64,000 nucleotides of DNA from NCBI RefSeq assembly GCF_022227765.1, contig NZ_JAJMLZ010000003.1, positions 1 through 64,000 on the forward strand. The letters are read 5' to 3'. The translations under genes and the position numbers were made by a program. Shown here one piece after another: positions 1-64,000 of this stretch; the stretch's first letter is position 1, and each line of letters opens with the position of its first letter. The notes under the pieces are model-generated. The model saw nothing but the letters and a program-made list of their open reading frames with translations, was not told the origin of the DNA and did not search any database. The DNA comes from Ectothiorhodospira shaposhnikovii. Lineage in GTDB: Bacteria > Pseudomonadota > Gammaproteobacteria > Ectothiorhodospirales > Ectothiorhodospiraceae.

Positions 1-818
1 ACTTTGTTGACAAGCTGCGCGCCGCACTGGTCCGCTACCCTGCCGTGCCACCGGGTGACATGGAACTGGAGGTCATCGAGACCAGCGCCCTGAAGGATAT
101 TGCCCACATTTCGAGCCTGATCAGGGAATGTCGGGGGTTTGGCGTCAGCTTCTCGCTGGATGATTTCGGCACCGGCTACTCCTCGTTGACCTATTTGAAG
201 CGATTGCCGGTCGAAACCCTCAAGATTGATCAAAGCTTTGTGCGCGACATGCTGGATGATCCGGATGATCTGGCCATCCTGCATGGGGTGATCGGCCTGG
301 CCGAGAGCTTCCAGCGTGGTGTGATTGCCGAAGGCGTTGAGACCGAGGTTCACGGTCAAATGCTGTTGCAGCTGGGCTGTAAAATCGGCCAAGGCTATGC
401 CATCGCAAAACCCATGCCTGCAGAAGAGATGACGCGATGGCATGCACGGTGGCAGCCCCATGCCAGTTGGAGTGGGACCTCCGCGATCCCCGATACCCTG
501 CTGCCCGTGCTGTTCGGCATGGTTGCCCATCGTGCCTGGATGAACGCGTTAAAATCTTACGCGCACGAGACAAACCCGCATCCACCCGAACTGTCACCGC
601 AACAATGCCACTTTGGTCGTTGGTTGGCGAGTCAGGATGGTAGGGGAGATACCTGCCCGGTGGTACTGACCCTGCACGAACAAGTGCATCAACTGGGCTG
701 TGAACTGATCATGCTCACTCAGAAGGGTGACGATCTCCTGGCCCGGAAGCGTTTGGCCGAAGTGGAGGCTCTGCATGATCGACTCATGGAGGCAATTTGG
801 GAGCTGATCGGAACCTGA
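1..818 (+). CDS. EAL-domain protein with C-terminal CZB domain (5' end outside window)
   Basis: The reading frame is open from base 3, so only the C-terminal part is present. The first ~140 visible residues form the second half of an EAL (cyclic-di-GMP phosphodiesterase) domain: ELEVIETS, LDDFGTGYSSL, the LKIDQSFV strand, IAEGVET and a GYAIAKPM stretch. The DDFGTGYSS region includes metal-binding residues, so this half looks intact. The last ~100 residues carry CHFGRWL and a downstream HxxVHQLG, which resemble a chemoreceptor zinc-binding (CZB) domain. A role in c-di-GMP turnover gated by a zinc/redox sensor is inferred; the N-terminal input domain cannot be seen. Confidence 0.85.
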   Translation, partial: FVDKLRAALVRYPAVPPGDMELEVIETSALKDIAHISSLIRECRGFGVSFSLDDFGTGYSSLTYLKRLPVETLKIDQSFVRDMLDDPDDLAILHGVIGLAESFQRGVIAEGVETEVHGQMLLQLGCKIGQGYAIAKPMPAEEMTRWHARWQPHASWSGTSAIPDTLLPVLFGMVAHRAWMNALKSYAHETNPHPPELSPQQCHFGRWLASQDGRGDTCPVVLTLHEQVHQLGCELIMLTQKGDDLLARKRLAEVEALHDRLMEAIWELIGT

Positions 819-874
819 TGGTGGAAGCGGGTCCAACCTTGAGCCTATGGCTTTTCGCCTTCAAGGCCCAGAAC

Positions 875-915
875 GAAAAAAGGACCAGCAACGCCAAGTT
901 ACTGGTCCTTTTTTT
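875..915. terminator. Bidirectional hairpin terminator
   Basis: AAAAAAGGACCAG pairs with CTGGTCCTTTTTT around a 13-nt loop. The run of A on one side and T on the other allows termination in both directions. It lies 3' of the minus-strand tRNA-Arg and 3' of the plus-strand EAL gene. Confidence 0.85.
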
Positions 916-922
916 CCTAATA

Positions 923-999
923 TGGCGCGCCCGGAAGGATTCGAACCTCCGACCACCTGGTTCGTAGCCAGGTACTCTATCCAACTGAGCTACGGGCGC
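923..999 (-). tRNA. tRNA-Arg (anticodon ACG)
   Basis: A cloverleaf reads on the minus strand from base 999. The acceptor GCGCCCG pairs with CGGGCGC, the T-arm contains GGTTCGAATCC, and the anticodon stem CTGG/CCAG encloses a loop with ACG. The discriminator is G and CCA is encoded (bases 925-923). The total is 77 nt including CCA. A34 is expected to be modified to inosine, so it would read CGU, CGC and CGA. Confidence 0.97.
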
Positions 1000-1017
1000 T
1001 GAACAACTGAAGCGCGC

Positions 1018-1046
1018 ATTCTATGGACGAGGCTGGGGGGTGTCAA
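1018..1046 (-). promoter_or_regulatory. Sigma-70 promoter of tRNA-Arg
   Basis: On the minus strand TTGACA (1046-1041) and TAGAAT (1023-1018) are separated by 17 bp. This near-consensus promoter ends about 19 bp before the mature tRNA 5' end. A GC-rich stretch follows the -10 box, compatible with a stringent discriminator. Confidence 0.8.
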
Positions 1047-1054
1047 GCATTTTT

Positions 1055-2500
1055 TTAAAAACTCCCGAACAGGGTTCCCAGGGTGATCAGTACCACCAGC
1101 GAGATGAACGGGGCCAGCATGGCCACCATGGCGATATCGAAATAGGCCTGGCGGTGGGTGAGGCCGCAGATGGCCAGTAGGGTGATGACCGCGCCGTTGT
1201 GGGGCAGGGTGTCCAGACCCCCGGTGGCTACCGCCGTCACCCGGTGCAGCAGTTCCGGATCGATGCCCCGGGCCTGGGCCATTTCCATGTAGGTCTCGCC
1301 CAGGGTGGACAGGGCGATGCTCATGCCCCCCGAGGCGGAGCCGGTCATGCCCGCCAGGATGTTCACCGCGATGGCCAGGGAAATGAGCGGGTTGTCGCCC
1401 CCCAGCCCCACCACCGTATCGCGGATCAGCAGGAAGGCCGCCAGGGAGGCGATGACGGCACCAAAGCCCACCAGGCTGGCGGTGTTGAAGATGGGCAGCA
1501 GGGAGGCGTTGGCACCGCTATCCACCGATTGCTTGAGTGTGGGCAGGCGCTTCCAGTTGGTGGCGATCACCACCAGCAGCGACAGCACCAGGGCGGCGAT
1601 GACGGACCAGATCCCCCGCACCTGTTCGATGCTGGTCTCGCCGTACAGGGGCAGGGCAAGGAAGTCCGTGTCCATGCGCGGGATGATCAGGAAGGTGAAC
1701 AGCAGGTTGATGGCGATCACCAGCACTAGGGGCAGCATGGCCACGAACACGGAGGGCGGTGCCACCGGGCGCTGTTCCACCGGCAGTTCCATGAGGTCGA
1801 AGCCCTCGCCTGAGGCCTTCTCTCGCAACTCCTTGTTGGGGGTGAAGTCCGCATCCGGATGGTCGCCGTAGCCTTCATGGGCCAGCTTGCGGGAACGGTA
1901 GGTGAGCCAGAGCATGCCCAGGGTGAACATCACCAGGGCGGTGATGATGCCCAGGCCCGGCGCTGCGAAGGGGGAGGTGCCGAAGTAGGGCATGGGGATG
2001 GCGTTCTGGATCGCCGGGGTGCCGGGCAGGGCGGTCATGGTGAAGGTGAAGGCACCCAGGGCGATGGTGGCCGGGATCAGACGCTTGGGAATGTTCGACT
2101 GGCGGAACAGGGCGGCGGCGATGGGGTAGACCGCAAACGCCACCACAAACAGGGAAACCCCGCCGTAGGTCATCAGGGCGCAGGAGAGCACCACCGCCAG
2201 GATGGCCCGGCTGCTGCCCAGCCAGCTGATGATGGCCTTGGCCAGCACGTCCGCGCTGCCCGAATCCTCCATCAGCTTGCCGAAGATGGCCCCCAGCAGG
2301 AATACCGGGAAGTAGAGGGTGATGAAATCCCCCGCCGCTCCCATGAAGATCTGGGTGTAGCTGCCCAGCACCGGGCCGTCCATGGTGGCCACCACGGCGA
2401 AGGTGGCCAGGGCCGGGGCCAGGATCAGCAGGCTGATGCCCCGGTAGGCCAGGTACATGAGCAGGCCCAGGGCGATGAGAATGACCAGGATGCCCATCAT
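1055..2500 (-). CDS. GntP-family permease (gluconate:H+ symporter superfamily)
   Basis: This 481-aa, very hydrophobic protein has about a dozen membrane segments from the first residues (MMGILVILIALGLL) to the C-terminus. The conserved GntP-type stretches include a TMTALPGTPAIQNAIP motif around residue 155 and TGSASGGMSIAL near residue 390. GntP permeases import gluconate or related hydroxy acids with protons. The start codon overlaps the stop of the upstream patatin gene by 4 bp (ATGA), so the two are co-transcribed. Substrate is not determinable; in other proteobacteria similar permeases sit with 3-hydroxybutyrate metabolism genes, so a hydroxybutyrate-type substrate is a guess. Confidence 0.85.
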   Translation of the reverse strand: MMGILVILIALGLLMYLAYRGISLLILAPALATFAVVATMDGPVLGSYTQIFMGAAGDFITLYFPVFLLGAIFGKLMEDSGSADVLAKAIISWLGSSRAILAVVLSCALMTYGGVSLFVVAFAVYPIAAALFRQSNIPKRLIPATIALGAFTFTMTALPGTPAIQNAIPMPYFGTSPFAAPGLGIITALVMFTLGMLWLTYRSRKLAHEGYGDHPDADFTPNKELREKASGEGFDLMELPVEQRPVAPPSVFVAMLPLVLVIAINLLFTFLIIPRMDTDFLALPLYGETSIEQVRGIWSVIAALVLSLLVVIATNWKRLPTLKQSVDSGANASLLPIFNTASLVGFGAVIASLAAFLLIRDTVVGLGGDNPLISLAIAVNILAGMTGSASGGMSIALSTLGETYMEMAQARGIDPELLHRVTAVATGGLDTLPHNGAVITLLAICGLTHRQAYFDIAMVAMLAPFISLVVLITLGTLFGSF

Positions 2501-3600
2501 GACTTGGCCTCCTTGCGCGGATGGTCGCGGTGGTTGTCGCTGTCCTCATGCTCCAGATCGGGCGGGGCGAAGGTGTCGGTGAACAGGCTTTTCAGGTCGA
2601 AGCTGGAGCGCAGGCCCAGGTCATCGAAATGGCGTTCCAGGAAGGCATCCGCCCAGGCCCTGCCCCGGTCACGGAGATGGGTGAGGTAATCCCACTCGGC
2701 GTTGAGCTTGCTGGAGGCGTCCAGATCCTTGAGTTCCTCGTGGGCGTGGATCAGGTGCACGAAGATGTCCCGGTAACGTTCCGATTCCAGCTGCTCCGCC
2801 TCGATCAGCTGGTGTAGCAGCTCGATGGCGCGCAGTTCCTTGATCAGGCTGGCGTTGAAGGTGATCTCGTTGAGTCGGTTGATGATGGCACGGCCGGTCT
2901 TGGGCAGTTCCTCCCGGATCAGGGGATTGATTTGCACGATGATCAGGTCCCGGGTGGCGGTGTCTTCCACCAGGGGGTAGAGGGCCGGGTTGCCGATGTA
3001 GCCCCCGTCCCAGTAGGCCTCGCCGTTGATTTCCACTGCCTGGAACAGGAAAGGCAGGCAGGCGGAGGCCATCACCGAGTCCACGGTCAACTCGGGCTGG
3101 GTGAAGATGCGGCCCCGCCCGGTGCGCACGTTGGTGGCGGTGACGAATACCTTGAGTTTGCTGCAGTGGTTGACCCGGTCGAAATCCACCTGTGCCGCCA
3201 CCAGATCCCGCAGGGGATTGATGTTCATCGGGTTGAGTTCGTAGGGGGAGAACTGCCGGGTGAGCTGTTCGAAGAAGAGGTAGCCCGGCGAATGATCCAT
3301 GCTGAAACGGTGGGTGAGCCGGTCCCAGAGGGTGCGCTGGATGGGGGAGAAGCGGGCGGCGTCGCTGACGGTTTTCCAGAAGGCGGTGAGGGCGTCGCGG
3401 GCGCCTTCCCGGCCGCCTCGCTCCAGCCCGTCGGCCACGACCACGGCGTTCATGGCGCCGGCACTGGTGCCGCTGACGCTGCTGATGTGGATACGGGGGT
3501 CCGCCAGCAGGCGGTCCAGGACGCCCCAGGTGAGCGCGCCGTGGGCGCCGCCTCCCTGCAGGGCCAGATCCACGGTCTTGCGGGGTGTGCTGTTGCTCAT
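2497..3600 (-). CDS. Patatin-like phospholipase/acyl hydrolase with C-terminal DUF3734-type region
   Basis: The 367-aa protein opens with a patatin fold: the glycine-rich oxyanion motif LQGGGAHGALTWG at residues ~13-25, the nucleophile elbow GTSAG near residue 44, and the catalytic Asp in DGGY around residue 197. The C-terminal third (RAIELLHQLIEAEQ to RHFDDLG) matches the DUF3734 region often appended to bacterial patatins. The Ser-Asp dyad is intact, so lipid or polyester ester hydrolysis is likely. It precedes the GntP permease in a two-gene operon. Involvement in PHB or lipid turnover is inferred from similar gene neighbourhoods in other bacteria. Confidence 0.85.
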   Translation of the reverse strand: MSNSTPRKTVDLALQGGGAHGALTWGVLDRLLADPRIHISSVSGTSAGAMNAVVVADGLERGGREGARDALTAFWKTVSDAARFSPIQRTLWDRLTHRFSMDHSPGYLFFEQLTRQFSPYELNPMNINPLRDLVAAQVDFDRVNHCSKLKVFVTATNVRTGRGRIFTQPELTVDSVMASACLPFLFQAVEINGEAYWDGGYIGNPALYPLVEDTATRDLIIVQINPLIREELPKTGRAIINRLNEITFNASLIKELRAIELLHQLIEAEQLESERYRDIFVHLIHAHEELKDLDASSKLNAEWDYLTHLRDRGRAWADAFLERHFDDLGLRSSFDLKSLFTDTFAPPDLEHEDSDNHRDHPRKEAKS

Positions 3601-3659
3601 TGGTCACTGATTCCGGTGTGAGCTTGGTTCTATTGCAACGCAGCAGCGGGAGGATGTCC

Positions 3660-3890
3660 AGTTCTGGAGAAAGTGGGCGGTCCTCGCTGTCACTCCGGGA
3701 GTATTCAGCGTCGCTCCCGCGTAAGCGGGAGCCCAGGAGTACAGGACCGTAGTCAGTTCCCGGTTGTACTGTCGCTCCCGCGCAAGCGGGAGCCCAGGGT
3801 TTTCTGGCCCGTCACTGGATTCCCGCTTTCGCGGGAATGACGGGGAGCCGCGGGAATGACGGGGAGTCGTGGGAATGACGGGTTGGGCAG
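3660..3890. repeat. Cluster of REP-like short palindromes
   Basis: Three near-perfect palindromes occur: GCTCCCGCGTAAGCGGGAGC (3713-3732), the same with one changed base (3774-3793), and ATTCCCGCTTTCGCGGGAAT (3819-3838). They are followed by three spaced copies of GGGAATGACGGG-like half sites. The first two copies are 61 bp apart. The same GGGAATGACGG family recurs at 22591 and 47100-47180. There is no gene here; the cluster lies between rnfH and the patatin gene and may fold in RNA. Confidence 0.8.
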
Positions 3891-3896
3891 GTCGGA

Positions 3897-4163
3897 TCAA
3901 TCGTCGTCATCATCATCGTCGTCATCGGACAGGTCCACGGTGATGGGGCGATAGATCTCCACCCGGTCCCCTTCCTGCACCGGGTTGTCCAACTTGCAGA
4001 ACTTGCCGTAGATGCCCACCTTCTGATGATCCAGATCAATGCCCGGAAACCGCTTGAGGATGCCGGATTGCTCGATGGCCTGCTGCACGGTGGCCCCTTC
4101 CGGCAGTTCCACCTGCAGCCAGGCCTGGTTGCCGGGTTCACTGTAGGCTACGCCGACTTTCAT
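3897..4163 (-). CDS. rnfH: RnfH-family ubiquitin-like protein with poly-Asp tail
   Basis: The 88-aa protein has the RnfH (ubiquitin/MoaD-like beta-grasp) pattern: VELPEGATVQQAIEQSGIL, FPGIDLDHQKVGIYGKF and GDRVEIYRPI. It is the last gene of the rnf operon, 27 bp after rnfE. RnfH has no settled biochemical role; linkage to Rnf suggests assembly or regulation. The C-terminus is odd: family members usually end in a short basic stretch, whereas this one ends in SD followed by eight more Asp residues, encoded by a GAC/GAT triplet run prone to slippage. Confidence 0.9.
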   Translation of the reverse strand: MKVGVAYSEPGNQAWLQVELPEGATVQQAIEQSGILKRFPGIDLDHQKVGIYGKFCKLDNPVQEGDRVEIYRPITVDLSDDDDDDDDD

Positions 4164-4190
4164 GGATGTGTTCCTCCCAAGCCTGTCATG

Positions 4191-4889
4191 TCATGAGGAT
4201 GTGGCCGGGGCCGCCGCCGGCGCCGTCCGCGCCGCCAGTCGGGCATCCAGCACCCGTTTGCCCGCCAGGATGAAACCCAGGGCCAGGAAGGCGCCGGGGG
4301 GCAGGATCATGAGCAAAAAGCCCCGATAATCGGGGATCAGGGTCAGTTCCATCCAGGCAAAGCTTTCTCCCAGCAGCAGGTGGGCATCGGCGAACAGGGT
4401 GCCGCTGCCGGGGATCTCGCGCACGGCCCCCAGGACCACCAGGATCACGGTGAACCCCACTCCCATGGCCAGACCGTCCACCATGGCCCGGTGCACCGGC
4501 TGGCGGGAAGCGAAGGACTCGGCCCGGCCCAGAATGGCGCAATTGGTGACGATGAGAGGGATGAACAGGCCCAGTGCCTTGTGCATTTCATACAGGTAGG
4601 CGTTCATCACCAGGTCCACCAGCGTCACCAGGCTGGCGATCAGCAGGATGAAGACCGGAATCCGCACCTCGGGGGTGATGATGGTCCGGAACATGGAGAC
4701 CAAAAGCCCCGAGGCCACCATGACGAAGGTGGTGGCCAGGCCCATGCCCAGTCCGTTGGTGGCGGTGCCCGTGACCGCCAGCAACGGGCACAGGGCCAGC
4801 ATCTGGGCCATGACCACGTTGTTGTCCCAGATGCCGTCCCGGAACAGACGGCGATAGTCCTCCAGCAGTGCCTTGGCGCTTTGGGTCAT
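4191..4889 (-). CDS. rnfE: RnfE, integral membrane subunit of the Rnf complex
   Basis: The 232-aa protein has about six transmembrane helices. The [34 protein letters not shown] segment (~residues 24-57) is the RnfA/E signature, with the Cys thought to take part in a membrane iron-sulfur site. RnfE pairs with RnfA in the ion-pumping, ferredoxin/NAD-linked Rnf complex of the cytoplasmic membrane. The gene overlaps rnfG by 4 bp (ATGA) and has the normal family length. Confidence 0.95.
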   Translation of the reverse strand: MTQSAKALLEDYRRLFRDGIWDNNVVMAQMLALCPLLAVTGTATNGLGMGLATTFVMVASGLLVSMFRTIITPEVRIPVFILLIASLVTLVDLVMNAYLYEMHKALGLFIPLIVTNCAILGRAESFASRQPVHRAMVDGLAMGVGFTVILVVLGAVREIPGSGTLFADAHLLLGESFAWMELTLIPDYRGFLLMILPPGAFLALGFILAGKRVLDARLAARTAPAAAPATSS

Positions 4890-5614
4890 GGGTGTATCTC
4901 CGGCAGATTCCGGGCGGGCGGGGATGTCATGGGGGGCTCGGGGGAGGCAGAATCCTGTATGGCCGTCGGCATCGGCTCATCCGGAGCATCCGGGGCCCGT
5001 TGCAGCAGTTCCGACTGATGGGCATGGAACAGGGTCAGCCCGTCCCGAACGGCGTTCACCACCGCCCGGGGGGTGATGGTGGCCCCGGTGAATTGGTCGA
5101 AGGGACCGCCGTCCTTCTGTACCGCCCAGCGGGGGGCGGGAAGGGCGCTGAAGCTCAGGCCGTCGAAGGACAGGATCCATGGATCACGATTCACCTCGAT
5201 CTTGTCGCCCAGCCCCGGGGTTTCCTTGTGTTGCAGCACCCGTACGCCCAGCACTTCACCAGCGGCATCCACGCCCATGAGGATATGGATGGGGCCGGCA
5301 TAACCCCGCCCTTGAACCCGGAACGCCACGCCGGATACCCGGCCTTCCTGCCGGGCCCGGTAAACCTCCAGGGAGCGTCCGTCGTCGGTGCGCAGGGTAT
5401 GGATGTCCTCCTGGGGGCGGTTGTCGTGCATCTGCGCGGGCAGGACCTGTTCCAGGGTGCGGCGGAAATCCTCGGCGCGACGCTCGGCGATGGTGTCCCG
5501 GGTCTGCAGGTCGGCAATCACCAGCACGGCGCTGGCCAGCAGGGCGATGCCCCCCAGCAGGGTGGCCTGGTAGCCGACCCGCTTGCGGTAGGTGGGTTGT
5601 GCCAGGGTGGTCAT
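4886..5614 (-). CDS. rnfG: RnfG, covalently flavinylated subunit
   Basis: The 242-aa protein has one N-terminal membrane anchor (residues ~17-35) and a periplasmic FMN-binding domain. The flavinylation motif is TGAT at residues 176-179 (FTGATITP), where Thr179 would take FMN by a phosphoester bond. PGLGDKIE (~residue 133) is also family-typical. It transfers electrons within Rnf. Its start overlaps the rnfD stop by 4 bp. Confidence 0.95.
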   Translation of the reverse strand: MTTLAQPTYRKRVGYQATLLGGIALLASAVLVIADLQTRDTIAERRAEDFRRTLEQVLPAQMHDNRPQEDIHTLRTDDGRSLEVYRARQEGRVSGVAFRVQGRGYAGPIHILMGVDAAGEVLGVRVLQHKETPGLGDKIEVNRDPWILSFDGLSFSALPAPRWAVQKDGGPFDQFTGATITPRAVVNAVRDGLTLFHAHQSELLQRAPDAPDEPMPTAIQDSASPEPPMTSPPARNLPEIHP

Positions 5615-6717
5615 GGGCGTTTCTCCTGGGCCGGTGCCGGTGCTTCCGTGTTTTTCATCGGCAGGGGCTTCCCGCGCCGGGTGCGGCCATAGGCGCGGGG
5701 ACGCAGGTAGTGGTCGATCAGGGGCGTGAGGGCATTCATGAGGATCACGGCGAAGGCGGCGCCTTCCGGATAGCCGCCCCAGGTGCGGATGACATAGATG
5801 AGCAGGCCGCAGCCGGCCCCGAACAGCAGTCGCCCGGCCACGGTACTGGGAGAGGTGACCGGATCGGTGATGATGAAAAAGGCCACCAGCATGGCCGCAC
5901 CGGAGAACAGGTGCAGGCCGGGTCCGGCATAACGCTCCGGGTCGATGAGCATGAACACGGTGGACAGGATCACCAGGGTGCCCAGCATGGCCACCGGGAC
6001 GTCCCAGGTGATGATGCGTTTGGCCATGAGCAGTAGCCCTCCCGCCAGGAGCAGCAGGGCGGAACCTTCACCCAGGCTGCTGGGTACGAAGCCCAGGGCC
6101 TGCTGGAGCGGGGCATAGACTCCGGGCAGGGTCTCGGACAGCCCCAGGTCCCGGCTGAAGCCGGTCTGGGCCTCGCCCAGCACCGTGGCGCCGGTGACGG
6201 CATCGGGAATCGCCACCAGGCCGAAGGTGATGGCCAGCCCTTCCAGGAAGCCGGGGGCACCCTCTGAAAACAGGGGGGAGGGGGTGATCCAGGTGGTCAT
6301 CTCCAGGGGGAAGGAGACCAGCAGGGCCACCCGGGCCAGCATGGCCGGGTTGAACAAATTCTGGCCCAGGCCGCCGAAGACGTGCTTGCCGACGATGATG
6401 GCAAAGGCCGCCCCCAGCACGCCGATCCACCAGGGCGCCCACGGCGGCAGGGTCAGGGCCAACAGCAGGCCGGTGACGATGGCCGAGCCATCCATCAGGA
6501 ACGGCGATACCGGCCGCCGGGCAATGCGCAGGCACAGGGCCTCGAACAGCACGGCGGCCAGAATGGTGATGAGCAGCAGGTTCAGGGCGGGCCAGCCGAA
6601 CAGGTAGACACCGAAGGCGGTGGCCGGAAGCAGGGCGAGGGTGACCCAGCCCATGTTCCAGGCCACGCTGCCTGGGGCATGGGTATGGGGGCCGCTGACG
6701 GGGGTGGTCTGAGTCAT
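5611..6717 (-). CDS. rnfD: RnfD, membrane flavoprotein subunit
   Basis: The 368-aa polytopic protein has the RnfD/NqrB architecture. Family-typical stretches include KHVFGGLGQNLFNPAM (~residues 111-126) and a flavinylation-type motif TGAT at 175-178 (Thr178 expected to carry FMN). It forms part of the ion-translocating core of Rnf. It sits 3 bp after rnfC and overlaps rnfG by 4 bp, in the standard operon order. Confidence 0.95.
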   Translation of the reverse strand: MTQTTPVSGPHTHAPGSVAWNMGWVTLALLPATAFGVYLFGWPALNLLLITILAAVLFEALCLRIARRPVSPFLMDGSAIVTGLLLALTLPPWAPWWIGVLGAAFAIIVGKHVFGGLGQNLFNPAMLARVALLVSFPLEMTTWITPSPLFSEGAPGFLEGLAITFGLVAIPDAVTGATVLGEAQTGFSRDLGLSETLPGVYAPLQQALGFVPSSLGEGSALLLLAGGLLLMAKRIITWDVPVAMLGTLVILSTVFMLIDPERYAGPGLHLFSGAAMLVAFFIITDPVTSPSTVAGRLLFGAGCGLLIYVIRTWGGYPEGAAFAVILMNALTPLIDHYLRPRAYGRTRRGKPLPMKNTEAPAPAQEKRP

Positions 6718-6720
6718 GGG

Positions 6721-8256
6721 TTAGGCCTCTGCCTCATCGGCGGCGGGGGTCTTTGGGGTCTCCTTGGCGGCGCGGGCGGCCTTGGCTTCCTCGGCCTTGC
6801 GCTTGGCAGCCTCGCGCTCCGCCTTGCGCCGTTCCGCTGCCTCGGCCTTGGCCCGGGCTTCCGCCTCCTGGCGTTCCCGGCGTTGCTGGGCCAGCCGCTT
6901 GATCTCCTCCTGGCGACGCTGCTGTTCCCGCCGCGCCCCCAGCACGCCCTTGGCATGATGGAAGAACTGCACCAAGGGGATATGGGAAGGGCAGACATAG
7001 GAGCAGGAACCGCAGGCCACACAATCCATCAGGCCGTAATCGACGGCGCCGTCCATGTCCTCCTTGCGGATTCTTGCCGCCATCTCCAGGGGCATGAGAC
7101 CGCAGGGACAGGCCGCCACGCAGCGTCCGCAGCGGATGCAGGGCATGGTTTCGCCGATGTTGATCTCTGCCTCGGTGAGGGCAATGATCCCGTTGCTACC
7201 CTTGATGACGGGCACCTGGGCATGGGGCATCACCTGGCCCATCATGGGGCCACCCATCAGCAGACGGGCCGGTGGTTGCCGGGTGCCGCCGCAATGGGCC
7301 AGCAGGTCTTCCACCCGGGTGCCCAGCAGGACCTCCAGGTTGGCGGGTCGCCGGACCGCGCCGCCGCCCACGGTGACGATGCGGGAGATCAGCGGGCGGC
7401 GCATGCGCACCGCCCGATGGACGGCGTAGGCCGTCCCCACGTTGTGGACGATCACGCCGATGTCCGCCCCCAGCTTGCCGGCCGGGATCTCGCGGCCGGT
7501 GACCGCCTTGATCATGTGTTTTTCCGAACCCATGGGATAACGGGTCGGGACCGCCATGGCCTCGATGGTGTCCATCTCATACAGCCGCGTCTGCAGGGCG
7601 GCCAGGGCTTCGGGTTTGTTGTCCTCCACCACCACCAGGGCGCGTCGCGCCCCCAGGGCATGGCGCATGATGCGGATGCCGTCCACCACCTCGTCGGTGC
7701 GTTCCCGCATCAGGCGGTCGTCACAGGTGAGATAGGGCTCGCATTCTGAGCCATTGATAATGAGGGTATCGATGTGATGCCGGGACCCCAGGTTCAGCTT
7801 GATGGCGGCGGGGAAGGTGGCTCCACCCATGCCCACCACGCCGGCCTCGGCCACCCGGCGGGCGATGGCTTCCGGTTCCAGGTTCAGGGCATGTTCCGGG
7901 TCCGGGTCCTCCAGCCAGCGATCCTCGCCGTCCGGTTCGATGACGATGGTCTCCACCGGCAGGCCGCTGGGATGGGGGGCGGGATGGGGTTCCACCGCCA
8001 GGATCCGGCCCGAGGTGGGCGCATGCACGGCCGCCGACACGGCGCCGTCGCCGCGGGCGATCATCTGGCCCTTGAGGACGGTGTCGCCGGCCTTGACCAC
8101 CGGGCGGGCGGCGGCACCGATATGTTGCTGTACCGGCAGATAGAGCCGTGTCGGCAGGGGCAGGGGTTCGATGGGCAGTCCGCTGGTGGCCTGCTTGCGA
8201 TCATCGGGATGGACGCCGCCCTGGAAGACGGGCCGCTTGCGCATGAAAGAGAACAT
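6721..8256 (-). CDS. rnfC: RnfC, NADH-binding iron-sulfur subunit
   Basis: The start is the ATG at 8256, giving 511 aa beginning MFSFMRKRPVFQGGVHP. An upstream extension of the frame is non-homologous and overlaps rnfB. After an N-terminal biotinyl-lipoyl-like region (VKAGDTVLKGQ) comes the flavin/NADH-binding part (GGATFPAAIKL), then two 4Fe-4S motifs: CIRCGRCVAACPCG and CVACGSCSYVCPS. The last ~80 residues are an Ala/Lys/Glu-rich helical tail, as in many proteobacterial RnfC proteins. RnfC is the soluble-side subunit that exchanges electrons with NAD(H). Confidence 0.95.
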   Translation of the reverse strand: MFSFMRKRPVFQGGVHPDDRKQATSGLPIEPLPLPTRLYLPVQQHIGAAARPVVKAGDTVLKGQMIARGDGAVSAAVHAPTSGRILAVEPHPAPHPSGLPVETIVIEPDGEDRWLEDPDPEHALNLEPEAIARRVAEAGVVGMGGATFPAAIKLNLGSRHHIDTLIINGSECEPYLTCDDRLMRERTDEVVDGIRIMRHALGARRALVVVEDNKPEALAALQTRLYEMDTIEAMAVPTRYPMGSEKHMIKAVTGREIPAGKLGADIGVIVHNVGTAYAVHRAVRMRRPLISRIVTVGGGAVRRPANLEVLLGTRVEDLLAHCGGTRQPPARLLMGGPMMGQVMPHAQVPVIKGSNGIIALTEAEINIGETMPCIRCGRCVAACPCGLMPLEMAARIRKEDMDGAVDYGLMDCVACGSCSYVCPSHIPLVQFFHHAKGVLGARREQQRRQEEIKRLAQQRRERQEAEARAKAEAAERRKAEREAAKRKAEEAKAARAAKETPKTPAADEAEA

Positions 8257-8267
8257 GGGGAGCACCT

Positions 8268-8807
8268 TCAGGCCGATTTGGGTTTGGGCCAGTGCCAGCG
8301 ACGCAGGCTGGGGGCTTCCGGCACCAGGCTCAGACCCTGGGTGGGGCAGACCTCCACGCATTTGCCGCAGCCGTTGCAGGCCTCGACGAAGACCGTATGG
8401 ATCTGCCGGTTGGCGCCCATGATGGCGTCGGTGGCGCAGACCTTGTAACACCGGGTGCAGCCGTTGCACTGATCGGGATCGATCACCGCAAAGGCGGGGA
8501 CTTCCTCACCCATGGCGGACAGGTCCACGGTGATGTCCAGTTTGTCGGCCAGTTGCTGGGCCAGGAGCTTGCCGCCCGGCGGACACAGGGTGACGGGTGC
8601 CTCCCGGGAGGCCAGGGCCTGGGCGGCACTGGGGCAGCCGGGCAGGCCGCACTGACCGCAGTTGGTGCCGGGCAGCAGGGCCTCGATTTCGTCCACCAGG
8701 GGGTCCTTATCCACCCGCAGGTATTTGGCGGCCATGCCCAGACCGTAGCCCAGGAGCAGGCCCATGGTGGTGAGGATGAAAATCGCGGAAAGCAGGGATG
8801 GTTCCAT
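8268..8807 (-). CDS. rnfB: RnfB, ferredoxin-like subunit
   Basis: The 179-aa protein has an N-terminal membrane helix (ILTTMGLLLGYGLGMAA), the RnfB-specific cluster motif NCGQCGLPGCPSAA (~residues 49-62), and two ferredoxin motifs, CNGCTRCYKVCATD and CNGCGKCVEVCPT. It is the likely ferredoxin entry point of Rnf. AGGAGG precedes the ATG with good spacing. The C-terminus is shorter than in some homologues but all cluster ligands are present. Confidence 0.95.
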   Translation of the reverse strand: MEPSLLSAIFILTTMGLLLGYGLGMAAKYLRVDKDPLVDEIEALLPGTNCGQCGLPGCPSAAQALASREAPVTLCPPGGKLLAQQLADKLDITVDLSAMGEEVPAFAVIDPDQCNGCTRCYKVCATDAIMGANRQIHTVFVEACNGCGKCVEVCPTQGLSLVPEAPSLRRWHWPKPKSA

Positions 8808-8828
8808 CGGAAATTCCTCCTGTCGCGG

Positions 8829-9410
8829 TCAGGCGAAGTTGAGTCCGGCAAAACCCATGAAGGCCAGGGACAGCAGACCGGCGACGATGAAGCCAATGGG
8901 GGCACCGGCAAAGGCGGCCGGTACGTTGCTGATGGCCAGGCGTTCCCGCAGGGCGGCGAAGATCACCATCACCAGGGTGAAGCCCAGGGCCGCGCCCAGG
9001 CCGAAGGTCACGCTCTGCAAAAAGCCGTGGCCTTCCTGCACATTGAGCAGGGCCACCCCCAGCACCGCGCAGTTGGTGGTGATCAGGGGCAGGAAAATCC
9101 CCAGCACCTGATAGAGGGCGGCGCTGGTCTTGCGGATGACCATTTCGGTGAACTGCACCACGGCGGCGATCACCAGGATGAAGGACAGGATGCGCAGAAA
9201 GCCCAGGTCCAGGGGTGCCAGGACGAAATACTCCAGCAGCCAGCCGGCCACGGACGCCAGGGTGAGCACGAAGGTGGTGGCCAGCCCCATGCTCAGGGCC
9301 GTGTCCAGCTTGTTGGAGACACCCATGAAGGGACACAGCCCCAAAAATTGCACCAGCACCACGTTGTTGACCAGGGCGGTGCCCACCAGCAGCAGCATGA
9401 ACTCGGTCAC
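8829..9410 (-). CDS. rnfA: RnfA, integral membrane subunit, first gene of the rnf operon
   Basis: Starting at the GTG at 9410 gives 193 aa ([21 protein letters not shown]), equal to the E. coli RsxA length; AAGGAA lies 6 bp upstream. A longer upstream frame is possible but has no homology and would cross the promoter. The protein has six membrane helices and the LCPFMGVSN Cys motif shared with RnfE. A sigma-54 promoter sits about 35 bp upstream, so in this organism the rnf genes are probably nitrogen-fixation regulated, as known for Rhodobacter rnf. Confidence 0.95.
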
Positions 9411-9443
9411 GGTCGGTTCCTTCGGTTCGGTTGACGAAGGAAT

Positions 9444-9459
9444 TGCATCTTGTGTGCCA
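9444..9459 (-). promoter_or_regulatory. Sigma-54 promoter of rnfABCDGEH
   Basis: Read on the minus strand, TGGCACACAAGATGCA has the GG-N10-GC spacing and keeps the TGGCAC and TGCA parts of the RpoN consensus. Transcription would start near base 9433, about 23 nt before the rnfA GTG. Confidence 0.75.
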
Positions 9460-9510
9460 GCCGCCTCATGCACGATGAAGGCGCATGAATCCAGGGGTCT
9501 TGTGGGGAAT

Positions 9511-9527
9511 TGCACCGTGCTGGTGCG
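9511..9527. promoter_or_regulatory. NtrC-like binding site
   Basis: TGCACCGTGCTGGTGCG matches the enterobacterial NtrC dyad (TGCAC-N7-GTGCA) at 9 of 10 arm positions and has the same 17-bp length. It lies 108-124 bp upstream of the nifL -24 box, a normal enhancer distance. Confidence 0.55.
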
Positions 9528-9535
9528 TATTGCTC

Positions 9536-9551
9536 TGTGCGGATCGTGACA
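9536..9551. promoter_or_regulatory. NifA upstream activating site 1
   Basis: TGT-GCGGATCGTG-ACA exactly fits the NifA UAS TGT-N10-ACA. It is about 85 bp from both the rnfA and nifL sigma-54 promoters, so it could serve both directions. Confidence 0.65.
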
Positions 9552-9566
9552 GCGTGGGCCGGGTGA

Positions 9567-11273
<1,707 letters not shown>

Positions 11274-11286
11274 CTAGGGAAGCCTC

Positions 11287-12855
11287 ATGGTAATGTCTTC
11301 TTCAGCCGTAAGAGAGAATGGCGGGCATCGCTCTGCCCTGGTGGAGATGCAGCTGGACGCCCTCTATCAGGTGAGCCAGGTGCTCAGCCGTTCGGCGGAT
11401 CTGCACGAGATCCTCTCCGACGTGCTCCATGTGCTGCACGAAGCCGCCGACATGCAGCGGGGCATGGTGTCGTTGCTGGACCCCTCCAGTGGCGAGCTGA
11501 TGGTGGGGGCCGCCCATACCGGCCATCGCGAGCAATTGGAAAAGGTGCGTTATCGTCCCGGCGAGGGGGTGGTGGGGGCGATCCTGAAGGAAGGCGACAC
11601 CCTGGTGATCCGGCGCATCGCCGACGAGCCCCGGTTTCTGGACCGCCTGCGTCTTTATGTCCCGGATCTTCCATTCATCGGCGTGCCCATTCAGGTGGGA
11701 GACGAAGCCCCCATCGGGGTCCTGGCCGCCCAGCCGGCCGCCGACGACGGTCTGCTCACGGAGCGGGCCCGTTTCCTGGAGATGGTGGCCAACCTGCTGG
11801 CGCAGACCGTGCGTCGTGCCTGGGACCTGGAAAAGGAACGCCAGGCGCTGACCGACGAACGGGACCGCCTGCGCCGGGAAGTGCGCAGCGGCTATCATCT
11901 GGACAACGTGGTGGGGCATTCCCGAGAGATGCGCCGGGTGTTCGAGCAGGTGCGCCAGGTGGCCAAGTGGCACACCACGGTGCTGATCCGGGGCGAGACC
12001 GGCACCGGCAAGGAACTGATCGCCAACGCCATCCATTACAACTCTTCCCGGGCCAATGGCCCCTTCATCAAGCTCAACTGCGCGGCCCTGCCGGACAACC
12101 TGCTGGAAAGCGAACTGTTCGGCCATGAAAAGGGGGCCTTTACCGGTGCGGTGGCCCAGCGCAAGGGGCGGTTCGAGCAGGCCGATGGCGGCACCATCTT
12201 TCTTGACGAGATCGGCGAGATCTCCCAGGCCTTCCAGGCCAAGCTGCTGAGGGTGTTGCAGGAAGGCGAGTTCGAACGGGTGGGCGGCACCCGTACCCTC
12301 AAGGTGGATGTAAGGGTGGTGGCGGCCACCAACCGTCACCTGGAGGACGAAGTGGAGCAGGGGGAGTTTCGCGAGGACCTGTATTACCGGCTCAACGTGA
12401 TGCCCATCTTCCTGCCTGCCCTGCGCAAGCGCACCGAGGACATCCCCGATCTGGCCCGTTTCCTGGTGGCCAAACTGGCCCGGGCCCAGGGGCGTCCCCT
12501 GGACATCACCGATGGCGCCATCCGCACCCTGATGCGCCACGACTGGCCGGGTAACGTGCGCGAACTGGAGAACTGCCTGGAACGGGCGGCCATCATGAGC
12601 GAGACCGGAACCATCGATCTGGATGCGATCCAGCTTACGGGGCTGGAGGACAAGCTGCCCACACCGCGCAAGAACGGCGCGCCGGCCCCGGAAACGGATC
12701 TGGATGATCCGGAACTGGACGAGCGGGAACGAGTGATTGCCGCCCTGGAACAGGCGGGCTGGGTGCAGGCCAAGGCGGCCCGCCTGCTGGGGATGACCCC
12801 GCGCCAGATCGCCTACCGGATTCAGACCCTGAAGATCCGCGTCAAGCAATTCTGA
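11287..12855 (+). CDS. nifA: NifA, sigma-54-dependent activator of nitrogen fixation genes
   Basis: The 522-aa protein has three parts. The GAF domain (~residues 20-180) is followed by an AAA+ sigma-54 activator domain with Walker A GETGTGKE near 236, GAFTGA at 283-288 and FLDEIGEI around 305. The C-terminal Fis-type helix-turn-helix spans ~480-522 ([19 protein letters not shown]). The interdomain Cys-x4-Cys of directly oxygen-sensitive NifA is absent, as expected where NifL does the sensing. NifA sites precede its own operon, which predicts autoactivation. Confidence 0.95.
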
Positions 12856-12930
12856 GTCCGGCCGGCAACCTGCTGATGACCGTTCCCTTTTCTGGTACGC
12901 TTGGCGACTCGGTTCACCAGGCTGGCCTCC

Positions 12931-13563
12931 ATGCGCACCCGTATCAAGATCTGCGGCATCACCCGACCTGAGGACGCCCGGGCCGCCGTGCAGGCGGGCG
13001 CGGACGCCCTCGGGCTGGTGTTCTACGCGCGCAGCCCGCGCGCCGTCACCCCGGATCAGGCCCGCGCCATTGCCGCCGTGGAAGCCCCGTTCGTCACCCG
13101 GGTCGGCCTGTTCGTGAATGCGGATGCCCAGTGGGTGCGTGAGGTGCTGGCCCGGGTCAGCCTGGACCTGTTGCAGTTCCATGGGAATGAACCCCCGGAT
13201 TACTGCGAGTCCTTCGGTCTGGATTACATCAAGGCCATTCCCATGGCCGAGCCCGTGGCCGTGGGCGAGTACATGGACCGTCATCCCGGCGCCCTGGGCT
13301 TTTTGCTGGACAGCCATGGCGCCGGTCAGGTGGGCGGGACCGGCAAGACCTTCGACTGGTCCAGCTGGCCTGACCGGGCAACACGCCCCCTGATCCTGGC
13401 CGGCGGACTCCATCCGGACAACGTGGCCGCCGCCGTGCAACAAACCCGCCCCTGGGCGGTGGATGTGAGCAGCGGCGTGGAGTCGGCCCCCGGCCTGAAG
13501 GACCCGGAACGCATGACCCGATTCATCAGCGAGGTATTACGTGTCGACCGTGATCAAGCCTGA
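12931..13563 (+). CDS. trpF: Phosphoribosylanthranilate isomerase
   Basis: The ATG at 12931 gives 210 aa starting [16 protein letters not shown], which holds the catalytic Cys (KICGIT). The TIM-barrel continues with [13 protein letters not shown] and the phosphate-binding [10 protein letters not shown] and DVSSGVE near the end (~residues 160-190). It catalyses the Amadori rearrangement of PRA in tryptophan synthesis. It overlaps trpB by 23 bp. Confidence 0.95.
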
Positions 13564-14770
13564 ACAGACGCCGGACTGGCGTGCCTTCCCGGATGCCCGC
13601 GGGCATTTCGGGCCCTATGGCGGCCGTTTCGTTTCCGAGACCCTGATGGAACCCCTGCTGGAACTGCAGGAGGCCTATCAGCGTTATCTCCAGGACCCGC
13701 AGTTCCTGGCAGAGCTTGACCAGGACCTGGCCCATTACGTGGGGCGCCCCAGCCCCCTCTACCTGGCCGAGCGACTGACCCGGGAGCTGGGTGGGGCCAA
13801 GGTCTATCTCAAGCGGGAAGATCTCAATCACACCGGCGCCCACAAGGTGAACAACACCATCGGCCAGGCCCTGCTGGCCAAGCGCATGGGCAAGACCCGC
13901 ATCATCGCCGAAACCGGCGCCGGTCAGCACGGCGTGGCCACCGCCACCGTGGCGGCCCGGCTGGGGCTGGAATGCGTGGTCTACATGGGCGCCGAGGACA
14001 TCCAGCGCCAGGCCCCCAATGTCTACCGCATGCGCCTGCTGGGCGCCCGGGTAGTGCCGGTCACCTCCGGTTCCCGCACCCTCAAGGATGCCCTCAACGA
14101 GGCCATGCGGGACTGGGTCACCCACGTGGACAACACCTTCTACATCATCGGCACCGTGGCCGGTCCCCACCCCTATCCCGCCATGGTGCGTGATTTCCAG
14201 GCCATCATCGGCCGCGAGGCCCGCGAACAGTACCAGGCCGCCGAAGGCCGGCTGCCCGATGCCCTGGTGGCCTGCGTGGGCGGCGGTTCCAACGCCATCG
14301 GCCTGTTCCATCCCTTCCTCGCCGACGAGGGCGTGGTCATGTACGGCGTGGAGGCCGCCGGTGACGGTATCGATACCGGGCGCCATTCCGCGCCCCTGTG
14401 TGCCGGCAGACCCGGTGTGTTGCATGGCAACCGCACCTATCTGATGGAGGACGAGGACGGTCAGATCATCGAGACCCATTCCGTCTCCGCCGGCCTGGAT
14501 TACCCGGGCGTGGGTCCGGAGCACGCCTGGCTCAAGGACGTGGGTCGGGTGCGGTACGTGCCCATCACCGATCGGGAGGCCATGGATGCCTTCCACCGTC
14601 TGACCCGCACCGAGGGCATCATACCCGCCCTGGAATCCAGTCATGCCGTCGCCTACGGCCTCAAGCTGGCACCGACCCTGGAGCCGGAGCAGGGCATCAT
14701 CATCAATCTGTCCGGTCGGGGCGACAAGGACATCAATACCGTAGCCCGTCTGGAGGGGATCGAACTGTGA
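13541..14770 (+). CDS. trpB: Tryptophan synthase beta subunit
   Basis: The 409-aa PLP enzyme starts at a GTG with GAGG 6 bp upstream, inside the end of trpF. The PLP lysine is Lys102 in [10 protein letters not shown]; the phosphate loop is GGGSNAIG (~residues 247-254). It condenses indole with serine, channelled from TrpA. Its TGA overlaps the trpA GTG. Confidence 0.97.
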
Positions 14771-15591
14771 GCCGCATCGCCGCCCGTTTTGAAGCCCTCA
14801 AGGCCCGTGGCCGCAAGGCCCTGATCCCCTACATCACCGCCGGTGACCCGGAGCCGGGCAACACCGTGCCCCTGATGCACGAGATGGTGGCGGCCGGTGC
14901 CGACATCATCGAACTGGGGGTGCCCTTTTCCGATCCCATGGCCGACGGTCCGGTGATCCAGCAGGCCTGCGAGCGGGCCCTCAAGCACCGTGTCAGCCTG
15001 CGCAAGGTGCTGGAGATGGTGCGCGAGTTCCGGCGCGACAACATCGAGACCCCGGTGGTCCTGATGGGGTATCTCAATCCGGTGGAGATCATGGGCTATG
15101 AGACCCTGGCCGATGAGGCCGCCCGGGCCGGCGTGGACGGCGTGCTGACCGTGGACCTGCCGCCGGAGGAGAGCGCGGAGCTGGCCGGCGCCTTGAAGCG
15201 CCACGGTGTTGACCCCATCTTCCTGCTGGCACCCACCAGCCATGAGGCGCGCATCCGCGGCGTGAGCGAAGTGGCCGCCGGGTTTGTCTATTACGTCTCT
15301 CTTAAGGGCGTCACCGGGGCCGCGACCCTGGATGTGGAGGCCGTGGCTCAAAAGCTGGCCCTGATCCGTCGCCAGACCGACCTGCCGGTGGGGGTGGGTT
15401 TCGGTATCAGTGATGCCGAGGCCGCCGCCAAGGTGTCCCGGATCGCCGACGCCGTGGTGGTGGGCAGTGCCCTGGTCAAGCGTATCGCCGCCCATGCCGA
15501 CGACCCCGCCGCCGGGCGTCGTGAAGTGGCCCAGGTGCTGGCCGGAATGCGTCGTGCCATGGATCAGGCCACCACCGCGACCCCAGCCTGA
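14767..15591 (+). CDS. trpA: Tryptophan synthase alpha subunit
   Basis: The GTG at 14767 overlaps the trpB stop (GTGA) and gives 274 aa. Catalytic Glu49 ([11 protein letters not shown]) and Asp60 (MADGP) fall at the canonical positions. Gly-rich phosphate loops (GVGFGIS, VVGSALV) complete the barrel. It cleaves indole-3-glycerol phosphate to indole. The next gene, accD, starts 42 bp on. Confidence 0.97.
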
Positions 15592-15633
15592 GCCGGGACC
15601 CCGATTCATTCATCCAAACGTTGACGATCGCCC

Positions 15634-16629
15634 ATGAGCTGGTTTGAAAAACTCGTTCCTTCCCGGATCCGCACCGACGCCACCAACAAGCGGGCGGTGC
15701 CCGAAGGTCTGTGGCTGCGCTGCGATGGCTGTTCCGCCACTCTGTACCGCCCCGAGGTGGAGCGCAATCTGGAAGTCTGCCCCAAGTGCGGTTTCCACAT
15801 GCGCATCAACGCCCGCCGGCGTCTGGAAGCCTTTCTGGACGAAGGTGAGCGCCAGGAGATCGGTGCCCAGATCGAACCGGTGGACATGCTGAAATTCCGT
15901 GACAGCAAGCGCTACAAGGATCGTCTGGTGGCGGCCCAGAAGACCACGGGCGAGAAGGATGCCCTGGTGGTCATGCAGGGCCGGTTGTTCGGCATGCCGG
16001 TGGTGGCCGCCGCCTTCAACTTCAATTTCATGGGCGGTTCCATGGGGTCCGTGGTGGGCGAGCGTTTCGTGCGCGGCGTGAATGCCGCCATTGAGGCCCG
16101 CTGCCCCATGGTCTGCTTCTCCGCCAGCGGCGGCGCCCGTATGCAGGAGGCCCTGTTCTCCCTCATGCAGATGGCCAAGACCAGCGCCGCTCTGGCGCGC
16201 CTGAAGGAAGAGGGGCTGCCCTTCATTTCCGTCATGACCGATCCCACCATGGGCGGCGTGTCCGCCAGTCTGGCGATGCTGGGTGATGTGAATGCCGCCG
16301 AGCCCGGTGCCTTGATCGGATTTGCCGGTCCCCGTGTGATCAAGCAGACCGTGCGCGAGACTTTGCCGGAAGGTTTCCAGCGGGCGGAATTCCTGCTGGA
16401 GCATGGTGCGGTGGATCTGATCATCGACCGTCGTCAGATGCGGCCTCGCCTGGGCAAGCTGCTGGCCATGCTGACCCATCAGCCCGCGCCGGATGTGCCG
16501 GTGCCGGTAGAAGATGATGACAAGGAGAAGGCGGAAGGTAGTGGCGCCGAGAATGACGGCGACCGGACGGAAGGCGGCGGTGACGCGGGTGCCCAGTCCG
16601 CGCCTCAGGGGCAGGGTCACCACGGATGA
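15634..16629 (+). CDS. accD: Acetyl-CoA carboxylase carboxyltransferase subunit beta
   Basis: The 331-aa protein has the N-terminal zinc ribbon of AccD (CDGCSATLY and CPKCGFH, ~residues 29-52) and the crotonase-fold carboxyltransferase with [10 protein letters not shown] near residue 165. It acts with AccA to carboxylate acetyl-CoA. The last ~40 residues are an acidic, Asp/Glu/Gly-rich low-complexity tail beyond the usual ~290-aa family core. It overlaps folC by 4 bp. Confidence 0.95.
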
Positions 16630-17948
16630 CCACCCCAGCCTTTGCCGGGCCGCGCCACCACACGCTGGCGGCCTGGCTGGCCTGGCAGGAACAGGCCCAC
16701 ACCCGGGCCATTGACCTGGGTCTGGAGCGGGTGGCCGAAGTGGCCGATCGATTGCAGCTCAGGCCCGCCCCGATGCCTGTCGTCATCGTGGGTGGCACCA
16801 ACGGCAAGGGTTCCACCGTGGCCATGCTGGAGGCCATCTACCTGGCGGCGGGATACCGGGTGGGCTGCTATACCTCGCCCCACCTGATCCATTACAACGA
16901 ACGTATCCGTATTGATGGCCGCCCGGTGGCGGACGCGCCCATCTGCGAGGCCTTCGCCGCCATTGACCGGGCCAGGGGCGAGATCAGTCTCAGCTATTTC
17001 GAATTCGGCACCCTGGCCGCCCTGTGGCTGTTCCGCCGCGAGCGGGTGGATGTGATGGTGCTGGAGGTGGGGCTGGGCGGGCGTCTGGATGCGGTCAATA
17101 TCCTGGATGCGGACGTGGCCGTGGTCACTGCGGTGGGTATCGATCATCAGGCCTTTCTGGGGGACGATCGGGAGTCCATCGGTTTTGAAAAGGCCGGTAT
17201 CTTCCGGGGTGGTCGCGTGGCCGTCTGCGGTGATGCCGACCCGCCGGCCCGTCTGCTGGCCCATGCCGACGGGATCGGTGCCCGCCTGCTGCTGGCCGGG
17301 CGGGACTTTGCCCCGCTGACCGGATCGCGCACGGATACCTGGCAATACCGGGGTGCGGGTCTGGTGCTGGAGGGATTGCCCGCGCCGGCACTGTCCGGGA
17401 GTGTGCAGTACCGCAATGCCTCATCGGCGATCACGGCGGTGGTGTCTCTGCGGGAACGCCTGCCCGTGACGCAGGATGCGGTTGGCCGGGGGTTGGCCAC
17501 GGCACGTCTGCCCGGCCGTTTTCAGCTGTTGCGGGAAGCCCCGGCATTGTGGGTGGATGTGGCCCACAATCCCCAGGGGGCGGAAAGCCTGGCCCTGAAC
17601 CTCTTGGGCGTGCCCTGCCGGGGACGTACCCTGGCGGTGATGGGGGTGATGGCTGATAAAGATGTGGAAGGCATCCTGCATCCCCTGCTGGAGGTGATTC
17701 ATGACTGGCATGTGGCCGCGCCCCGCACCGAGCGTGCCCTGGAAGCCGGTGTGCTGGCGGAACGCGTGGCGGTGCTCACGCGGCAACCGGTGCAGTCCCA
17801 TGCATCGGTGGAGCAGGCCTGCCGGGCGGCGTTGGCGGCGGCCGGCCCCGAAGACCGGATTATCGTCTTCGGTTCCTTCTTCACGGTGGCCGAAGTGCTG
17901 CAGGGAGCGTTTTCCGGGTCTCCACCGGCGGGCCGTCCTGGGTTATGA
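16626..17948 (+). CDS. folC: Bifunctional dihydrofolate/folylpolyglutamate synthase
   Basis: This 440-aa Mur-ligase-type protein has the ATP loop [13 protein letters not shown] (~residues 56-68), [12 protein letters not shown] and [13 protein letters not shown]. The C-terminal domain carries DVAHNPQG. It adds glutamate to dihydropteroate and folates. The trpFBA-accD-folC order is conserved in gammaproteobacteria; the usual next genes (dedD, cvpA, purF) are replaced here by dps. Confidence 0.95.
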
Positions 17949-18051
17949 TTGGGGCATATGTTCATATTGGCCGGAATTTTCGCGGGCCGTCAGGGTCTTC
18001 TTCATTTCAGGCTGATCAGATAACACCAACACCCACTTAGGAGTACATGCT

Positions 18052-18522
18052 GTGACCCAGATCGATATCGGTATCAAGGAGCAGGACAGAGTCGAGATCG
18101 CCGAAGGCCTCAAGCGCCTGCTGGCCGACTCCTACACCCTCTATCTGCAGACCCACAATTTCCACTGGAACGTGGTGGGTCCCCAGTTCCGTGACCTGCA
18201 CCTGATGTTCGAGGAGCATTACACCGAACTGGCCACCGCCGTGGACGACATCGCCGAGCGCATCCGTGCCCTGGATGTGCCCGCCCCGGGGACCTACAAG
18301 GAATTCGCCCGCCTGAGCAGCATCCAGGAAGTGGAGGGCGTGCCGCCCGCCAAGGAAATGGTGGACCTGCTGACCGTGGGTCATGAGCAGGTGGTGAAGA
18401 CCTGCCGCGACGTCCTCAAGCTGTCCCAGGAAGCCGGTGATGAATCCACCTCCGCCCTGGCCTCCGATCGCATGCGCATCCATGAAAAGACCGCCTGGAT
18501 GCTGCGCGCACTGAACAAGTAA
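18052..18522 (+). CDS. dps: Dps-family DNA-protecting ferritin-like protein
   Basis: The 156-aa protein starts at a GTG with TAGGAG upstream; the nearer ATG at 18047 hits a stop after two codons. The ferroxidase motif [24 protein letters not shown] (first half ~residues 34-45) is intact, as is the following D-x3-E pattern. It would form a dodecamer that stores iron and consumes peroxide. It is monocistronic, bounded by a perfect hairpin downstream. Confidence 0.95.
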
Positions 18523-18532
18523 GTCCCATGTC

Positions 18533-18560
18533 CGTGTCCCCCGGCTTGCCGGGGGACACG
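18533..18560 (+). terminator. Perfect 13-bp hairpin after dps
   Basis: CGTGTCCCCCGGC pairs with GCCGGGGGACACG across a 2-nt TT loop. The T-run downstream is weak (ATGTTTG), so it could stabilise the dps mRNA as well as terminate it. Confidence 0.65.
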
Positions 18561-18849
18561 ATGTTTGTGCGGTCGGCATGAAATGTCCCCGCAAAGTTCC
18601 GCATCACCCCTGCCACGTCATTTCCATGACAATCGCCCTTTGTCTTTTTGTGCCAATTAGGGGAACATTACGCCCTTGATCTGGGAACGGGTTCCCTGGG
18701 ATTCCGGCTTTGCCGGGGTCGACATGGGGTATCTCTCAACGCTCGGCGTTGACCCGGTGCATGACCGGGCCAGGGCGGAGCCTCATCCCGGCATGGGCGC
18801 CGCTTGCCGTGGCAGCCCGGCCGCTACCTTAAGGCAGAACAGACAGACT
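18561..18849 (+). promoter_or_regulatory. Leader/promoter region of bchIDO
   Basis: This gene-free stretch holds GGGAAC-GG-GTTCCC (18683-18696), a CCGGC-TTT-GCCGG hairpin and TCAACGC-TCG-GCGTTGA (18736-18752). I see no exact TGT-N12-ACA PpsR site; only TGT-N13-ACA is found. The TCAACGC/GCGTTGA arms reappear in opposite order in the puf leader. Confidence 0.4.
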
Positions 18850-19875
18850 ATGGCTTTGACGTTTCCGTTTTCGGCGATTGTCGCGCAGGACGAGATGAAA
18901 CTCGCCCTCCTCATCTCTGCCATCGACTCCAGTATCGGCGGTGTGCTGGTATTCGGAGATCGGGGCACGGGTAAATCCACCACGGTACGTGCACTGGCTG
19001 CGTTGCTGCCTCCCATGGAGGCGGTCGTCAACTGCCCCTACGGTTGCGCGCCGGAAAAGCGTGCCGGCCTGTGCGGCGTCTGTGAAGGTCCCGATGCCAA
19101 GGACAAGCCCAAGACCCGCAAGGTGCCGGTGCCCGTGGTGGACATGCCCCTGGGCGTGACCGAAGATCGGGTGGTGGGTGCCCTGGATCTGGAGCGGGCC
19201 CTCACCCAGGGCGAAAAAGCCTTCGAACCGGGCCTGCTGGCCCGCGCCCATCGCGGCTTTTTGTACATCGACGAGGTCAACCTGCTGGAAGACCACCTGG
19301 TGGATCTGTTGCTGGACGTGGCTGCGTCCGGCGAGAACGTGGTGGAGCGTGAAGGCCTGAGTATCCGCCACCCCGCCAAGTTCGTGCTCATCGGCAGCGG
19401 TAACCCGGAAGAGGGGGAACTGCGTCCCCAGCTGCTGGATCGCTTCGGCCTGTCCGTCGAGATCACTACCCCCACCGATCTGCCCACCCGCATCGAGGTG
19501 GTGCGTCGCCGCGATGCCTTCGAAAAGGATCCGGAAGGCTTCACCCAGAAGTGGAAGCGTCAGGATGCCAAGTTGCGCAAGCAGCTCGTCGACGGCCGCG
19601 CCCTGCTGCCCGAAGTGGTGGTCCCCGACGTGGCTCTGGAGCGGGCAGCGCAGCTGTGTCTGAAGCTGGGCACCGATGGCCTGCGCGGCGAACTGACCCT
19701 GATCCGCGCCGCCCGCGCCCTGGCCGCCTTCCAGGGCGACAAGGAAGTGACCGACGAACACCTGCGCCGCATCGCCCCGCCGGCCCTGCGCCATCGTCTG
19801 CGCCGCAACCCGCTGGACGACGCGGGCTCCACGGTGCGTGTGGAGCGGGCCATCGCGGAAATGTTCGACGCATGA
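18850..19875 (+). CDS. bchI: Magnesium chelatase ATPase subunit I
   Basis: The ATG at 18850 gives 341 aa (MALTFPFSAIVAQDEMK). This AAA+ protein has Walker A GDRGTGKST at 36-44, the Cys-containing insertion NCPYGCAPEKRAGLC, and Walker B (FLYIDEVNLL). BchI hexamers drive insertion of Mg into protoporphyrin IX with BchD and BchH, the first committed step to bacteriochlorophyll. bchD overlaps by 4 bp. bchH is not in the window. Confidence 0.97.
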   Translation: MALTFPFSAIVAQDEMKLALLISAIDSSIGGVLVFGDRGTGKSTTVRALAALLPPMEAVVNCPYGCAPEKRAGLCGVCEGPDAKDKPKTRKVPVPVVDMPLGVTEDRVVGALDLERALTQGEKAFEPGLLARAHRGFLYIDEVNLLEDHLVDLLLDVAASGENVVEREGLSIRHPAKFVLIGSGNPEEGELRPQLLDRFGLSVEITTPTDLPTRIEVVRRRDAFEKDPEGFTQKWKRQDAKLRKQLVDGRALLPEVVVPDVALERAAQLCLKLGTDGLRGELTLIRAARALAAFQGDKEVTDEHLRRIAPPALRHRLRRNPLDDAGSTVRVERAIAEMFDA

Positions 19876-21659
19876 CCGATCCGCGCGCACCCGAACTGAC
19901 ACCGTGGGCGGCGGCCGGCATTGCGGCCGGCCTGTTTGCCGTCGATCCGGCCGGTTGCGGTGGTCTGGTGCTGCGTGCCCACGCCGGCCCGGTCCGTGAA
20001 CGCTGGCTGGAACAGTTGCGTCAGCTGCTGCCGTCGACCTCTCCCATGCGTCGTCTGCCATTGCACATTGCCGACGGCCGCCTGCTCGGTGGCCTGGATC
20101 TGGCCGCGACCCTCAAGGCCGGTAAGCCCATTGCCGAGCGGGGATTGCTGGCGGAGTGTGATGGCGGCGTCGCGGTGGCGGCCATGGCCGAGCGCCTGAC
20201 CGTGGCCACCGCCGGTCGCATTGCCGCGGTGATGGATTCCCATGAGGTCCTGTTGGAACGGGACGGCCTGGGTCTAAGGGTGCCCACCCGGTTCGGGGTG
20301 GTGGCCCTGGACGAAGGTGTCACCGATGACGAGGTGGTGCCGGTGGTGCTCACCGACCGGCTGGCCTTCCAGGTGGACATCGTGCCCGTGGGTATCCGGG
20401 ATGTGGAAGAGCCCTTCTGGACCGTGGACGACATCGTTGCCGCTCGCAACCTGTTGCCCCAGGTGGAAGCGGGGGATTCCGTGCTGGAGGCCCTGTGCGG
20501 GGCCGCCATGGCATTGGGTATCGCGTCCCTGCGCATCCCGTTCCTGGCCCTGAGGGTGGCCCGCGCGGCCGCCGCCCTGGATGGTCGTACCCAGGTTTCC
20601 GACGATGACGCGACCCTGGCCGGGCGGCTGGTGCTGGCCCCTCGTGCCACCCGGTTGCCGCCCATGGAGCCGCCGGAGGATCAGCAGGAGGAGGCACCGC
20701 CGCCGGAGCAGCAGCCACCGGACGAGCCGCCGCCGGAAGGCGAGGATCAGCAGACCCAGCAGGATCTGGACAAGCCCCTGGAAGACCGGGTGCTGGAGGC
20801 CGCCAAGGCCGCCCTGCCGGCCGGGTTGCTGGCCCAGTTGCAGCTGGGCGCCATGCGCAGTCGCTCCGGCTCCGCCGGCAAGGCGGGAGCACTGCAGCAG
20901 GGCAAGTCCCGCGGACGCCCCATCGGCACCCGTCGGGGGGAGATCCGTGCCGGCGCCCGGCTCAACGTCATCGAGACGTTGCGGGCGGCGGCGCCCTGGC
21001 AGCCCCTGCGGCGGGCACAGGCCCTGGCCAGTGGCGCCGTCAAGGGACCGCGAGTGCATGTGCGGCGGGATGATTTTCGCATCACCCGCTTCAAGCAGCG
21101 CACCGAGACCACCACCATCTTTGCGGTGGATGCCTCCGGTTCCGCGGCCCTGCATCGTCTGGCCGAGGCCAAGGGGGCGGTGGAGTTGTTGCTGGCGGAC
21201 TGCTATGTGCGTCGTGACCGGGTCGGGTTGATTGCTTTCCGGGGGCAGGGGGCCGAGTTGCTGCTCCCGCCCACTCGTTCCCTGGTGCGGGCCAAGCGCA
21301 GCCTGGCCGGTTTGCCGGGCGGCGGCGGTACGCCTCTGGCTGCTGCCATCGATGCCGTGCGTGAACTGGCCGAGGCGGTGAAGCGTCGGGGCGAGACGCC
21401 GGTGGCGGTGTTCCTGACCGATGGTCGGGCCAATATCGACCGGGAAGGCAAGCCCGGTCGACCCAAGGCCATGGAGGATGCCGTGGCCGCGGCGCGGGTG
21501 CTGGCGCAGGAGAACTTCACCACCATCCTGGTGGATACTTCTCCCCGACCCCAGCGTTCCGCCCAGGAACTGTCCCAGGCCATGAACGCCCGCTATCTGC
21601 CCTTGCCCTACGCCGATGCGGCCACGCTGTCCTCGGCGGTGCAGGCGGCCAGCAGTTAA
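19872..21659 (+). CDS. bchD: Magnesium chelatase subunit D
   Basis: The ATG at 19872 overlaps the bchI stop and gives 595 aa. The N-terminal ~260 residues are a degenerate AAA+ domain without a proper Walker A. A Pro/Glu/Gln-rich acidic linker (~residues 262-300) follows, then a C-terminal von Willebrand A domain with a MIDAS-type VDASGSAAL and later TDGRANID. BchD scaffolds BchI rings on BchH. It lies in the bchIDO operon. Confidence 0.95.
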   Translation: MTDPRAPELTPWAAAGIAAGLFAVDPAGCGGLVLRAHAGPVRERWLEQLRQLLPSTSPMRRLPLHIADGRLLGGLDLAATLKAGKPIAERGLLAECDGGVAVAAMAERLTVATAGRIAAVMDSHEVLLERDGLGLRVPTRFGVVALDEGVTDDEVVPVVLTDRLAFQVDIVPVGIRDVEEPFWTVDDIVAARNLLPQVEAGDSVLEALCGAAMALGIASLRIPFLALRVARAAAALDGRTQVSDDDATLAGRLVLAPRATRLPPMEPPEDQQEEAPPPEQQPPDEPPPEGEDQQTQQDLDKPLEDRVLEAAKAALPAGLLAQLQLGAMRSRSGSAGKAGALQQGKSRGRPIGTRRGEIRAGARLNVIETLRAAAPWQPLRRAQALASGAVKGPRVHVRRDDFRITRFKQRTETTTIFAVDASGSAALHRLAEAKGAVELLLADCYVRRDRVGLIAFRGQGAELLLPPTRSLVRAKRSLAGLPGGGGTPLAAAIDAVRELAEAVKRRGETPVAVFLTDGRANIDREGKPGRPKAMEDAVAAARVLAQENFTTILVDTSPRPQRSAQELSQAMNARYLPLPYADAATLSSAVQAASS

Positions 21660-21668
21660 GGGGCCGTC

Positions 21669-22547
21669 ATGACAGGCCGGCTGGACTGGACGCGGGATGG
21701 TCATGATTGGCCGCACCGTGACGCCAGCCGGTTTGTCGAGGCCGGTGGTCTGCGCTGGCATGTGCAGTGTCTGGGGGAGGGGCCACCGATCCTGCTGGTT
21801 CACGGCACCGGTGCCGCCTCTCATAGCTGGCGTGATCTCATGCCCCTGCTGGCCCGTCACTTCACGGTGATCGCACCGGATCTGCCGGGGCATGGGTTTT
21901 CCTCTCCACCGGCGCGCTTTGCCGGGTTTGCCCTGCCGGGCATGGCGGCGTCCCTGGCGGCGCTGCTCAAGCAGATGTACCTGTCTCCGGTCCTGGTGGC
22001 CGGGCATTCCGCCGGGGCCGCGGTGCTGGCCCGCATGTGTCTTGACGGACACATTGCGCCGCGGGCCCTGGTGAGCATCAACGGGGTCATGCTCCCCTTG
22101 CCGGGTACGGTGAGCCTGTTCTTCAGCGCCTCGGCGCGTGTCCTCTCCATGATTCCCTTCATCCCCCATTACGTGGCCTGGCGGGCCACGGACCGTCGTG
22201 CCCTGGAAGGATTGCTGCGGGGAACCGGTTCGCGGGTGGATGCCCGAGGCCTGGAGTTGTACGGGCGTCTGGTGCGCAGTCCCGGGCATGTCGGTGGGAC
22301 CCTCAACATGATGGTGAACTGGGACCTGCATCCCCTGGCCCGGGACCTGTCCCGTCTGTCGGTGCCGTTGATGCAGGTGGTTGGCGGCAATGACCGTACC
22401 GTGCCGCCCTCGGAGTCGCGACGGGTGCAGGCGCTGCTGCCTCAGTCACGCCTGGTGACGTTGCCCGGCCTGGGGCATCTGGCCCATGAGGAGCGCCCCG
22501 ACCTGGTGGAACCCCTGTTGCTGGAACAGTTTCCGCCATGTTCATGA
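21669..22547 (+). CDS. bchO: BchO, alpha/beta hydrolase associated with Mg chelatase
   Basis: The 292-aa alpha/beta hydrolase has an oxyanion HGTGAASHSW near residue 45, nucleophile elbow GHSAGA (Ser114), and a C-terminal GLGHLAHEE supplying the His. It is 9 bp after bchD. BchO is universally linked with bchID in purple bacteria but its substrate is not settled. A hairpin terminator follows. Confidence 0.9.
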   Translation: MTGRLDWTRDGHDWPHRDASRFVEAGGLRWHVQCLGEGPPILLVHGTGAASHSWRDLMPLLARHFTVIAPDLPGHGFSSPPARFAGFALPGMAASLAALLKQMYLSPVLVAGHSAGAAVLARMCLDGHIAPRALVSINGVMLPLPGTVSLFFSASARVLSMIPFIPHYVAWRATDRRALEGLLRGTGSRVDARGLELYGRLVRSPGHVGGTLNMMVNWDLHPLARDLSRLSVPLMQVVGGNDRTVPPSESRRVQALLPQSRLVTLPGLGHLAHEERPDLVEPLLLEQFPPCS

Positions 22548-22590
22548 ATGAACATTGAACAAGTCCTCTGCCGTCACTTCTACGTCCACC

Positions 22591-22621
22591 GTCATTCCCG
22601 GTTACGCGGGAATGACTTTTT
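22591..22621 (+). terminator. Terminator of bchIDO made from a REP-like palindrome
   Basis: GTCATTCCCG pairs with CGGGAATGAC around a 6-nt loop and is followed directly by TTTTT. The arms belong to the same GGGAATGAC repeat family seen at 3.7-3.9 kb and 47.1 kb. Confidence 0.75.
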
Positions 22622-22721
22622 CAGGGCATTCTGAAGGGAATGACGTGCCTCATGTAATGCGCATTTAGCCGGTTCAAACGCGCTTCTCTCATATGGTATG
22701 CCCCGTATCTCCCTGCTAGAC

Positions 22722-22739
22722 TGTCAAGCAATACTTACA
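22722..22739. promoter_or_regulatory. PpsR/CrtJ-type operator upstream of crtI
   Basis: TGTCAAGCAATACTTACA is an exact TGT-N12-ACA, with TGTCAA matching the preferred half site. It lies 18 bp before the crtI GTG, a position suited to repression. PpsR/CrtJ is the aerobic repressor of bch and crt genes in purple bacteria; its gene is not in this window. Confidence 0.65.
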
Positions 22740-22756
22740 GTTGATAGGGTTGCTCT

Positions 22757-24304
22757 GTGTCCACGGTGGTAGAACCTCATTCCGCAACAGCCTCCTCTCA
22801 CGCCAACCCGGATGCCCCTCATGCCGTGGTCATCGGCAGCGGTTTCGGCGGCCTGGCCGCCGCCATCCGCCTGGGCGCCCGAGGCTACCGAGTGACCGTA
22901 TTGGAAAAGCTGGATGCGCCGGGCGGGCGCGCCTATGTCTTCCGCAAGGACGGCTTCACCTTCGACGCCGGCCCCACCATCGTGACGGCCCCCTTCGTGC
23001 TTGAAGAACTCTGGCAGCTTTGTGGGCGGCGCATGGAAGACGACGTGGACCTGCGCCCCATGGATCCGTTCTATCAGATCCGCTTCCACGACGGCGAAGT
23101 CTTCAATTACTGGGCCGACGTGGAGGCCGTGCGCGCCGAGGTGGCCCGTTTCTCTCCCGACGATCTGAACGGCTACGATGCCTACATGCGCGACAGCGAG
23201 GCCAACTACCGGGTCGGCTTCGAGAAACTGGCCCATGTGCCCTTCAATTCCTGGACCGACATGGCCAAGGTGGTGCCGGAGCTGCTCAGGTTGCGGGCCG
23301 ACCGCAGTGTCTGCGGATTGGTGGCCAAGCACATCAAGAATCCCCGTCTGCAGCAGGTGCTGAGCTTCCATCCCCTGCTGGTGGGCGGCAACCCCTTCAG
23401 GACCACATCGGCCTACACCTTGATTTCCTATCTGGAACGGCGTTTCGGCGTCCATTCCGCCATGGGTGGAACCGGCCATATCGTCAAGGGGCTGGTGGGC
23501 CTGATCGAAGGGCAGGGCAATGTGGTGCGCTGCAATCAGGAAGTGCGGCAGATCCTGGTGGAGAACGGTCGCGCCACGGGTGTACAGCTGGCCTCCGGCG
23601 AGACCATCGCCGCCGATGTGGTGGTGTCCAACGCCGATTCCGCCGCCACCTACCGTTATCTGGTGCCGGAAAGCGCCCGTCGCAAGTGGACCAATCGGCG
23701 TATCGAGCGTTCCCGTTATTCCATGAGTCTGATGGTCTGGTACTTCGGTACCAAAAAGCGCTATGAGGATGTCCCGCACCATTCCATCATTCTGGGACCG
23801 CGCTATCGGGAGTTGTTGGATGACATCTTCGACCGCAAGGTCCTGGCGGAAGATTTCAGCCTGTATCTCCATCGTCCCACCAAGACCGATCCTTCCCTGG
23901 CCCCGGAGGGTTGCGACACCTTCTATGTGCTGTCGCCCGTTCCCCACATGGAAAGCGGTGTGGATTGGCAGCAGCAGGCCGAACCCTATCGCCGCAAGAT
24001 CGAACAATACCTCTCGGAACACGTGCTGCCGGATCTGGAAAACCAGGTGGTGGCTTCTCACATGATCACTCCGCCTTATTTCCAGAACACCCTGTCTTCC
24101 TTCAGGGGGGCCGCCTTCGGACTGGAGCCCATCCTGACCCAGAGTGCCTGGTTCCGTCCTCACAATCAGAGTGAGGATGTGGACCGGCTCTACCTGGTCG
24201 GTGCCGGCACCCATCCCGGGGCCGGACTGCCGGGTGTGATCTCCTCGGCCAAGGTGCTGGACCGGGTGGTTCCGGATGCAGCGACTATCAAAGGTGCCTC
24301 ATGA
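22757..24304 (+). CDS. crtI: Phytoene desaturase
   Basis: The 515-aa protein starts at a GTG with AGGG upstream. The FAD-binding dinucleotide fold is at residues 27-32 (GSGFGG), followed by VLEKLDAPGGRA and FDAGPTI, the CrtI signature. The C-terminal GAGTHPGAGLPG closes the FAD site. CrtI introduces the double bonds converting phytoene to neurosporene/lycopene; product length cannot be told from sequence. crtB overlaps by 4 bp. Confidence 0.97.
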   Translation: MSTVVEPHSATASSHANPDAPHAVVIGSGFGGLAAAIRLGARGYRVTVLEKLDAPGGRAYVFRKDGFTFDAGPTIVTAPFVLEELWQLCGRRMEDDVDLRPMDPFYQIRFHDGEVFNYWADVEAVRAEVARFSPDDLNGYDAYMRDSEANYRVGFEKLAHVPFNSWTDMAKVVPELLRLRADRSVCGLVAKHIKNPRLQQVLSFHPLLVGGNPFRTTSAYTLISYLERRFGVHSAMGGTGHIVKGLVGLIEGQGNVVRCNQEVRQILVENGRATGVQLASGETIAADVVVSNADSAATYRYLVPESARRKWTNRRIERSRYSMSLMVWYFGTKKRYEDVPHHSIILGPRYRELLDDIFDRKVLAEDFSLYLHRPTKTDPSLAPEGCDTFYVLSPVPHMESGVDWQQQAEPYRRKIEQYLSEHVLPDLENQVVASHMITPPYFQNTLSSFRGAAFGLEPILTQSAWFRPHNQSEDVDRLYLVGAGTHPGAGLPGVISSAKVLDRVVPDAATIKGAS

Positions 24305-25428
24305 TCAAGCTCAGATCCTCCGAAAAGCGCATGTCCCGGCGCGCCGCCGACGCGGCGGCCTGCCGGTCATTGCTGTGTGACGGCTCCCGGTCGTTCTATG
24401 CCGCTTCCATGTTCCTGCCCCAGCATATCCGTCGGCCGGCCACCGCCATGTATGCCTTCTGTCGCCTGGCGGATGACGCCATCGACCTGGACGAGCGGGG
24501 CGACGGCCTGGAGCGCATGCAGGCACGTCTGGATGCCATCTACGACGGCAAGCCCATGGACATTCCGGCGGATCGTGCCTTCACCGAGGTGGTGAGGCGC
24601 TATTCCATTCCCAAGGCGTTGCCCCAGGCCCTGCTGGAAGGGTTTGAGTGGGATACCCAGGGACACCGCTATCCCGATCTTGCCTCCCTGGAGGCCTACG
24701 GCTCCCGGGTGGCCGGCACCGTCGGCGCCATGATGACCCTGGTGATGGGGGTGCGCTCGCCCGACGCCCTGGCCCGGGCCTGTGATCTGGGGGTGGCCAT
24801 GCAACTCACCAACATTGCCCGCGACGTGGGCGAGGATGCCCGTAACGGCCGTATCTACCTGCCGCTGGACTGGTTGCGGGAGAAGGGGATCGACCCGGAC
24901 GAATTTCTGGCCAATCCCCGCTTCACCCCGGAGATGGGAGAGATCGTGCAGCGATTGCTCAAGGCCGCGGATGTGCTCTACGAGCGGGGTGCCGTGGGGA
25001 TTCATGCCCTGCCGCCATCCTGTCGCAAGGGCATGCAGGCCGCCGCCGCCCTCTATTCCGAAATCGGTCGGGAAGTGGAGCGTAACGGCTGTGATTCCAT
25101 CTCCCGGCGCGCGGTGACATCTCCTGTCCGCAAGGTGCTGGCCTTGTACTCCATGTCTCGACGCTGGGGCAGGGATGATCTTCGCGTGATCAAAGAGATC
25201 CTGTCGGAAGATCCGCTGGAGGCCAATCGTTTTCTGGTGGATGCGGTGCGGGAGCAGGAAGTGCTCACCCAGGAGATCCGTCCCCAGGGCGTGGGTATGG
25301 GGCGGGTCGAAGACCGTATCATGTGGCTGCACAACTTGTTTCAGCGGCTTGAGCAGCAGGATCGCCGTTCGCGTACTACCCGTGTCTCCCGCACGGGACC
25401 GGGCGGCGGGACGCCGGTGGCCGGCTGA
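24301..25428 (+). CDS. crtB: Phytoene synthase
   Basis: The 375-aa protein has both Asp-rich prenyl-diphosphate motifs: CRLADDAIDLDE (~residues 56-67) and NIARDVGEDARNGRIYLP (~residues 174-191). It joins two geranylgeranyl diphosphates head-to-head to phytoene. Its ATG overlaps the crtI stop. The C-terminal ~50 residues are a basic extension not seen in all homologues. Confidence 0.96.
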   Translation: MIKLRSSEKRMSRRAADAAACRSLLCDGSRSFYAASMFLPQHIRRPATAMYAFCRLADDAIDLDERGDGLERMQARLDAIYDGKPMDIPADRAFTEVVRRYSIPKALPQALLEGFEWDTQGHRYPDLASLEAYGSRVAGTVGAMMTLVMGVRSPDALARACDLGVAMQLTNIARDVGEDARNGRIYLPLDWLREKGIDPDEFLANPRFTPEMGEIVQRLLKAADVLYERGAVGIHALPPSCRKGMQAAAALYSEIGREVERNGCDSISRRAVTSPVRKVLALYSMSRRWGRDDLRVIKEILSEDPLEANRFLVDAVREQEVLTQEIRPQGVGMGRVEDRIMWLHNLFQRLEQQDRRSRTTRVSRTGPGGGTPVAG

Positions 25429-25443
25429 GTCTTGTGCCGCCCT

Positions 25444-25477
25444 CGGGCCGGGTTCCGTACCCGGCCCGATTCGTTTT
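25444..25477. terminator. Terminator between convergent crtB and crtC
   Basis: CGGGCCGGGT pairs with ACCCGGCCCG around a 5-nt loop, followed by ATTCGTTTT on the plus strand. It separates the convergent crtIB and crtDC transcripts and touches the crtC stop codon. Confidence 0.75.
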
Positions 25478-26391
25478 CAGCCTCTGGCCCTGCGCGGCAT
25501 CCGGAACGGCAGCATGAGCTGTACCACGGTGGTCTCGAAACGCTCCAGAGACAGGCTCTCATGAAATGCCAGCCCCGGCTCCCCTTCAATGCGGGTATCC
25601 AGCAATGAGCGCACGTAGAAGGGGGTATCCGTCAAGGTCTGTCGGACCGCGGCCCGGCCGTCATCCGCCCGGGTGGCCCGGTCGATCCGCCACCATGCGG
25701 AGGTCGGCAGCCCCTGGCGCCGTGGGGGTTCGACATCTCGTACCCCGCCCCGGGGATCGAAGCGCAGGGTCAGCATTCGCTCCTGGTCATCCTTCTGGGT
25801 CGCCTCGTAGAGCACCACGGTGTCCCCGTTGGGCATGACGGCCCGCGACCAGTCCCAGTACCGAAAACCGTGTTCCAGGGGTTCGGTCCCGATGTTGCTG
25901 TCCATGTAACCGTGGCCCTGCCAGCGTAGCCCCGGTTGTTGCAGATCCACTTCCACGCGTGCGCAGGGGGCGATGGGGCGCCAGTGATGGCGCTCCTGCT
26001 GGTCCAGGGTATAGCTTCTGGCCGCCAGCGCCTCGGGACGAAGCCTGATGGTGCCGCGGATGCGGGAGGGGAGGGGGGCGGTGACTTCGTTCAGATGCAC
26101 CGTCAGGCCGTCCGGCCCCCATTCCAGGGCACTGGGTCCGATCACCAGGTTGTCCCGATCCCTTTGCAGGTCGCCACGGCCGCGCTCGGTCATGGCCCAG
26201 CGCCGGGGTGCATTGCCGTAGAGGGCGACGTTGATCGAGACATGGTGACTGGGGTCTGCCGTGCCGCGCCGACGGGCGAGGGCATAATAGGGTGAAAAGA
26301 CGCTGCCGACGAAGGCGATCAGGGTGATGCCGTGGCGACCGTCATCACTCCAGGCATCCAGATACCACCACAGATAGCCGCCCGGGGTCAC
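25477..26391 (-). CDS. crtC: Hydroxyneurosporene synthase (carotenoid 1,2-hydratase)
   Basis: I place the start at the GTG overlapping the crtD stop (GTGA), giving 304 aa beginning MTPGGYLWWYLDAWSDDG; the longer upstream frame lies in crtD and is non-homologous. CrtC-typical stretches are FVGSVFSPYYA, the HVSINVALYG strand and GYMDSNIGTEPLEHGFRYWDWSRA (~residues 160-183). It hydrates the psi-end of neurosporene or lycopene. It is a membrane-associated all-beta protein, translationally coupled to crtD. Confidence 0.92.
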   Translation of the reverse strand: MTPGGYLWWYLDAWSDDGRHGITLIAFVGSVFSPYYALARRRGTADPSHHVSINVALYGNAPRRWAMTERGRGDLQRDRDNLVIGPSALEWGPDGLTVHLNEVTAPLPSRIRGTIRLRPEALAARSYTLDQQERHHWRPIAPCARVEVDLQQPGLRWQGHGYMDSNIGTEPLEHGFRYWDWSRAVMPNGDTVVLYEATQKDDQERMLTLRFDPRGGVRDVEPPRRQGLPTSAWWRIDRATRADDGRAAVRQTLTDTPFYVRSLLDTRIEGEPGLAFHESLSLERFETTVVQLMLPFRMPRRARG

Positions 26392-27890
26392 TGCCTCCGA
26401 GAAGTCAGGTCCTGTATCACGGTCCGTGCCGCCAGTCGTCCCGACAGGGTCGCCATGGGCACGCCCGCTCCTGGATGCACGCTGCCCCCCGCCAGGTACA
26501 GCCCCGGTATCCGGCTGCGGCTCTCCGGCCGGTCGAACGACGCTCGCCATCCATGGGTCGCCCGGCCGTAGAGTGCGCCCCCCGTCGCCGGGAACAGGTG
26601 CTCGAAGTCCGTCGGCGTGGTGATCGCGTGTGGCGATTCTTTCAGGTCGATCTGCAGACCACAGCGCGCCAGGAGCCTGAAGGTGCTCTCCTCGCATTGG
26701 GCAATCTCCGTGGGTTTGTAGTGATGTTGATCGCCGATTGGCGGAGCGTTGACCAGGCAGAGTAACCGCTCCGCGCCGGATTGTCCGTGACAATCATCAT
26801 CCGTGCGATCCTGGGCGCAGATATAGACCGTGGGCTCTCCGGGCAGGCGATGATGTTCAAAGATATCCCGGAACTCTGCCTGGTAATCCCTGGAGAAGAA
26901 CACATTGTGCCGGATCAGGGGGAACCCCCGAGGGGCGGCCTTCAGGCTCCAGGTCAGGGCTGACAGGGAGCGTTGTCCGGGCTCCGGCCCCTGCGTGGCG
27001 CCGGCCACGTCGAGGCCCAGGCGACCCCGTGCCAGGGCGCCCACATCCCCATTGAAGATCACCAGATCCGCATCCAGGGATTCGTTCTCGCCCAGGGTGA
27101 CCCCGCGGACCCGTCCCGCCCGGATGTTGATGCGACTGACCCGGGCATTGAAAAGGAACTGTACGCCCTGGGCGGCGGCCAGTTTGCAAAGTGCGTCGGG
27201 CAGGCGGGACATGCCGCCTTCCACGGTCCAGACCCCCTCCTGCTCCACGTGGGCGATGAGCATCAGGGTGGCGGGCGCCTGATAGGGAGAGGAGCCGCAG
27301 TAGGTGGAGTAACGACCAAATAGCTGGCGTAGCCTGGGGTCGTGAAAATGCTTGCCCAGAGCGCGCCAGAGGGTGTCATAGGGGGATATCCGGATCAGGT
27401 CGCCGATGCCTCTGAGGCCGGAGCGACTCACCAGGCCTGCGGGCGTGGGGCGGGAATCCCGGATGAAGGTATTTTCAAGGGTTCGGTAGGTTCGCTTGGC
27501 ACGCTGGCAGAACTCCTTGAATCGCCGGGCTTCTCCGGGGCCGGAAAAAGTGCCGATGGCCGCGGCGGAGCGTTCCGGGTCGGCAAACAGATCCAGGCGC
27601 TCGGTCTCGCTCCAGGCATGGCGGGCCAGGATTTCAAGGGGTCTGAGACGAATGTGTTCGTCCAGACGGGTGCCTGCTGATTCGAACAGTTCATCAAACA
27701 CCCAGCGCATGGTAAAGACGGTGGGTCCGGAGTCGATGGGGGCGCCGTCCACCACGACTTCGCGTATCTTGCCCCCGGGGGTGGCGGCTTTTTCCAGGAC
27801 CAGAACCTCGATGCCCTGCCGATTGAGTTCCAGTGCCGCGGCCAGTCCGGCGATGCCGGCGCCAACGATGATTGCCTTGGGATTGCGCAC
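26388..27890 (-). CDS. crtD: Carotenoid 3,4-desaturase (methoxyneurosporene dehydrogenase)
   Basis: The GTG at 27890 is chosen because AGGAGG lies 11 bp upstream and the product (500 aa) starts just before the FAD fold GAGIAGLAAALE. An ATG at 27959 is possible but lacks a ribosome site. CrtI-family features include PGGKIREV, DSGPTVFT and the C-terminal AGGSVHPGAGVPMA. With CrtC and CrtF it builds spirilloxanthin-series carotenoids. It is transcribed with crtC, divergently from crtE. Confidence 0.93.
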   Translation of the reverse strand: MRNPKAIIVGAGIAGLAAALELNRQGIEVLVLEKAATPGGKIREVVVDGAPIDSGPTVFTMRWVFDELFESAGTRLDEHIRLRPLEILARHAWSETERLDLFADPERSAAAIGTFSGPGEARRFKEFCQRAKRTYRTLENTFIRDSRPTPAGLVSRSGLRGIGDLIRISPYDTLWRALGKHFHDPRLRQLFGRYSTYCGSSPYQAPATLMLIAHVEQEGVWTVEGGMSRLPDALCKLAAAQGVQFLFNARVSRINIRAGRVRGVTLGENESLDADLVIFNGDVGALARGRLGLDVAGATQGPEPGQRSLSALTWSLKAAPRGFPLIRHNVFFSRDYQAEFRDIFEHHRLPGEPTVYICAQDRTDDDCHGQSGAERLLCLVNAPPIGDQHHYKPTEIAQCEESTFRLLARCGLQIDLKESPHAITTPTDFEHLFPATGGALYGRATHGWRASFDRPESRSRIPGLYLAGGSVHPGAGVPMATLSGRLAARTVIQDLTSRRQ

Positions 27891-27917
27891 CTGAGTTGTT
27901 GCCTCCTGCAAAGGCCT

Positions 27918-27946
27918 TTGACTCGGCCGGGGGTTGTGTCTATGCT
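27918..27946 (+). promoter_or_regulatory. Sigma-70 promoter of crtEF
   Basis: TTGACT (27918-27923) and TATGCT (27941-27946) are 17 bp apart. Transcription would begin near 27953, about 48 nt before the crtE ATG. Confidence 0.7.
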
Positions 27947-27962
27947 GAGCACCAAGCATAAG

Positions 27963-27980
27963 TGACAACCTAACCTTACA
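27963..27980. promoter_or_regulatory. Imperfect PpsR/CrtJ-type site between crtD and crtE
   Basis: TGACAACCTAACCTTACA fits TGT-N12-ACA except for A in the first triplet, and aligns well with the crtI-upstream site. It would overlap the start of the crtE transcript. Confidence 0.4.
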
Positions 27981-28000
27981 CTACGGGGCGGAGGCAAACC

Positions 28001-28870
28001 ATGGATGCCATGACGCGAATTGAGCAGGCTTTGAACCAGGCGTTGGCCCGTGGGGAGACCCCGGCCTGTCCGCCGCTGCTCGCCGAGGCGTTGAGGTATT
28101 CGGTCTTCCCCGGCGGTGCCCGGATCCGTCCCCAGTTGTGCATCGCCGTGGCCCAAGCCTGCGGTGATGATGCGCCGGAGCTTGCCGACGCGGCGGCTGC
28201 TTCCATCGAACTCATGCACTGTGCCTCCCTGGTGCACGACGATCTGCCCTGTTTCGACAATGCCGACATGCGTCGCGGCAAGCCCTCGGTCCACGCGGCT
28301 TATGGCGAGCGTCTGGCGGTGCTGGCGGGGGATGCGCTGATCATCATGGCCATGGAGACGCTGGTACACAGCGCCACCCACCGCCCCGAGCGCCTGGCTC
28401 CCTTGCTGCTGACCGTGGGGCAGGGCGTCAGCGTGCCCTCCGGCATCATCCCTGGCCAGGCCTGGGAATGTGAACCGAATGTGGATCTGGCCCAGTACCA
28501 GCGGGCCAAGACCGGCGCCCTGTTCGCCGCCGCCACCATGGCTGGTGCCGTGGCCGCCGGTCATGAGCCCGCCGGCTGGCGGGCCCTGGGCGAGAAGCTG
28601 GGCGAGGCCTTCCAGGTGGCGGATGATCTGCGCGACGTGGCATCCAATCCGGAAGAACTGGGCAAGCCGGTGGGCCAGGACGAGGCCCTGGGTCGTCCCA
28701 ACGCCGTGGCTACCCACGGTATCAAGGGCGCCACCAAGTACCTCAAGCAGTTGCTTGACGAGGCCATGGCCTCCATTCCCGCCTGCGCGGGGGAGGCGGA
28801 ACTGCGTGTGCTGCTGATGAAGAAGGCCGCCAAGTTCCTGCCCAAGGAACTGGCCCAGCAGGCCGCCTGA
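28001..28870 (+). CDS. crtE: Geranylgeranyl diphosphate synthase
   Basis: The 289-aa trans-prenyltransferase has the first Asp-rich motif in VHDDLPCFDNADMRRGKP (~residues 79-96) and the second in FQVADDLRDVA (~residues 205-215). GGAGG precedes the ATG. It supplies GGPP to CrtB for carotenoids and, after reduction, for the bacteriochlorophyll tail. crtF starts 7 bp after its stop. A farnesyl diphosphate synthase is an alternative on sequence alone, but the context favours CrtE. Confidence 0.9.
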   Translation: MDAMTRIEQALNQALARGETPACPPLLAEALRYSVFPGGARIRPQLCIAVAQACGDDAPELADAAAASIELMHCASLVHDDLPCFDNADMRRGKPSVHAAYGERLAVLAGDALIIMAMETLVHSATHRPERLAPLLLTVGQGVSVPSGIIPGQAWECEPNVDLAQYQRAKTGALFAAATMAGAVAAGHEPAGWRALGEKLGEAFQVADDLRDVASNPEELGKPVGQDEALGRPNAVATHGIKGATKYLKQLLDEAMASIPACAGEAELRVLLMKKAAKFLPKELAQQAA

Positions 28871-28877
28871 TCCGATC

Positions 28878-30035
28878 ATGGCGCACCGGCCAGGGAGGCT
28901 GAAGTCCTTTTCCCGGGACGCTCTCTGGCGGGGCCGTTTTCTGGCCCTGCGCAACCGTGTGCTGTCCAGTCCCCGGTTTCAGCGCTGGGCGGCCGCATTC
29001 CCGCTGACCCGTCCTGTTGCCCATCACCATGCCCGCCGGATGTTCGATATCGTGGCGGGCTTTGTCTATTCTCAGGTCCTGTACGCCTGTGTTCATCTGC
29101 GCATTCCCGAACTGTTGCATGAGTCGGGGCCGCTGACCATTGAAGAGCTGGCCGCCAAGGTCGATTTGCCGGAGGAGTCCTGCCTGCTGCTGGCAAAGGC
29201 GGCGGCTTCACTGGATCTGATGGAATACCATGGGCGGGGTCGCTGGGGCTTGGGACGCCAGGGGGCCGCCATGATCGCCAACCCCGGCGTGGCGGCCATG
29301 GTGGAACATCACGTCATGCTCTATGCCGACCTGCAGGATCCGGTAGCTCTCCTGAGAGCCGGCAAGAACGGTCAGACCCGGCTCGGTCGATTCTGGGCCT
29401 ATGCCGGGCAGGAGCCGCCCAGTGGCCTGGACGGAGGGCGGGTTGACGAGTACACGCGACTGATGTCCGTCTCCCAGCAGCTGGTGGCCGAGGAGATTCT
29501 CGATGCCTTCACGCCCAGGGGCTATACCCGATTGATGGATCTTGGTGGCGGGAACGCCACCTTTCTCTCCGCGGTGGCCGCCAGGGTGCCGGATCTGGAG
29601 CTGGCGCTGTTCGACCTGCCGGCAGTGGCCGAGAAGGCCCGAGCCCGTTTTGCCGAATTGGGTCTGGCGCACCGGGCCACGGCCATCGGTGGTGATTTCT
29701 TTTCGGATCCGCTCCCCAGGGGGGCGGATCTGATATCCCTGGTGCGCGTGGTCCACGACCACAACGACGATCACATCCTCGGGCTGTTCCGTTCCATCCG
29801 GGAGGCGTTGCCGGATCATGGCGCATTGCTGCTGGCGGAGCCCATGTCCGGCACCTCGGGCGCGGAGCCCATAGGCGACGCCTATTTCGGCATGTATCTT
29901 TTCGCAATGGGGCGAGGGCGTCCCAGAACCCCCTCCGAGCTGGAAGAAATGCTTTTAAAATCAGGCTTTACCCGTATTCGCCTGATTCCCACCAGAACAC
30001 CTTTATTGACACGTGTCATGTTGGCTCAACCCTGA
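28878..30035 (+). CDS. crtF: Hydroxyneurosporene O-methyltransferase
   Basis: The 385-aa protein has an N-terminal dimerisation/winged-helix part (FDIVAGFVYSQVLYACVHL, around residues 55-75) and a C-terminal SAM-binding Rossmann fold (LMDLGGGNATFLSAVA, ~residues 217-232) followed by the RVVHDHNDDHIL loop. It methylates the 1-hydroxyl group added by CrtC. Its 3' end contains the 12-bp palindrome TGACACGTGTCA at 30007-30018, just upstream of bchC. Confidence 0.93.
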   Translation: MAHRPGRLKSFSRDALWRGRFLALRNRVLSSPRFQRWAAAFPLTRPVAHHHARRMFDIVAGFVYSQVLYACVHLRIPELLHESGPLTIEELAAKVDLPEESCLLLAKAAASLDLMEYHGRGRWGLGRQGAAMIANPGVAAMVEHHVMLYADLQDPVALLRAGKNGQTRLGRFWAYAGQEPPSGLDGGRVDEYTRLMSVSQQLVAEEILDAFTPRGYTRLMDLGGGNATFLSAVAARVPDLELALFDLPAVAEKARARFAELGLAHRATAIGGDFFSDPLPRGADLISLVRVVHDHNDDHILGLFRSIREALPDHGALLLAEPMSGTSGAEPIGDAYFGMYLFAMGRGRPRTPSELEEMLLKSGFTRIRLIPTRTPLLTRVMLAQP

Positions 30036-30046
30036 CCTGGGGTGAG

Positions 30047-30064
30047 TGTTAGTTTGGGTTGACA
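30047..30064. promoter_or_regulatory. PpsR/CrtJ-type operator upstream of bchC
   Basis: TGTTAGTTTGGGTTGACA is an exact TGT-N12-ACA. Its right half contains the -35 hexamer of the bchC promoter, so occupancy would block RNA polymerase. Confidence 0.7.
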
Positions 30065-30086
30065 ACATCCGGGGTCACGCTAGACT
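30059..30086 (+). promoter_or_regulatory. Sigma-70 promoter of bchC (bchCXYZ-puf)
   Basis: TTGACA (30059-30064) and TAGACT (30081-30086) are separated by 16 bp. It could drive bchCXYZ and read on into puf, forming a superoperon of the type known in Rhodobacter. Confidence 0.7.
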
Positions 30087-30134
30087 TACACGCATATCTC
30101 GTAGGGCCAAATCAGGCCCCAGGCCAAGATCCTT

Positions 30135-31094
30135 ATGAAAGCGACAGCCGTCGTCATCCAACAACCTGAATCTCTTGAAATTCGCGAGCTGGAGCTGACT
30201 GCTCCCGGTGCGGGGGATGTGGTTGTGGCGATCGACTGGAGCGGGATCAGCACCGGCACCGAAAGGTTGCTCTGGACAGGCAAGATGCCCAGTTTTCCCG
30301 GTATGGGTTATCCCTTGGTGCCCGGCTACGAATCCGTGGGCCGGATCATTCAGGCGGGTCCCGAGTCCGGGCGTCGGGAAGGTGAGTGGGTCTTTGTTCC
30401 CGGGGCTTCCTGTTATGGTGAGGTGAAGGGGCTGTTCGGCGGTGCCTCGTCCCGCGTGGTGGTACCCGGCGGCAAGGTGGTTCCCATTCCCGATCGCCTG
30501 GGTGAAGAGGGGGTGCTGTTGGCGCTGGCCGCCACCGCCTATCACGCCATCTTCCAGGGGCAGGCCGTGGATGCCCTGACGCCTTCCCAGTTACCTGATC
30601 TCATCGTCGGTCATGGTGTTCTTGGTCGACTTCTGGCCCGTGTCGCCGTGGCGGCGGGCGCCTCCCCCGTGGTCTGGGAACTGAATGAATCCCGTGCCGC
30701 TGGCGCCGAGGGTTATACCGTCGTTCACCCTGAGCGGGATGAGCGGCGTGACTATCACACCATCATCGACGTCAGCGGCGACAGCGCCCTGCTGGATACC
30801 CTGATTGCCCGCCTGGCTCGGGGCGGCGAGGTGGTGCTCGCCGGTTTTTACAGCCAACCGCTTTCGTTTGCCTTCCCGCCCGCGTTCATGCGCGAAGCCC
30901 GGATCCGCTGTGCTGCCGAATGGCGCGCGCCCGATCTGGCGGCGGTGAAGGCGCTCATCGAATCAGGCCGACTGTCTCTGGGCGGCCTCATCACACACCG
31001 CCGCCCCGTAGCCGAGGCCGATGAGGCCTATCGGACGGCATTCGGTGATCCCGAGTGCCTGAAGATGGTGCTGGACTGGAGATCCAGCCGGTGA
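30135..31094 (+). CDS. bchC: Bacteriochlorophyllide a dehydrogenase
   Basis: The 319-aa MDR-like oxidoreductase has SGISTGTERLLWTGKMP (~residues 37-53), PLVPGYESVG, and GHGVLGRLLARVAVAAGASPV (~residues 156-176) for NAD(P) binding. It oxidises the 3-hydroxyethyl group of bacteriochlorophyllide to acetyl. bchX overlaps its stop (GTGA), the normal order for purple bacteria. Confidence 0.95.
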   Translation: MKATAVVIQQPESLEIRELELTAPGAGDVVVAIDWSGISTGTERLLWTGKMPSFPGMGYPLVPGYESVGRIIQAGPESGRREGEWVFVPGASCYGEVKGLFGGASSRVVVPGGKVVPIPDRLGEEGVLLALAATAYHAIFQGQAVDALTPSQLPDLIVGHGVLGRLLARVAVAAGASPVVWELNESRAAGAEGYTVVHPERDERRDYHTIIDVSGDSALLDTLIARLARGGEVVLAGFYSQPLSFAFPPAFMREARIRCAAEWRAPDLAAVKALIESGRLSLGGLITHRRPVAEADEAYRTAFGDPECLKMVLDWRSSR

Positions 31095-32119
31095 GCGGCG
31101 GTGGTCATACGACTTCCGTCTCCGTTGATGCGCTCAGGGAACAGATAAGTTCCCGGCCAGCGGCGGAAACGATCCTTCCTGAAGGGGATGAGCGCGTGCA
31201 AAGTAGTACAGCCAAAGAAACCCAGATCATCGCAATCTATGGCAAGGGTGGTATTGGCAAGAGCTTTACCCTGTCGAACCTGTCCTACATGATGGCCCAG
31301 CAGGGCAAGCGCGTCCTGCTTATCGGCTGCGATCCCAAGAGCGATACCACGTCTTTGCTGTTCGGCGGCAAGGCCTGTCCCACCATCATCGAGACGGCTG
31401 CCCGCAAGAAACTGGCGGGTGAAGAGGTGGAGATCGGTGATGTCTGCTTCAAGCGTGGCGGGGTGTTCGCCATGGAGTTGGGTGGTCCGGAAGTGGGGCG
31501 CGGCTGTGGTGGTCGCGGCATCATCCACGGTTTCGAAATCCTGGAAAAACTGGGTTTCCATGACTGGGGATTCGACTATGTGCTGCTGGACTTCCTGGGT
31601 GACGTGGTGTGCGGCGGGTTTGGTCTGCCCATCGCCCGCGACATGTGCCAGAAGGTCATCGTCGTGGGTTCCAATGACCTGCAATCCCTCTATGTGGTGA
31701 ACAACGTCTGCTCCGCGGTGGAATATTTCCGTCGCCTGGGTGGCAACGTGGGCGTGGCGGGCATCGTCATCAACAAGGATGACGGTACCGGCGAGGCCCA
31801 GGCCTTTGCCCAGGCGGCCGGCATTCCCATCCTGGCTTCCATCCCCGCCAACGAAGACATCCGCAGAAAGAGTGCCAATTACCAGATCGTCGCCCATCCG
31901 GACGGCGAGTGGGGGCCGCTGTTCGAGGCCCTGGCGACCCAGGTGGCCGAGGCGCCGCCACAGCGTCCCAAGCCGCTGACCCAGGATGAACTGCTGGGCT
32001 TGTTCTCCAGCGATGAAGTGGGACGGGATGTGGTGCTTGAGCCGGCGACCTGGGAAGATGTCCATGGTCATGCCATGGTCAAGAAGCCGTCCCTTGAGGT
32101 GGTCTATGACGATGTCTGA
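31091..32119 (+). CDS. bchX: Chlorophyllide a reductase iron protein (BchX)
   Basis: The GTG overlapping the bchC stop gives 342 aa. It is a NifH-like ATPase: P-loop GKGGIGKS at 51-58, GCDPKSDTTSLLFGG, and the two cluster Cys in VGRGCGGRG and GDVVCGGFG. It passes electrons to BchYZ, reducing ring B of chlorophyllide. The N-terminal ~45 residues vary among homologues, so a shorter start is possible. Confidence 0.96.
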   Translation: MSGGGHTTSVSVDALREQISSRPAAETILPEGDERVQSSTAKETQIIAIYGKGGIGKSFTLSNLSYMMAQQGKRVLLIGCDPKSDTTSLLFGGKACPTIIETAARKKLAGEEVEIGDVCFKRGGVFAMELGGPEVGRGCGGRGIIHGFEILEKLGFHDWGFDYVLLDFLGDVVCGGFGLPIARDMCQKVIVVGSNDLQSLYVVNNVCSAVEYFRRLGGNVGVAGIVINKDDGTGEAQAFAQAAGIPILASIPANEDIRRKSANYQIVAHPDGEWGPLFEALATQVAEAPPQRPKPLTQDELLGLFSSDEVGRDVVLEPATWEDVHGHAMVKKPSLEVVYDDV

Positions 32120-33740
32120 CCGACATCGCCACCTCATGGAGGCCAGTCACCCCGATGTCGGTCGTGCCGGTGGTGGTGCCGGGTCTCCGGATCAATCTCA
32201 AGATGCGACGCCTTCCGTGAAAATCAACAAGATTCCAGTGACCGTCGAAACGACGGCTGCCGCCGCCGGTTCCGGCTGCCATGGCGGCCGGGAAACCATG
32301 GCGGCGGCAGCGCGTGCCGCCGGTCAGAGCGAGACCCTGGACCAATACGCCAGGGATTATCCGGCGGGTCCCCATGACCAGCCGCAGAGCATGTGCCCGG
32401 CCTTCGGTTCGCTGCGCGTGGGTTTGCGCATGCGCCGCACCGCGACCATCCTGTCCGGCTCCGCCTGCTGTGTCTATGGCCTGAGCTTCACCTCTCATTT
32501 CTATGGCGCGCGGCGCACTATCGGGTATGTTCCCTTCGACTCCGAAACCCTGGTGACCGGCAAGCTGTTCGAGGATATCCGGGAATCCGTGTATCAAGTG
32601 GCCGATCCGGCGGTCAATGATGCGGTGGTCATCATCAATCTTTGTGTGCCCACCGCCTCCGGGGTGCCGCTGCGGCTGCTGCCCAAGGAAATCAATGGGG
32701 TGCGCATCATCGGGATTGATGTCCCGGGTTTCGGTGTCCCCACTCATGCCGAGGCCAAGGATGTCCTGGCCGGCGCCATGCTGCGCTATGCCCGTGGCGA
32801 AGCCGAGCAGGGTCCGGTGCAGGCACCTCGGGATGGGCGCAAGGACAAGCCGACGGTCACCCTGATGGGCGAGATGTTCCCGGCCGATCCGGTGGGCATC
32901 GGCGCCATGCTGGAACCCCTGGGTCTTGCCGCGGGTCCCGTGGTGCCCACTCGGGAGTGGCGTGAACTGTATGCCGCGCTGGACTGTGCCGTGGGTGCCG
33001 CCATTCACCCCTTCTATACCTCTTGCGTGCGCGAGCTGAATGAAGCCGGTCGTGAAGTGGTTGGCTCGGCCCCCGTGGGCTATGACGGCACGGCCGCCTG
33101 GCTGGAGGCCATCGGCGAAGCTTGCGGCGTGGCCAGGAGTGCCGTTGACACTGCCAAGAACCGCTTCCTGCCTGCCATCAAGGGTGCGCTGTCCGGTGCC
33201 CCGATCAAGGGTCGCATCACCCTGTCGGGTTATGAAGGCTCCGAGTTGTTGGTGGCGCGACTGCTGATTGAAAGCGGCGCGGATGTCCCTTATGTCGGCA
33301 CCGCCTGCCCCAGGACCCGCTGGTCCGATGCAGACCGCGAATGGCTGGAGAGCAAGGGTGTCCGGGTACAGTTCCGTGCCTCACTGGAACAGGATCTGGC
33401 TGCCATCGAAGAATTTGGTCCCAACCTGGCCATCGGTACGACGCCGGTGGTGCAAAAGGCGAAAGAGAAGGGTATTCCTGCCTTGTACTTCACCAACCTC
33501 ATTTCCGCCCGTCCCCTGATGGGGCCCGCGGGTGCGGGTTCCCTGGCGCAGGTGGTCAATGCCGCCCTCTCCAATCAGGCTCGATTTGATCGCATGAAGG
33601 CCTTCTTCGAGGGTGTGGGTGAAGGCCATGCCACGGGTGTCTGGGAAGAGGTTCCACGGGATTATCCTGAATTTCGTGAGCGCATGAAACGTCAGCGGCA
33701 GCGTGTCGCCGGGCAGAGCGGTCCGGGGGAGGTGCGCTGA
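32106..33740 (+). CDS. bchY: Chlorophyllide a reductase subunit Y
   Basis: The ATG at 32106 (GAGG 6 bp upstream) gives 544 aa; ATG at 32112 is equally possible. BchY-typical sequences include [31 protein letters not shown] (the Cys of MCPAFGS and SACC supply cluster ligands), [12 protein letters not shown] and [13 protein letters not shown]. The first ~65 residues are a poorly conserved Ala/Gly-rich extension. It forms the NifDK-like catalytic component with BchZ. Confidence 0.95.
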
Positions 33741-35191
33741 TGTTCGTCCTGGATCTGGATCGCGCGGGTGGTTACTGGGGGTCGGTCTACGCCTTTACCG
33801 CCGTCAAGGGGCTGCAGGTCATCATCGACGGCCCCGTGGGCTGTGAAAACCTGCCGGTGACTTCGGTGCTTCACTACACCGATGCCCTACCGCCCCATGA
33901 GTTGCCGGTGGTGGTGACCGGGCTGGGTGAGGAAGAGCTGGGGCAAACGGGAACCGAGGCCGCCATGAAGCGTGCCCATCAGACCCTGGACCCGGATCTG
34001 CCCACGGTGGTGGTGACCGGCTCCATTGCCGAGATGATCGGTGGTGGCGTGACCCCGGAAGGCACAAATATTCAGCGGTTTCTTCCGCGGACTATTGACG
34101 AGGATCAGTGGCAGAGCGCGGATAGGGCCCTAAACTGGTTGTGGACTGAATTTGGAAGCAAGAAGGTGCCTGCCCCGAAGGCACGCAAGGCCGGAGAAAG
34201 ACCGAAGGTCAATATCATCGGCCCCATGTACGGTACCTTCAACATGCCGTCCGATCTGGCGGAGATCCGCCGCTTGGTGGAGGGCATTGGTGCCGAGGTC
34301 AATATGGTGTTTCCCTTGGGGAGTCATCTGGCCGAGGTGCCCAGACTGGCGGATGCGGAAGTCAACATCTGCATGTACCGGGAATTCGGCAGACTGCTGT
34401 GCGAGACCCTGGATCGGCCTTATCTGCAGGCGCCCATCGGTCTACATAGCACCACCTTGTTCCTGAGAAAACTGGGTGAACTGCTCGGGTTGGATCCGGA
34501 GCCGTTCATCGAGAAGGAAAAACATACGACGGCCAAGCCACTATGGGATCTGTGGCGGTCGGTGACACAGGATTTCTTCGGCACGGCGACCTTCGGGATC
34601 GTGGCGACCGAAACCTACGCCAGGGGTGTCAGACACTTCCTGGAAGAAGAGATGGGAATGCCTTGCAATTTTGCCTTCGCGCGCAGCGCCGGGGCAAAAC
34701 CCGATAATCAGTCGGTGCGCAAGGCCATTCATGAAAAGACGCCGCTGGTGCTGTTCGGCAGCTATAACGAACGCATGTATCTGGCGGAGATCGGGGGGAG
34801 GGCGATGTACGTACCAGCCTCCTTCCCAGGGGCGATCATACGGCGCCATACCGGTACCCCCTTCATGGGCTACGCCGGGGCGACGTATCTGGTCCAGGAG
34901 GTGTGCAACTCGCTGTTCGATGCGCTGTTCCACATCCTGCCCCTGGGTACGGAACTGGACAAGGTGGATGCAACGCCGTCGCGCCTGCACCGGGAACTGC
35001 CCTGGGATGATGAAGCCAAGGCCGTGCTGGACAGACTGGTCGAGGCATATCCGGTACTGGTCCGGATCTCCGCCGCCAAGCGCCTCAGGGATGCCATCGA
35101 GGCAGCTGCAAGGCGAGAAGGCGAGGAAAGGATCAGCGTGGACAGGGTCAACAGGACCCACGCGGATGTGGCGGCGGGCAGGGCGGCCTGA
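33740..35191 (+). CDS. bchZ: Chlorophyllide a reductase subunit Z
   Basis: The 483-aa NifK-like subunit opens with [22 protein letters not shown] and [17 protein letters not shown] (~residues 30-46), whose Cys is a cluster ligand. [22 protein letters not shown] and the C-terminal [17 protein letters not shown] match family features. It shares one base with the bchY stop (TGATG). The bchCXYZ set marks the cell as a bacteriochlorophyll a (or b) maker. Confidence 0.96.
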
Positions 35192-35398
35192 ACAGACGAC
35201 AGCCAGGGCAGGGTGAACGAACTCTGCCTTGGCGCAGAATGGATTGAAGCAGTAAACGCACATCGGAAGGATTCGATGTCGCGCAGGACAACGGATTCGC
35301 GGTTTTCTGGACGTCGCCGCCTTTGCATGCAGTACCGCGAGGCGATGTCGTCCTGACCTCCCGAAGTCAGGGAGGTTATGGGTCGATCGTGAAAGCGC

Positions 35399-35416
35399 TG
35401 TGACATGCAACTGACA
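35399..35416. promoter_or_regulatory. PpsR/CrtJ-type site upstream of pufB
   Basis: TGTGACATGCAACTGACA fits TGT-N12-ACA exactly. It lies about 160 bp before pufB. One chance match per few kb is expected, so the support comes from the parallel sites before crtI and bchC. Confidence 0.5.
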
Positions 35417-35524
35417 GGTTCATGTCTTCAGTCATCACCCGTTGACCGGGTCTTTAAACGGTATGACAGGTGACACGGTCGTGAGTTTCGTTGTGGAGGC
35501 AATTTTTTCCATGACGGTCGTGAT

Positions 35525-35541
35525 CGCGTTGAGTCAACGCG
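35525..35541. repeat. 17-bp perfect palindrome in the puf leader
   Basis: CGCGTTGA-G-TCAACGCG is a perfect inverted repeat with a single central base, ending 36 bp before the pufB ATG. In RNA it makes a 6-bp hairpin with a GAGTC loop near the pufB ribosome site; in DNA it could bind a dimeric regulator. Confidence 0.7.
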
Positions 35542-35577
35542 GTATTTGCCAATAAGGCTCATTTGGAGGGTATTTAA

Positions 35578-35736
35578 ATGGTTGACGAAACGAAAGGTTC
35601 GCTCTCTGGGCTCACCGAAGACGAGGCCATGGAGTTTCACGGTGTCTTCATGACCAGCATGATGGGCTTCCTGGCCGTTGCTGCCGTTGCTCACGTTCTG
35701 GCCTGGATGTGGCGTCCCTGGGGCGTGGCTTGGTAA
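35578..35736 (+). CDS. pufB: LH1 antenna beta polypeptide
   Basis: This 52-aa protein ([20 protein letters not shown]) has an acidic N-terminus, one membrane helix (~residues 24-45), and His39 in AVAAVAH as the bacteriochlorophyll ligand. His21 is the second conserved His of beta chains. The C-terminal W-RPW motif is typical of LH1 beta. TTTGGAGGG lies upstream of the ATG. It is the first gene of puf. Confidence 0.96.
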
Positions 35737-35827
35737 GACCTTGCACCATTCTGGTGTATTGGTCAGTACCAGGTCTTTCGAGCCAAAGTTTTAAAAGTAG
35801 TTCCCTAAAAACATAGGAGATTTCAAC

Positions 35828-36013
35828 ATGTGGCGTGTTTGGCTGCTGTTCGATCCGCGCAGAGCGCTGGTTGCCCTGTTCACGTTCCTGGCCGTGCTTG
35901 CACTGCTGATCCACTTCATCCTGTTGAGCACCGAACGCTTCAACTGGATGCACTCTGCGTCGGCTGTCGAAGCGACTCTGCAGGCTCAGGAAGGCGGTTC
36001 AGCACTGTCCTGA
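35828..36013 (+). CDS. pufA: LH1 antenna alpha polypeptide
   Basis: The 61-aa protein starts [18 protein letters not shown], the LH1 alpha signature, with a single helix (residues ~12-33) and His29 as the bacteriochlorophyll ligand, followed by STERFNW. It pairs with PufB to form the ring around the reaction centre. AGGAG precedes the ATG. The pufB-pufA gap is 91 bp. Confidence 0.97.
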
Positions 36014-36054
36014 TAGCGTCTGTAGCCGCAGGTGTTGGGCGGGTGTCGGCAGTC

Positions 36055-36074
36055 ATGCCGGCTCCGCCCGGCAT
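36055..36074 (+). other. Intercistronic mRNA hairpin 1 (pufA-pufL)
   Basis: ATGCCGG pairs with CCGGCAT around CTCCGC. There is no T-run, so it is better read as an RNA stability element than a terminator. Such structures after pufBA are known to give excess antenna mRNA in Rhodobacter. Confidence 0.65.
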
Positions 36075-36117
36075 CCAAGGCCCTTCGCTAACAAGCGTGT
36101 TGAGAGTATAGGGCTAG

Positions 36118-36134
36118 GGCCGGAATCTCCGGCC
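36118..36134 (+). other. Intercistronic mRNA hairpin 2 (pufA-pufL)
   Basis: GGCCGG-AATCT-CCGGCC is a perfect 6-bp GC stem 28 bp before the pufL ATG. Together with hairpin 1 it separates the antenna and reaction-centre cistrons. Confidence 0.65.
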
Positions 36135-36162
36135 TATGCCTTACTGACCGGAGGTTCTAGGA

Positions 36163-36987
36163 ATGTCCATGCTGAGCTTTGAGAAAAGATACCGCGTACG
36201 CGGGGGGACGTTGATCGGAGGCGACCTATTTGACTTCTGGGTCGGGCCTTTCTACGTCGGATTTTTTGGGGTCCTAACGGCGTTTTTCGCGCTGTTGGGT
36301 ACACTCCTGATCGTCTGGGGTGCGGCTATGGGCCCAACCTGGAACATCTGGCAGATCAGCATCAATCCCCCCGACCTGAGTTACGGCCTTGGCTTTGCAC
36401 CCCTGACCGAGGGTGGGCTTTGGCAGATGATCACGATCTGTGCCTTGGGCGCATTCGTTTCCTGGGCGCTGCGCCAGGCTGAAATTGCCCGCAAACTGGG
36501 TATGGGTCTGCATATTCCGATCGCCTTCTCCGTGGCGGTCTTTGCCTATTTCACGCTGGTTGTCATTCGTCCGGTGCTGCTGGGTGCCTGGGGTCATGGT
36601 TTCCCCTACGGCATCATGAGTCACCTGGACTGGGTGTCCAACACCGGTTATCAGTTCCTGCACTTCCACTACAACCCGGCCCACATGCTGGCCATCGCCT
36701 TCTTCTTCACGACGGCTCTGGCCCTGTCATTGCACGGTGGTCTCATCCTGTCCGCAACCAACCCCAAGAAGGGTGAACCGGTCAAGACGCCTGAATACGA
36801 AGATACCTTCTTCCGTGACGTCGTCGGCTATTCCATCGGTGCCCTCGGCATCCACCGCCTGGGTCTGTTCCTTGCCCTTAGCGCCGCCTTCTGGAGTGCC
36901 GTCTGTATCGTCATCAGCGGTCCCTTCTGGACGCAGAGCTGGCCGGAATGGTGGAACTGGTGGCTTGACCTTCCTATCTGGGCTTAA
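36163..36987 (+). CDS. pufL: Photosynthetic reaction centre L subunit
   Basis: The 274-aa protein has five membrane helices and begins [36 protein letters not shown], as in all type II L subunits. His residues for the special pair, accessory bacteriochlorophyll and iron are visible in [30 protein letters not shown] and the later [18 protein letters not shown] lies upstream. It forms the RC core with PufM, PuhA (not in window) and PufC. Confidence 0.98.
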
Positions 36988-37002
36988 TGTAAGGGGACCA
37001 CA

Positions 37003-37980
37003 ATGGCCGAATACCAGAACATATTTAACCGGGTGCAGGTCCAGGCAGAGCCTGAGGCTGGCGTACCCCTGCCGAATGGTGATCGCGAACGCATCGGGAA
37101 ACCGCTGCTGTTCTATTGGGCCGGTAAACTAGGTAACGCCCAGATCGGGCCGATCTACCTGGGCTGGACCGGATTGGCATCCATCCTGTTTGGTTTGATG
37201 GCAATCCTGATCATCGGTTTCAACTTCTTGGCCCAGGTCAACTGGGACGTCATCCAGTTCTTCCGTCAGCTGTTCTGGCTGGGACTGGAGCCGCCTCAGG
37301 CTCAGTACGGCCTGGGTATTCCTCCGCTGGCCGAGGGCGGTTGGTGGTTGATGGCAGGTTTCTTCCTGACCACTTCCATCCTGCTGTGGTGGGTGCGGAT
37401 GTATCGTCGTGCGCGTGCGCTGAACATGGGTACCCATGTGGCGTGGGCCTTTGCCGCGGCAATCTTCCTGTATCTGAGCCTTGGCTTCTTCCGTCCGATC
37501 CTGATGGGTGACTGGTCCGAAGCAGTGCCGTTCGGTATCTTCCCGCATCTTGACTGGACCACGGCATTCTCTCTGAAGTACGGCAACCTGTACTACAACC
37601 CGTTCCACATGCTCTGCATTGCCTTCCTGTATGGTTCTGCTGTTCTGTTTGCCATGCATGGTGCAACGGTGCTGGCTGTGGGTCGTTATGGCGGTGAGCG
37701 CGAACTTGAGCAGATCACCGACCGTGGTACCGCTTCCGACAGAGCAATGCTGTTCTGGCGCTGGACCATGGGCTTCAACGCCACCATGGAATCCATCCAT
37801 CGCTGGGGCTGGTGGTTCGCGGTTCTCGTACCGATCACCGGCGGCATTGGCATTCTGCTCACTGGCACGGTAGTCGACAATTGGTATCTGTGGGCGATCG
37901 ATCACGGCGTGGCGCCGTCCTATCCGATCGTACATCCGAACGTCGAAGATCCGGCCATGCTTCAAGGGATGTCTCAATGA
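37003..37980 (+). CDS. pufM: Photosynthetic reaction centre M subunit
   Basis: The 325-aa protein has five helices and the M-type N-terminus ([14 protein letters not shown]). His ligands occur in [32 protein letters not shown], and the iron-binding region is [20 protein letters not shown]. It holds QA and the inactive branch cofactors. The C-terminus ends after [11 protein letters not shown]; pufC overlaps by 4 bp. Confidence 0.98.
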
Positions 37981-39083
37981 AAACGATGACGCGTAAAACG
38001 ACGACAGTGGCGGCCCTTGCCGGTGCCGCACTCCTGATGACCGGCTGCGAACTGCCGATCGGGATCGAAACCGAACAGACCGGTTATCGCGGTCTGGGTA
38101 TGGAGCAGGTAACCAAGCGCCATCTGGAAGCCATGAAGCGTAGCGGCATGGAAATTCCGGAGCCTGAGCGTCCCGCGGCTGCCGCCGGTCCCCGTGCCGG
38201 TGACATCTACGAGAACGTGAAGGTGCTGGGTGACCTGAACATCTCCGAGTTCAACCGTCTGATGAACGCCATCACCGCATGGGTGGCACCGGAGGAAGGT
38301 TGTAACTACTGCCATACGCCGGGCAACTTCGCCGACGAAAATGTCTACACGAAGATTGTCTCCCGGCGCATGCTGGAGATGACCTACACCATCAACCAGG
38401 AATGGACCGCCCACGTGGGTGAGACCGGTGTGACCTGCTACACCTGTCACATGGGCAATCCGGTGCCGGAAAATATCTGGTATGAGGACCCGGGCTTCAA
38501 GCAGGCCGGTGGCTTTGCCGCCAGCCGTATGGGTCAGAACTTGGCCGGTACCAACGTGGCTTCCGCCTCGCTGCCGAATGATGTCTTCACGCCCTTCCTG
38601 CAGGGTGATGAGCCGAAGAACATTCGCGTGACGCCGCGGACCTCGTTGCCGATGGGTGACAATCCGTACAACCTGGTGGACGCCGAGTGGGTGCATGGTC
38701 TCATGATCCACTTCTCGGTGGCCCTGGGTGCCAACTGCACCACCTGCCACAACACGAACAACTTCCCGGAATGGCAGACCAGCCCTCCGCAGCGTGTGAC
38801 GGCATGGCACGGCATCGAGATGGTTCGGGCACTGAACAATCAGTACCTGAATCCGCTGCAGCCCGAGTATCCGGATTACCGTCTGGGTCCCACGGGTGAC
38901 GCGCCCAAGACCAACTGCGCCACCTGCCACAACGGTCTGCAGTTGCCGCTGGATCGTGCACAGATGCTGAAGGATTATCCGGAACTGAACCGGGTGAACC
39001 ACCGCGGCGCTCAGCCCGCGGCTACCACCAGCGCTGCTGCTGAAACTGCCGGTGACGCAGATGCGGAGGCTGTCGAAGGGTAA
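37977..39083 (+). CDS. pufC: Tetraheme reaction-centre cytochrome c subunit
   Basis: The ATG overlapping the pufM stop gives 368 aa. A lipoprotein signal ends in LMTGC (Cys24 lipidated). Four heme motifs are present: CNYCH (109-113), CYTCH (154-158), CTTCH (254-258) and CATCH (314-318), with Met/His axial ligands upstream of each. It re-reduces the photo-oxidised special pair from periplasmic cytochrome or HiPIP. The last ~40 residues are Ala/Thr/Glu-rich. Confidence 0.97.
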
Positions 39084-39127
39084 GTTCTTCGTACCTCTCG
39101 GCTGAATGACCCGGATGGAACCGGGTG

Positions 39128-39155
39128 AACAGGGGACCTTCGGGTCCCCTGTTTC
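39128..39155 (+). terminator. Strong terminator of the puf operon
   Basis: AACAGGGGACC pairs with GGTCCCCTGTT around a TTCG tetraloop, followed by TTCGTTTG. The UUCG loop with a GC-rich stem is very stable. Confidence 0.9.
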
Positions 39156-39275
39156 GTTTGCGCGGAAATGGGTGCAAGGCGTCATGGCTTTGTGTATGTT
39201 GCTAGCGGCTTGAAGCGGTTTTCCGCTCTGGTAGCCTTGACGCTTGGTGGCCCATGGGCCTTGAGAGGAACAGCA

Positions 39276-40328
39276 GTGGTCGGAAATCGAGGGTTCGGGA
39301 TTGATGGCTTCACCACCTGGCATTGGCTGCTGGGTGCCGCTGCAATGGTGATCGTGCTGGGGGGGCTCAAGACGGTCAGCCATATTCTTACCCCGTTCTT
39401 GATGGCGGCTTTCCTGGCCATCATCTGCGCCCCTCCCTTGACCTGGATGCAGCGTCGTGGCGTGCCGGGGGCGCTGGCGGTTCTTATCCTGTTCTCCGTC
39501 GTGGGCTTTACCTTCTTTCTGTTGTTTCTCGCGCTCAGGGATGCGGCGGAAAGCCTTGCCGTCCAGGCCCCGCTATACCAGACACGCCTGACAGGCTGGC
39601 TGGAGCATCTGCGGGCGATGGCCGAGGCCCGCGGCCTGCCGGAGGATCTGCTACCGGAAAAACCGGCCTTGCCTGCTACCGCAACCATCACCAATGCAGC
39701 CAGGGCCATCGCCGGGGGAGTGGGGCAATTCACGGCCAGTACCTTTCTGGTGCTGCTGGCCTTCATGTTCCTGCTGATGGAAGAGCGGGTTCTGGCGGCC
39801 AAGCTCAATGCGGCCTTCCCGGGGCGTCGGCGTGCCAGGGTGAGAATGCGGCGCTTTTTGCGCTCGGTCTATCATTACCTTGCCATCAAGACCGGTGCCA
39901 GTGTGGCTACCGGTCTGCTGGTGGGTATCGGGCTGAGCCTCATCGGTGTCGACTTCGCCATTCTCTGGGGAATCCTGGCGGGACTGCTCAATTTCATCCC
40001 GACCATAGGCTCGATCATTGCCGCGGCCCCGGCGGTGCTGATTGCCCTGCTGGGCATGGGGATGACGGAGGCGGTGCTGGTTCTGATCCTCTATGTGGTG
40101 GTCAACGTGGGCATCGGCAGCATACTCGAACCCAAGTTCATGGGGCGTACCCTGGGTCTGTCACCACTGGTGGTGCTGGTATCCTTGTTGGTCTGGGGAT
40201 GGGTATTCGGGCCGGTGGGCATGTTGTTATCCATTCCCCTGACCATGATTGCCAAGCTGGCATTGGAGTCCAAGCCGGACACGCGCTGGATTGGTATCCT
40301 CATGAGTGATCGGCCCAGAGGGAGCTAG
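39276..40328 (+). CDS. AI-2E-family (PerM/UPF0118) membrane protein
   Basis: The GTG at 39276 with AGAGGA 6 bp upstream gives 350 aa; upstream extension is non-homologous. About eight helices are visible, with the family's long central soluble part (~residues 100-170) and the C-terminal ILWGILAGLLNFIPTIGSIIAAAPA (first part ~residues 228-247) and LVSLLVWGWVFGPVGMLLSIPL. The family covers putative exporters including TqsA and Na+/H+ antiporters, so function is open. It lies between puf and manC, not obviously in either unit. Confidence 0.85.
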   Translation: MVGNRGFGIDGFTTWHWLLGAAAMVIVLGGLKTVSHILTPFLMAAFLAIICAPPLTWMQRRGVPGALAVLILFSVVGFTFFLLFLALRDAAESLAVQAPLYQTRLTGWLEHLRAMAEARGLPEDLLPEKPALPATATITNAARAIAGGVGQFTASTFLVLLAFMFLLMEERVLAAKLNAAFPGRRRARVRMRRFLRSVYHYLAIKTGASVATGLLVGIGLSLIGVDFAILWGILAGLLNFIPTIGSIIAAAPAVLIALLGMGMTEAVLVLILYVVVNVGIGSILEPKFMGRTLGLSPLVVLVSLLVWGWVFGPVGMLLSIPLTMIAKLALESKPDTRWIGILMSDRPRGS

Positions 40329-40374
40329 CCACGTCCGTGGCCGGCTCGGGACATGCTTTTCAGGAGATCCGGAT

Positions 40375-41787
40375 TTGATTCCCTTGATACTTTCAGGCGG
40401 TGCGGGTACGCGGCTCTGGCCCATGTCGCGCCAGCTTTTTCCCAAGCAGTTTCTGCCCTTGGCTGAACCGCAAAGAACCCTGCTGCAGGCGACCCTGGAG
40501 CGTCTGCCCCAGGGGGATGATCTGGGCCGGCCGGTGGTGGTCTGCAACGAGGATCACCGCTTTCTGGTCGCCGAACAACTGCGCGCCATGGGGGTGCAAC
40601 CGGCACGGATCATTCTGGAGCCCATGGGACGCAACACGGCACCGGCGGTGGCGCTGGCCGCGTTGGAACAGGTGCAGGACGGTGCGGACCCTGTGTTGCT
40701 GGTGATGCCGGCGGATCATGTGATCGCGGATGTGGAAGCCTTTCGCCGTGCGTTGTCGACGGCCCGTGTGAGGGCGGAAACCGGCGATCTGGTCACCTTC
40801 GGCATTGTCCCCACCGAGCCCCATACCGGCTATGGCTATATCCGTGCCGGTATCGGGACGGAAGAGGAGGGGGCCTTGCCGGTGCTGGAATTCGTGGAAA
40901 AACCGGATCAGCAGACGGCGGAAGGTTATCTTGCCGGCGGCGACTATTTCTGGAACAGCGGCATGTTCGTATTCCGGGCCTCGGTGTTTTTGCAGGAACT
41001 GGAGACTCACGCACCGGACATTCTTGTCGCCTGCCGCAAGGCACTGGAATCCGCCCGGGCGGACATGGACTTCCTGCGGGTTGACCGGGACGCCTTTGCC
41101 GCCTGCCGCGGCGATTCCATCGACTATGCGGTGATGGAAAAGACCGGGCGGGCCGTGGTGGTGCCGCTGCGGGCCGGCTGGAGCGACGTGGGTTCCTGGG
41201 CCTCCCTGTGGGCGGTGGGGGAGAGGGATGCCGACGGCAATCTGGCCCAAGGAGACGTCATCACCGTGGGGGCCAGGAATTGCTATGTCCACGGCAATCA
41301 GCGTCTGGTGGCCGCCGTGGGCGTGGAAGACCTGGTGATCGTGGAAACGGCGGACGCAGTGTTGGTGATGCACAAGGACCGCGATCAGGAAGTCAAGGAA
41401 GTGGTGGCGCGGCTCAAGTCCCGTGGTCGTGAAGAGGCGGATATTCACCGCTGCGTGGCTCGGCCCTGGGGCACCTATGAGCGCATTGATGCCTCGGATC
41501 GTTTTCAGGTCAAGCGCATCACGGTCAAGCCGGGACAGACCCTGTCGCTGCAGATGCATTATCACCGGGCCGAGCACTGGATCGTGGTGCGGGGCACGGC
41601 GCGGATCACCCGGGGGGAGGAGGTGTTCGTGCTCACGGAGAACCAGTCCACCTTCATCCCCCTGGGTGTCACCCATCGCCTGGAGAACCCGGGCAGGATT
41701 CCCCTGGAGCTGATCGAGGTGCAGTCGGGAAGCTACCTGGGGGAGGATGACATCGTCCGCTTCCAGGACACCTACGGTCGCAGTTGA
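40375..41787 (+). CDS. manC: Mannose-1-phosphate guanylyltransferase/mannose-6-phosphate isomerase
   Basis: The TTG at 40375, 8 bp after AGGAG, gives 470 aa starting at the nucleotidyltransferase motif ILSGGAGTRLWPMSR. The pyrophosphorylase part includes FVEKP and YFWNSGMFVF. The C-terminal cupin (~residues 365-465) carries RPWGTYE, QMHYHRAEHWIVVRGTA and TFIPLGVTHRLENPG of type II phosphomannose isomerases. It makes GDP-mannose for surface polysaccharide. No other polysaccharide gene is adjacent. Confidence 0.93.
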   Translation: MIPLILSGGAGTRLWPMSRQLFPKQFLPLAEPQRTLLQATLERLPQGDDLGRPVVVCNEDHRFLVAEQLRAMGVQPARIILEPMGRNTAPAVALAALEQVQDGADPVLLVMPADHVIADVEAFRRALSTARVRAETGDLVTFGIVPTEPHTGYGYIRAGIGTEEEGALPVLEFVEKPDQQTAEGYLAGGDYFWNSGMFVFRASVFLQELETHAPDILVACRKALESARADMDFLRVDRDAFAACRGDSIDYAVMEKTGRAVVVPLRAGWSDVGSWASLWAVGERDADGNLAQGDVITVGARNCYVHGNQRLVAAVGVEDLVIVETADAVLVMHKDRDQEVKEVVARLKSRGREEADIHRCVARPWGTYERIDASDRFQVKRITVKPGQTLSLQMHYHRAEHWIVVRGTARITRGEEVFVLTENQSTFIPLGVTHRLENPGRIPLELIEVQSGSYLGEDDIVRFQDTYGRS

Positions 41788-41805
41788 GTCGGCGAGGGCG
41801 CCGCC

Positions 41806-44800
41806 TCAGGCGGCATCCTGCTTCGGGTTCAGTGCGTTCACCAGTCTCAGCACCGCCTGCACCCGCTGTTCCAGGGTTTCCATCGGCTCGAAGAACCTGA
41901 GCTTGTCGGGGCCGTCGAGCCGATAACCCTGGGGATTGGACTGGATCAGGCGGATGACGTCGGCGGGATCCACGGCCGGGTCCGGATGAAAGAGCACTCG
42001 TCCGCCCTGGGGACCCAGTTCCAGCTTGCGCACCCCCAGCGGCTGCAGTTTGAGCTTGAGCCGGGTGGCCTCCACCAGGTTTTTTGCCTGGGGCGGGAAC
42101 AGCCCGAAGCGGTCGATCATTTCCACTTCCATTTCCCGTAGCTGTGCCTCGTCCCGGCAGCTGGCCAACCGCTTGTAGAGGATCAGGCGGCCGTGGACAT
42201 CCGGCACGTAATCGTCCGGCAGCAGGGCCGGCAGACCCAGGTCCACCTCGGTGGTGTCGCCGGTCGAGGTTTCCAGGTCCGGGACCTTGCCTTCCTTGAG
42301 GGCCTTCACCGCCCGTTCCAGCAGTTCGTTGTAGAGGGTGAAGCCGATTTCCTGGATCTGGCCGCTCTGTTCATCACCCAGCAGTTCCCCCGCTCCCCGG
42401 ATTTCCAGGTCATGGCTGGCCAGGGTGAAGCCCACGCCCAGGTCTTCCAGGGATTCGATGGCTTCCAGGCGCTTGACGGCATCCGGTGTCATGCCGGAGG
42501 GGGGGGGTGTGATGAGATAGGCATAGGCCCGGTGGTGACTGCGCCCGACACGGCCCCTGAGCTGGTGCAGCTGGGACAGCCCCAGCTTGTCCGCACGGTC
42601 CATGATGATGGTGTTGGCCGTGGGCACGTCGATGCCGGTCTCGATGATGGTGGTACACACCAGGATGTTATAGCGCCGGTGGTAGAAGTCGAGCATCACC
42701 TGTTCCAGTTCCTTCTCCCGCATCTGTCCATGGGCGATGCCGATGCTGGCGGAAGGGAGCAGTTCCGCCAGTTCGCGGGCGGCCTTGTCAATGGTGTCCA
42801 CCTGGTTGTGCAGGTAGTAGACCTGACCGCCGCGCCGGATCTCGCGTAGGCAGGCCTCCTGGATCAGGGCATCGTTGCGCTGGCTGACGAAGGTCTTGAT
42901 GGCCAGTCGTTCTTCCGGCGGGGTGGCGATGATGGACAGATCCCTGAGTCCCGACAGGGCCATATTGAGGGTGCGTGGGATGGGGGTGGCGGTGAGTGTG
43001 AGCATGTCCACCTCGGCCCGCAGGGCCTTGAGCCGCTCCTTGTGTCGCACCCCGAAACGCTGTTCCTCGTCGATGATCACCAGCCCCAGGTTCTTGAACT
43101 TGAGATTGCCTTGGATCAGCTTGTGGGTGCCGATGACGATATCCACGCGCCCGTCTTCCAGGCCTTCCATCACCGCTTGCTGCTGTTTCTGGGAACGGAA
43201 CCGGGACATGGACTCGATGCGGATGGGCCAGTCGGCGAAACGGTCGCGGAAATTCTGGTCGTGCTGCTGGGCCAGTAGGGTGGTGGGTACCAGCACCGCC
43301 ACCTGCTTGCCGTCCTGGACCGCAACGAAGGCGGCACGCATGGCCACCTCGGTCTTGCCGAAGCCCACGTCACCGCAGACCACCCGGTCCATGGGGCGCT
43401 CGGACGCCATGTCCGCCAGCACGGCCTCGATGGCGGACAACTGGTCCGGGGTTTCCTCGAACGGGAAGGCGGCGGCAAAGGCCGCGTACTCATCGCCATG
43501 GGGCTGGTAGGCGTGCCCCTTGCGGGCGGCCCGCCGGGCATAGATGTCCAATAGTTCCGCCGCCACGTCCCGGGCCTTTTCCGCCGCCTTGCGGCGGGCT
43601 TTGGCCCAGGTATCCGTACCCAGCTTGTGCAGCGGGGCATGCTCCGGATCGGAACCGGTGTAACGGCTGATCAGGTGCAGGGAGGAGACGGGTACATACA
43701 GCTTGTCACCGCCGGCATATTCCAGGGTGAGAAACTCGGTTTCCTGGCCGCCGACGGTGAGTTTCTGCAGGCCCAGATAACGGCCCACGCCGTTGTCCTC
43801 ATGGACCACGGGTGCGCCGGGGTGCAGGTCCGTCAGATTGCGGATGACCGCATCCGCGTCCCGGGTGGGGCGATGACGGCGCCGTTCCTGGCGGACCCGC
43901 CGGCCGAACAGGCTGGATTCGGTCAGGATGGCCAGACCGGACTGGGGCAGATACAGGCCGTCATCCAGCGGCGCCACGGTCATGCACAGGGGCTGCTCCG
44001 CGGCAAGGAAGGCCTGCCAGGAATCCACCGGGGTGGGCAGAATGCCGAAGGGGCGCAGGGTGTCCAGCAGCACTTCCCGTCGTCCGGCGGATTCGGCGGT
44101 GAACAGGACGCGTCCGCTAAAACCCTCCAGAAACCGTTGCAGGCCCTGGGCGGGCTCGTTCTGGCGGGGATGAATCCGCAGGTCGGGCAGGGCTGCGGTT
44201 TCCATGTTGCACAGGCCCGCGCCGGTATCGGGCAGTGCCATGGCCTGGATCTGCAGATGCCGGCCCCGTGCCCATTGCCGGGACAGGGTTTCCGGGTCCA
44301 GGAACAGGCTGTCGGGGGGGAGCAGGGGGCGTTCCCGGTCATGGCGACGTTGCTCATGGCGATGGGCCACCTGATCGGCAAAGCCCCGGGCCGCCGTGTC
44401 CGTGTCGCCTGCCTGGATGAACAGGGTATTGTCGGGCAGGTAGTCGAACAGGGTCTCGGTGTGGTCGAAGAACAGGGGCAGGTAGTATTCGATCCCCGCC
44501 GGGGCGGCCCCCTGGCTGACCTCCCGATAGATCAGGCTGGCCTGGGGGTCGCCTTCAATGAGGGTGCGATAGCGTTGGCGAAAACCCTTGATGCCGGCTT
44601 CGTTGAGAGGGAACTCATGGGCGGGCAAGAGACGCACCTGCATGACCGTGTCCCGGGAGCGCTGGGTTTCCGGGTCGAAGGTGCGGATGGACTCGATCTC
44701 GTCATCCATCAGGTCGATGCGATAAGGCACCTCGCTGCCCATGGGAAACACGTCCAGCAGGGCACCCCGGACCGTATATTCACCATGCTCCATCACTTGG

Positions 44801-45282
44801 TTCACATGCCGGTAACCCGCCTCTTCAAAGCCGCTTCGGAGCTGATCCCGGTCGATGCGTTCTCCCTGGGACAGGAGCAGACACTGGGACTGCAACCAAG
44901 CCTTGGGTGCCAGCCGCTGCATCAGGGTGGTCACCGGGATGATCAGGGCGCCGTGCCGGAGGGAGGGCAACCGGAACAGGGTTTCCAGGCGCCGGGAGAC
45001 GATGTCCTCATGGGGAGAAAAGACATCGTAGGGCAGGGTTTCCCAGTCCGGGAGGGCGAGGATGTCCCGGGTGTCGCCCAGGAAAAAGCCCAGTTCCAGC
45101 TCCAGGCGCTCGGCAGTCTGGGTATCGGGAGTGACCACGACACTCAGGCCCCGGTGCCGTTCCAGGGCGGCGGCCACGGCCAAGCCCAGGGCGGCGCCAT
45201 ACAGCTGCCCCCAGTGGGCACTTTGGTTTTCATGGGGCAGGGCGGGGGGATTGAGGGGGGTGAAGGTCTTTGACTGATCCAT
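41806..45282 (-). CDS. mfd: Transcription-repair coupling factor
   Basis: The 1158-aa protein has the UvrB-homology region (~residues 1-330), the CarD-like RNA polymerase-interacting domain (~480-560, GAPVVHEDNGVGRYLG), and the RecG-like helicase motor with Walker A CGDVGFGKTEVAMRAAF near 640 and DEEQRFGVRHKE near 745. It ends in the TRCF C-terminal domain. It displaces stalled RNA polymerase and recruits UvrA. It is convergent with manC. Confidence 0.97.
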   Translation of the reverse strand: MDQSKTFTPLNPPALPHENQSAHWGQLYGAALGLAVAAALERHRGLSVVVTPDTQTAERLELELGFFLGDTRDILALPDWETLPYDVFSPHEDIVSRRLETLFRLPSLRHGALIIPVTTLMQRLAPKAWLQSQCLLLSQGERIDRDQLRSGFEEAGYRHVNQVMEHGEYTVRGALLDVFPMGSEVPYRIDLMDDEIESIRTFDPETQRSRDTVMQVRLLPAHEFPLNEAGIKGFRQRYRTLIEGDPQASLIYREVSQGAAPAGIEYYLPLFFDHTETLFDYLPDNTLFIQAGDTDTAARGFADQVAHRHEQRRHDRERPLLPPDSLFLDPETLSRQWARGRHLQIQAMALPDTGAGLCNMETAALPDLRIHPRQNEPAQGLQRFLEGFSGRVLFTAESAGRREVLLDTLRPFGILPTPVDSWQAFLAAEQPLCMTVAPLDDGLYLPQSGLAILTESSLFGRRVRQERRRHRPTRDADAVIRNLTDLHPGAPVVHEDNGVGRYLGLQKLTVGGQETEFLTLEYAGGDKLYVPVSSLHLISRYTGSDPEHAPLHKLGTDTWAKARRKAAEKARDVAAELLDIYARRAARKGHAYQPHGDEYAAFAAAFPFEETPDQLSAIEAVLADMASERPMDRVVCGDVGFGKTEVAMRAAFVAVQDGKQVAVLVPTTLLAQQHDQNFRDRFADWPIRIESMSRFRSQKQQQAVMEGLEDGRVDIVIGTHKLIQGNLKFKNLGLVIIDEEQRFGVRHKERLKALRAEVDMLTLTATPIPRTLNMALSGLRDLSIIATPPEERLAIKTFVSQRNDALIQEACLREIRRGGQVYYLHNQVDTIDKAARELAELLPSASIGIAHGQMREKELEQVMLDFYHRRYNILVCTTIIETGIDVPTANTIIMDRADKLGLSQLHQLRGRVGRSHHRAYAYLITPPPSGMTPDAVKRLEAIESLEDLGVGFTLASHDLEIRGAGELLGDEQSGQIQEIGFTLYNELLERAVKALKEGKVPDLETSTGDTTEVDLGLPALLPDDYVPDVHGRLILYKRLASCRDEAQLREMEVEMIDRFGLFPPQAKNLVEATRLKLKLQPLGVRKLELGPQGGRVLFHPDPAVDPADVIRLIQSNPQGYRLDGPDKLRFFEPMETLEQRVQAVLRLVNALNPKQDAA

Positions 45283-45361
45283 CCTGACTGCGGCCCGGCG
45301 GCTTCATTGACGAGCGCAGATTATACCCGGATGGGCAGGGGGTGTCGGCAGGCGGGGAAGA

Positions 45362-45386
45362 ACTGCCCCGCCAATGGCGGGGCAGT
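45362..45386 (-). terminator. Hairpin between the DUF2892 gene and mfd
   Basis: ACTGCCCCGCC pairs with GGCGGGGCAGT around AAT. It has no clear T-run on the minus strand, so it may be an attenuator or stability hairpin. Confidence 0.5.
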
Positions 45387-45392
45387 GACGGC

Positions 45393-45599
45393 TCAGGAGG
45401 ATTCCTTGTCGTCGGTTCTGATGTTGAGCAGGGTGTAGGCAGGGCACCAGCTCATGAGGGCGCTGGCCAGCGGGATCAGACCCAGCCAGCCCCAGGGGGT
45501 CTGAGGGCCGACAAAGACGAGGGCAATCAGCCCCAGGCCGACCACGATGCGGATCATGCGATCAGTGGAACCCATATTCTTCAGTTCTTCCAGATTCAT
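45393..45599 (-). CDS. DUF2892-type small membrane protein
   Basis: The 68-aa protein has an amphipathic start (MNLEELKNMGSTDRMIRIVVG), two short hydrophobic helices and a WCPAYTLLNI motif, as in DUF2892/YgaP-C-type proteins. The WCPAY Cys is conserved in the family. The function is unknown; some relatives are fused to rhodanese domains. It ends in an acidic DDKESS tail. GAGGAG lies upstream of the ATG. Confidence 0.85.
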   Translation of the reverse strand: MNLEELKNMGSTDRMIRIVVGLGLIALVFVGPQTPWGWLGLIPLASALMSWCPAYTLLNIRTDDKESS

Positions 45600-45707
45600 G
45601 CGGTGTGCTCCTCGGGTTGGATAACAGCTTAAATCATAGCGGTTACAGGGTTATTCTGATTGACTAGGGGCAGGGTTTTTGGGATTCATTCTCCTTTGAT
45701 TACGGGA

Positions 45708-46583
45708 TTAGTCCCTGTAACGTTTCAGAAGATCCCCATAGGCATCGATCCGTCGGTCCCGCAGATACGGCCAGATTCGCCGTACCGCCTCGCTGCGGGC
45801 CTTGTCGATATCCACCACCAGTACCTGTTCCTGGCTGTCCGAGGCCTGGGCCAGGAATTCTCCCTGGGGGCCGCAGACGAAGCTGGATCCCCAGAATTGA
45901 CTGCCGGCGGTGACCCCGGACGGATCCGCCTCAAACCCTACCCGGTTGCAGGCCGCCACCGGGATGCCGTTGGCCACCGCATGGGCGCGCTGCACGGTGA
46001 TCCAGGCCTCCCGCTGACGGGCCTGTTCATCGGCCGTGTCGTTGGGGTCCCAGCCGATGGCAGTGGGGTAGATCAGCAGTTCCGCCCCGGCCAGGGCCAT
46101 CAGCCGTGCCGCTTCCGGGAACCACTGATCCCAGCACACCAGCACGCCCAGGCATCCCACTCGGGTGTCCACCGGCTCGAAACCCAGATCCCCCGGCGTG
46201 AAGTAGAACTTCTCGTAATAGCCGGGATCGTCCGGGATATGCATCTTGCGATAGACCCCGGCCAGGCGCCCGTCGCTATCCAGTACTACCGCAGTGTTGT
46301 GGTACAGGCCGGGGGCACGCCGCTCGAACAGAGAGCCGACGATCACCACCCCCAGTTCCGCCGCCACCTCGGACAGGGCCTGGGTGCTGGGACCGGGAAT
46401 CGGCTCGGCCAGGTTGAACAGCTCGGTATCCTCCGTCTGGCAGAAATACAGGCCGGTGTGCAGTTCCTGCAGGATGATGAGTTCGGCCCCTTGGGCGGCG
46501 GCCTCGCGGATGCCCCGCAGGCTTTTGTCCAGGTTGGACCGGGTATCTTCCGTGTTGGAATGCTGGATCAGTGCGATGCGCAT
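45708..46583 (-). CDS. aguB: N-carbamoylputrescine amidase (nitrilase superfamily)
   Basis: The ATG at 46583 gives 291 aa beginning MRIALIQHSN; the frame runs further upstream but that part matches no nitrilase. The catalytic triad is Glu40 (ILQELH), Lys113 (YRKMHIPDD) and Cys150 (VCWDQWFPE). The KMHIPDDPGYYEKFYFTPGD region is characteristic of AguB. It hydrolyses N-carbamoylputrescine to putrescine, CO2 and ammonia. Its usual partner aguA is not adjacent. Confidence 0.9.
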   Translation of the reverse strand: MRIALIQHSNTEDTRSNLDKSLRGIREAAAQGAELIILQELHTGLYFCQTEDTELFNLAEPIPGPSTQALSEVAAELGVVIVGSLFERRAPGLYHNTAVVLDSDGRLAGVYRKMHIPDDPGYYEKFYFTPGDLGFEPVDTRVGCLGVLVCWDQWFPEAARLMALAGAELLIYPTAIGWDPNDTADEQARQREAWITVQRAHAVANGIPVAACNRVGFEADPSGVTAGSQFWGSSFVCGPQGEFLAQASDSQEQVLVVDIDKARSEAVRRIWPYLRDRRIDAYGDLLKRYRD

Positions 46584-46639
46584 GATGAGGTTCTGGGTCG
46601 GTTCAATGGTCGTGGAATGAAGGAAAGGCAAAGCCCGTT

Positions 46640-47083
46640 TCAACTGGAACGCAGGGAGTGCCGGTCCGGTGCGGGCGGCCCCCTGCGGGTCGCCAGGTAA
46701 AAGTGGAAGCAGGCCAGGCAGAGCATGAGCAGACTCATCAGCATGGCGCCCCGGTAGGGACCGAAGAAGATCCATGCCCCCAGCACCAGAAAGGCGATGC
46801 CCGTACTGCCCTGGATGATGAGTTTCTTTACCCGTCCCGCATTCCAGGTGGACATGGTGATGAACCACCAGCCCATGGGCAGGCCGGGAGCGGAGAACAG
46901 CACCACCAGCTGTCGGAAGATCCCCTCCAGATGGCCCAGGGCCAGATGAATGCCGAGGCTGCCGGCCATCAGCAGCAGCACACCGACGGCGGCGATCCGG
47001 TAGCTGGGCTGACGTGAGCGGTACCAGGGGCGTTTGACCGGGGTGTTCATCGGAGTGAAATACCTCAAGGATGTTCTGAGCAA
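46640..47083 (-). CDS. Hypothetical four-helix membrane protein
   Basis: The 147-aa frame (or 136 aa from the ATG at 47050, MNTPVKRPWY) contains four hydrophobic segments (residues ~30-50, 58-78, 92-109, 112-130 of the longer form) and basic ends. I recognise no family. It is on the same strand as aguB, 56 bp upstream, so the two may be co-transcribed. Codon use looks like the neighbours. Which start is used is unclear; neither has a good ribosome site. Confidence 0.6.
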   Translation of the reverse strand: MLRTSLRYFTPMNTPVKRPWYRSRQPSYRIAAVGVLLLMAGSLGIHLALGHLEGIFRQLVVLFSAPGLPMGWWFITMSTWNAGRVKKLIIQGSTGIAFLVLGAWIFFGPYRGAMLMSLLMLCLACFHFYLATRRGPPAPDRHSLRSS

Positions 47084-47422
47084 ACTATTTCGGCATGAAA
47101 ATCGTCATTCCCGCCTCAAAACCGTCATTCCCGCGCAAGCGGGAATCCAGTCACGGGCCCTCCCGCTTTCGCGGGAGTGACGGCAGGTGCGGCCCGGGAA
47201 TCCACCCACCCGCCGATCATTCCGGCACCCGTTTTTCGCAGGAAAGTGACGGGGCCAAGATATTGGTCGATTCCGATGCCGGCTGACAACCGCCACGGGC
47301 CGATCCATACAGTGCCATACACACACATTGGATCAACCGGAGCAAAAAGCGTTCAGAGGCCGGACCTGGACACCTTGATCAGAGATCAAATCTTTGCAAA
47401 ACAGGCCTGCACCATAACCGAA
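47084..47422. repeat. Intergenic region with REP-like palindromes
   Basis: No gene is seen here. ATTCCCGCGCAAGCGGGAAT (47127-47146), CTCCCGCTTTCGCGGGAG (47160-47177) and extra GTCATTCCCGC half sites (47104, 47124) match the repeats at 3.7-3.9 kb and 22.6 kb. The remaining ~230 bp shows nothing I can name. Confidence 0.75.
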
Positions 47423-48406
47423 TCATGCCGGATTGCCCATATTGTTTCCCTCATCGCGAAACAGGCGTTTGGGAACCCACCACAGGAAGACGGCCATCCC
47501 CAGCAGTTCCACCAGACTCTGGAACACGATCACCACCACGGCCACCTCAAGGGAAGCCGGCAGCGCCAGGGCCAGCGGCAATACCACGAAAGAGTTACGG
47601 GTCCCGAAGCTGAAAGCCAGGACCCGGCCCTGTTCCGGGGGTAATCGGAACAGCCTGCTCATTGCCCAGGCCAGCCATCCCGCCGCGAGCAGGAACAGGG
47701 TGAAAATCAGCAGCAGATGCAGCAGCAGGGGGAGGGCGCCCACCACCAGATGGACCTGGGAGGTCGCCACGATGAACACCACCACTGCCAGCAGCGGCAC
47801 CGGCAGGTCCCCCAGCCTGTTCACGAGCCTTCTGGGCCTGTCGGACCTTGCGGCCCAGTGCTCGGTGCCCAGTGCCAGCAGCAACGGCACGATGATCAGA
47901 CCGAAAAACGCCAGCAGCATCTCGTCCCGGGCCAGGGCAAGGCTCAGGTCACCGGGAAACAGGAACCACAGGTAGATGGGCAGCAGGAGGATCTGAAGCA
48001 GCAGGCTGACGGGAGAAAAGGCGATGGCCCGCCGTGTGTCACCCCCGCCCAGCTGAGTGAAGGTGATGAACCAGTCCGTGCAGGGGACCAGCAGCACCAG
48101 GAGTATCCCCAGGCGCACGGCGGGGTCCTCGGGGGCCAGCAGCATCAATGTCCAGGCCAGCAGGGGGATGAGCACAAAGTTGCCCAGCACGGCCGCGGCC
48201 AGAAACCGGCCGTCCCGGAAGGCATCCCGCAGGCGGTTCAGCGGCACCAGGGTGAAGGTGGCGTACAGCAGCAGGCCCAATACGGGCCACAGCAGAGGTT
48301 CCAGCACCGCTCCGGCTGCCGGCAGGGCGGTGCCGAGCATGAGGCCTGTAAGAATGGCGGCAAGGTAGACGAAGACCTGATGGCGTTCCAGGGCCTGACG
48401 GTTCAA
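47423..48406 (-). CDS. ACR3-like arsenite/bile acid:sodium symporter-family permease
   Basis: The 327-aa protein has about ten helices and the stretch LLVLLVPCTDWFITFTQLGGGD (~residues 101-122), typical of ACR3/BASS arsenic-resistance permeases; the Cys there is the conserved ACR3 Cys. FSFGTRNSFVVLPLALA near residue 270 is the second family motif. It may export arsenite, but no arsR or arsC is nearby, so the substrate is uncertain. It is downstream of modC on the same strand (96-bp gap). Confidence 0.75.
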   Translation of the reverse strand: MNRQALERHQVFVYLAAILTGLMLGTALPAAGAVLEPLLWPVLGLLLYATFTLVPLNRLRDAFRDGRFLAAAVLGNFVLIPLLAWTLMLLAPEDPAVRLGILLVLLVPCTDWFITFTQLGGGDTRRAIAFSPVSLLLQILLLPIYLWFLFPGDLSLALARDEMLLAFFGLIIVPLLLALGTEHWAARSDRPRRLVNRLGDLPVPLLAVVVFIVATSQVHLVVGALPLLLHLLLIFTLFLLAAGWLAWAMSRLFRLPPEQGRVLAFSFGTRNSFVVLPLALALPASLEVAVVVIVFQSLVELLGMAVFLWWVPKRLFRDEGNNMGNPA

Positions 48407-48502
48407 GTGACACCTCTCTTTGATTGACCGGGCGGATGCCCTGAATCGATCACGGGGTGCCGGAACTTGCCGGAATCCCGTCGGTTGGTTCGACTTGCAG
48501 GT

Positions 48503-49570
48503 TCAAGTCACCGCCACGCCCTTGACCATGGCCCAGACGGTCTGACCCTTTGCCAGCGCGAGCTGCCGGCAGGAACGCAGGCTGATACGGGCGAGCAGGG
48601 TCTGGCCACCGGCATCCAGAGTCAGGATCACATGTCCGGGCTGGGGATCATCACTGATGTCACTGATCCGGACCTGAAGGGCGTTGAGTACGCTGCTGGC
48701 ATCGGGCCGGGTCAGGGCCACGGATACATCTCGGGCGAGAATGCGTGCCCTCAGGGGAGTGCCGACGGCCCGCTCCTGATGGGAGATCAGCAGACTGCCG
48801 CCGGCAAAGGCCAACTCCGTCAGGTGATCGGGTGCGTGGTGGACGGCCACGGTGCCTTCGATGACCGCCGAGGCCTGTTCGCTGTGGGCCAGGGGCAGGT
48901 CGGTGCGGGTCAGCAGAGTCTGCAACGGCCCCTGGGCCAGGGCGCGTCCCGCCTCCAGCAACACCATGTGGTCCGCCAGCCGTGCCACTTCCTCGATGGA
49001 GTGGCTGACGTAGACCACCGGTATGGACAGCTCATCCCTCAGTCGTTCCAGATAGGGCAGGATCTCCCCCTTGCTGGCCACGTCCAGGGAGGCCATGGGC
49101 TCGTCCATCAGTAACAGTTGCGGGCTGGTGAGCAGGGCGCGGCCGATGGCCACCCGCTGGCGCTGTCCACCGGAAAGGGCGTCCGGATAGCGGTCCAGCA
49201 AGGTTTCCAGGCCCAGCAGGGTCACCACGTCATCCAGTTTCACACGCCGTTCCCCGGCGGGAATGCGTTTGAACCCGTACAGCAGGTTGTTCCTTGCGTT
49301 GAGGTGAGGGAACAGGCTGGCCTCCTGAAACACATAGCCCAGGGGGCGTTGATGCACCGGAAGAAAGAATGTCGCATCCTGCCAGAGATCGCCGTTGAAT
49401 TGCAGGCGGGCATCTTCAATGCGCTCCAGGCCAGCCAGGCAACGAAGGATGGTGGTCTTGCCGGAACCGGAGCGACCGAACAGCGCGGTGACGCCTTTTC
49501 CGGGGATCTGAAGCTCCACATCCAGGGTGAAGTCACCCCGTTCCAGACGGAACCTAGCCTGAATGCTCAT
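48503..49570 (-). CDS. modC: Molybdate ABC transporter ATP-binding protein
   Basis: The 355-aa protein has Walker A GRSGSGKTT (~residues 33-41), the ABC signature LSGGQRQRVAIGRALL and Walker B LLMDEPMASLD, then a C-terminal MOP/TOBE molybdate-binding domain (~residues 290-355) that mediates substrate inhibition. It energises ModB. It overlaps modB by 4 bp. Confidence 0.95.
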   Translation of the reverse strand: MSIQARFRLERGDFTLDVELQIPGKGVTALFGRSGSGKTTILRCLAGLERIEDARLQFNGDLWQDATFFLPVHQRPLGYVFQEASLFPHLNARNNLLYGFKRIPAGERRVKLDDVVTLLGLETLLDRYPDALSGGQRQRVAIGRALLTSPQLLLMDEPMASLDVASKGEILPYLERLRDELSIPVVYVSHSIEEVARLADHMVLLEAGRALAQGPLQTLLTRTDLPLAHSEQASAVIEGTVAVHHAPDHLTELAFAGGSLLISHQERAVGTPLRARILARDVSVALTRPDASSVLNALQVRISDISDDPQPGHVILTLDAGGQTLLARISLRSCRQLALAKGQTVWAMVKGVAVT

Positions 49571-50283
49571 GATCCCACCCCCACCACCTTGAATTTCCTG
49601 TTCAATCCATAGACTGCCAGCAGCAGTGAGAAGGACAGTATCACCAGGATCAGGGCCAGGGCATGGGCCGACTGATAATCCATGGCTTCCACATGATCGT
49701 AAATGGCAATGGAGGCCACCTGGGTCTGGCCGGGGATATTGCCGCCCACCATGATGATGACCCCGAATTCACCCAGGGTGTGGGCGAAGGAAAGCACCGC
49801 GGCGGTGAGAAATCCCCGTCGGGCCAATGGCGCCACGATGGTGAAGAATCGATCCAGCGGCGATGCCCGCAAGGTAGCGGCTACCTCCAGCACCCGCGTC
49901 CCGGTTGCCTGAAACGCGTTGGTCAGCGGCTGCATGACAAAGGGCAGGGAATAGATCATGGAGCCGATCACCAGGCCGGTGAAACTGAAGGCCAGGTGGT
50001 TGAACCCCATGGATTCCAGCGTGCCGCCCACCCAGCCTCGGGGACCCAGCAGGAGCAGAAGATAGAACCCGAGCACGGTGGGAGGCAGGACCAGTGGCAG
50101 GGTGACCAGGGCCTCCACAACCACCTTGCCCCGCCACCGGGTATGTGCAAGCCACCATGCCGCCGGTGCGCACAGTACCAGTAATATGGTGGTGCTGATG
50201 ACCGCCAGCTTGAAAGTGACCCATAGGGCCATGGTGTCTTGGGGGGAGAGTGAAATGGGCATCATGGGCCTGGGAATGTCCAA
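49567..50283 (-). CDS. modB: Molybdate ABC transporter permease
   Basis: The 238-aa permease has five or six helices and the coupling EAA-type loop EVAATLRASPLDRFFTIVAPLARRG (~residues 150-174). A shorter start at MPISLSPQD (50265) is possible. It forms the molybdate channel with ModC. Order modA-modB-modC is standard. Confidence 0.94.
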   Translation of the reverse strand: MDIPRPMMPISLSPQDTMALWVTFKLAVISTTILLVLCAPAAWWLAHTRWRGKVVVEALVTLPLVLPPTVLGFYLLLLLGPRGWVGGTLESMGFNHLAFSFTGLVIGSMIYSLPFVMQPLTNAFQATGTRVLEVAATLRASPLDRFFTIVAPLARRGFLTAAVLSFAHTLGEFGVIIMVGGNIPGQTQVASIAIYDHVEAMDYQSAHALALILVILSFSLLLAVYGLNRKFKVVGVGS

Positions 50284-50346
50284 TGGGCAGTCAAAACCCG
50301 GCCCGATACCCGGAACAATGCCGCCGGGTATTGGGCCGGCGATGGG

Positions 50347-51108
50347 TCAGGGTATGCTGTAGCCTGCGGCCTCAATGACCCGCACGGCTTCCGGGCTGCG
50401 GATCCAGGCCATAAAATCCCGGGCCACTTCCATGTCGACGGCCCGCTTGAGAATCACCGCCTGCTGTTCGATGGGGTCAAACCACTCCGCCGGTGGAATC
50501 CAGTGGGACCCAGGAATGGTGCCATCGTCAGCCTTGACCTGGGCCAGGGCCACAAACCCCAGTTCCGCCGCGCCGGAGGCAATCTGCGAGTAGGCCTGTC
50601 CGATGGACTGGGCGCGTACCAGACGGCCCGCCCTGTCCAGGCTTTCCCAGATGCCCATGCCGGTGAGAATCTGCCGAGCGGCCACGCCGTAAGGGGCGTT
50701 GCGCGGATCGGCAATGCTGAGGAAACGGTAGCTTCCGGAGCGCAGTAGTGTTTCCGGGTCATTGAGGTAACCTTCCCGGCTGGACCACAGCACGGGTACG
50801 CCCACGGCGTAGGTGAACCGGGAATCTTCCAGGGCCAGTCCATCCGCGACCAGTGTTTCGGCGCGCAGGGTATCCGCGGAGAAGAACAGATCAAAGGGGG
50901 CGCCGTTGACCACCTGGGCGTACAAGGCACCGGATGCTCCGGCGCTGAGATTGATCTTATGGCCGGTTTCGGCCTCGTAGGCGGCGGTGAGGGTCTGCAG
51001 GGTGCCCAGGAAGTTGGCGGCTACGGCGGCCCGAAGTTCAGCGGCGGAAGCGGTCGTGATGCTGGTGAACAGCAAGAATAGAAACAGGATGACGTGTCTG
51101 GGTTTCAT
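50347..51108 (-). CDS. modA: Molybdate-binding periplasmic protein
   Basis: The 253-aa protein has a signal peptide (MKPRHVILFLFLLFTSITTA) cleaved near residue 22, then ELRAAVAANFLGTLQTL and NLSAGASGALYAQVVNGAPFDLFFSAD, the ModA oxyanion-binding strands. It captures molybdate or tungstate. Molybdate supply is relevant because NifA regulation elsewhere in the window implies a Mo-nitrogenase. Confidence 0.95.
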   Translation of the reverse strand: MKPRHVILFLFLLFTSITTASAAELRAAVAANFLGTLQTLTAAYEAETGHKINLSAGASGALYAQVVNGAPFDLFFSADTLRAETLVADGLALEDSRFTYAVGVPVLWSSREGYLNDPETLLRSGSYRFLSIADPRNAPYGVAARQILTGMGIWESLDRAGRLVRAQSIGQAYSQIASGAAELGFVALAQVKADDGTIPGSHWIPPAEWFDPIEQQAVILKRAVDMEVARDFMAWIRSPEAVRVIEAAGYSIP

Positions 51109-51132
51109 GTTTGAGCCTCCAGCAGGGTGGGT

Positions 51133-51930
51133 TCAGTCATTGACGGCCAGGATGACGTGGGGCGCCTTGATCAGGGCACAGGCCCGAGATCCCTGGGTGA
51201 GCCAGCCTTCGTCCAGGGCCTCCCGGGTGACGACGGCGGTGAGGACCCGGCCATGGCCCAGGTCCAGCTTGACCTCCGCGTTCACGGGGCCGGCTTCGAT
51301 GTGGCTGACAATGCCCTGGAGGCGGTTACGGGCGGAAAAGCGCAGCGCATCGACCACTTCGCTCAGAATCACGAAGGAAGACTTGATCAGTGCATGGACT
51401 TCCCGGCCCACCTGCAGCCCCAGTTCCAGGCCGGCCTCATGGGTGACCACGGCGTGGATCTCCAGCCCATGGCCGATATCCACGGTAATCTCGTCGTTGA
51501 CCGCGCCCTGCGTGACGCGGGAGATCTTGCCCTGGTAGTGGTTTCTTGCCGTTGTGCGCATGGATAGTTTCCTCATCAGTGTCCAGACATCGCCTAATTC
51601 GCCCGTGGACCGGGCCATTTGCTGCAGAAATTGCTGATACGCCTGTTCGGCGGCCCGGTACTGCGCAATCACCTGTTCGCCGTGGGCGGTCAGTCGGGTG
51701 CCGCCGCCGTGCTTTCCTCCCGCCTGCCGCAGCAGCAGAGGTTTGTCCGCCAGATTGTTCATGGCGTCGATGGCGTCCCAGGCCGCCTTGTAGCTCATGC
51801 CGATGGCCCGGGCCGCGGCGGAGATGGAGCCGGTGGCGGCGATCTGCTCCAGCAACTGGATGCGGGCGCCGCCAAGGAAGGTCTGGCCGTGCAGCTTGAA
51901 CCAGAACTGCCCGTCGATTTCCGGTTGCAT
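51133..51930 (-). CDS. modE: ModE, molybdate-responsive transcriptional regulator
   Basis: The 265-aa protein has an N-terminal winged helix (GGARIQLLEQIAATGSISAAARAIGMSYKAAWDAIDAMN, residues ~20-58) and two C-terminal MOP domains (~125-190 and ~195-260), each with an ARNxxxG-type molybdate motif (TTARNHYQGKI, SARNRLQGIV). It represses mod genes and can activate Mo-enzyme genes. It is first in modEABC and a ModE operator precedes it. Confidence 0.95.
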   Translation of the reverse strand: MQPEIDGQFWFKLHGQTFLGGARIQLLEQIAATGSISAAARAIGMSYKAAWDAIDAMNNLADKPLLLRQAGGKHGGGTRLTAHGEQVIAQYRAAEQAYQQFLQQMARSTGELGDVWTLMRKLSMRTTARNHYQGKISRVTQGAVNDEITVDIGHGLEIHAVVTHEAGLELGLQVGREVHALIKSSFVILSEVVDALRFSARNRLQGIVSHIEAGPVNAEVKLDLGHGRVLTAVVTREALDEGWLTQGSRACALIKAPHVILAVND

Positions 51931-51952
51931 GGGGTTTTCCTGGTCTAAGGTT

Positions 51953-51976
51953 CGTTATGTATTTCTGTATATAGCG
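51953..51976. promoter_or_regulatory. ModE operator (Mo-box) before modE
   Basis: CGTTAT-N12-ATAGCG, 24 bp long, has the size and outer arms of the E. coli modA operator (CGTTAT-N12-ATAACG). It ends 23 bp upstream of the modE ATG, predicting autoregulation of modEABC by molybdate. Confidence 0.75.
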
Positions 51977-52290
51977 AATGTCGAAACACAACTCACGGGG
52001 TCGCTGTGCTCTAACTCAGCATTTTTTAGGCCAGCCAGATTGGTGCTTTTAAATGTCTGGTTTTAAAGGATTTGTTATTAAATCTCCATGGTCTGAGGGT
52101 GGGGTTTGCGACAGGAGAAAGGGGAGGGTGAGCCCGTTGTCTGAAATCCTACGTTTCCCGGGATCGGCCCGGCGGGCGGGGTGTCTGGGATAATGGCGTC
52201 ATGAACGTGGATTGATTTATTTATATTCCTTGTCAGTATATGTGGTCCTGCAAATGGATGTGAGCACGTTATGGAGCCCGGAAAAGACCC
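51977..52290. other. Intergenic region between modE and the MFS gene
   Basis: It is AT-richer than the flanks (52010-52090, 52205-52260) and presumably holds divergent promoters. I see no gene, no second Mo-box and no convincing riboswitch. Confidence 0.4.
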
Positions 52291-53466
52291 ATGATCCCTG
52301 CCTTCCTGCGCCGTCATCCCCTGACCGTCATCGTGCTGGCCCAGCTTTGCGGCACATCCTTATGGTTCAGCATCAATGGTGTGTGGTGGTCGATGGCCCC
52401 GGACCTGGGTCTGTCGAATGCGGATCTGGGGTATCTGACCCTGACCGTGCAGCTCGGATTCATCGTCGGCACGTTGACCATGGCGGCCACCGGCTTGGCG
52501 GATCGCTTTCACGCCAGTGTCATCTTCGCCGTGGCCTGTCTGTGCGGTGCGCTGGTCAATGGTGCCTTCCTGCTGGTGGCCGCCCAGCCGCCCTTTGATC
52601 TGTTGCTGCGGTTTCTGACCGGTCTTTGCCTGGCCGGGATTTATCCTCTGGGGATGAAATTGATCATCTCCTGGGTGCCACGGCACGCGGGGGTGGCGCT
52701 GTCCTGGCTGGTGGGCATGCTGACCCTGGGCACGGCACTACCGCACCTGATGCAGGGGATGACGCTGGGCATACCCTGGCAATGGCCCCTGCTGGGGGCC
52801 TCGATGCTGGCGCTGCTGGGCGGGGGACTGGTGCTGCTGCTGGGCGATGGCCCCCACCTGCCCAAGGCCGGAGGTAAGATCCCGCTGCGCCAGGGACTTT
52901 CAGGGCTGAAGATCCCGCGTTTTCGTGCCGTGGCCGGGGGGTATTTCGGTCATTGCTGGGAGCTCTATGCCTTCTGGATGCTGGTGCCGTTGCTGGTGGG
53001 GCGGGAGATTGGCCGTCTGGGTGCCGCGGATGCCTGGATACCCTGGCTGGCGTTCGCCATCATTGCCCTGGGGTTTGCGGGGTGTGTGGGCGGCGGTGTG
53101 ATCAGTCGTTACCGGGGGAGTGAGTGGGTGGCCCGTCGCGCCCTGGCGATGTCCGGCGCCCTGTGTCTGGCCTATCCTTTCCTGACCTGGGCACCCGCCG
53201 GTTTATTGCTGATCCTGCTGGCCCTGTGGGGGGTGGCCGTGATTGCCGATTCGCCACAATTCTCCGCCCTGGCGGCAGCCAATGCCCCGCAGGAGCTGGT
53301 GGGTTCATCGCTGGCGGTGATGAATGCCATCGGCTTTGCCCTGACGGTGCCCGCCATCTGGCTGACCAGCCTGTTGTGGGAATTGCAAGGTGCCTGGGTC
53401 CTTCTGTGGCTGCTGCCGGGACCCTTACTGGGCCTGTGGGCGATGCGGGGCTTGAAGAAGAAGTAG
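52291..53466 (+). CDS. Major facilitator superfamily transporter
   Basis: The 391-aa protein has twelve predicted helices and an MFS motif A-like loop (GLADRFHASVIF, ~residues 70-81). The first helix contains AQLCGTSLWFSINGVWW. The specific substrate is unknown. It is convergent with the Na/Pi gene, 24 bp apart, and has no operon partner. Confidence 0.85.
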   Translation: MIPAFLRRHPLTVIVLAQLCGTSLWFSINGVWWSMAPDLGLSNADLGYLTLTVQLGFIVGTLTMAATGLADRFHASVIFAVACLCGALVNGAFLLVAAQPPFDLLLRFLTGLCLAGIYPLGMKLIISWVPRHAGVALSWLVGMLTLGTALPHLMQGMTLGIPWQWPLLGASMLALLGGGLVLLLGDGPHLPKAGGKIPLRQGLSGLKIPRFRAVAGGYFGHCWELYAFWMLVPLLVGREIGRLGAADAWIPWLAFAIIALGFAGCVGGGVISRYRGSEWVARRALAMSGALCLAYPFLTWAPAGLLLILLALWGVAVIADSPQFSALAAANAPQELVGSSLAVMNAIGFALTVPAIWLTSLLWELQGAWVLLWLLPGPLLGLWAMRGLKKK

Positions 53467-53490
53467 CATCAATGCTTACCTGATGGCCCA

Positions 53491-55110
53491 TCAACCCACC
53501 GCATCCGCCTCCGTCAGGGCCGGGTCTTCCGGGTTTTCCGGTTCTTCCTGGCAGTAGACATAAGTCACGCCGCTCAGGCGACGATTGAGCTGCTGAAAAC
53601 CGTCCAGAATCTCCCAGGCCGGATAGGGCAGGCCGGGATGGGCGCGCTTGGCCTGGATCAGCCAGCGGCTGTTGTCCTGTTTGCGCTCCAGGATCTTGCG
53701 TCCCAGCTCCGGGCGTTCACGCATCAGCATCCGCGCCACGGTGTTCATCTGCTGGGTAAAGCGAGCCGCGGCATCCAGCACCAGCGGCCGCGCGGCCTCC
53801 AGGGCCCGGGGGGAGGCCTGTAGCAGGCGCCGGGCTTCGTCATGGAGTTCCGGTCCCAGGGTGCGAACGATCATGGGCAACTCCCGCATGAAGTCGTCCA
53901 TGGTGTCCTTCAGGGCCTGATCCTCCCGATTGAGGGAATCATCGGGAATGGCATCCAGAAAGGCGGTCAGTTCGTGGCAGACCGTCTGCACCTCACGACC
54001 GCGGCGGGTGATGTCCGCTTCCAGACCATCGTCCAGCGCGCCTTGCTTGAGTCCCTGCATCACGCCGTCACCCATCAGGTGGAGGGTATCGAAGATACGC
54101 AGGGTTTCCCGCAGGGCCGCGTTGATGGCCAGAGCGGGATTTTGCAGCAGCAGCGGATCCAGCCTTGGGGTACCGGCCTTGCCCGGGGCGGGGCTGTCCG
54201 GAATCAGCATCCTGACCCAGCGTTCCAGGGCCGGGGCAAGGAACAGGGCGGCGCAGGCCAGCAGGTTGAACAGGGTATGGGTCCAGGCCGCCTGCTGGGG
54301 CAGTTCGCCCGGCAGTACCTGAAGCGGCAGTTGCGGAATGCCCAGCAGAAGGCCGGCCGCGCCCAGGGCCAGGGGCAGTTTGACCATGAGGATGGCCAGT
54401 CCCAGACGGCGTCCCTGGGCATCTCCCCAGCCGGCCAGCAACACGGTCAGGCACAGGCCGATATTGGCACCCAATACCCAAAGCAGCAGCATCGGCAGGG
54501 TGATCTGGCCGCCGGCCACCAGGGCCAGGGCCACGGCGATGGACGCGGTGGCACTTTGCACCATCAGGGTCAGCAGGACCGCGCCCACCAGAAACAGCAG
54601 GGGCAACTGGCTCAGGGCGGCGAACAGAGCCTCCACCGCCGGATCGGAACCCAGACTGGTGGCGGCGTCGCTCAGCAGGCCCATGCCCATGAGCATGAAG
54701 GCGAAGGCCAGCAATGCCTGACCCACGCCGCGAGGACGACTGGATTCCACGAACAGGAACAGTCCGGCCCCCACGGCAAGAAATAGACCGATATAGTGTT
54801 GCAGATCGAAGGAGACCATCTGCACCAGTACCGTGGTGCCCAGTTGCGCTCCCAGCAGGACGGCCAGCACGTTCTTCCAGGCCACCTTGCCGCGGCGGGT
54901 CATCTGTACCGAGAGCATGGCCGTGGCCGTGGAGGAGGGCATCACCGCGCCGCTGGCCACGCCGCCGACAAAGGCGCGGGCGCGGGTGCGGGTGAAGCCC
55001 TGCAGCCAGTCCAGCAGGTCACCCCCCATGATGCGGGCAAAGCCCTTGCGCAGAAACCGCAGGCCAAACAGGATCAGCAGGATGCCGGCGATGAGGTTGA
55101 TCGGTTCCAT
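53491..55110 (-). CDS. Na/Pi-cotransporter family protein with PhoU-like C-terminus
   Basis: The 539-aa protein has two Na/Pi repeats with QSAT/SST motifs: GAVMPSSTATAMLSVQMTR (~residues 53-71) and LMVQSATASIAVALAL (~residues 180-195). A soluble helical PhoU-like region (residues ~330-500) follows. It likely moves phosphate with sodium, in line with a haloalkaliphilic lifestyle, which is inference. No pst or pho genes are adjacent. Confidence 0.88.
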   Translation of the reverse strand: MEPINLIAGILLILFGLRFLRKGFARIMGGDLLDWLQGFTRTRARAFVGGVASGAVMPSSTATAMLSVQMTRRGKVAWKNVLAVLLGAQLGTTVLVQMVSFDLQHYIGLFLAVGAGLFLFVESSRPRGVGQALLAFAFMLMGMGLLSDAATSLGSDPAVEALFAALSQLPLLFLVGAVLLTLMVQSATASIAVALALVAGGQITLPMLLLWVLGANIGLCLTVLLAGWGDAQGRRLGLAILMVKLPLALGAAGLLLGIPQLPLQVLPGELPQQAAWTHTLFNLLACAALFLAPALERWVRMLIPDSPAPGKAGTPRLDPLLLQNPALAINAALRETLRIFDTLHLMGDGVMQGLKQGALDDGLEADITRRGREVQTVCHELTAFLDAIPDDSLNREDQALKDTMDDFMRELPMIVRTLGPELHDEARRLLQASPRALEAARPLVLDAAARFTQQMNTVARMLMRERPELGRKILERKQDNSRWLIQAKRAHPGLPYPAWEILDGFQQLNRRLSGVTYVYCQEEPENPEDPALTEADAVG

Positions 55111-55188
55111 GGTTCACCTTCGCTCAGATTTAGGTTTGTTGCGTAGGCCATGTGAACGGTTTATCCGATCACATGGCCGATTTCCATA

Positions 55189-56577
55189 TCAGGCGCCGGG
55201 AATATGGGCGCCCAGGAGCCAGGCGGCCATCAGGAAGTACACCGCCAGGCCGGTGAAGTCCTTGATGGTGGTGATGAACGGGTCGGCGCCGGGGGCATGG
55301 TCCACACCGATCTTGACCATCACCCAGGGCAGCAGGAAACCCAGGATGGAAGCGGTGAACACGGCGGTGAACAGGGCCACGCCCACCACCACGCCCAGCA
55401 GCGGAATCCCGTTGGGCGCACCCTGCCAGAAGTAGGCGATGGTGCCCGCCAGGACCGCGATCACCGACGCCATGGCCAGACCCACCATGGCCTCCCGTAC
55501 CAGATGGGAGCGGAAGAAACGTTCCATGCTGATGTGGCCCAGGGCCAGGCCACGGGCGAAAATGGTGGTGGACTGGGTGCCTACATTGCCGCCCATGTCC
55601 ATGACCAGGGGGATGAAGATGGCCAGGGCCACCAGGGCGGCCAGGGTGTCCTCGAAGAAGTCAATGACGCCCCCCACCATCAGGCCACCCGCCAGGGTGA
55701 CCATCAGGAAGGCCAGCCGTACCCTGACCGAATATCCGATGGGGCCGGAGGTGAGCTTTTCCGACCGCACCACATCCTTGGCGTGCACCATGCTCCCGAT
55801 GCCGGCCTTCTTGTACACGTCTTCGGAGACGTCCTCTTCCAGCACGTCCATGGCATCGCTGAAGCACAGCACGCCGGCCAGACGATGCTGATCATCCAGT
55901 ATCGGCAGCACCGGCAGGTCACTGCGCTGCAGCAGGCGGGCGGCATCCACCTTGTTGTCATGGGTGCCGGCGGTCACGCCTTCCCCGTTCACCAGGTTGC
56001 GGATGGGTGTGTTGCTTTCGGCCCGCAGCAGGCGGGTCAGGGAGACATGTCCCAGGTACTCCCCCTCGGCATTGGTCACGAAAACCACCGCGCCCATGTC
56101 TTCCGGGCTGTCCTCGATGCCGCGCAGTCGTGCCATGGCCTCTGCCACGGTGGTGTCCGCGGTCACTGCCACGTGATCCGAACGCATGACACGCACCACG
56201 TTGTCCGCATCGTGGCGAAGGATGGTCTGTACCGATTCGCGTTTTTTGGCGGGCAGGAGGGCCAGCAGTTCATCACCGTAGCGGCGGGAAAGCAGGGACA
56301 CGGCCCGGGCGATGGTGTAGCTGGGCAGGCGGGCGGCAAAGCGGGCGGCTTCCGCCTTGCCCATGTGCTCCAGCAGTCCCGCCTGTTCCTCGTCGTCCAT
56401 GTGCAGGAAGGTGGCCACGGCTTCCCTGGGTGTCAGTTCGGAAAAGATGGCCAGTCGGTAGGAGGGTTCGATGGCGGCCAGACAGCGGGCCTTTTCGGTG
56501 GGATCGGCATCCATGATGAGAGTCTTGGCCTCATGGAACTGGCCATTGCGAAGATGGTTGAGAACGATGTGGTTCAT
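55189..56577 (-). CDS. mgtE: Magnesium transporter MgtE
   Basis: The ATG at 56577 gives 462 aa (MNHIVLNHLRNGQFHEAK). The domains are MgtE-N (~residues 10-120), paired CBS domains (~130-250), a plug helix, then five helices with the channel sequence FIPLVMDMGGNVGTQSTT (~residues 338-355). Cytosolic domains close the pore when Mg2+ is high. A long, structured leader precedes it. MgtE supply could matter for chlorophyll synthesis, but nothing here ties it to that. Confidence 0.95.
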   Translation of the reverse strand: MNHIVLNHLRNGQFHEAKTLIMDADPTEKARCLAAIEPSYRLAIFSELTPREAVATFLHMDDEEQAGLLEHMGKAEAARFAARLPSYTIARAVSLLSRRYGDELLALLPAKKRESVQTILRHDADNVVRVMRSDHVAVTADTTVAEAMARLRGIEDSPEDMGAVVFVTNAEGEYLGHVSLTRLLRAESNTPIRNLVNGEGVTAGTHDNKVDAARLLQRSDLPVLPILDDQHRLAGVLCFSDAMDVLEEDVSEDVYKKAGIGSMVHAKDVVRSEKLTSGPIGYSVRVRLAFLMVTLAGGLMVGGVIDFFEDTLAALVALAIFIPLVMDMGGNVGTQSTTIFARGLALGHISMERFFRSHLVREAMVGLAMASVIAVLAGTIAYFWQGAPNGIPLLGVVVGVALFTAVFTASILGFLLPWVMVKIGVDHAPGADPFITTIKDFTGLAVYFLMAAWLLGAHIPGA

Positions 56578-57247
56578 GGGATGAATTCCGTAATGAATGT
56601 TTTCGGCACGAAGCCGTCCACGGAATTCAGGCAAGGGGAGGCCGCGCCTCCCTGGATATGTGAAGATCAGCGGGGAGGGAAGGCCAGCCGCCTGATATCG
56701 GCGAACGGCATGTCAAAAACCCTCACCCGTCGCAATGAACGGGGCGAGGGCGGGGGTTCGGGTTCAGGGTCGTCTGGCAAGGACATCACCTCCTGGCATC
56801 GGGTTTTGGGTGGCGCACACAGCACCGCGCCACGGGCCGGCGGCCCATGTCGGGTGTTGGATGCAAGTCAAGGGGAGTGCCCGAAGGGGCAGCCGTCAGC
56901 GCGCCCCGGCCCTGTCAGGCAACGGAACGAGCAGGTACCCGTCCACGGGGGGACAGGATGACGGGGATGCACTTTCGGCTATCGGCTCCCTGATTGTCGC
57001 GGCAGTGTGCGGCGCGCCAGGGGAGCCTCATGAGCGGTAAGGAATTACCGCGGGAGAGAGGGAACCCGAGGGACGCCGCAGACCGCCGTATCGTGACCGT
57101 GATCGGCCCGGATCAAGCATCTACAACAAGAACTGTCCATGGGGTTATGGGTACCTCTACAGGTTGCAAAGGGCGGATTTGCCTCAACGGGCGGCATTCT
57201 ACCCCCAGGAGGCGGTCGGGTAAACCCGATGTTTGCGGTGAGTCGAG
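56578..57247 (-). promoter_or_regulatory. 670-bp leader region of mgtE with long-range RNA structure
   Basis: No gene is supported on either strand. On the minus-strand transcript a CGGTAA-TTCC-TTACCG hairpin (57050-57035) is followed by GGCTCCC (57027-57021) able to pair with GGGAGCC (56990-56984), and further GC hairpins (e.g. 56636-56652). The TGAGGCTCC stretch recalls the M-box Mg riboswitch, but the rest does not match by eye. Confidence 0.4.
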
Positions 57248-57733
57248 CTATTTGGCGATATCCTTTGGCCTTGCCGTGCTTCCCGTTCCACATGCCGTCT
57301 GGCGGGCGATGGCTGTTTGCAGGGCGATCGTCCCGCTGTGCCGCCTGCCGATGGCGCCTTCAGGAACTTGTCGTGGAGTCTGGCTACCCAGATAGCGCAG
57401 ATGGCTGCCGCAGCGTGCGCGGCAATCGGTGGCGCCAAAACCGGCAATCAGCACCTCGCCGCCCGTGGCTGCGTTGAGGTCGCATTCGGCTTCATGATGC
57501 AGACTGACGTGGATCACCCGCGCCTCCCGTCGACTCAGCAACCAGTCAATATGCCAGCGCAGCGTCTTGTCCCGGCTCAGGTGTCGCTCCACCCGGGCCA
57601 CCAGATTGCGTCGGGCGCTGCCGGTATAGACATACCAGCCGGCAGGCAACCGGTGTGATGCCAGTCGCCCCGCTTGGATGCGGCAGGGGCGACTGAGCCG
57701 GATATAGAGCTGGTAGGTCGTTGGTAGGGCCAA
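57248..57733 (-). CDS. DUF123-family GIY-YIG-like protein
   Basis: The 161-aa protein has the DUF123 pattern: an N-terminal TYQLYIRL strand, LPAGWYVYTGSARRNLVARVERHL (the YVYTGSA plays the GIY-YIG role), RWHIDWLL, and the Cys motif CDLNAAT..GFGATDCRARCGSHLRYL (~residues 83-117). Some members are fused to endonuclease III. A nuclease function is inferred. The C-terminal ~30 residues are not conserved in my recollection of the family. Confidence 0.85.
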   Translation of the reverse strand: MALPTTYQLYIRLSRPCRIQAGRLASHRLPAGWYVYTGSARRNLVARVERHLSRDKTLRWHIDWLLSRREARVIHVSLHHEAECDLNAATGGEVLIAGFGATDCRARCGSHLRYLGSQTPRQVPEGAIGRRHSGTIALQTAIARQTACGTGSTARPKDIAK

Positions 57734-57770
57734 GGGGCACTGATCCGGGGCGGGCGACCTGCCCGATACT

Positions 57771-58661
57771 TCAGGAGAACATGGATTTAAACGTGGCCCT
57801 GATCTCTTCCCGAATGATTTCCCGAATCCGTTCTTCGGAGATCGGGGGTTCCTGCTTGGGCAGGGCCTCCAGCTCGGCCTGGATCATGGCATGGATGGCG
57901 GCTTCGATGGCGCCGGGGGTGGATGCGGATGCCGCAACGGGCGCGGCGGTCGGTGCTTCATCGATCCGTGGCATTTCTTCCGGTTCGGACATGGGGGCCT
58001 CGGTTGCTTGTTCTGGCGTGGTGTCGTCAGGAGTGAGTGTATCTTCTTCCGGTTCCGGTTCCGGTTCCGGTTCCGGTTCCGGTTCCGCCATGGGTGTTTC
58101 CATGGTCGCTTCCGTTTCCGGCATGGCCTCATCCTCTTCCCGGACGGGCTGGGGTTCGGCTTCCATGATCATTTCTGCTTCCGCCATCGCCTCCTCGATC
58201 ACCGGCGTGGATGGAGGGGGTTCGTCTTCAGGCTCCGGTGATTCTTCACCGGCCTGCTGCAGCAGCATGTCGAGGACCGGGTCGTGCTCTCCTGCAGTAT
58301 CGGGGGGTGTCGGCTCTTCTCTTGCTTCTCGGGACCACATGGCATCACTGACCAACTCCAGTTTCTGGACGGAAGGCGCCTCTGCGGCCAGTATGTCCTC
58401 AATATCCGGTTCCGGTTCAATCTGCCGTGGTGGCGCCTCATCGACGATGAATCGGTCAAAGTCACCGTTTTCGATCCAGTCCGCCCATTCATCATAGAGG
58501 GCATTCTTGTCCGTGACACCCGGGATATCCCCGGAAATGAAGGCCGAGACATCCGAGACCTTGTATTTCTTCCGGACGTACTCCGCCAGAATGACGCCGA
58601 TATCCTTGTTTTCGCGGGTCAGCGCCACCAGGCGCATCAAGCTCTCGGATTTTGCATTCAT
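57771..58661 (-). CDS. Acidic low-complexity protein of unknown function
   Basis: The 296-aa protein has a folded-looking N-terminus (~residues 1-75, MNAKSESLMRLVALTRENKDIGVILAEYVRKKYKVSD..), a long Pro/Glu-rich region (~80-240) including an (EP)n run near residue 195 coded by repeated GAACCG hexamers, and a charged C-terminal helix (EERIREIIREEIRATFKSMF). There are no membrane segments. I recognise no family. It is on the same strand as the DUF123 gene, 37 bp upstream. It is probably a scaffold or disordered linker protein; that is a guess. Confidence 0.7.
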   Translation of the reverse strand: MNAKSESLMRLVALTRENKDIGVILAEYVRKKYKVSDVSAFISGDIPGVTDKNALYDEWADWIENGDFDRFIVDEAPPRQIEPEPDIEDILAAEAPSVQKLELVSDAMWSREAREEPTPPDTAGEHDPVLDMLLQQAGEESPEPEDEPPPSTPVIEEAMAEAEMIMEAEPQPVREEDEAMPETEATMETPMAEPEPEPEPEPEPEEDTLTPDDTTPEQATEAPMSEPEEMPRIDEAPTAAPVAASASTPGAIEAAIHAMIQAELEALPKQEPPISEERIREIIREEIRATFKSMFS

Positions 58662-58778
58662 GTCGGTTCCCTTCCGGCTATGCCGGCCGGCTGAGTGGAT
58701 GGGTTGCCGTGGCCCTCGCCAGGCCCCTCATGAACACCTTATCGGCAAGTGGGCAAGGAAATTGAACATTTCCCCGCG

Positions 58779-59591
58779 CTACATCGTGCCGAGGATCCAG
58801 CCCTCGACCCGGGCGATGCGGGATTCGGCGTGTGTGAGCGAAGGGGTGAGATATGAAGCGAGGCTTCCGTCCAGGTCGAAACGGCGTAGCTGCAGGGCGA
58901 CCACGTAGGCGTCATGCTGGTCGGGTGTGCGGCCGTCCCGTGGATGTGCCTTGCTCCACAGGGAAGGGTAGACCTCGACAAGGACGGCGCGACCCGGGGG
59001 CATGTTCCAGCCATCGAAGGGCCAGACATGCAGCCGCTGCCCCAGTGCCAGCCGCAGCAGGCGTAGCCAGGGAAGTCCGGCATGGGTTGATTTGGCCACC
59101 GAGCCGGGGACGTCGAAATGAAACACGGACTTCGCCCCCGCCCTTGCCTCGGTAAGGCGACGCCAGCGGGTGTTGCCGGAACGGTCCCGAGCATATCCGC
59201 ACGAACCGTCGCGGACAAAATCCACATAGGTGTGTTGATCGTCGGTGGGCCAGTGTTGGTGAAAATCATCCAGGAAGGCGGTCCAATCCGGGGGCAGGTG
59301 ATGGGCTTCGAAATACCGCAGGGGAAAGGAAAATCCGTGATCGATGCCGACGAGGGTAGGTACGTCTTCGGACAAGCGGGCGGTCAGCCACGCCGCAAGA
59401 CCACGCCGGGTCCAGTATTTTCGTGGACTTGGTGGCGGAAGGACCTCCGTCGGCAGGGATTCCCGGTCGGCTTCGTAGACACGCAAGCCCTTGAGACTGT
59501 CATCCGGCGTTTGCGCGCCGGAGTAGTCGATGCCGATATAACGATGGAAAGCAGGATGTTTCACAAGCATCCCTCTGCTATTCGTCGGCAT
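58779..59591 (-). CDS. Predicted RNase H-fold protein (DUF429-like)
   Basis: The 270-aa protein has four acidic positions arranged as in RNase H-like nucleases: IGIDYSGAQ (~residue 20), VGIDHGFSFP (~82), VEVYPSLW (~208) and PDQHDAYVVALQL (~225-236). This resembles DUF429. A start at the second Met (59570) would also keep the fold. The role is unknown; DUF429 is predicted to be a nuclease. It lies between tRNA-Ala and the acidic protein gene. Confidence 0.6.
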   Translation of the reverse strand: MPTNSRGMLVKHPAFHRYIGIDYSGAQTPDDSLKGLRVYEADRESLPTEVLPPPSPRKYWTRRGLAAWLTARLSEDVPTLVGIDHGFSFPLRYFEAHHLPPDWTAFLDDFHQHWPTDDQHTYVDFVRDGSCGYARDRSGNTRWRRLTEARAGAKSVFHFDVPGSVAKSTHAGLPWLRLLRLALGQRLHVWPFDGWNMPPGRAVLVEVYPSLWSKAHPRDGRTPDQHDAYVVALQLRRFDLDGSLASYLTPSLTHAESRIARVEGWILGTM

Positions 59592-59702
59592 GGTGTTGCA
59601 GCCAACGATGGCCTTTACCGGTCACGCGCTGATGCTCCCGTTCTGGTGAGGTGAACAGGCAGGAAAAGCACTTTCAGGATTGTGGGAGGCAGTGTGGGAA
59701 CG

Positions 59703-59749
59703 AAAAAAAAGCCCGCCCGTAACTTTTGCTGAAACGGACGGGCTTTTTT
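59703..59749 (-). terminator. Terminator of tRNA-Ala
   Basis: On the minus strand GCCCGTCCGT pairs with ACGGGCGGGC (one mismatch) around a 13-nt loop and is followed by eight T. A-runs on the other side make it usable in both directions. Confidence 0.88.
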
Positions 59750-59756
59750 GTTTTGG

Positions 59757-59832
59757 TGGTGGAGCGGATGGGAATCGAACCCACGACCTCAGCAGTGCGA
59801 TTGCTGCGCTCTCCCAACTGAGCTACCGCCCC
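59757..59832 (-). tRNA. tRNA-Ala (anticodon CGC)
   Basis: The cloverleaf reads from 59832: acceptor GGGGCGG pairs with CCGCTCC and includes the G3:U70 wobble that marks alanine tRNAs. The anticodon stem CAGCA/TGCTG has loop ATCGCAC, giving anticodon CGC (codon GCG). CCA is encoded. The length is 76 nt. Confidence 0.97.
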
Positions 59833-59842
59833 ATGGGGTGAA

Positions 59843-59870
59843 AGTATACTCCAGGGTTCCTGCTTGTCAC
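59843..59870 (-). promoter_or_regulatory. Sigma-70 promoter of tRNA-Ala
   Basis: On the minus strand GTGACA (59870-59865) and TATACT (59848-59843) are separated by 16 bp, placing the start a few bases before the tRNA 5' end. Confidence 0.65.
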
Positions 59871-59889
59871 CAGTGCCGGGGGCGGTGCC

Positions 59890-62067
59890 TCAGCCGGTTG
59901 CCGGCTGGAGCAGGATGCCCGCCAGCGGCGGCAGAGTGAGCACCACGGAGTAGGGTTTCCCCATCCAGGGTATGTCTTCGGCTTCCACTTCCAGGTTGCC
60001 CAGATTGCCGCCGCCGTAGTAGTGGGAGTCGGAGTTGAAGATCTCCCGATAGCGGCCGGGGCCCGGTACGCCGATGCGATAGCCTTCCCGGGGTACGGGG
60101 GTGAAGTTCAGGGCGCTGATGATGAACTGGTTGCCGTCTTCGGTCTTGCGCAGGTAACTCAGGACCGACTGGGCGGCGTCATGACAGTCGATCCAGTCGA
60201 AGCCCTGCCATTCGAAGTCGAGGTGATGTAGCGCGGGCTGTTCCCGGTAGAGACGGTTGAGGTCGGCGACCAGGCGTTGGACGCCTTCGTGGAAGGGGTA
60301 TTGGAGCAGGTGCCATTCCATTTCCCGGGATGCGTCCCATTCGTTGCCCTGACCGATCTCGCAGCCCATGAACAGCAGTTTCTTGCCCGGGTAGCTCCAC
60401 ATGAGGGTGTAGAGCAGGCGCAGGTTGGCAAACCGCTGCCACTCATCGCCGGGCATGCGGTAGAGCAGGGAGCGCTTGCCGTGGACCACTTCGTCGTGGG
60501 AGAAGGGCAGCACGAAATTTTCGGTGAAGGCATAGAGCAGACCGAAGGTGAGCCGGTCGTGATGGTAGTGGCGGTGGATGGGGTCCTTCTTGAAATAGTC
60601 CAGGGTGTCGTTCATCCAGCCCATGTTCCACTTCATGGCAAAGCCCAGGCCTCCCAGCCAGGTGGGACGGGTGACCTGGGGCCAGGACGTGGATTCCTCC
60701 GCGATGATCAGGGCCCCGGGATGGCGGCCCTGGACGGTACTGTTCAACTCCCGCAGGAACTCAATGGCATCCAGGTTTTCGTTGCCGCCGAACTTGTTGG
60801 GTACCCAGTCACCGGGTTCCCGGGAATAGTCCAGGTAGAGCATGGAGGCCACGGCGTCCACCCGCAGACCGTCGATATGGAATTCCTCCACCCAGTACAT
60901 GGCGCTGGAGACGAGGAAGTTCCTCACCTCGTTGCGGCCGTAATTGAAGATCAGGGTGCCCCAGTCACGGTGTTCGCCCAGGCGAGGGTCTTCATGCTCG
61001 TACAGGGCGCTGCCGTCGAAGCGGGCCAGCCCGTGGGCGTCCTTGGGAAAATGTCCCGGCGCCCAGTCCAGCAACACGCCGATGCCGTGTTCGTGGCAGA
61101 GATTGACGAAATAGCGGAAGTCATCCGGTTCGCCGAAGCGGCTGGTGGGGGCGTAATAGCCGGTGGTCTGGTAGCCCCAGGAGCCATCATAGGGGTGTTC
61201 GGTGATCGGCAGCAGTTCCACATGGGTGAAGCCCATGCGGGTGACATAGTCCACCAGTTCCCGGGCCAGTTCCCGGTAATTGAGAAACTGGCCGTCTGCG
61301 TCCCGCCGCCAGGAACCCAGGTGCACCTCATAGACGGACATGGGGCGGTGCAGCCAGGCCTCGTTGCAGCGATCCGCCAGCCAGGCCTGGTCGGACCACT
61401 GGAAACGGCTGGGAGGGCTGACCACCGCTGCGGTGCGGGGGCGCAGTTCAAAGCGCTGACCGTAAGGGTCGGCCTTGAGCAGGATGGCGTCGGTGTCGCG
61501 GTTGCGGATTTCGTACTTGTAGAGGGCGCCGGGCGCCATGCCGGGGATGAACAGCTCCCACACCCCGCTGCCGCCGCGTACCCGCATGGGATGGCAGCGG
61601 CCGTCCCAGCGGTTAAAGTCGCCGACCACGGACACCCGTTCCGCGGCGGGTGCCCAGACCGCGAACCGGACGCCCTGAATGCCGTCTACTTCATGAAGAT
61701 GGGCGCCCAGGAATCGGTAGGCGTGCCAGTGGCGCCCCTCGTTGAACAGGTGGATGTCGAAGTCCGGCACCTGGGGGGCGAAACAGTAGGGATCGTAGGC
61801 AATCTGCTCGTGGCCATGACCATCACTCCATCGTATGCGATAGTGTGAGGGCAGGGCGTCGCGGGGGCCGCGCCACTCGAACAGCCCCTGTTTGCCGACG
61901 GGCTTCATGGGGGCGTTGAGTTCCATGATGCCGGCCTCGCGGGCGAAGGGTAGCAGGGCGCGCACCACGCACTGCCCCGCCTCCATGTGACGACCCAGAA
62001 AGGCAAAGGGGTCGTGATGCCGTGAGTCAAGGATACGTTGGAGATGTTCGTTGTACGATGTAGGCAT
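59890..62067 (-). CDS. glgB: 1,4-alpha-glucan branching enzyme
   Basis: The 725-aa GH13 enzyme has an N-terminal CBM48/N1-N2 part ([25 protein letters not shown] begins near residue 128), then the TIM barrel with [10 protein letters not shown], nucleophile Asp in [18 protein letters not shown] (~residue 400), acid Glu in IIAEEST (~460) and [10 protein letters not shown] (~525). It makes alpha-1,6 branches in glycogen. It is divergent from glgC, with the hairpin-rich element between them. Confidence 0.97.
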
Positions 62068-62261
62068 GAGAGGTTCCGTGGCTGGCGCGGCGGTGTGGCG
62101 GCACTTTCCGTGGCTGCAGAAATGATGTAATAGATTCGAAACAGGGACATCGCACTATGATAAGCGGGCCATGCCGGGGGCTGAAGTACCCGATTGAGTC
62201 AACCCTATCATGAGCAGCGTGACCGAGTCCCCCATTGACCCGGGTCCGGGAAAGTCAGCGT
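62068..62261. other. glgB upstream region
   Basis: This ORF-free stretch contains the presumed glgB promoter on the minus strand (a TATCAT-like box near 62155), but no strong -35. Its last ~20 bases abut the LE-like hairpin and would be the guide if the neighbouring element makes an IscB-type omega RNA. Confidence 0.35.
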
Positions 62262-62666
62262 CAACTACCCCCGACTGAAGTCGGGGGCTTGCCTGCCTGC
62301 CGCGTCGCAGGTGAAAGCAAGCCGGGTTGACCAGCCTGAGCCCGCCTGAGCAGGACGCTCGAAAGGGGCTACGTTTGCAACAGGTCGTCAAGACCCACCG
62401 GCGGATGCTTCCTCAGTCTGCCGCTCTGGAAGGTTGGGATCATGCTGGCGAAAGGTAAAGCGCCGAAGGTTCCAGTCGCCGCGCCAGCGGGAGCCGGTTG
62501 CAGACATTGGCGAGGGGAGATAGGGCGAAAGCCCTGCGTCACTGGTGCCCTTTACGGGGCAGAGCCTTGCGGCCCAGTGGGTGGAAGGCCCACACCTTTT
62601 CCTGTGGCTGTAATACCGCAGCCGCAATTCCTCCCGCGATTGAAATCGCGGGTTTCCTTGCGGAAA
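62262..62666 (+). mobile_element. ORF-less IS200/IS605-like element (MITE- or HEARO-type)
   Basis: The left end has CCCCCGAC-TGAA-GTCGGGGG (62268-62287) inside the string CAACTACC..GGGGGCTTG, and the right end has CCCGCGAT-TGAA-ATCGCGGG (62633-62652) inside ATTCCTC..GGTTTCC. The shared TGAA loop and these flanks are typical of IS200/IS605-family subterminal hairpins. About 345 bp lies between them, with no TnpA, TnpB or IscB/IsrB reading frame. The right end finishes in a TTTCC-TTGC-GGAAA hairpin that abuts the glgC start codon. Family assignment is inference. Confidence 0.6.
62286..62475 (+). ncRNA. Candidate HEARO/omega-RNA-like structured RNA
   Basis: Nested stems can be drawn: GGCTTG/CAAGCC (62286-62291 with 62318-62323) enclosing CCTGC/GCAGG; GGGTTGAC with GTCAAGACCC (62324-62331, 62387-62396, 2-nt bulge); GGCGGA/TCTGCC (62400-62422); and CTGGAA/TTCCAG (62426-62431, 62470-62475) enclosing GGCG/CGCC. 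A structured RNA straight after an IS200/IS605-type left hairpin is the arrangement of IscB-associated HEARO RNAs. No protein partner is present. Confidence 0.45.
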
Positions 62667-62670
62667 GATT

Positions 62671-63936
62671 ATGAAATCACAATCTCAACGCTTCGTCAGT
62701 CGCATCACCCGAGACACCCTGGCATTGATCCTTGCCGGGGGGCGGGGGTCCCGTCTCAAGCAGCTCACCCTGTGGCGCGCCAAGCCGGCGGTACCCTTCG
62801 GCGGCAAGTTCCGGATCATCGACTTTCCGCTGTCCAACTGCATCAACTCGGGTATCCGTCAGGTGGGAGTGCTCACCCAGTACAAGTCCCATTCCCTGAT
62901 CCAGCACATCCAACGCGGCTGGGGGTTCCTGCGCGGGGAGTTCGGCGAGTTCGTGGAACTGCTGCCGGCCCAGCAGCGCATCGAGACTTCCTGGTATGAA
63001 GGGACGGCGGACGCAGTCTATCAGAACCTGGACATCATCCGTGACCATGACCCGGGGTACGTTCTCATCCTGGCCGGCGATCATATCTACAAGATGGACT
63101 ACGGCGACATGATCGCCTACCACGTGGAGTCCGGCGCCGACATGACCGTCGGATGCCTGGAGGTGGATCTGGAAACCGCCCGGGGGTTTGGCGTCATGGC
63201 GGTGGACGGAGACGGCCGGGTGCGTCAGTTCACGGAAAAACCGGCGCAGCCCCAGAGCATTCCCGACAAGCCGGACAAGGCGCTCGCCTCCATGGGGATC
63301 TATGTCTTCAATACCCGCTTCCTGTTCGAACAGCTGATCAAGGATGCGGATACCCCGGGCTCCAGCCATGATTTCGGCAAGGACATCATCCCCAACGTGA
63401 TCAAGTCCTATCGGGTGATGGCGTATCCCTTCCGGGACGTGCAGACCGGTTCCCAGGCCTACTGGCGTGACGTGGGGACCATCGACTCCTACTGGCAGGC
63501 CAATCTGGAGCTGATCGGCGTGACGCCGGAACTGAATCTTTACGACATGGACTGGCCCATCTGGACCTACCAGGAGCAGTTGCCGCCGGCCAAGTTCGTG
63601 TTTGACGACGATGACCGGCGCGGCATGGCAGTGGATTCCATGGTCTCCGGGGGTTGCATCATCTCCGGTGCGCTGGTGCGACATTCCTTGCTGTTCTCCA
63701 ATGTGATCGTCAACTCCTTCAGCCAGATCACCGATTCCGTGGTCCTGCCCGATGTGGAGATCGGTCGTCATTGCCGGATTCACAAGGCCGTGATCGACAA
63801 GGGTTGCCGGATTCCCGAAGGCATGGTAATCGGTGAAGATCCGGTGGAGGATGCCAAGCGCTTCCATGTCTCGGATGGCGGTGTGACCGTGGTGACGCCC
63901 GAAATGCTCGGCAACATGCCCCGCTATGCCCGCTGA
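62671..63936 (+). CDS. glgC: Glucose-1-phosphate adenylyltransferase
   Basis: The 421-aa enzyme has the pyrophosphorylase loop [17 protein letters not shown] (~residues 17-33), the catalytic region GTADAVYQN and [11 protein letters not shown], the glucose-1-phosphate site FTEKP, and a C-terminal left-handed beta-helix. It makes ADP-glucose, the control point of glycogen synthesis. The ribosome site (GGAAAG) is only 3 bp from the ATG and lies within a hairpin of the element described upstream. Confidence 0.97.
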
Positions 63937-64000
63937 GTCCTCCACCCGGATGAATTCTCCGGCGATCAGGCTGGTGCTGTGCTGGCACATGCATCAGCCC
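63926..64000 (+). CDS. GH57-family glycosidase/glucanotransferase (3' end outside window)
   Basis: Twenty-five codons are visible from the ATG at 63926, which overlaps the end of glgC by 11 bp. The translation ends in [10 protein letters not shown], the N-terminal strand and WHMHQP motif of GH57 enzymes (alpha-amylase, 4-alpha-glucanotransferase or branching enzyme). Coupling to glgC suggests a role in glycogen or maltodextrin metabolism. The specificity cannot be told. Confidence 0.8.

Follow-up and report, generated by a model that had tools for sequence, protein, structure and literature searches.

The closest described relatives of the element reported here are the omega RNAs of IscB nucleases, represented in Rfam by the HEARO family (RF02033). 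Altae-Tran et al. reportedly described in 2021 stand-alone omega RNAs alongside IscB in Ktedonobacter racemifer, with loci that outnumber iscB genes, implying use in trans; stand-alone omega RNAs and the preference of HEARO for ATGA or GTGA are said to go back to that work and to the 2009 study of Weinberg et al. The guide of OgeuIscB is the 5′ segment of the omega RNA, roughly 16 to 17 nt according to PMC9640706; work on IsrB (PMC9581776) looked for the motif downstream of the target and saw nicking of targets with TTGA or ATGA. For HEARO nucleases, PMC9755519 gives a HEARO RNA match in 65% of their 5′ regions, and a term search of its main text met neither standalone nor ATGA. A peel-and-paste model for the retention of TnpB elements is set out in PMC11870625. 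Our literature search, which went by titles and the openings of abstracts and covered subscription journals thinly, showed among the papers listed none on trans-encoded IscB guides, start-codon placement or the genera treated here.

The window, by which we mean the whole 64-kb stretch of Ectothiorhodospira shaposhnikovii DNA that was analysed, contains a full-length match to the HEARO covariance model (E 3.9e-20, model positions 1 to 211 of 211). The match lies far beyond chance, passes the family's gathering threshold of 83 bits and is, at that threshold, the sole non-tRNA match within the window. Folding the single strand from 62240 to 62690 gave a z score of -2.26, and 0 of 100 shuffled sequences folded equally well. 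The preliminary description of this DNA had proposed an orphan HEARO/omega-RNA-like element between two hairpins with identical TGAA loops and had named a covariance search among its checks; both hairpins are present, and the search returned the RNA over the whole model. The features of the locus are as follows.

59890..62067, minus strand: glgB, branching enzyme, divergent neighbour (gene prediction, domains)
62240..62259, plus strand: flanking DNA, presumed source of an omega RNA guide of about 16 to 20 nt (homology with IscB omega RNAs)
62260..62670, plus strand: whole element, 411 bp, between ...GGGAAAGTCAGC and ATGAAATC (empty sites in congeners G002, locus L097, and G004, locus L098)
62260..62523, plus strand: HEARO/omega RNA scaffold (RF02033, 103.2 bits)
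62268..62287, plus strand: left-end hairpin CCCCCGAC-TGAA-GTCGGGGG (sequence)
62334..62338, plus strand: outer helix, 5′ strand GCCTG (Rfam structure line; one of five pairs non-standard in the window copy)
62507..62511, plus strand: outer helix, 3′ strand TTGGC (Rfam structure line)
62557..62593, plus strand: 3′ module, GGGCAGAGCCTTGCGGCCC and the hairpin GTGGGTGGAAGGCCCAC at 62577-62593 (alignment of 31 elements, pair counts)
62633..62652, plus strand: right-end hairpin CCCGCGAT-TGAA-ATCGCGGG (sequence)
62660..62667, plus strand: right-end tail GCGGAAAG (comparison with siblings)
62671..62674, plus strand: ATGA of the right flank, presumed target-adjacent motif, whose ATG is the glgC start (empty sites)
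62671..63936, plus strand: glgC, glucose-1-phosphate adenylyltransferase, 421 aa (Pfam NTP_transferase and hexapeptide domains)

As had been proposed, no gene for a transposase, TnpB, IscB or IsrB was found inside the element. The open frames of at least 60 aa that overlap it (78, 79 and 185 aa) were judged mechanical, and tblastn with a resident IscB as query gave no match there. The arrangement that marks IscB OMEGA systems, with iscB directly downstream of the omega RNA, is therefore absent from the window element. A search for sigma-70-like promoters between 62000 and 62750 found none, a point against the reading favoured below.

The insertion can be read to the base, because in two members of the same genus (G002 and G004) ...GGGAAAGTCAGC joins ATGAAA, the start of glgC, directly, and in the window these halves are split by 62260-62670. 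Since the empty sites of the congeners are continuous, the element measures 411 bp, lies directly before ATGA and has no target-site duplication; its ends, first placed at 62262 and 62666, are thereby moved to 62260 and 62670. A second exact empty site was found for an Ectothiorhodospira magna sibling (L141) that lies before a 457-aa gene, and that site is unoccupied in G002, G004 and the genome of the window (G000). An exact search for the left end and the 3′ module found the element in 0 of 22 other glgC regions, so the insertion at glgC looks recent.

Because the guide of OgeuIscB is the 5′ segment of its RNA, we place the presumed guide of this element at about 62240-62259, which agrees with the earlier placement of a guide upstream of the left end. 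The presumed guide region and ATGA are unbroken in G002 and G004, as a guide taken from the 5′ flank with a motif 3′ of its target would lead one to expect, and the natural target would thus be the empty allele. The preliminary description had also suggested a search for a target matching the upstream ~20 nt; within the window's own genome the 19 bases at 62241-62259 have a single exact occurrence, their own locus. Places with two and three mismatches (contigs C33 and C1) were tried as a second target and rejected, since ATGA does not follow them, and a reversed control also gave 2 chance matches; this search thus found no trans target for the guide in its own genome.

Set against the known systems, the locus shares with HEARO and IscB omega RNAs the full model match, the presumed guide directly 5′ of the scaffold and an element that starts at the scaffold, and it differs from the iscB-linked HEARO copies of the same genome in lacking iscB in cis and in having the 3′ module and a swap in the outer helix. 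The stand-alone omega RNAs reported from Ktedonobacter racemifer are alike in that omega RNA loci outnumber iscB genes; what differs here is the base-exact ends, the 3′ module, the mostly Shine-Dalgarno-like right end and, in two genera, a seating that is mostly at start codons. IS200/IS605 and ISC elements and their MITE or PATE derivatives resemble the element in having subterminal hairpins at both ends, no target duplication, a fixed flanking tetranucleotide and non-autonomous copies, whereas the cargo of the window element is a conserved guide RNA. As in TnpB peel-and-paste, the guide would record the insertion site and excision or an empty allele would restore the target, with the difference that the nuclease here would be IscB in trans; the guide region and ATGA that remain unbroken in congeners fit the retention model as given for TnpB in PMC11870625. 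The class of element is known; as far as our searches reach, no description exists of the 3′ module, of the seating at start codons or of a right end that resembles a ribosome-binding site.

A guide of this kind would need a nuclease in trans, as the preliminary description pointed out, and a candidate is at hand. The genome (39 contigs) contains three HEARO matches and two RRXRR-family genes, the latter being two open iscB genes (C1 and C35) that each adjoin one of the other two HEARO copies. Both encode 443-aa proteins with RRXRR and HNH domains; the C1 protein, which alone was compared with solved IscB chains, matched TbaIscB at 2.7e-49 and OgeuIscB at 7.6e-30. Because the element provides a guide RNA only and iscB genes lie elsewhere in the genome, it has the look of a guide with a borrowed enzyme. 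We favour, at a probability of about 60%, the reading that this is a nuclease-dependent, non-autonomous element with IS200/IS605-type ends that carries an IscB-type omega RNA as its sole recognised cargo, and that IscB acting in trans cuts its unoccupied sites. A Y1 transposase in trans would move the element, and transcription through the glgC leader would yield an RNA whose 5′ guide is that leader. A resident IscB would bind this omega RNA in trans and cut alleles that still have the guide sequence next to ATGA, namely empty sites, including those left by excision; repair of the cut allele would then copy the element back. The element would in this way be kept by a nuclease encoded elsewhere, and the ribosome-binding-site-like stretch of its right end, weakened in the window copy, would keep the host gene translated.

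The window element belongs to a family. We searched 192 genomes, its own included, with filters that lose weak HEARO matches: HEARO appeared at E 0.001 or better in 14 genomes (six above the family cut-off) and RRXRR in 12 (11 above cut-off). A closer HEARO scan that included weak matches gave 23 in E. magna B7-7 (G003), 10 in Thiorhodospira sibirica ATCC 700588 (G013), two each in G007 and G114, and at least 114 in G161, for which scoring covered 126 of 282 candidates; RRXRR matches, several of them fragments, numbered nine in G003, one in G013, two in G007, one in G114 and five in G161. The surplus of HEARO over RRXRR matches in G013 and G161 speaks for the borrowed-nuclease reading. Standalone elements of the window's build came to 17, one in G000, seven in G003 and nine in G013, the seven excluding fragments, contig-end copies and iscB-linked copies among the 23 HEARO matches of that genome. 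This build occurs once in the window's own genome, in which other copies with like ends do exist, as a copy search suggested in the preliminary description brought out. A pattern scan of the genome contig collection for the common 3′ module yielded 104 stretches, 41 of which match the standalone-element profile. Thirty-one are nearly full-length, comprising 16 already known from G003 and G013 and 15 new ones (five in Allochromatium palmeri, six in A. humboldtianum and four in metagenome genomes); the other 10 are partial and were left unused, and three such loci (L200, L202 and L250) have no HEARO at cut-off. The siblings of the window element thus total 31, 27 in purple sulfur bacteria and four in metagenome genomes, and HEARO was found at cut-off in all 14 that were submitted from among the 15 new elements.

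Across the standalone elements, the RNA fold is kept by compensatory changes. The Rfam structure, extended by the module and right hairpins, was applied to 31 of the 32 elements (L210 was left out because its left end lies outside the profile match) and proved 90.7% paired. Pairs changed on both sides numbered 36; shuffles gave 17.0 (sd 2.1), and no slid version exceeded 17. Relatedness among copies inflates the shuffle comparison and the structure was drawn partly from the same sequences, though the slid controls still fall far below. The 3′ module, GGGCAGAGC.T..CGGCCC followed by a GGTG.AA.GCC hairpin, is common to the standalone elements and was seen in none of the iscB-carrying copies read. 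For the 14 aligned elements that the pattern scan supplied, part of its conservation follows from how they were found; the other 17 are free of that bias, and so is the hairpin, which lay outside the search pattern. Because the fold is conserved and the module is absent from iscB-carrying copies, the standalone elements look like an old lineage and not like fresh decay, with the proviso that part of the covariation may predate the loss of iscB in ancestors.

Of all helices in the standalone elements, the outer one pairs worst (74.5%, with one pair mostly non-standard). It reads GCC/GGC in 16 of the 17 elements from G000, G003 and G013, L085 being the exception, whereas 10 copies linked to iscB in these two genera have GGG/CCC; L145 and L147 gave no clean 3′ strand in this typing. 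Relative to the resident iscB-linked copies, the window helix carries a two-pair swap that keeps the pairing. As the helix is swapped in this way and poorly paired, the fit of the RNA to a resident IscB is not certain. Outer-helix type was dropped as a general mark of standalone elements, since the iscB-linked L152 and L159 (G114 and G161) are also GCC/GGC.

That swap bears on whether some nuclease besides the two resident IscBs uses the RNA, such as a lost or plasmid-borne IscB or IsrB, a reading that we regard as unlikely. The near-uniform difference in helix type and the existence of GCC/GGC helices beside iscB in G114 and G161 speak for it, as does Thiorhodospira, where eight of nine standalone scaffolds mismatch the resident iscB-linked one (about 80% identity, 80.4%). 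In Ectothiorhodospira, however, the standalone scaffold cores are on average 93.2% identical to the iscB-linked omega RNAs of the genus and 85.7% identical to Thiorhodospira standalone cores, as would be expected if the resident enzyme used them or if they exchanged sequence with its locus, and the swap preserves the pairs. The ninth Thiorhodospira scaffold, L085 (G013, about 1.798 Mb), is 95.4% like the single resident iscB locus L078; it is an apparent recombinant, in which an L078-type scaffold is followed by the 3′ module of standalone elements and a right end of the iscB type. The proposal that the structured RNA is a host-adapted leader that regulates glgC by attenuation or translation control, with or without IscB, appears very improbable to us. 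The element does lie in sense orientation exactly at the start codon and has a terminator-like hairpin with a T-rich tail at 62577-62593, but the other glgC regions that lack the element give no sign of long retention there, and siblings precede different genes. Moreover, the module hairpin is conserved and the T run is not, being weak in Thiorhodospira and Allochromatium siblings, and terminator-like sites of this kind numbered 2 compared with 0.8 (sd 0.8) in shuffles.

A somewhat stronger competitor, which we nevertheless doubt, is an ordinary MITE whose omega RNA is the functionless leftover of an iscB element that lost its gene and which spreads only by a transposase acting on its ends. 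The subterminal hairpins, the fixed short flanking motif and the missing target duplication at two exact empty sites are those of IS200/IS605-type elements, and the element is short and gene-free and has several copies with like ends, as MITEs do. Its right hairpin region shares 45 of 46 bases with two 335-bp elements of the same genome that contain no omega RNA, so the ends alone appear able to spread. In E. magna, three iscB-carrying elements (L091, L092 and L145 of G003) have internal iscB deletions with omega RNA and ends intact, and from these sequences loss of the iscB gene seems to recur. The leftover reading sits poorly with the 31 standalone elements, in which many compensatory changes maintain the fold and a 3′ module is common to all. 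The preliminary description had offered a stand-alone guide RNA and a MITE as alternatives; the two do not exclude each other, because the siblings resemble a non-autonomous mobile element and a conserved omega RNA alike.

The two 335-bp elements without HEARO, L017 (G000:C38, about 152.3k) and L013 (G000:C1, about 111.4k), have the left end GTAAACAACCCGCGACTGAAGTCGC and right ends nearly identical to that of the window element, ending CGGAGGTTCT before the ATGA of an open frame. Further such right ends stand at the contig starts C35:50 and C9:1. The Y1 transposases of G000 are one complete (C3) and one partial (C36). The complete gene, at 7.6-9.3k of C3 (L126), is divergent from an adjoining tnpB and has no HEARO beside it; this tnpA-tnpB pair was considered as the mover, and neither a motif search nor the two flanking stretches read revealed similar ends. 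In G013, with its nine standalone elements, the Y1 matches are limited to two partial ones (E 1.5e-7 and 7.7e-6). Both points weigh against the reading we favour.

The position of the window element at a start codon recurs in its relatives. ATGA stands at all 32 standalone junctions, in a junction search that itself required RTGA. Under a strict test, by which the joined empty site must start a frame of 90 codons or more that is preceded by no more than 34 open codons, 15 of the 17 Ectothiorhodospira and Thiorhodospira elements lie at a start codon. Among ATGA sites of the window with the element removed, 46 of 550 pass, and 16 of 83 do so when sites that lie past codon 33 of a predicted gene are excluded; the corresponding P values are about 8e-15 and 2e-9, for a null taken from one window with independence assumed. 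The 15 later elements passed in three cases (L189, L209 and L280), giving 18 of 32 overall; seating is thus much weaker outside the two genera, which weighs against the favoured reading, and a start-codon position can no longer be claimed for every such element. Of the nine iscB-carrying copies whose right end was recognised, four passed. A distinct signal for stop/start overlaps proved weak, an upstream frame of at least 100 codons ending at the TGA being found in 4 of the 17 and 1 of the 15 elements versus 54 of the 550 ATGA sites.

The right ends of siblings mostly carry the Shine-Dalgarno-like tails GCGGAGAG, GCGGAGAA or GCGGAGGA. Near the right end, 15 of the 17 elements have a Shine-Dalgarno match of at least four bases, the exceptions being L085 and the window copy, in which it is weakened, and in 12 of the 15 later ones (all except L181, L207 and L224). 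It is missing from all nine iscB-carrying right ends, the tenth copy, L014, having no recognisable end. At the left end, the TGA of the hairpin loop (62276-62278) would be in frame with any upstream gene whose stop lay in the ATGA overlap. A loop stop after five codons in that frame occurs in 29 of 32 standalone elements (the left end of L210 being approximate) and in 9 of 9 iscB-carrying ones, a single shared feature and not many independent events. With TGA or TAA in the left loop, an overlapping upstream gene would gain only a few codons upon insertion.

We tentatively suggest, with rather less assurance than we attach to the borrowed-nuclease reading itself, that the standalone omega RNA elements of purple sulfur bacteria form a distinct class of nuclease-dependent mobile element that lodges at ATGA starts, punctuates translation with its ends and carries guides that make one resident IscB a multi-site homing nuclease. 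The sites would be ATGA start codons and at times the ATGA stop/start overlaps of operons; the in-frame stop of the left loop would serve the upstream gene, and the Shine-Dalgarno sequence of the right end the gene behind. Guides would be copied from the leaders of host genes, with the start codon as the target motif, and many elements would be protected at once. One IscB could serve many scattered guides with different targets; such a natural pairing of many guides with one nuclease would do without CRISPR arrays and might mark a step from transposon nucleases towards CRISPR-Cas9. Placement at start codons together with a ribosome-binding-site-like end would exemplify an element shaped for harmlessness in operons. 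Exact ends, known empty sites and genomes with at least 10 omega RNAs per iscB make the role of stand-alone omega RNAs directly testable. In G161, a gammaproteobacterium with 3.7 Mb, GTGA instead of ATGA stands at the end of several elements that were read, and these have another 3′ hairpin, GCCGGGAAAGACCGGC, with their parts in a similar order.
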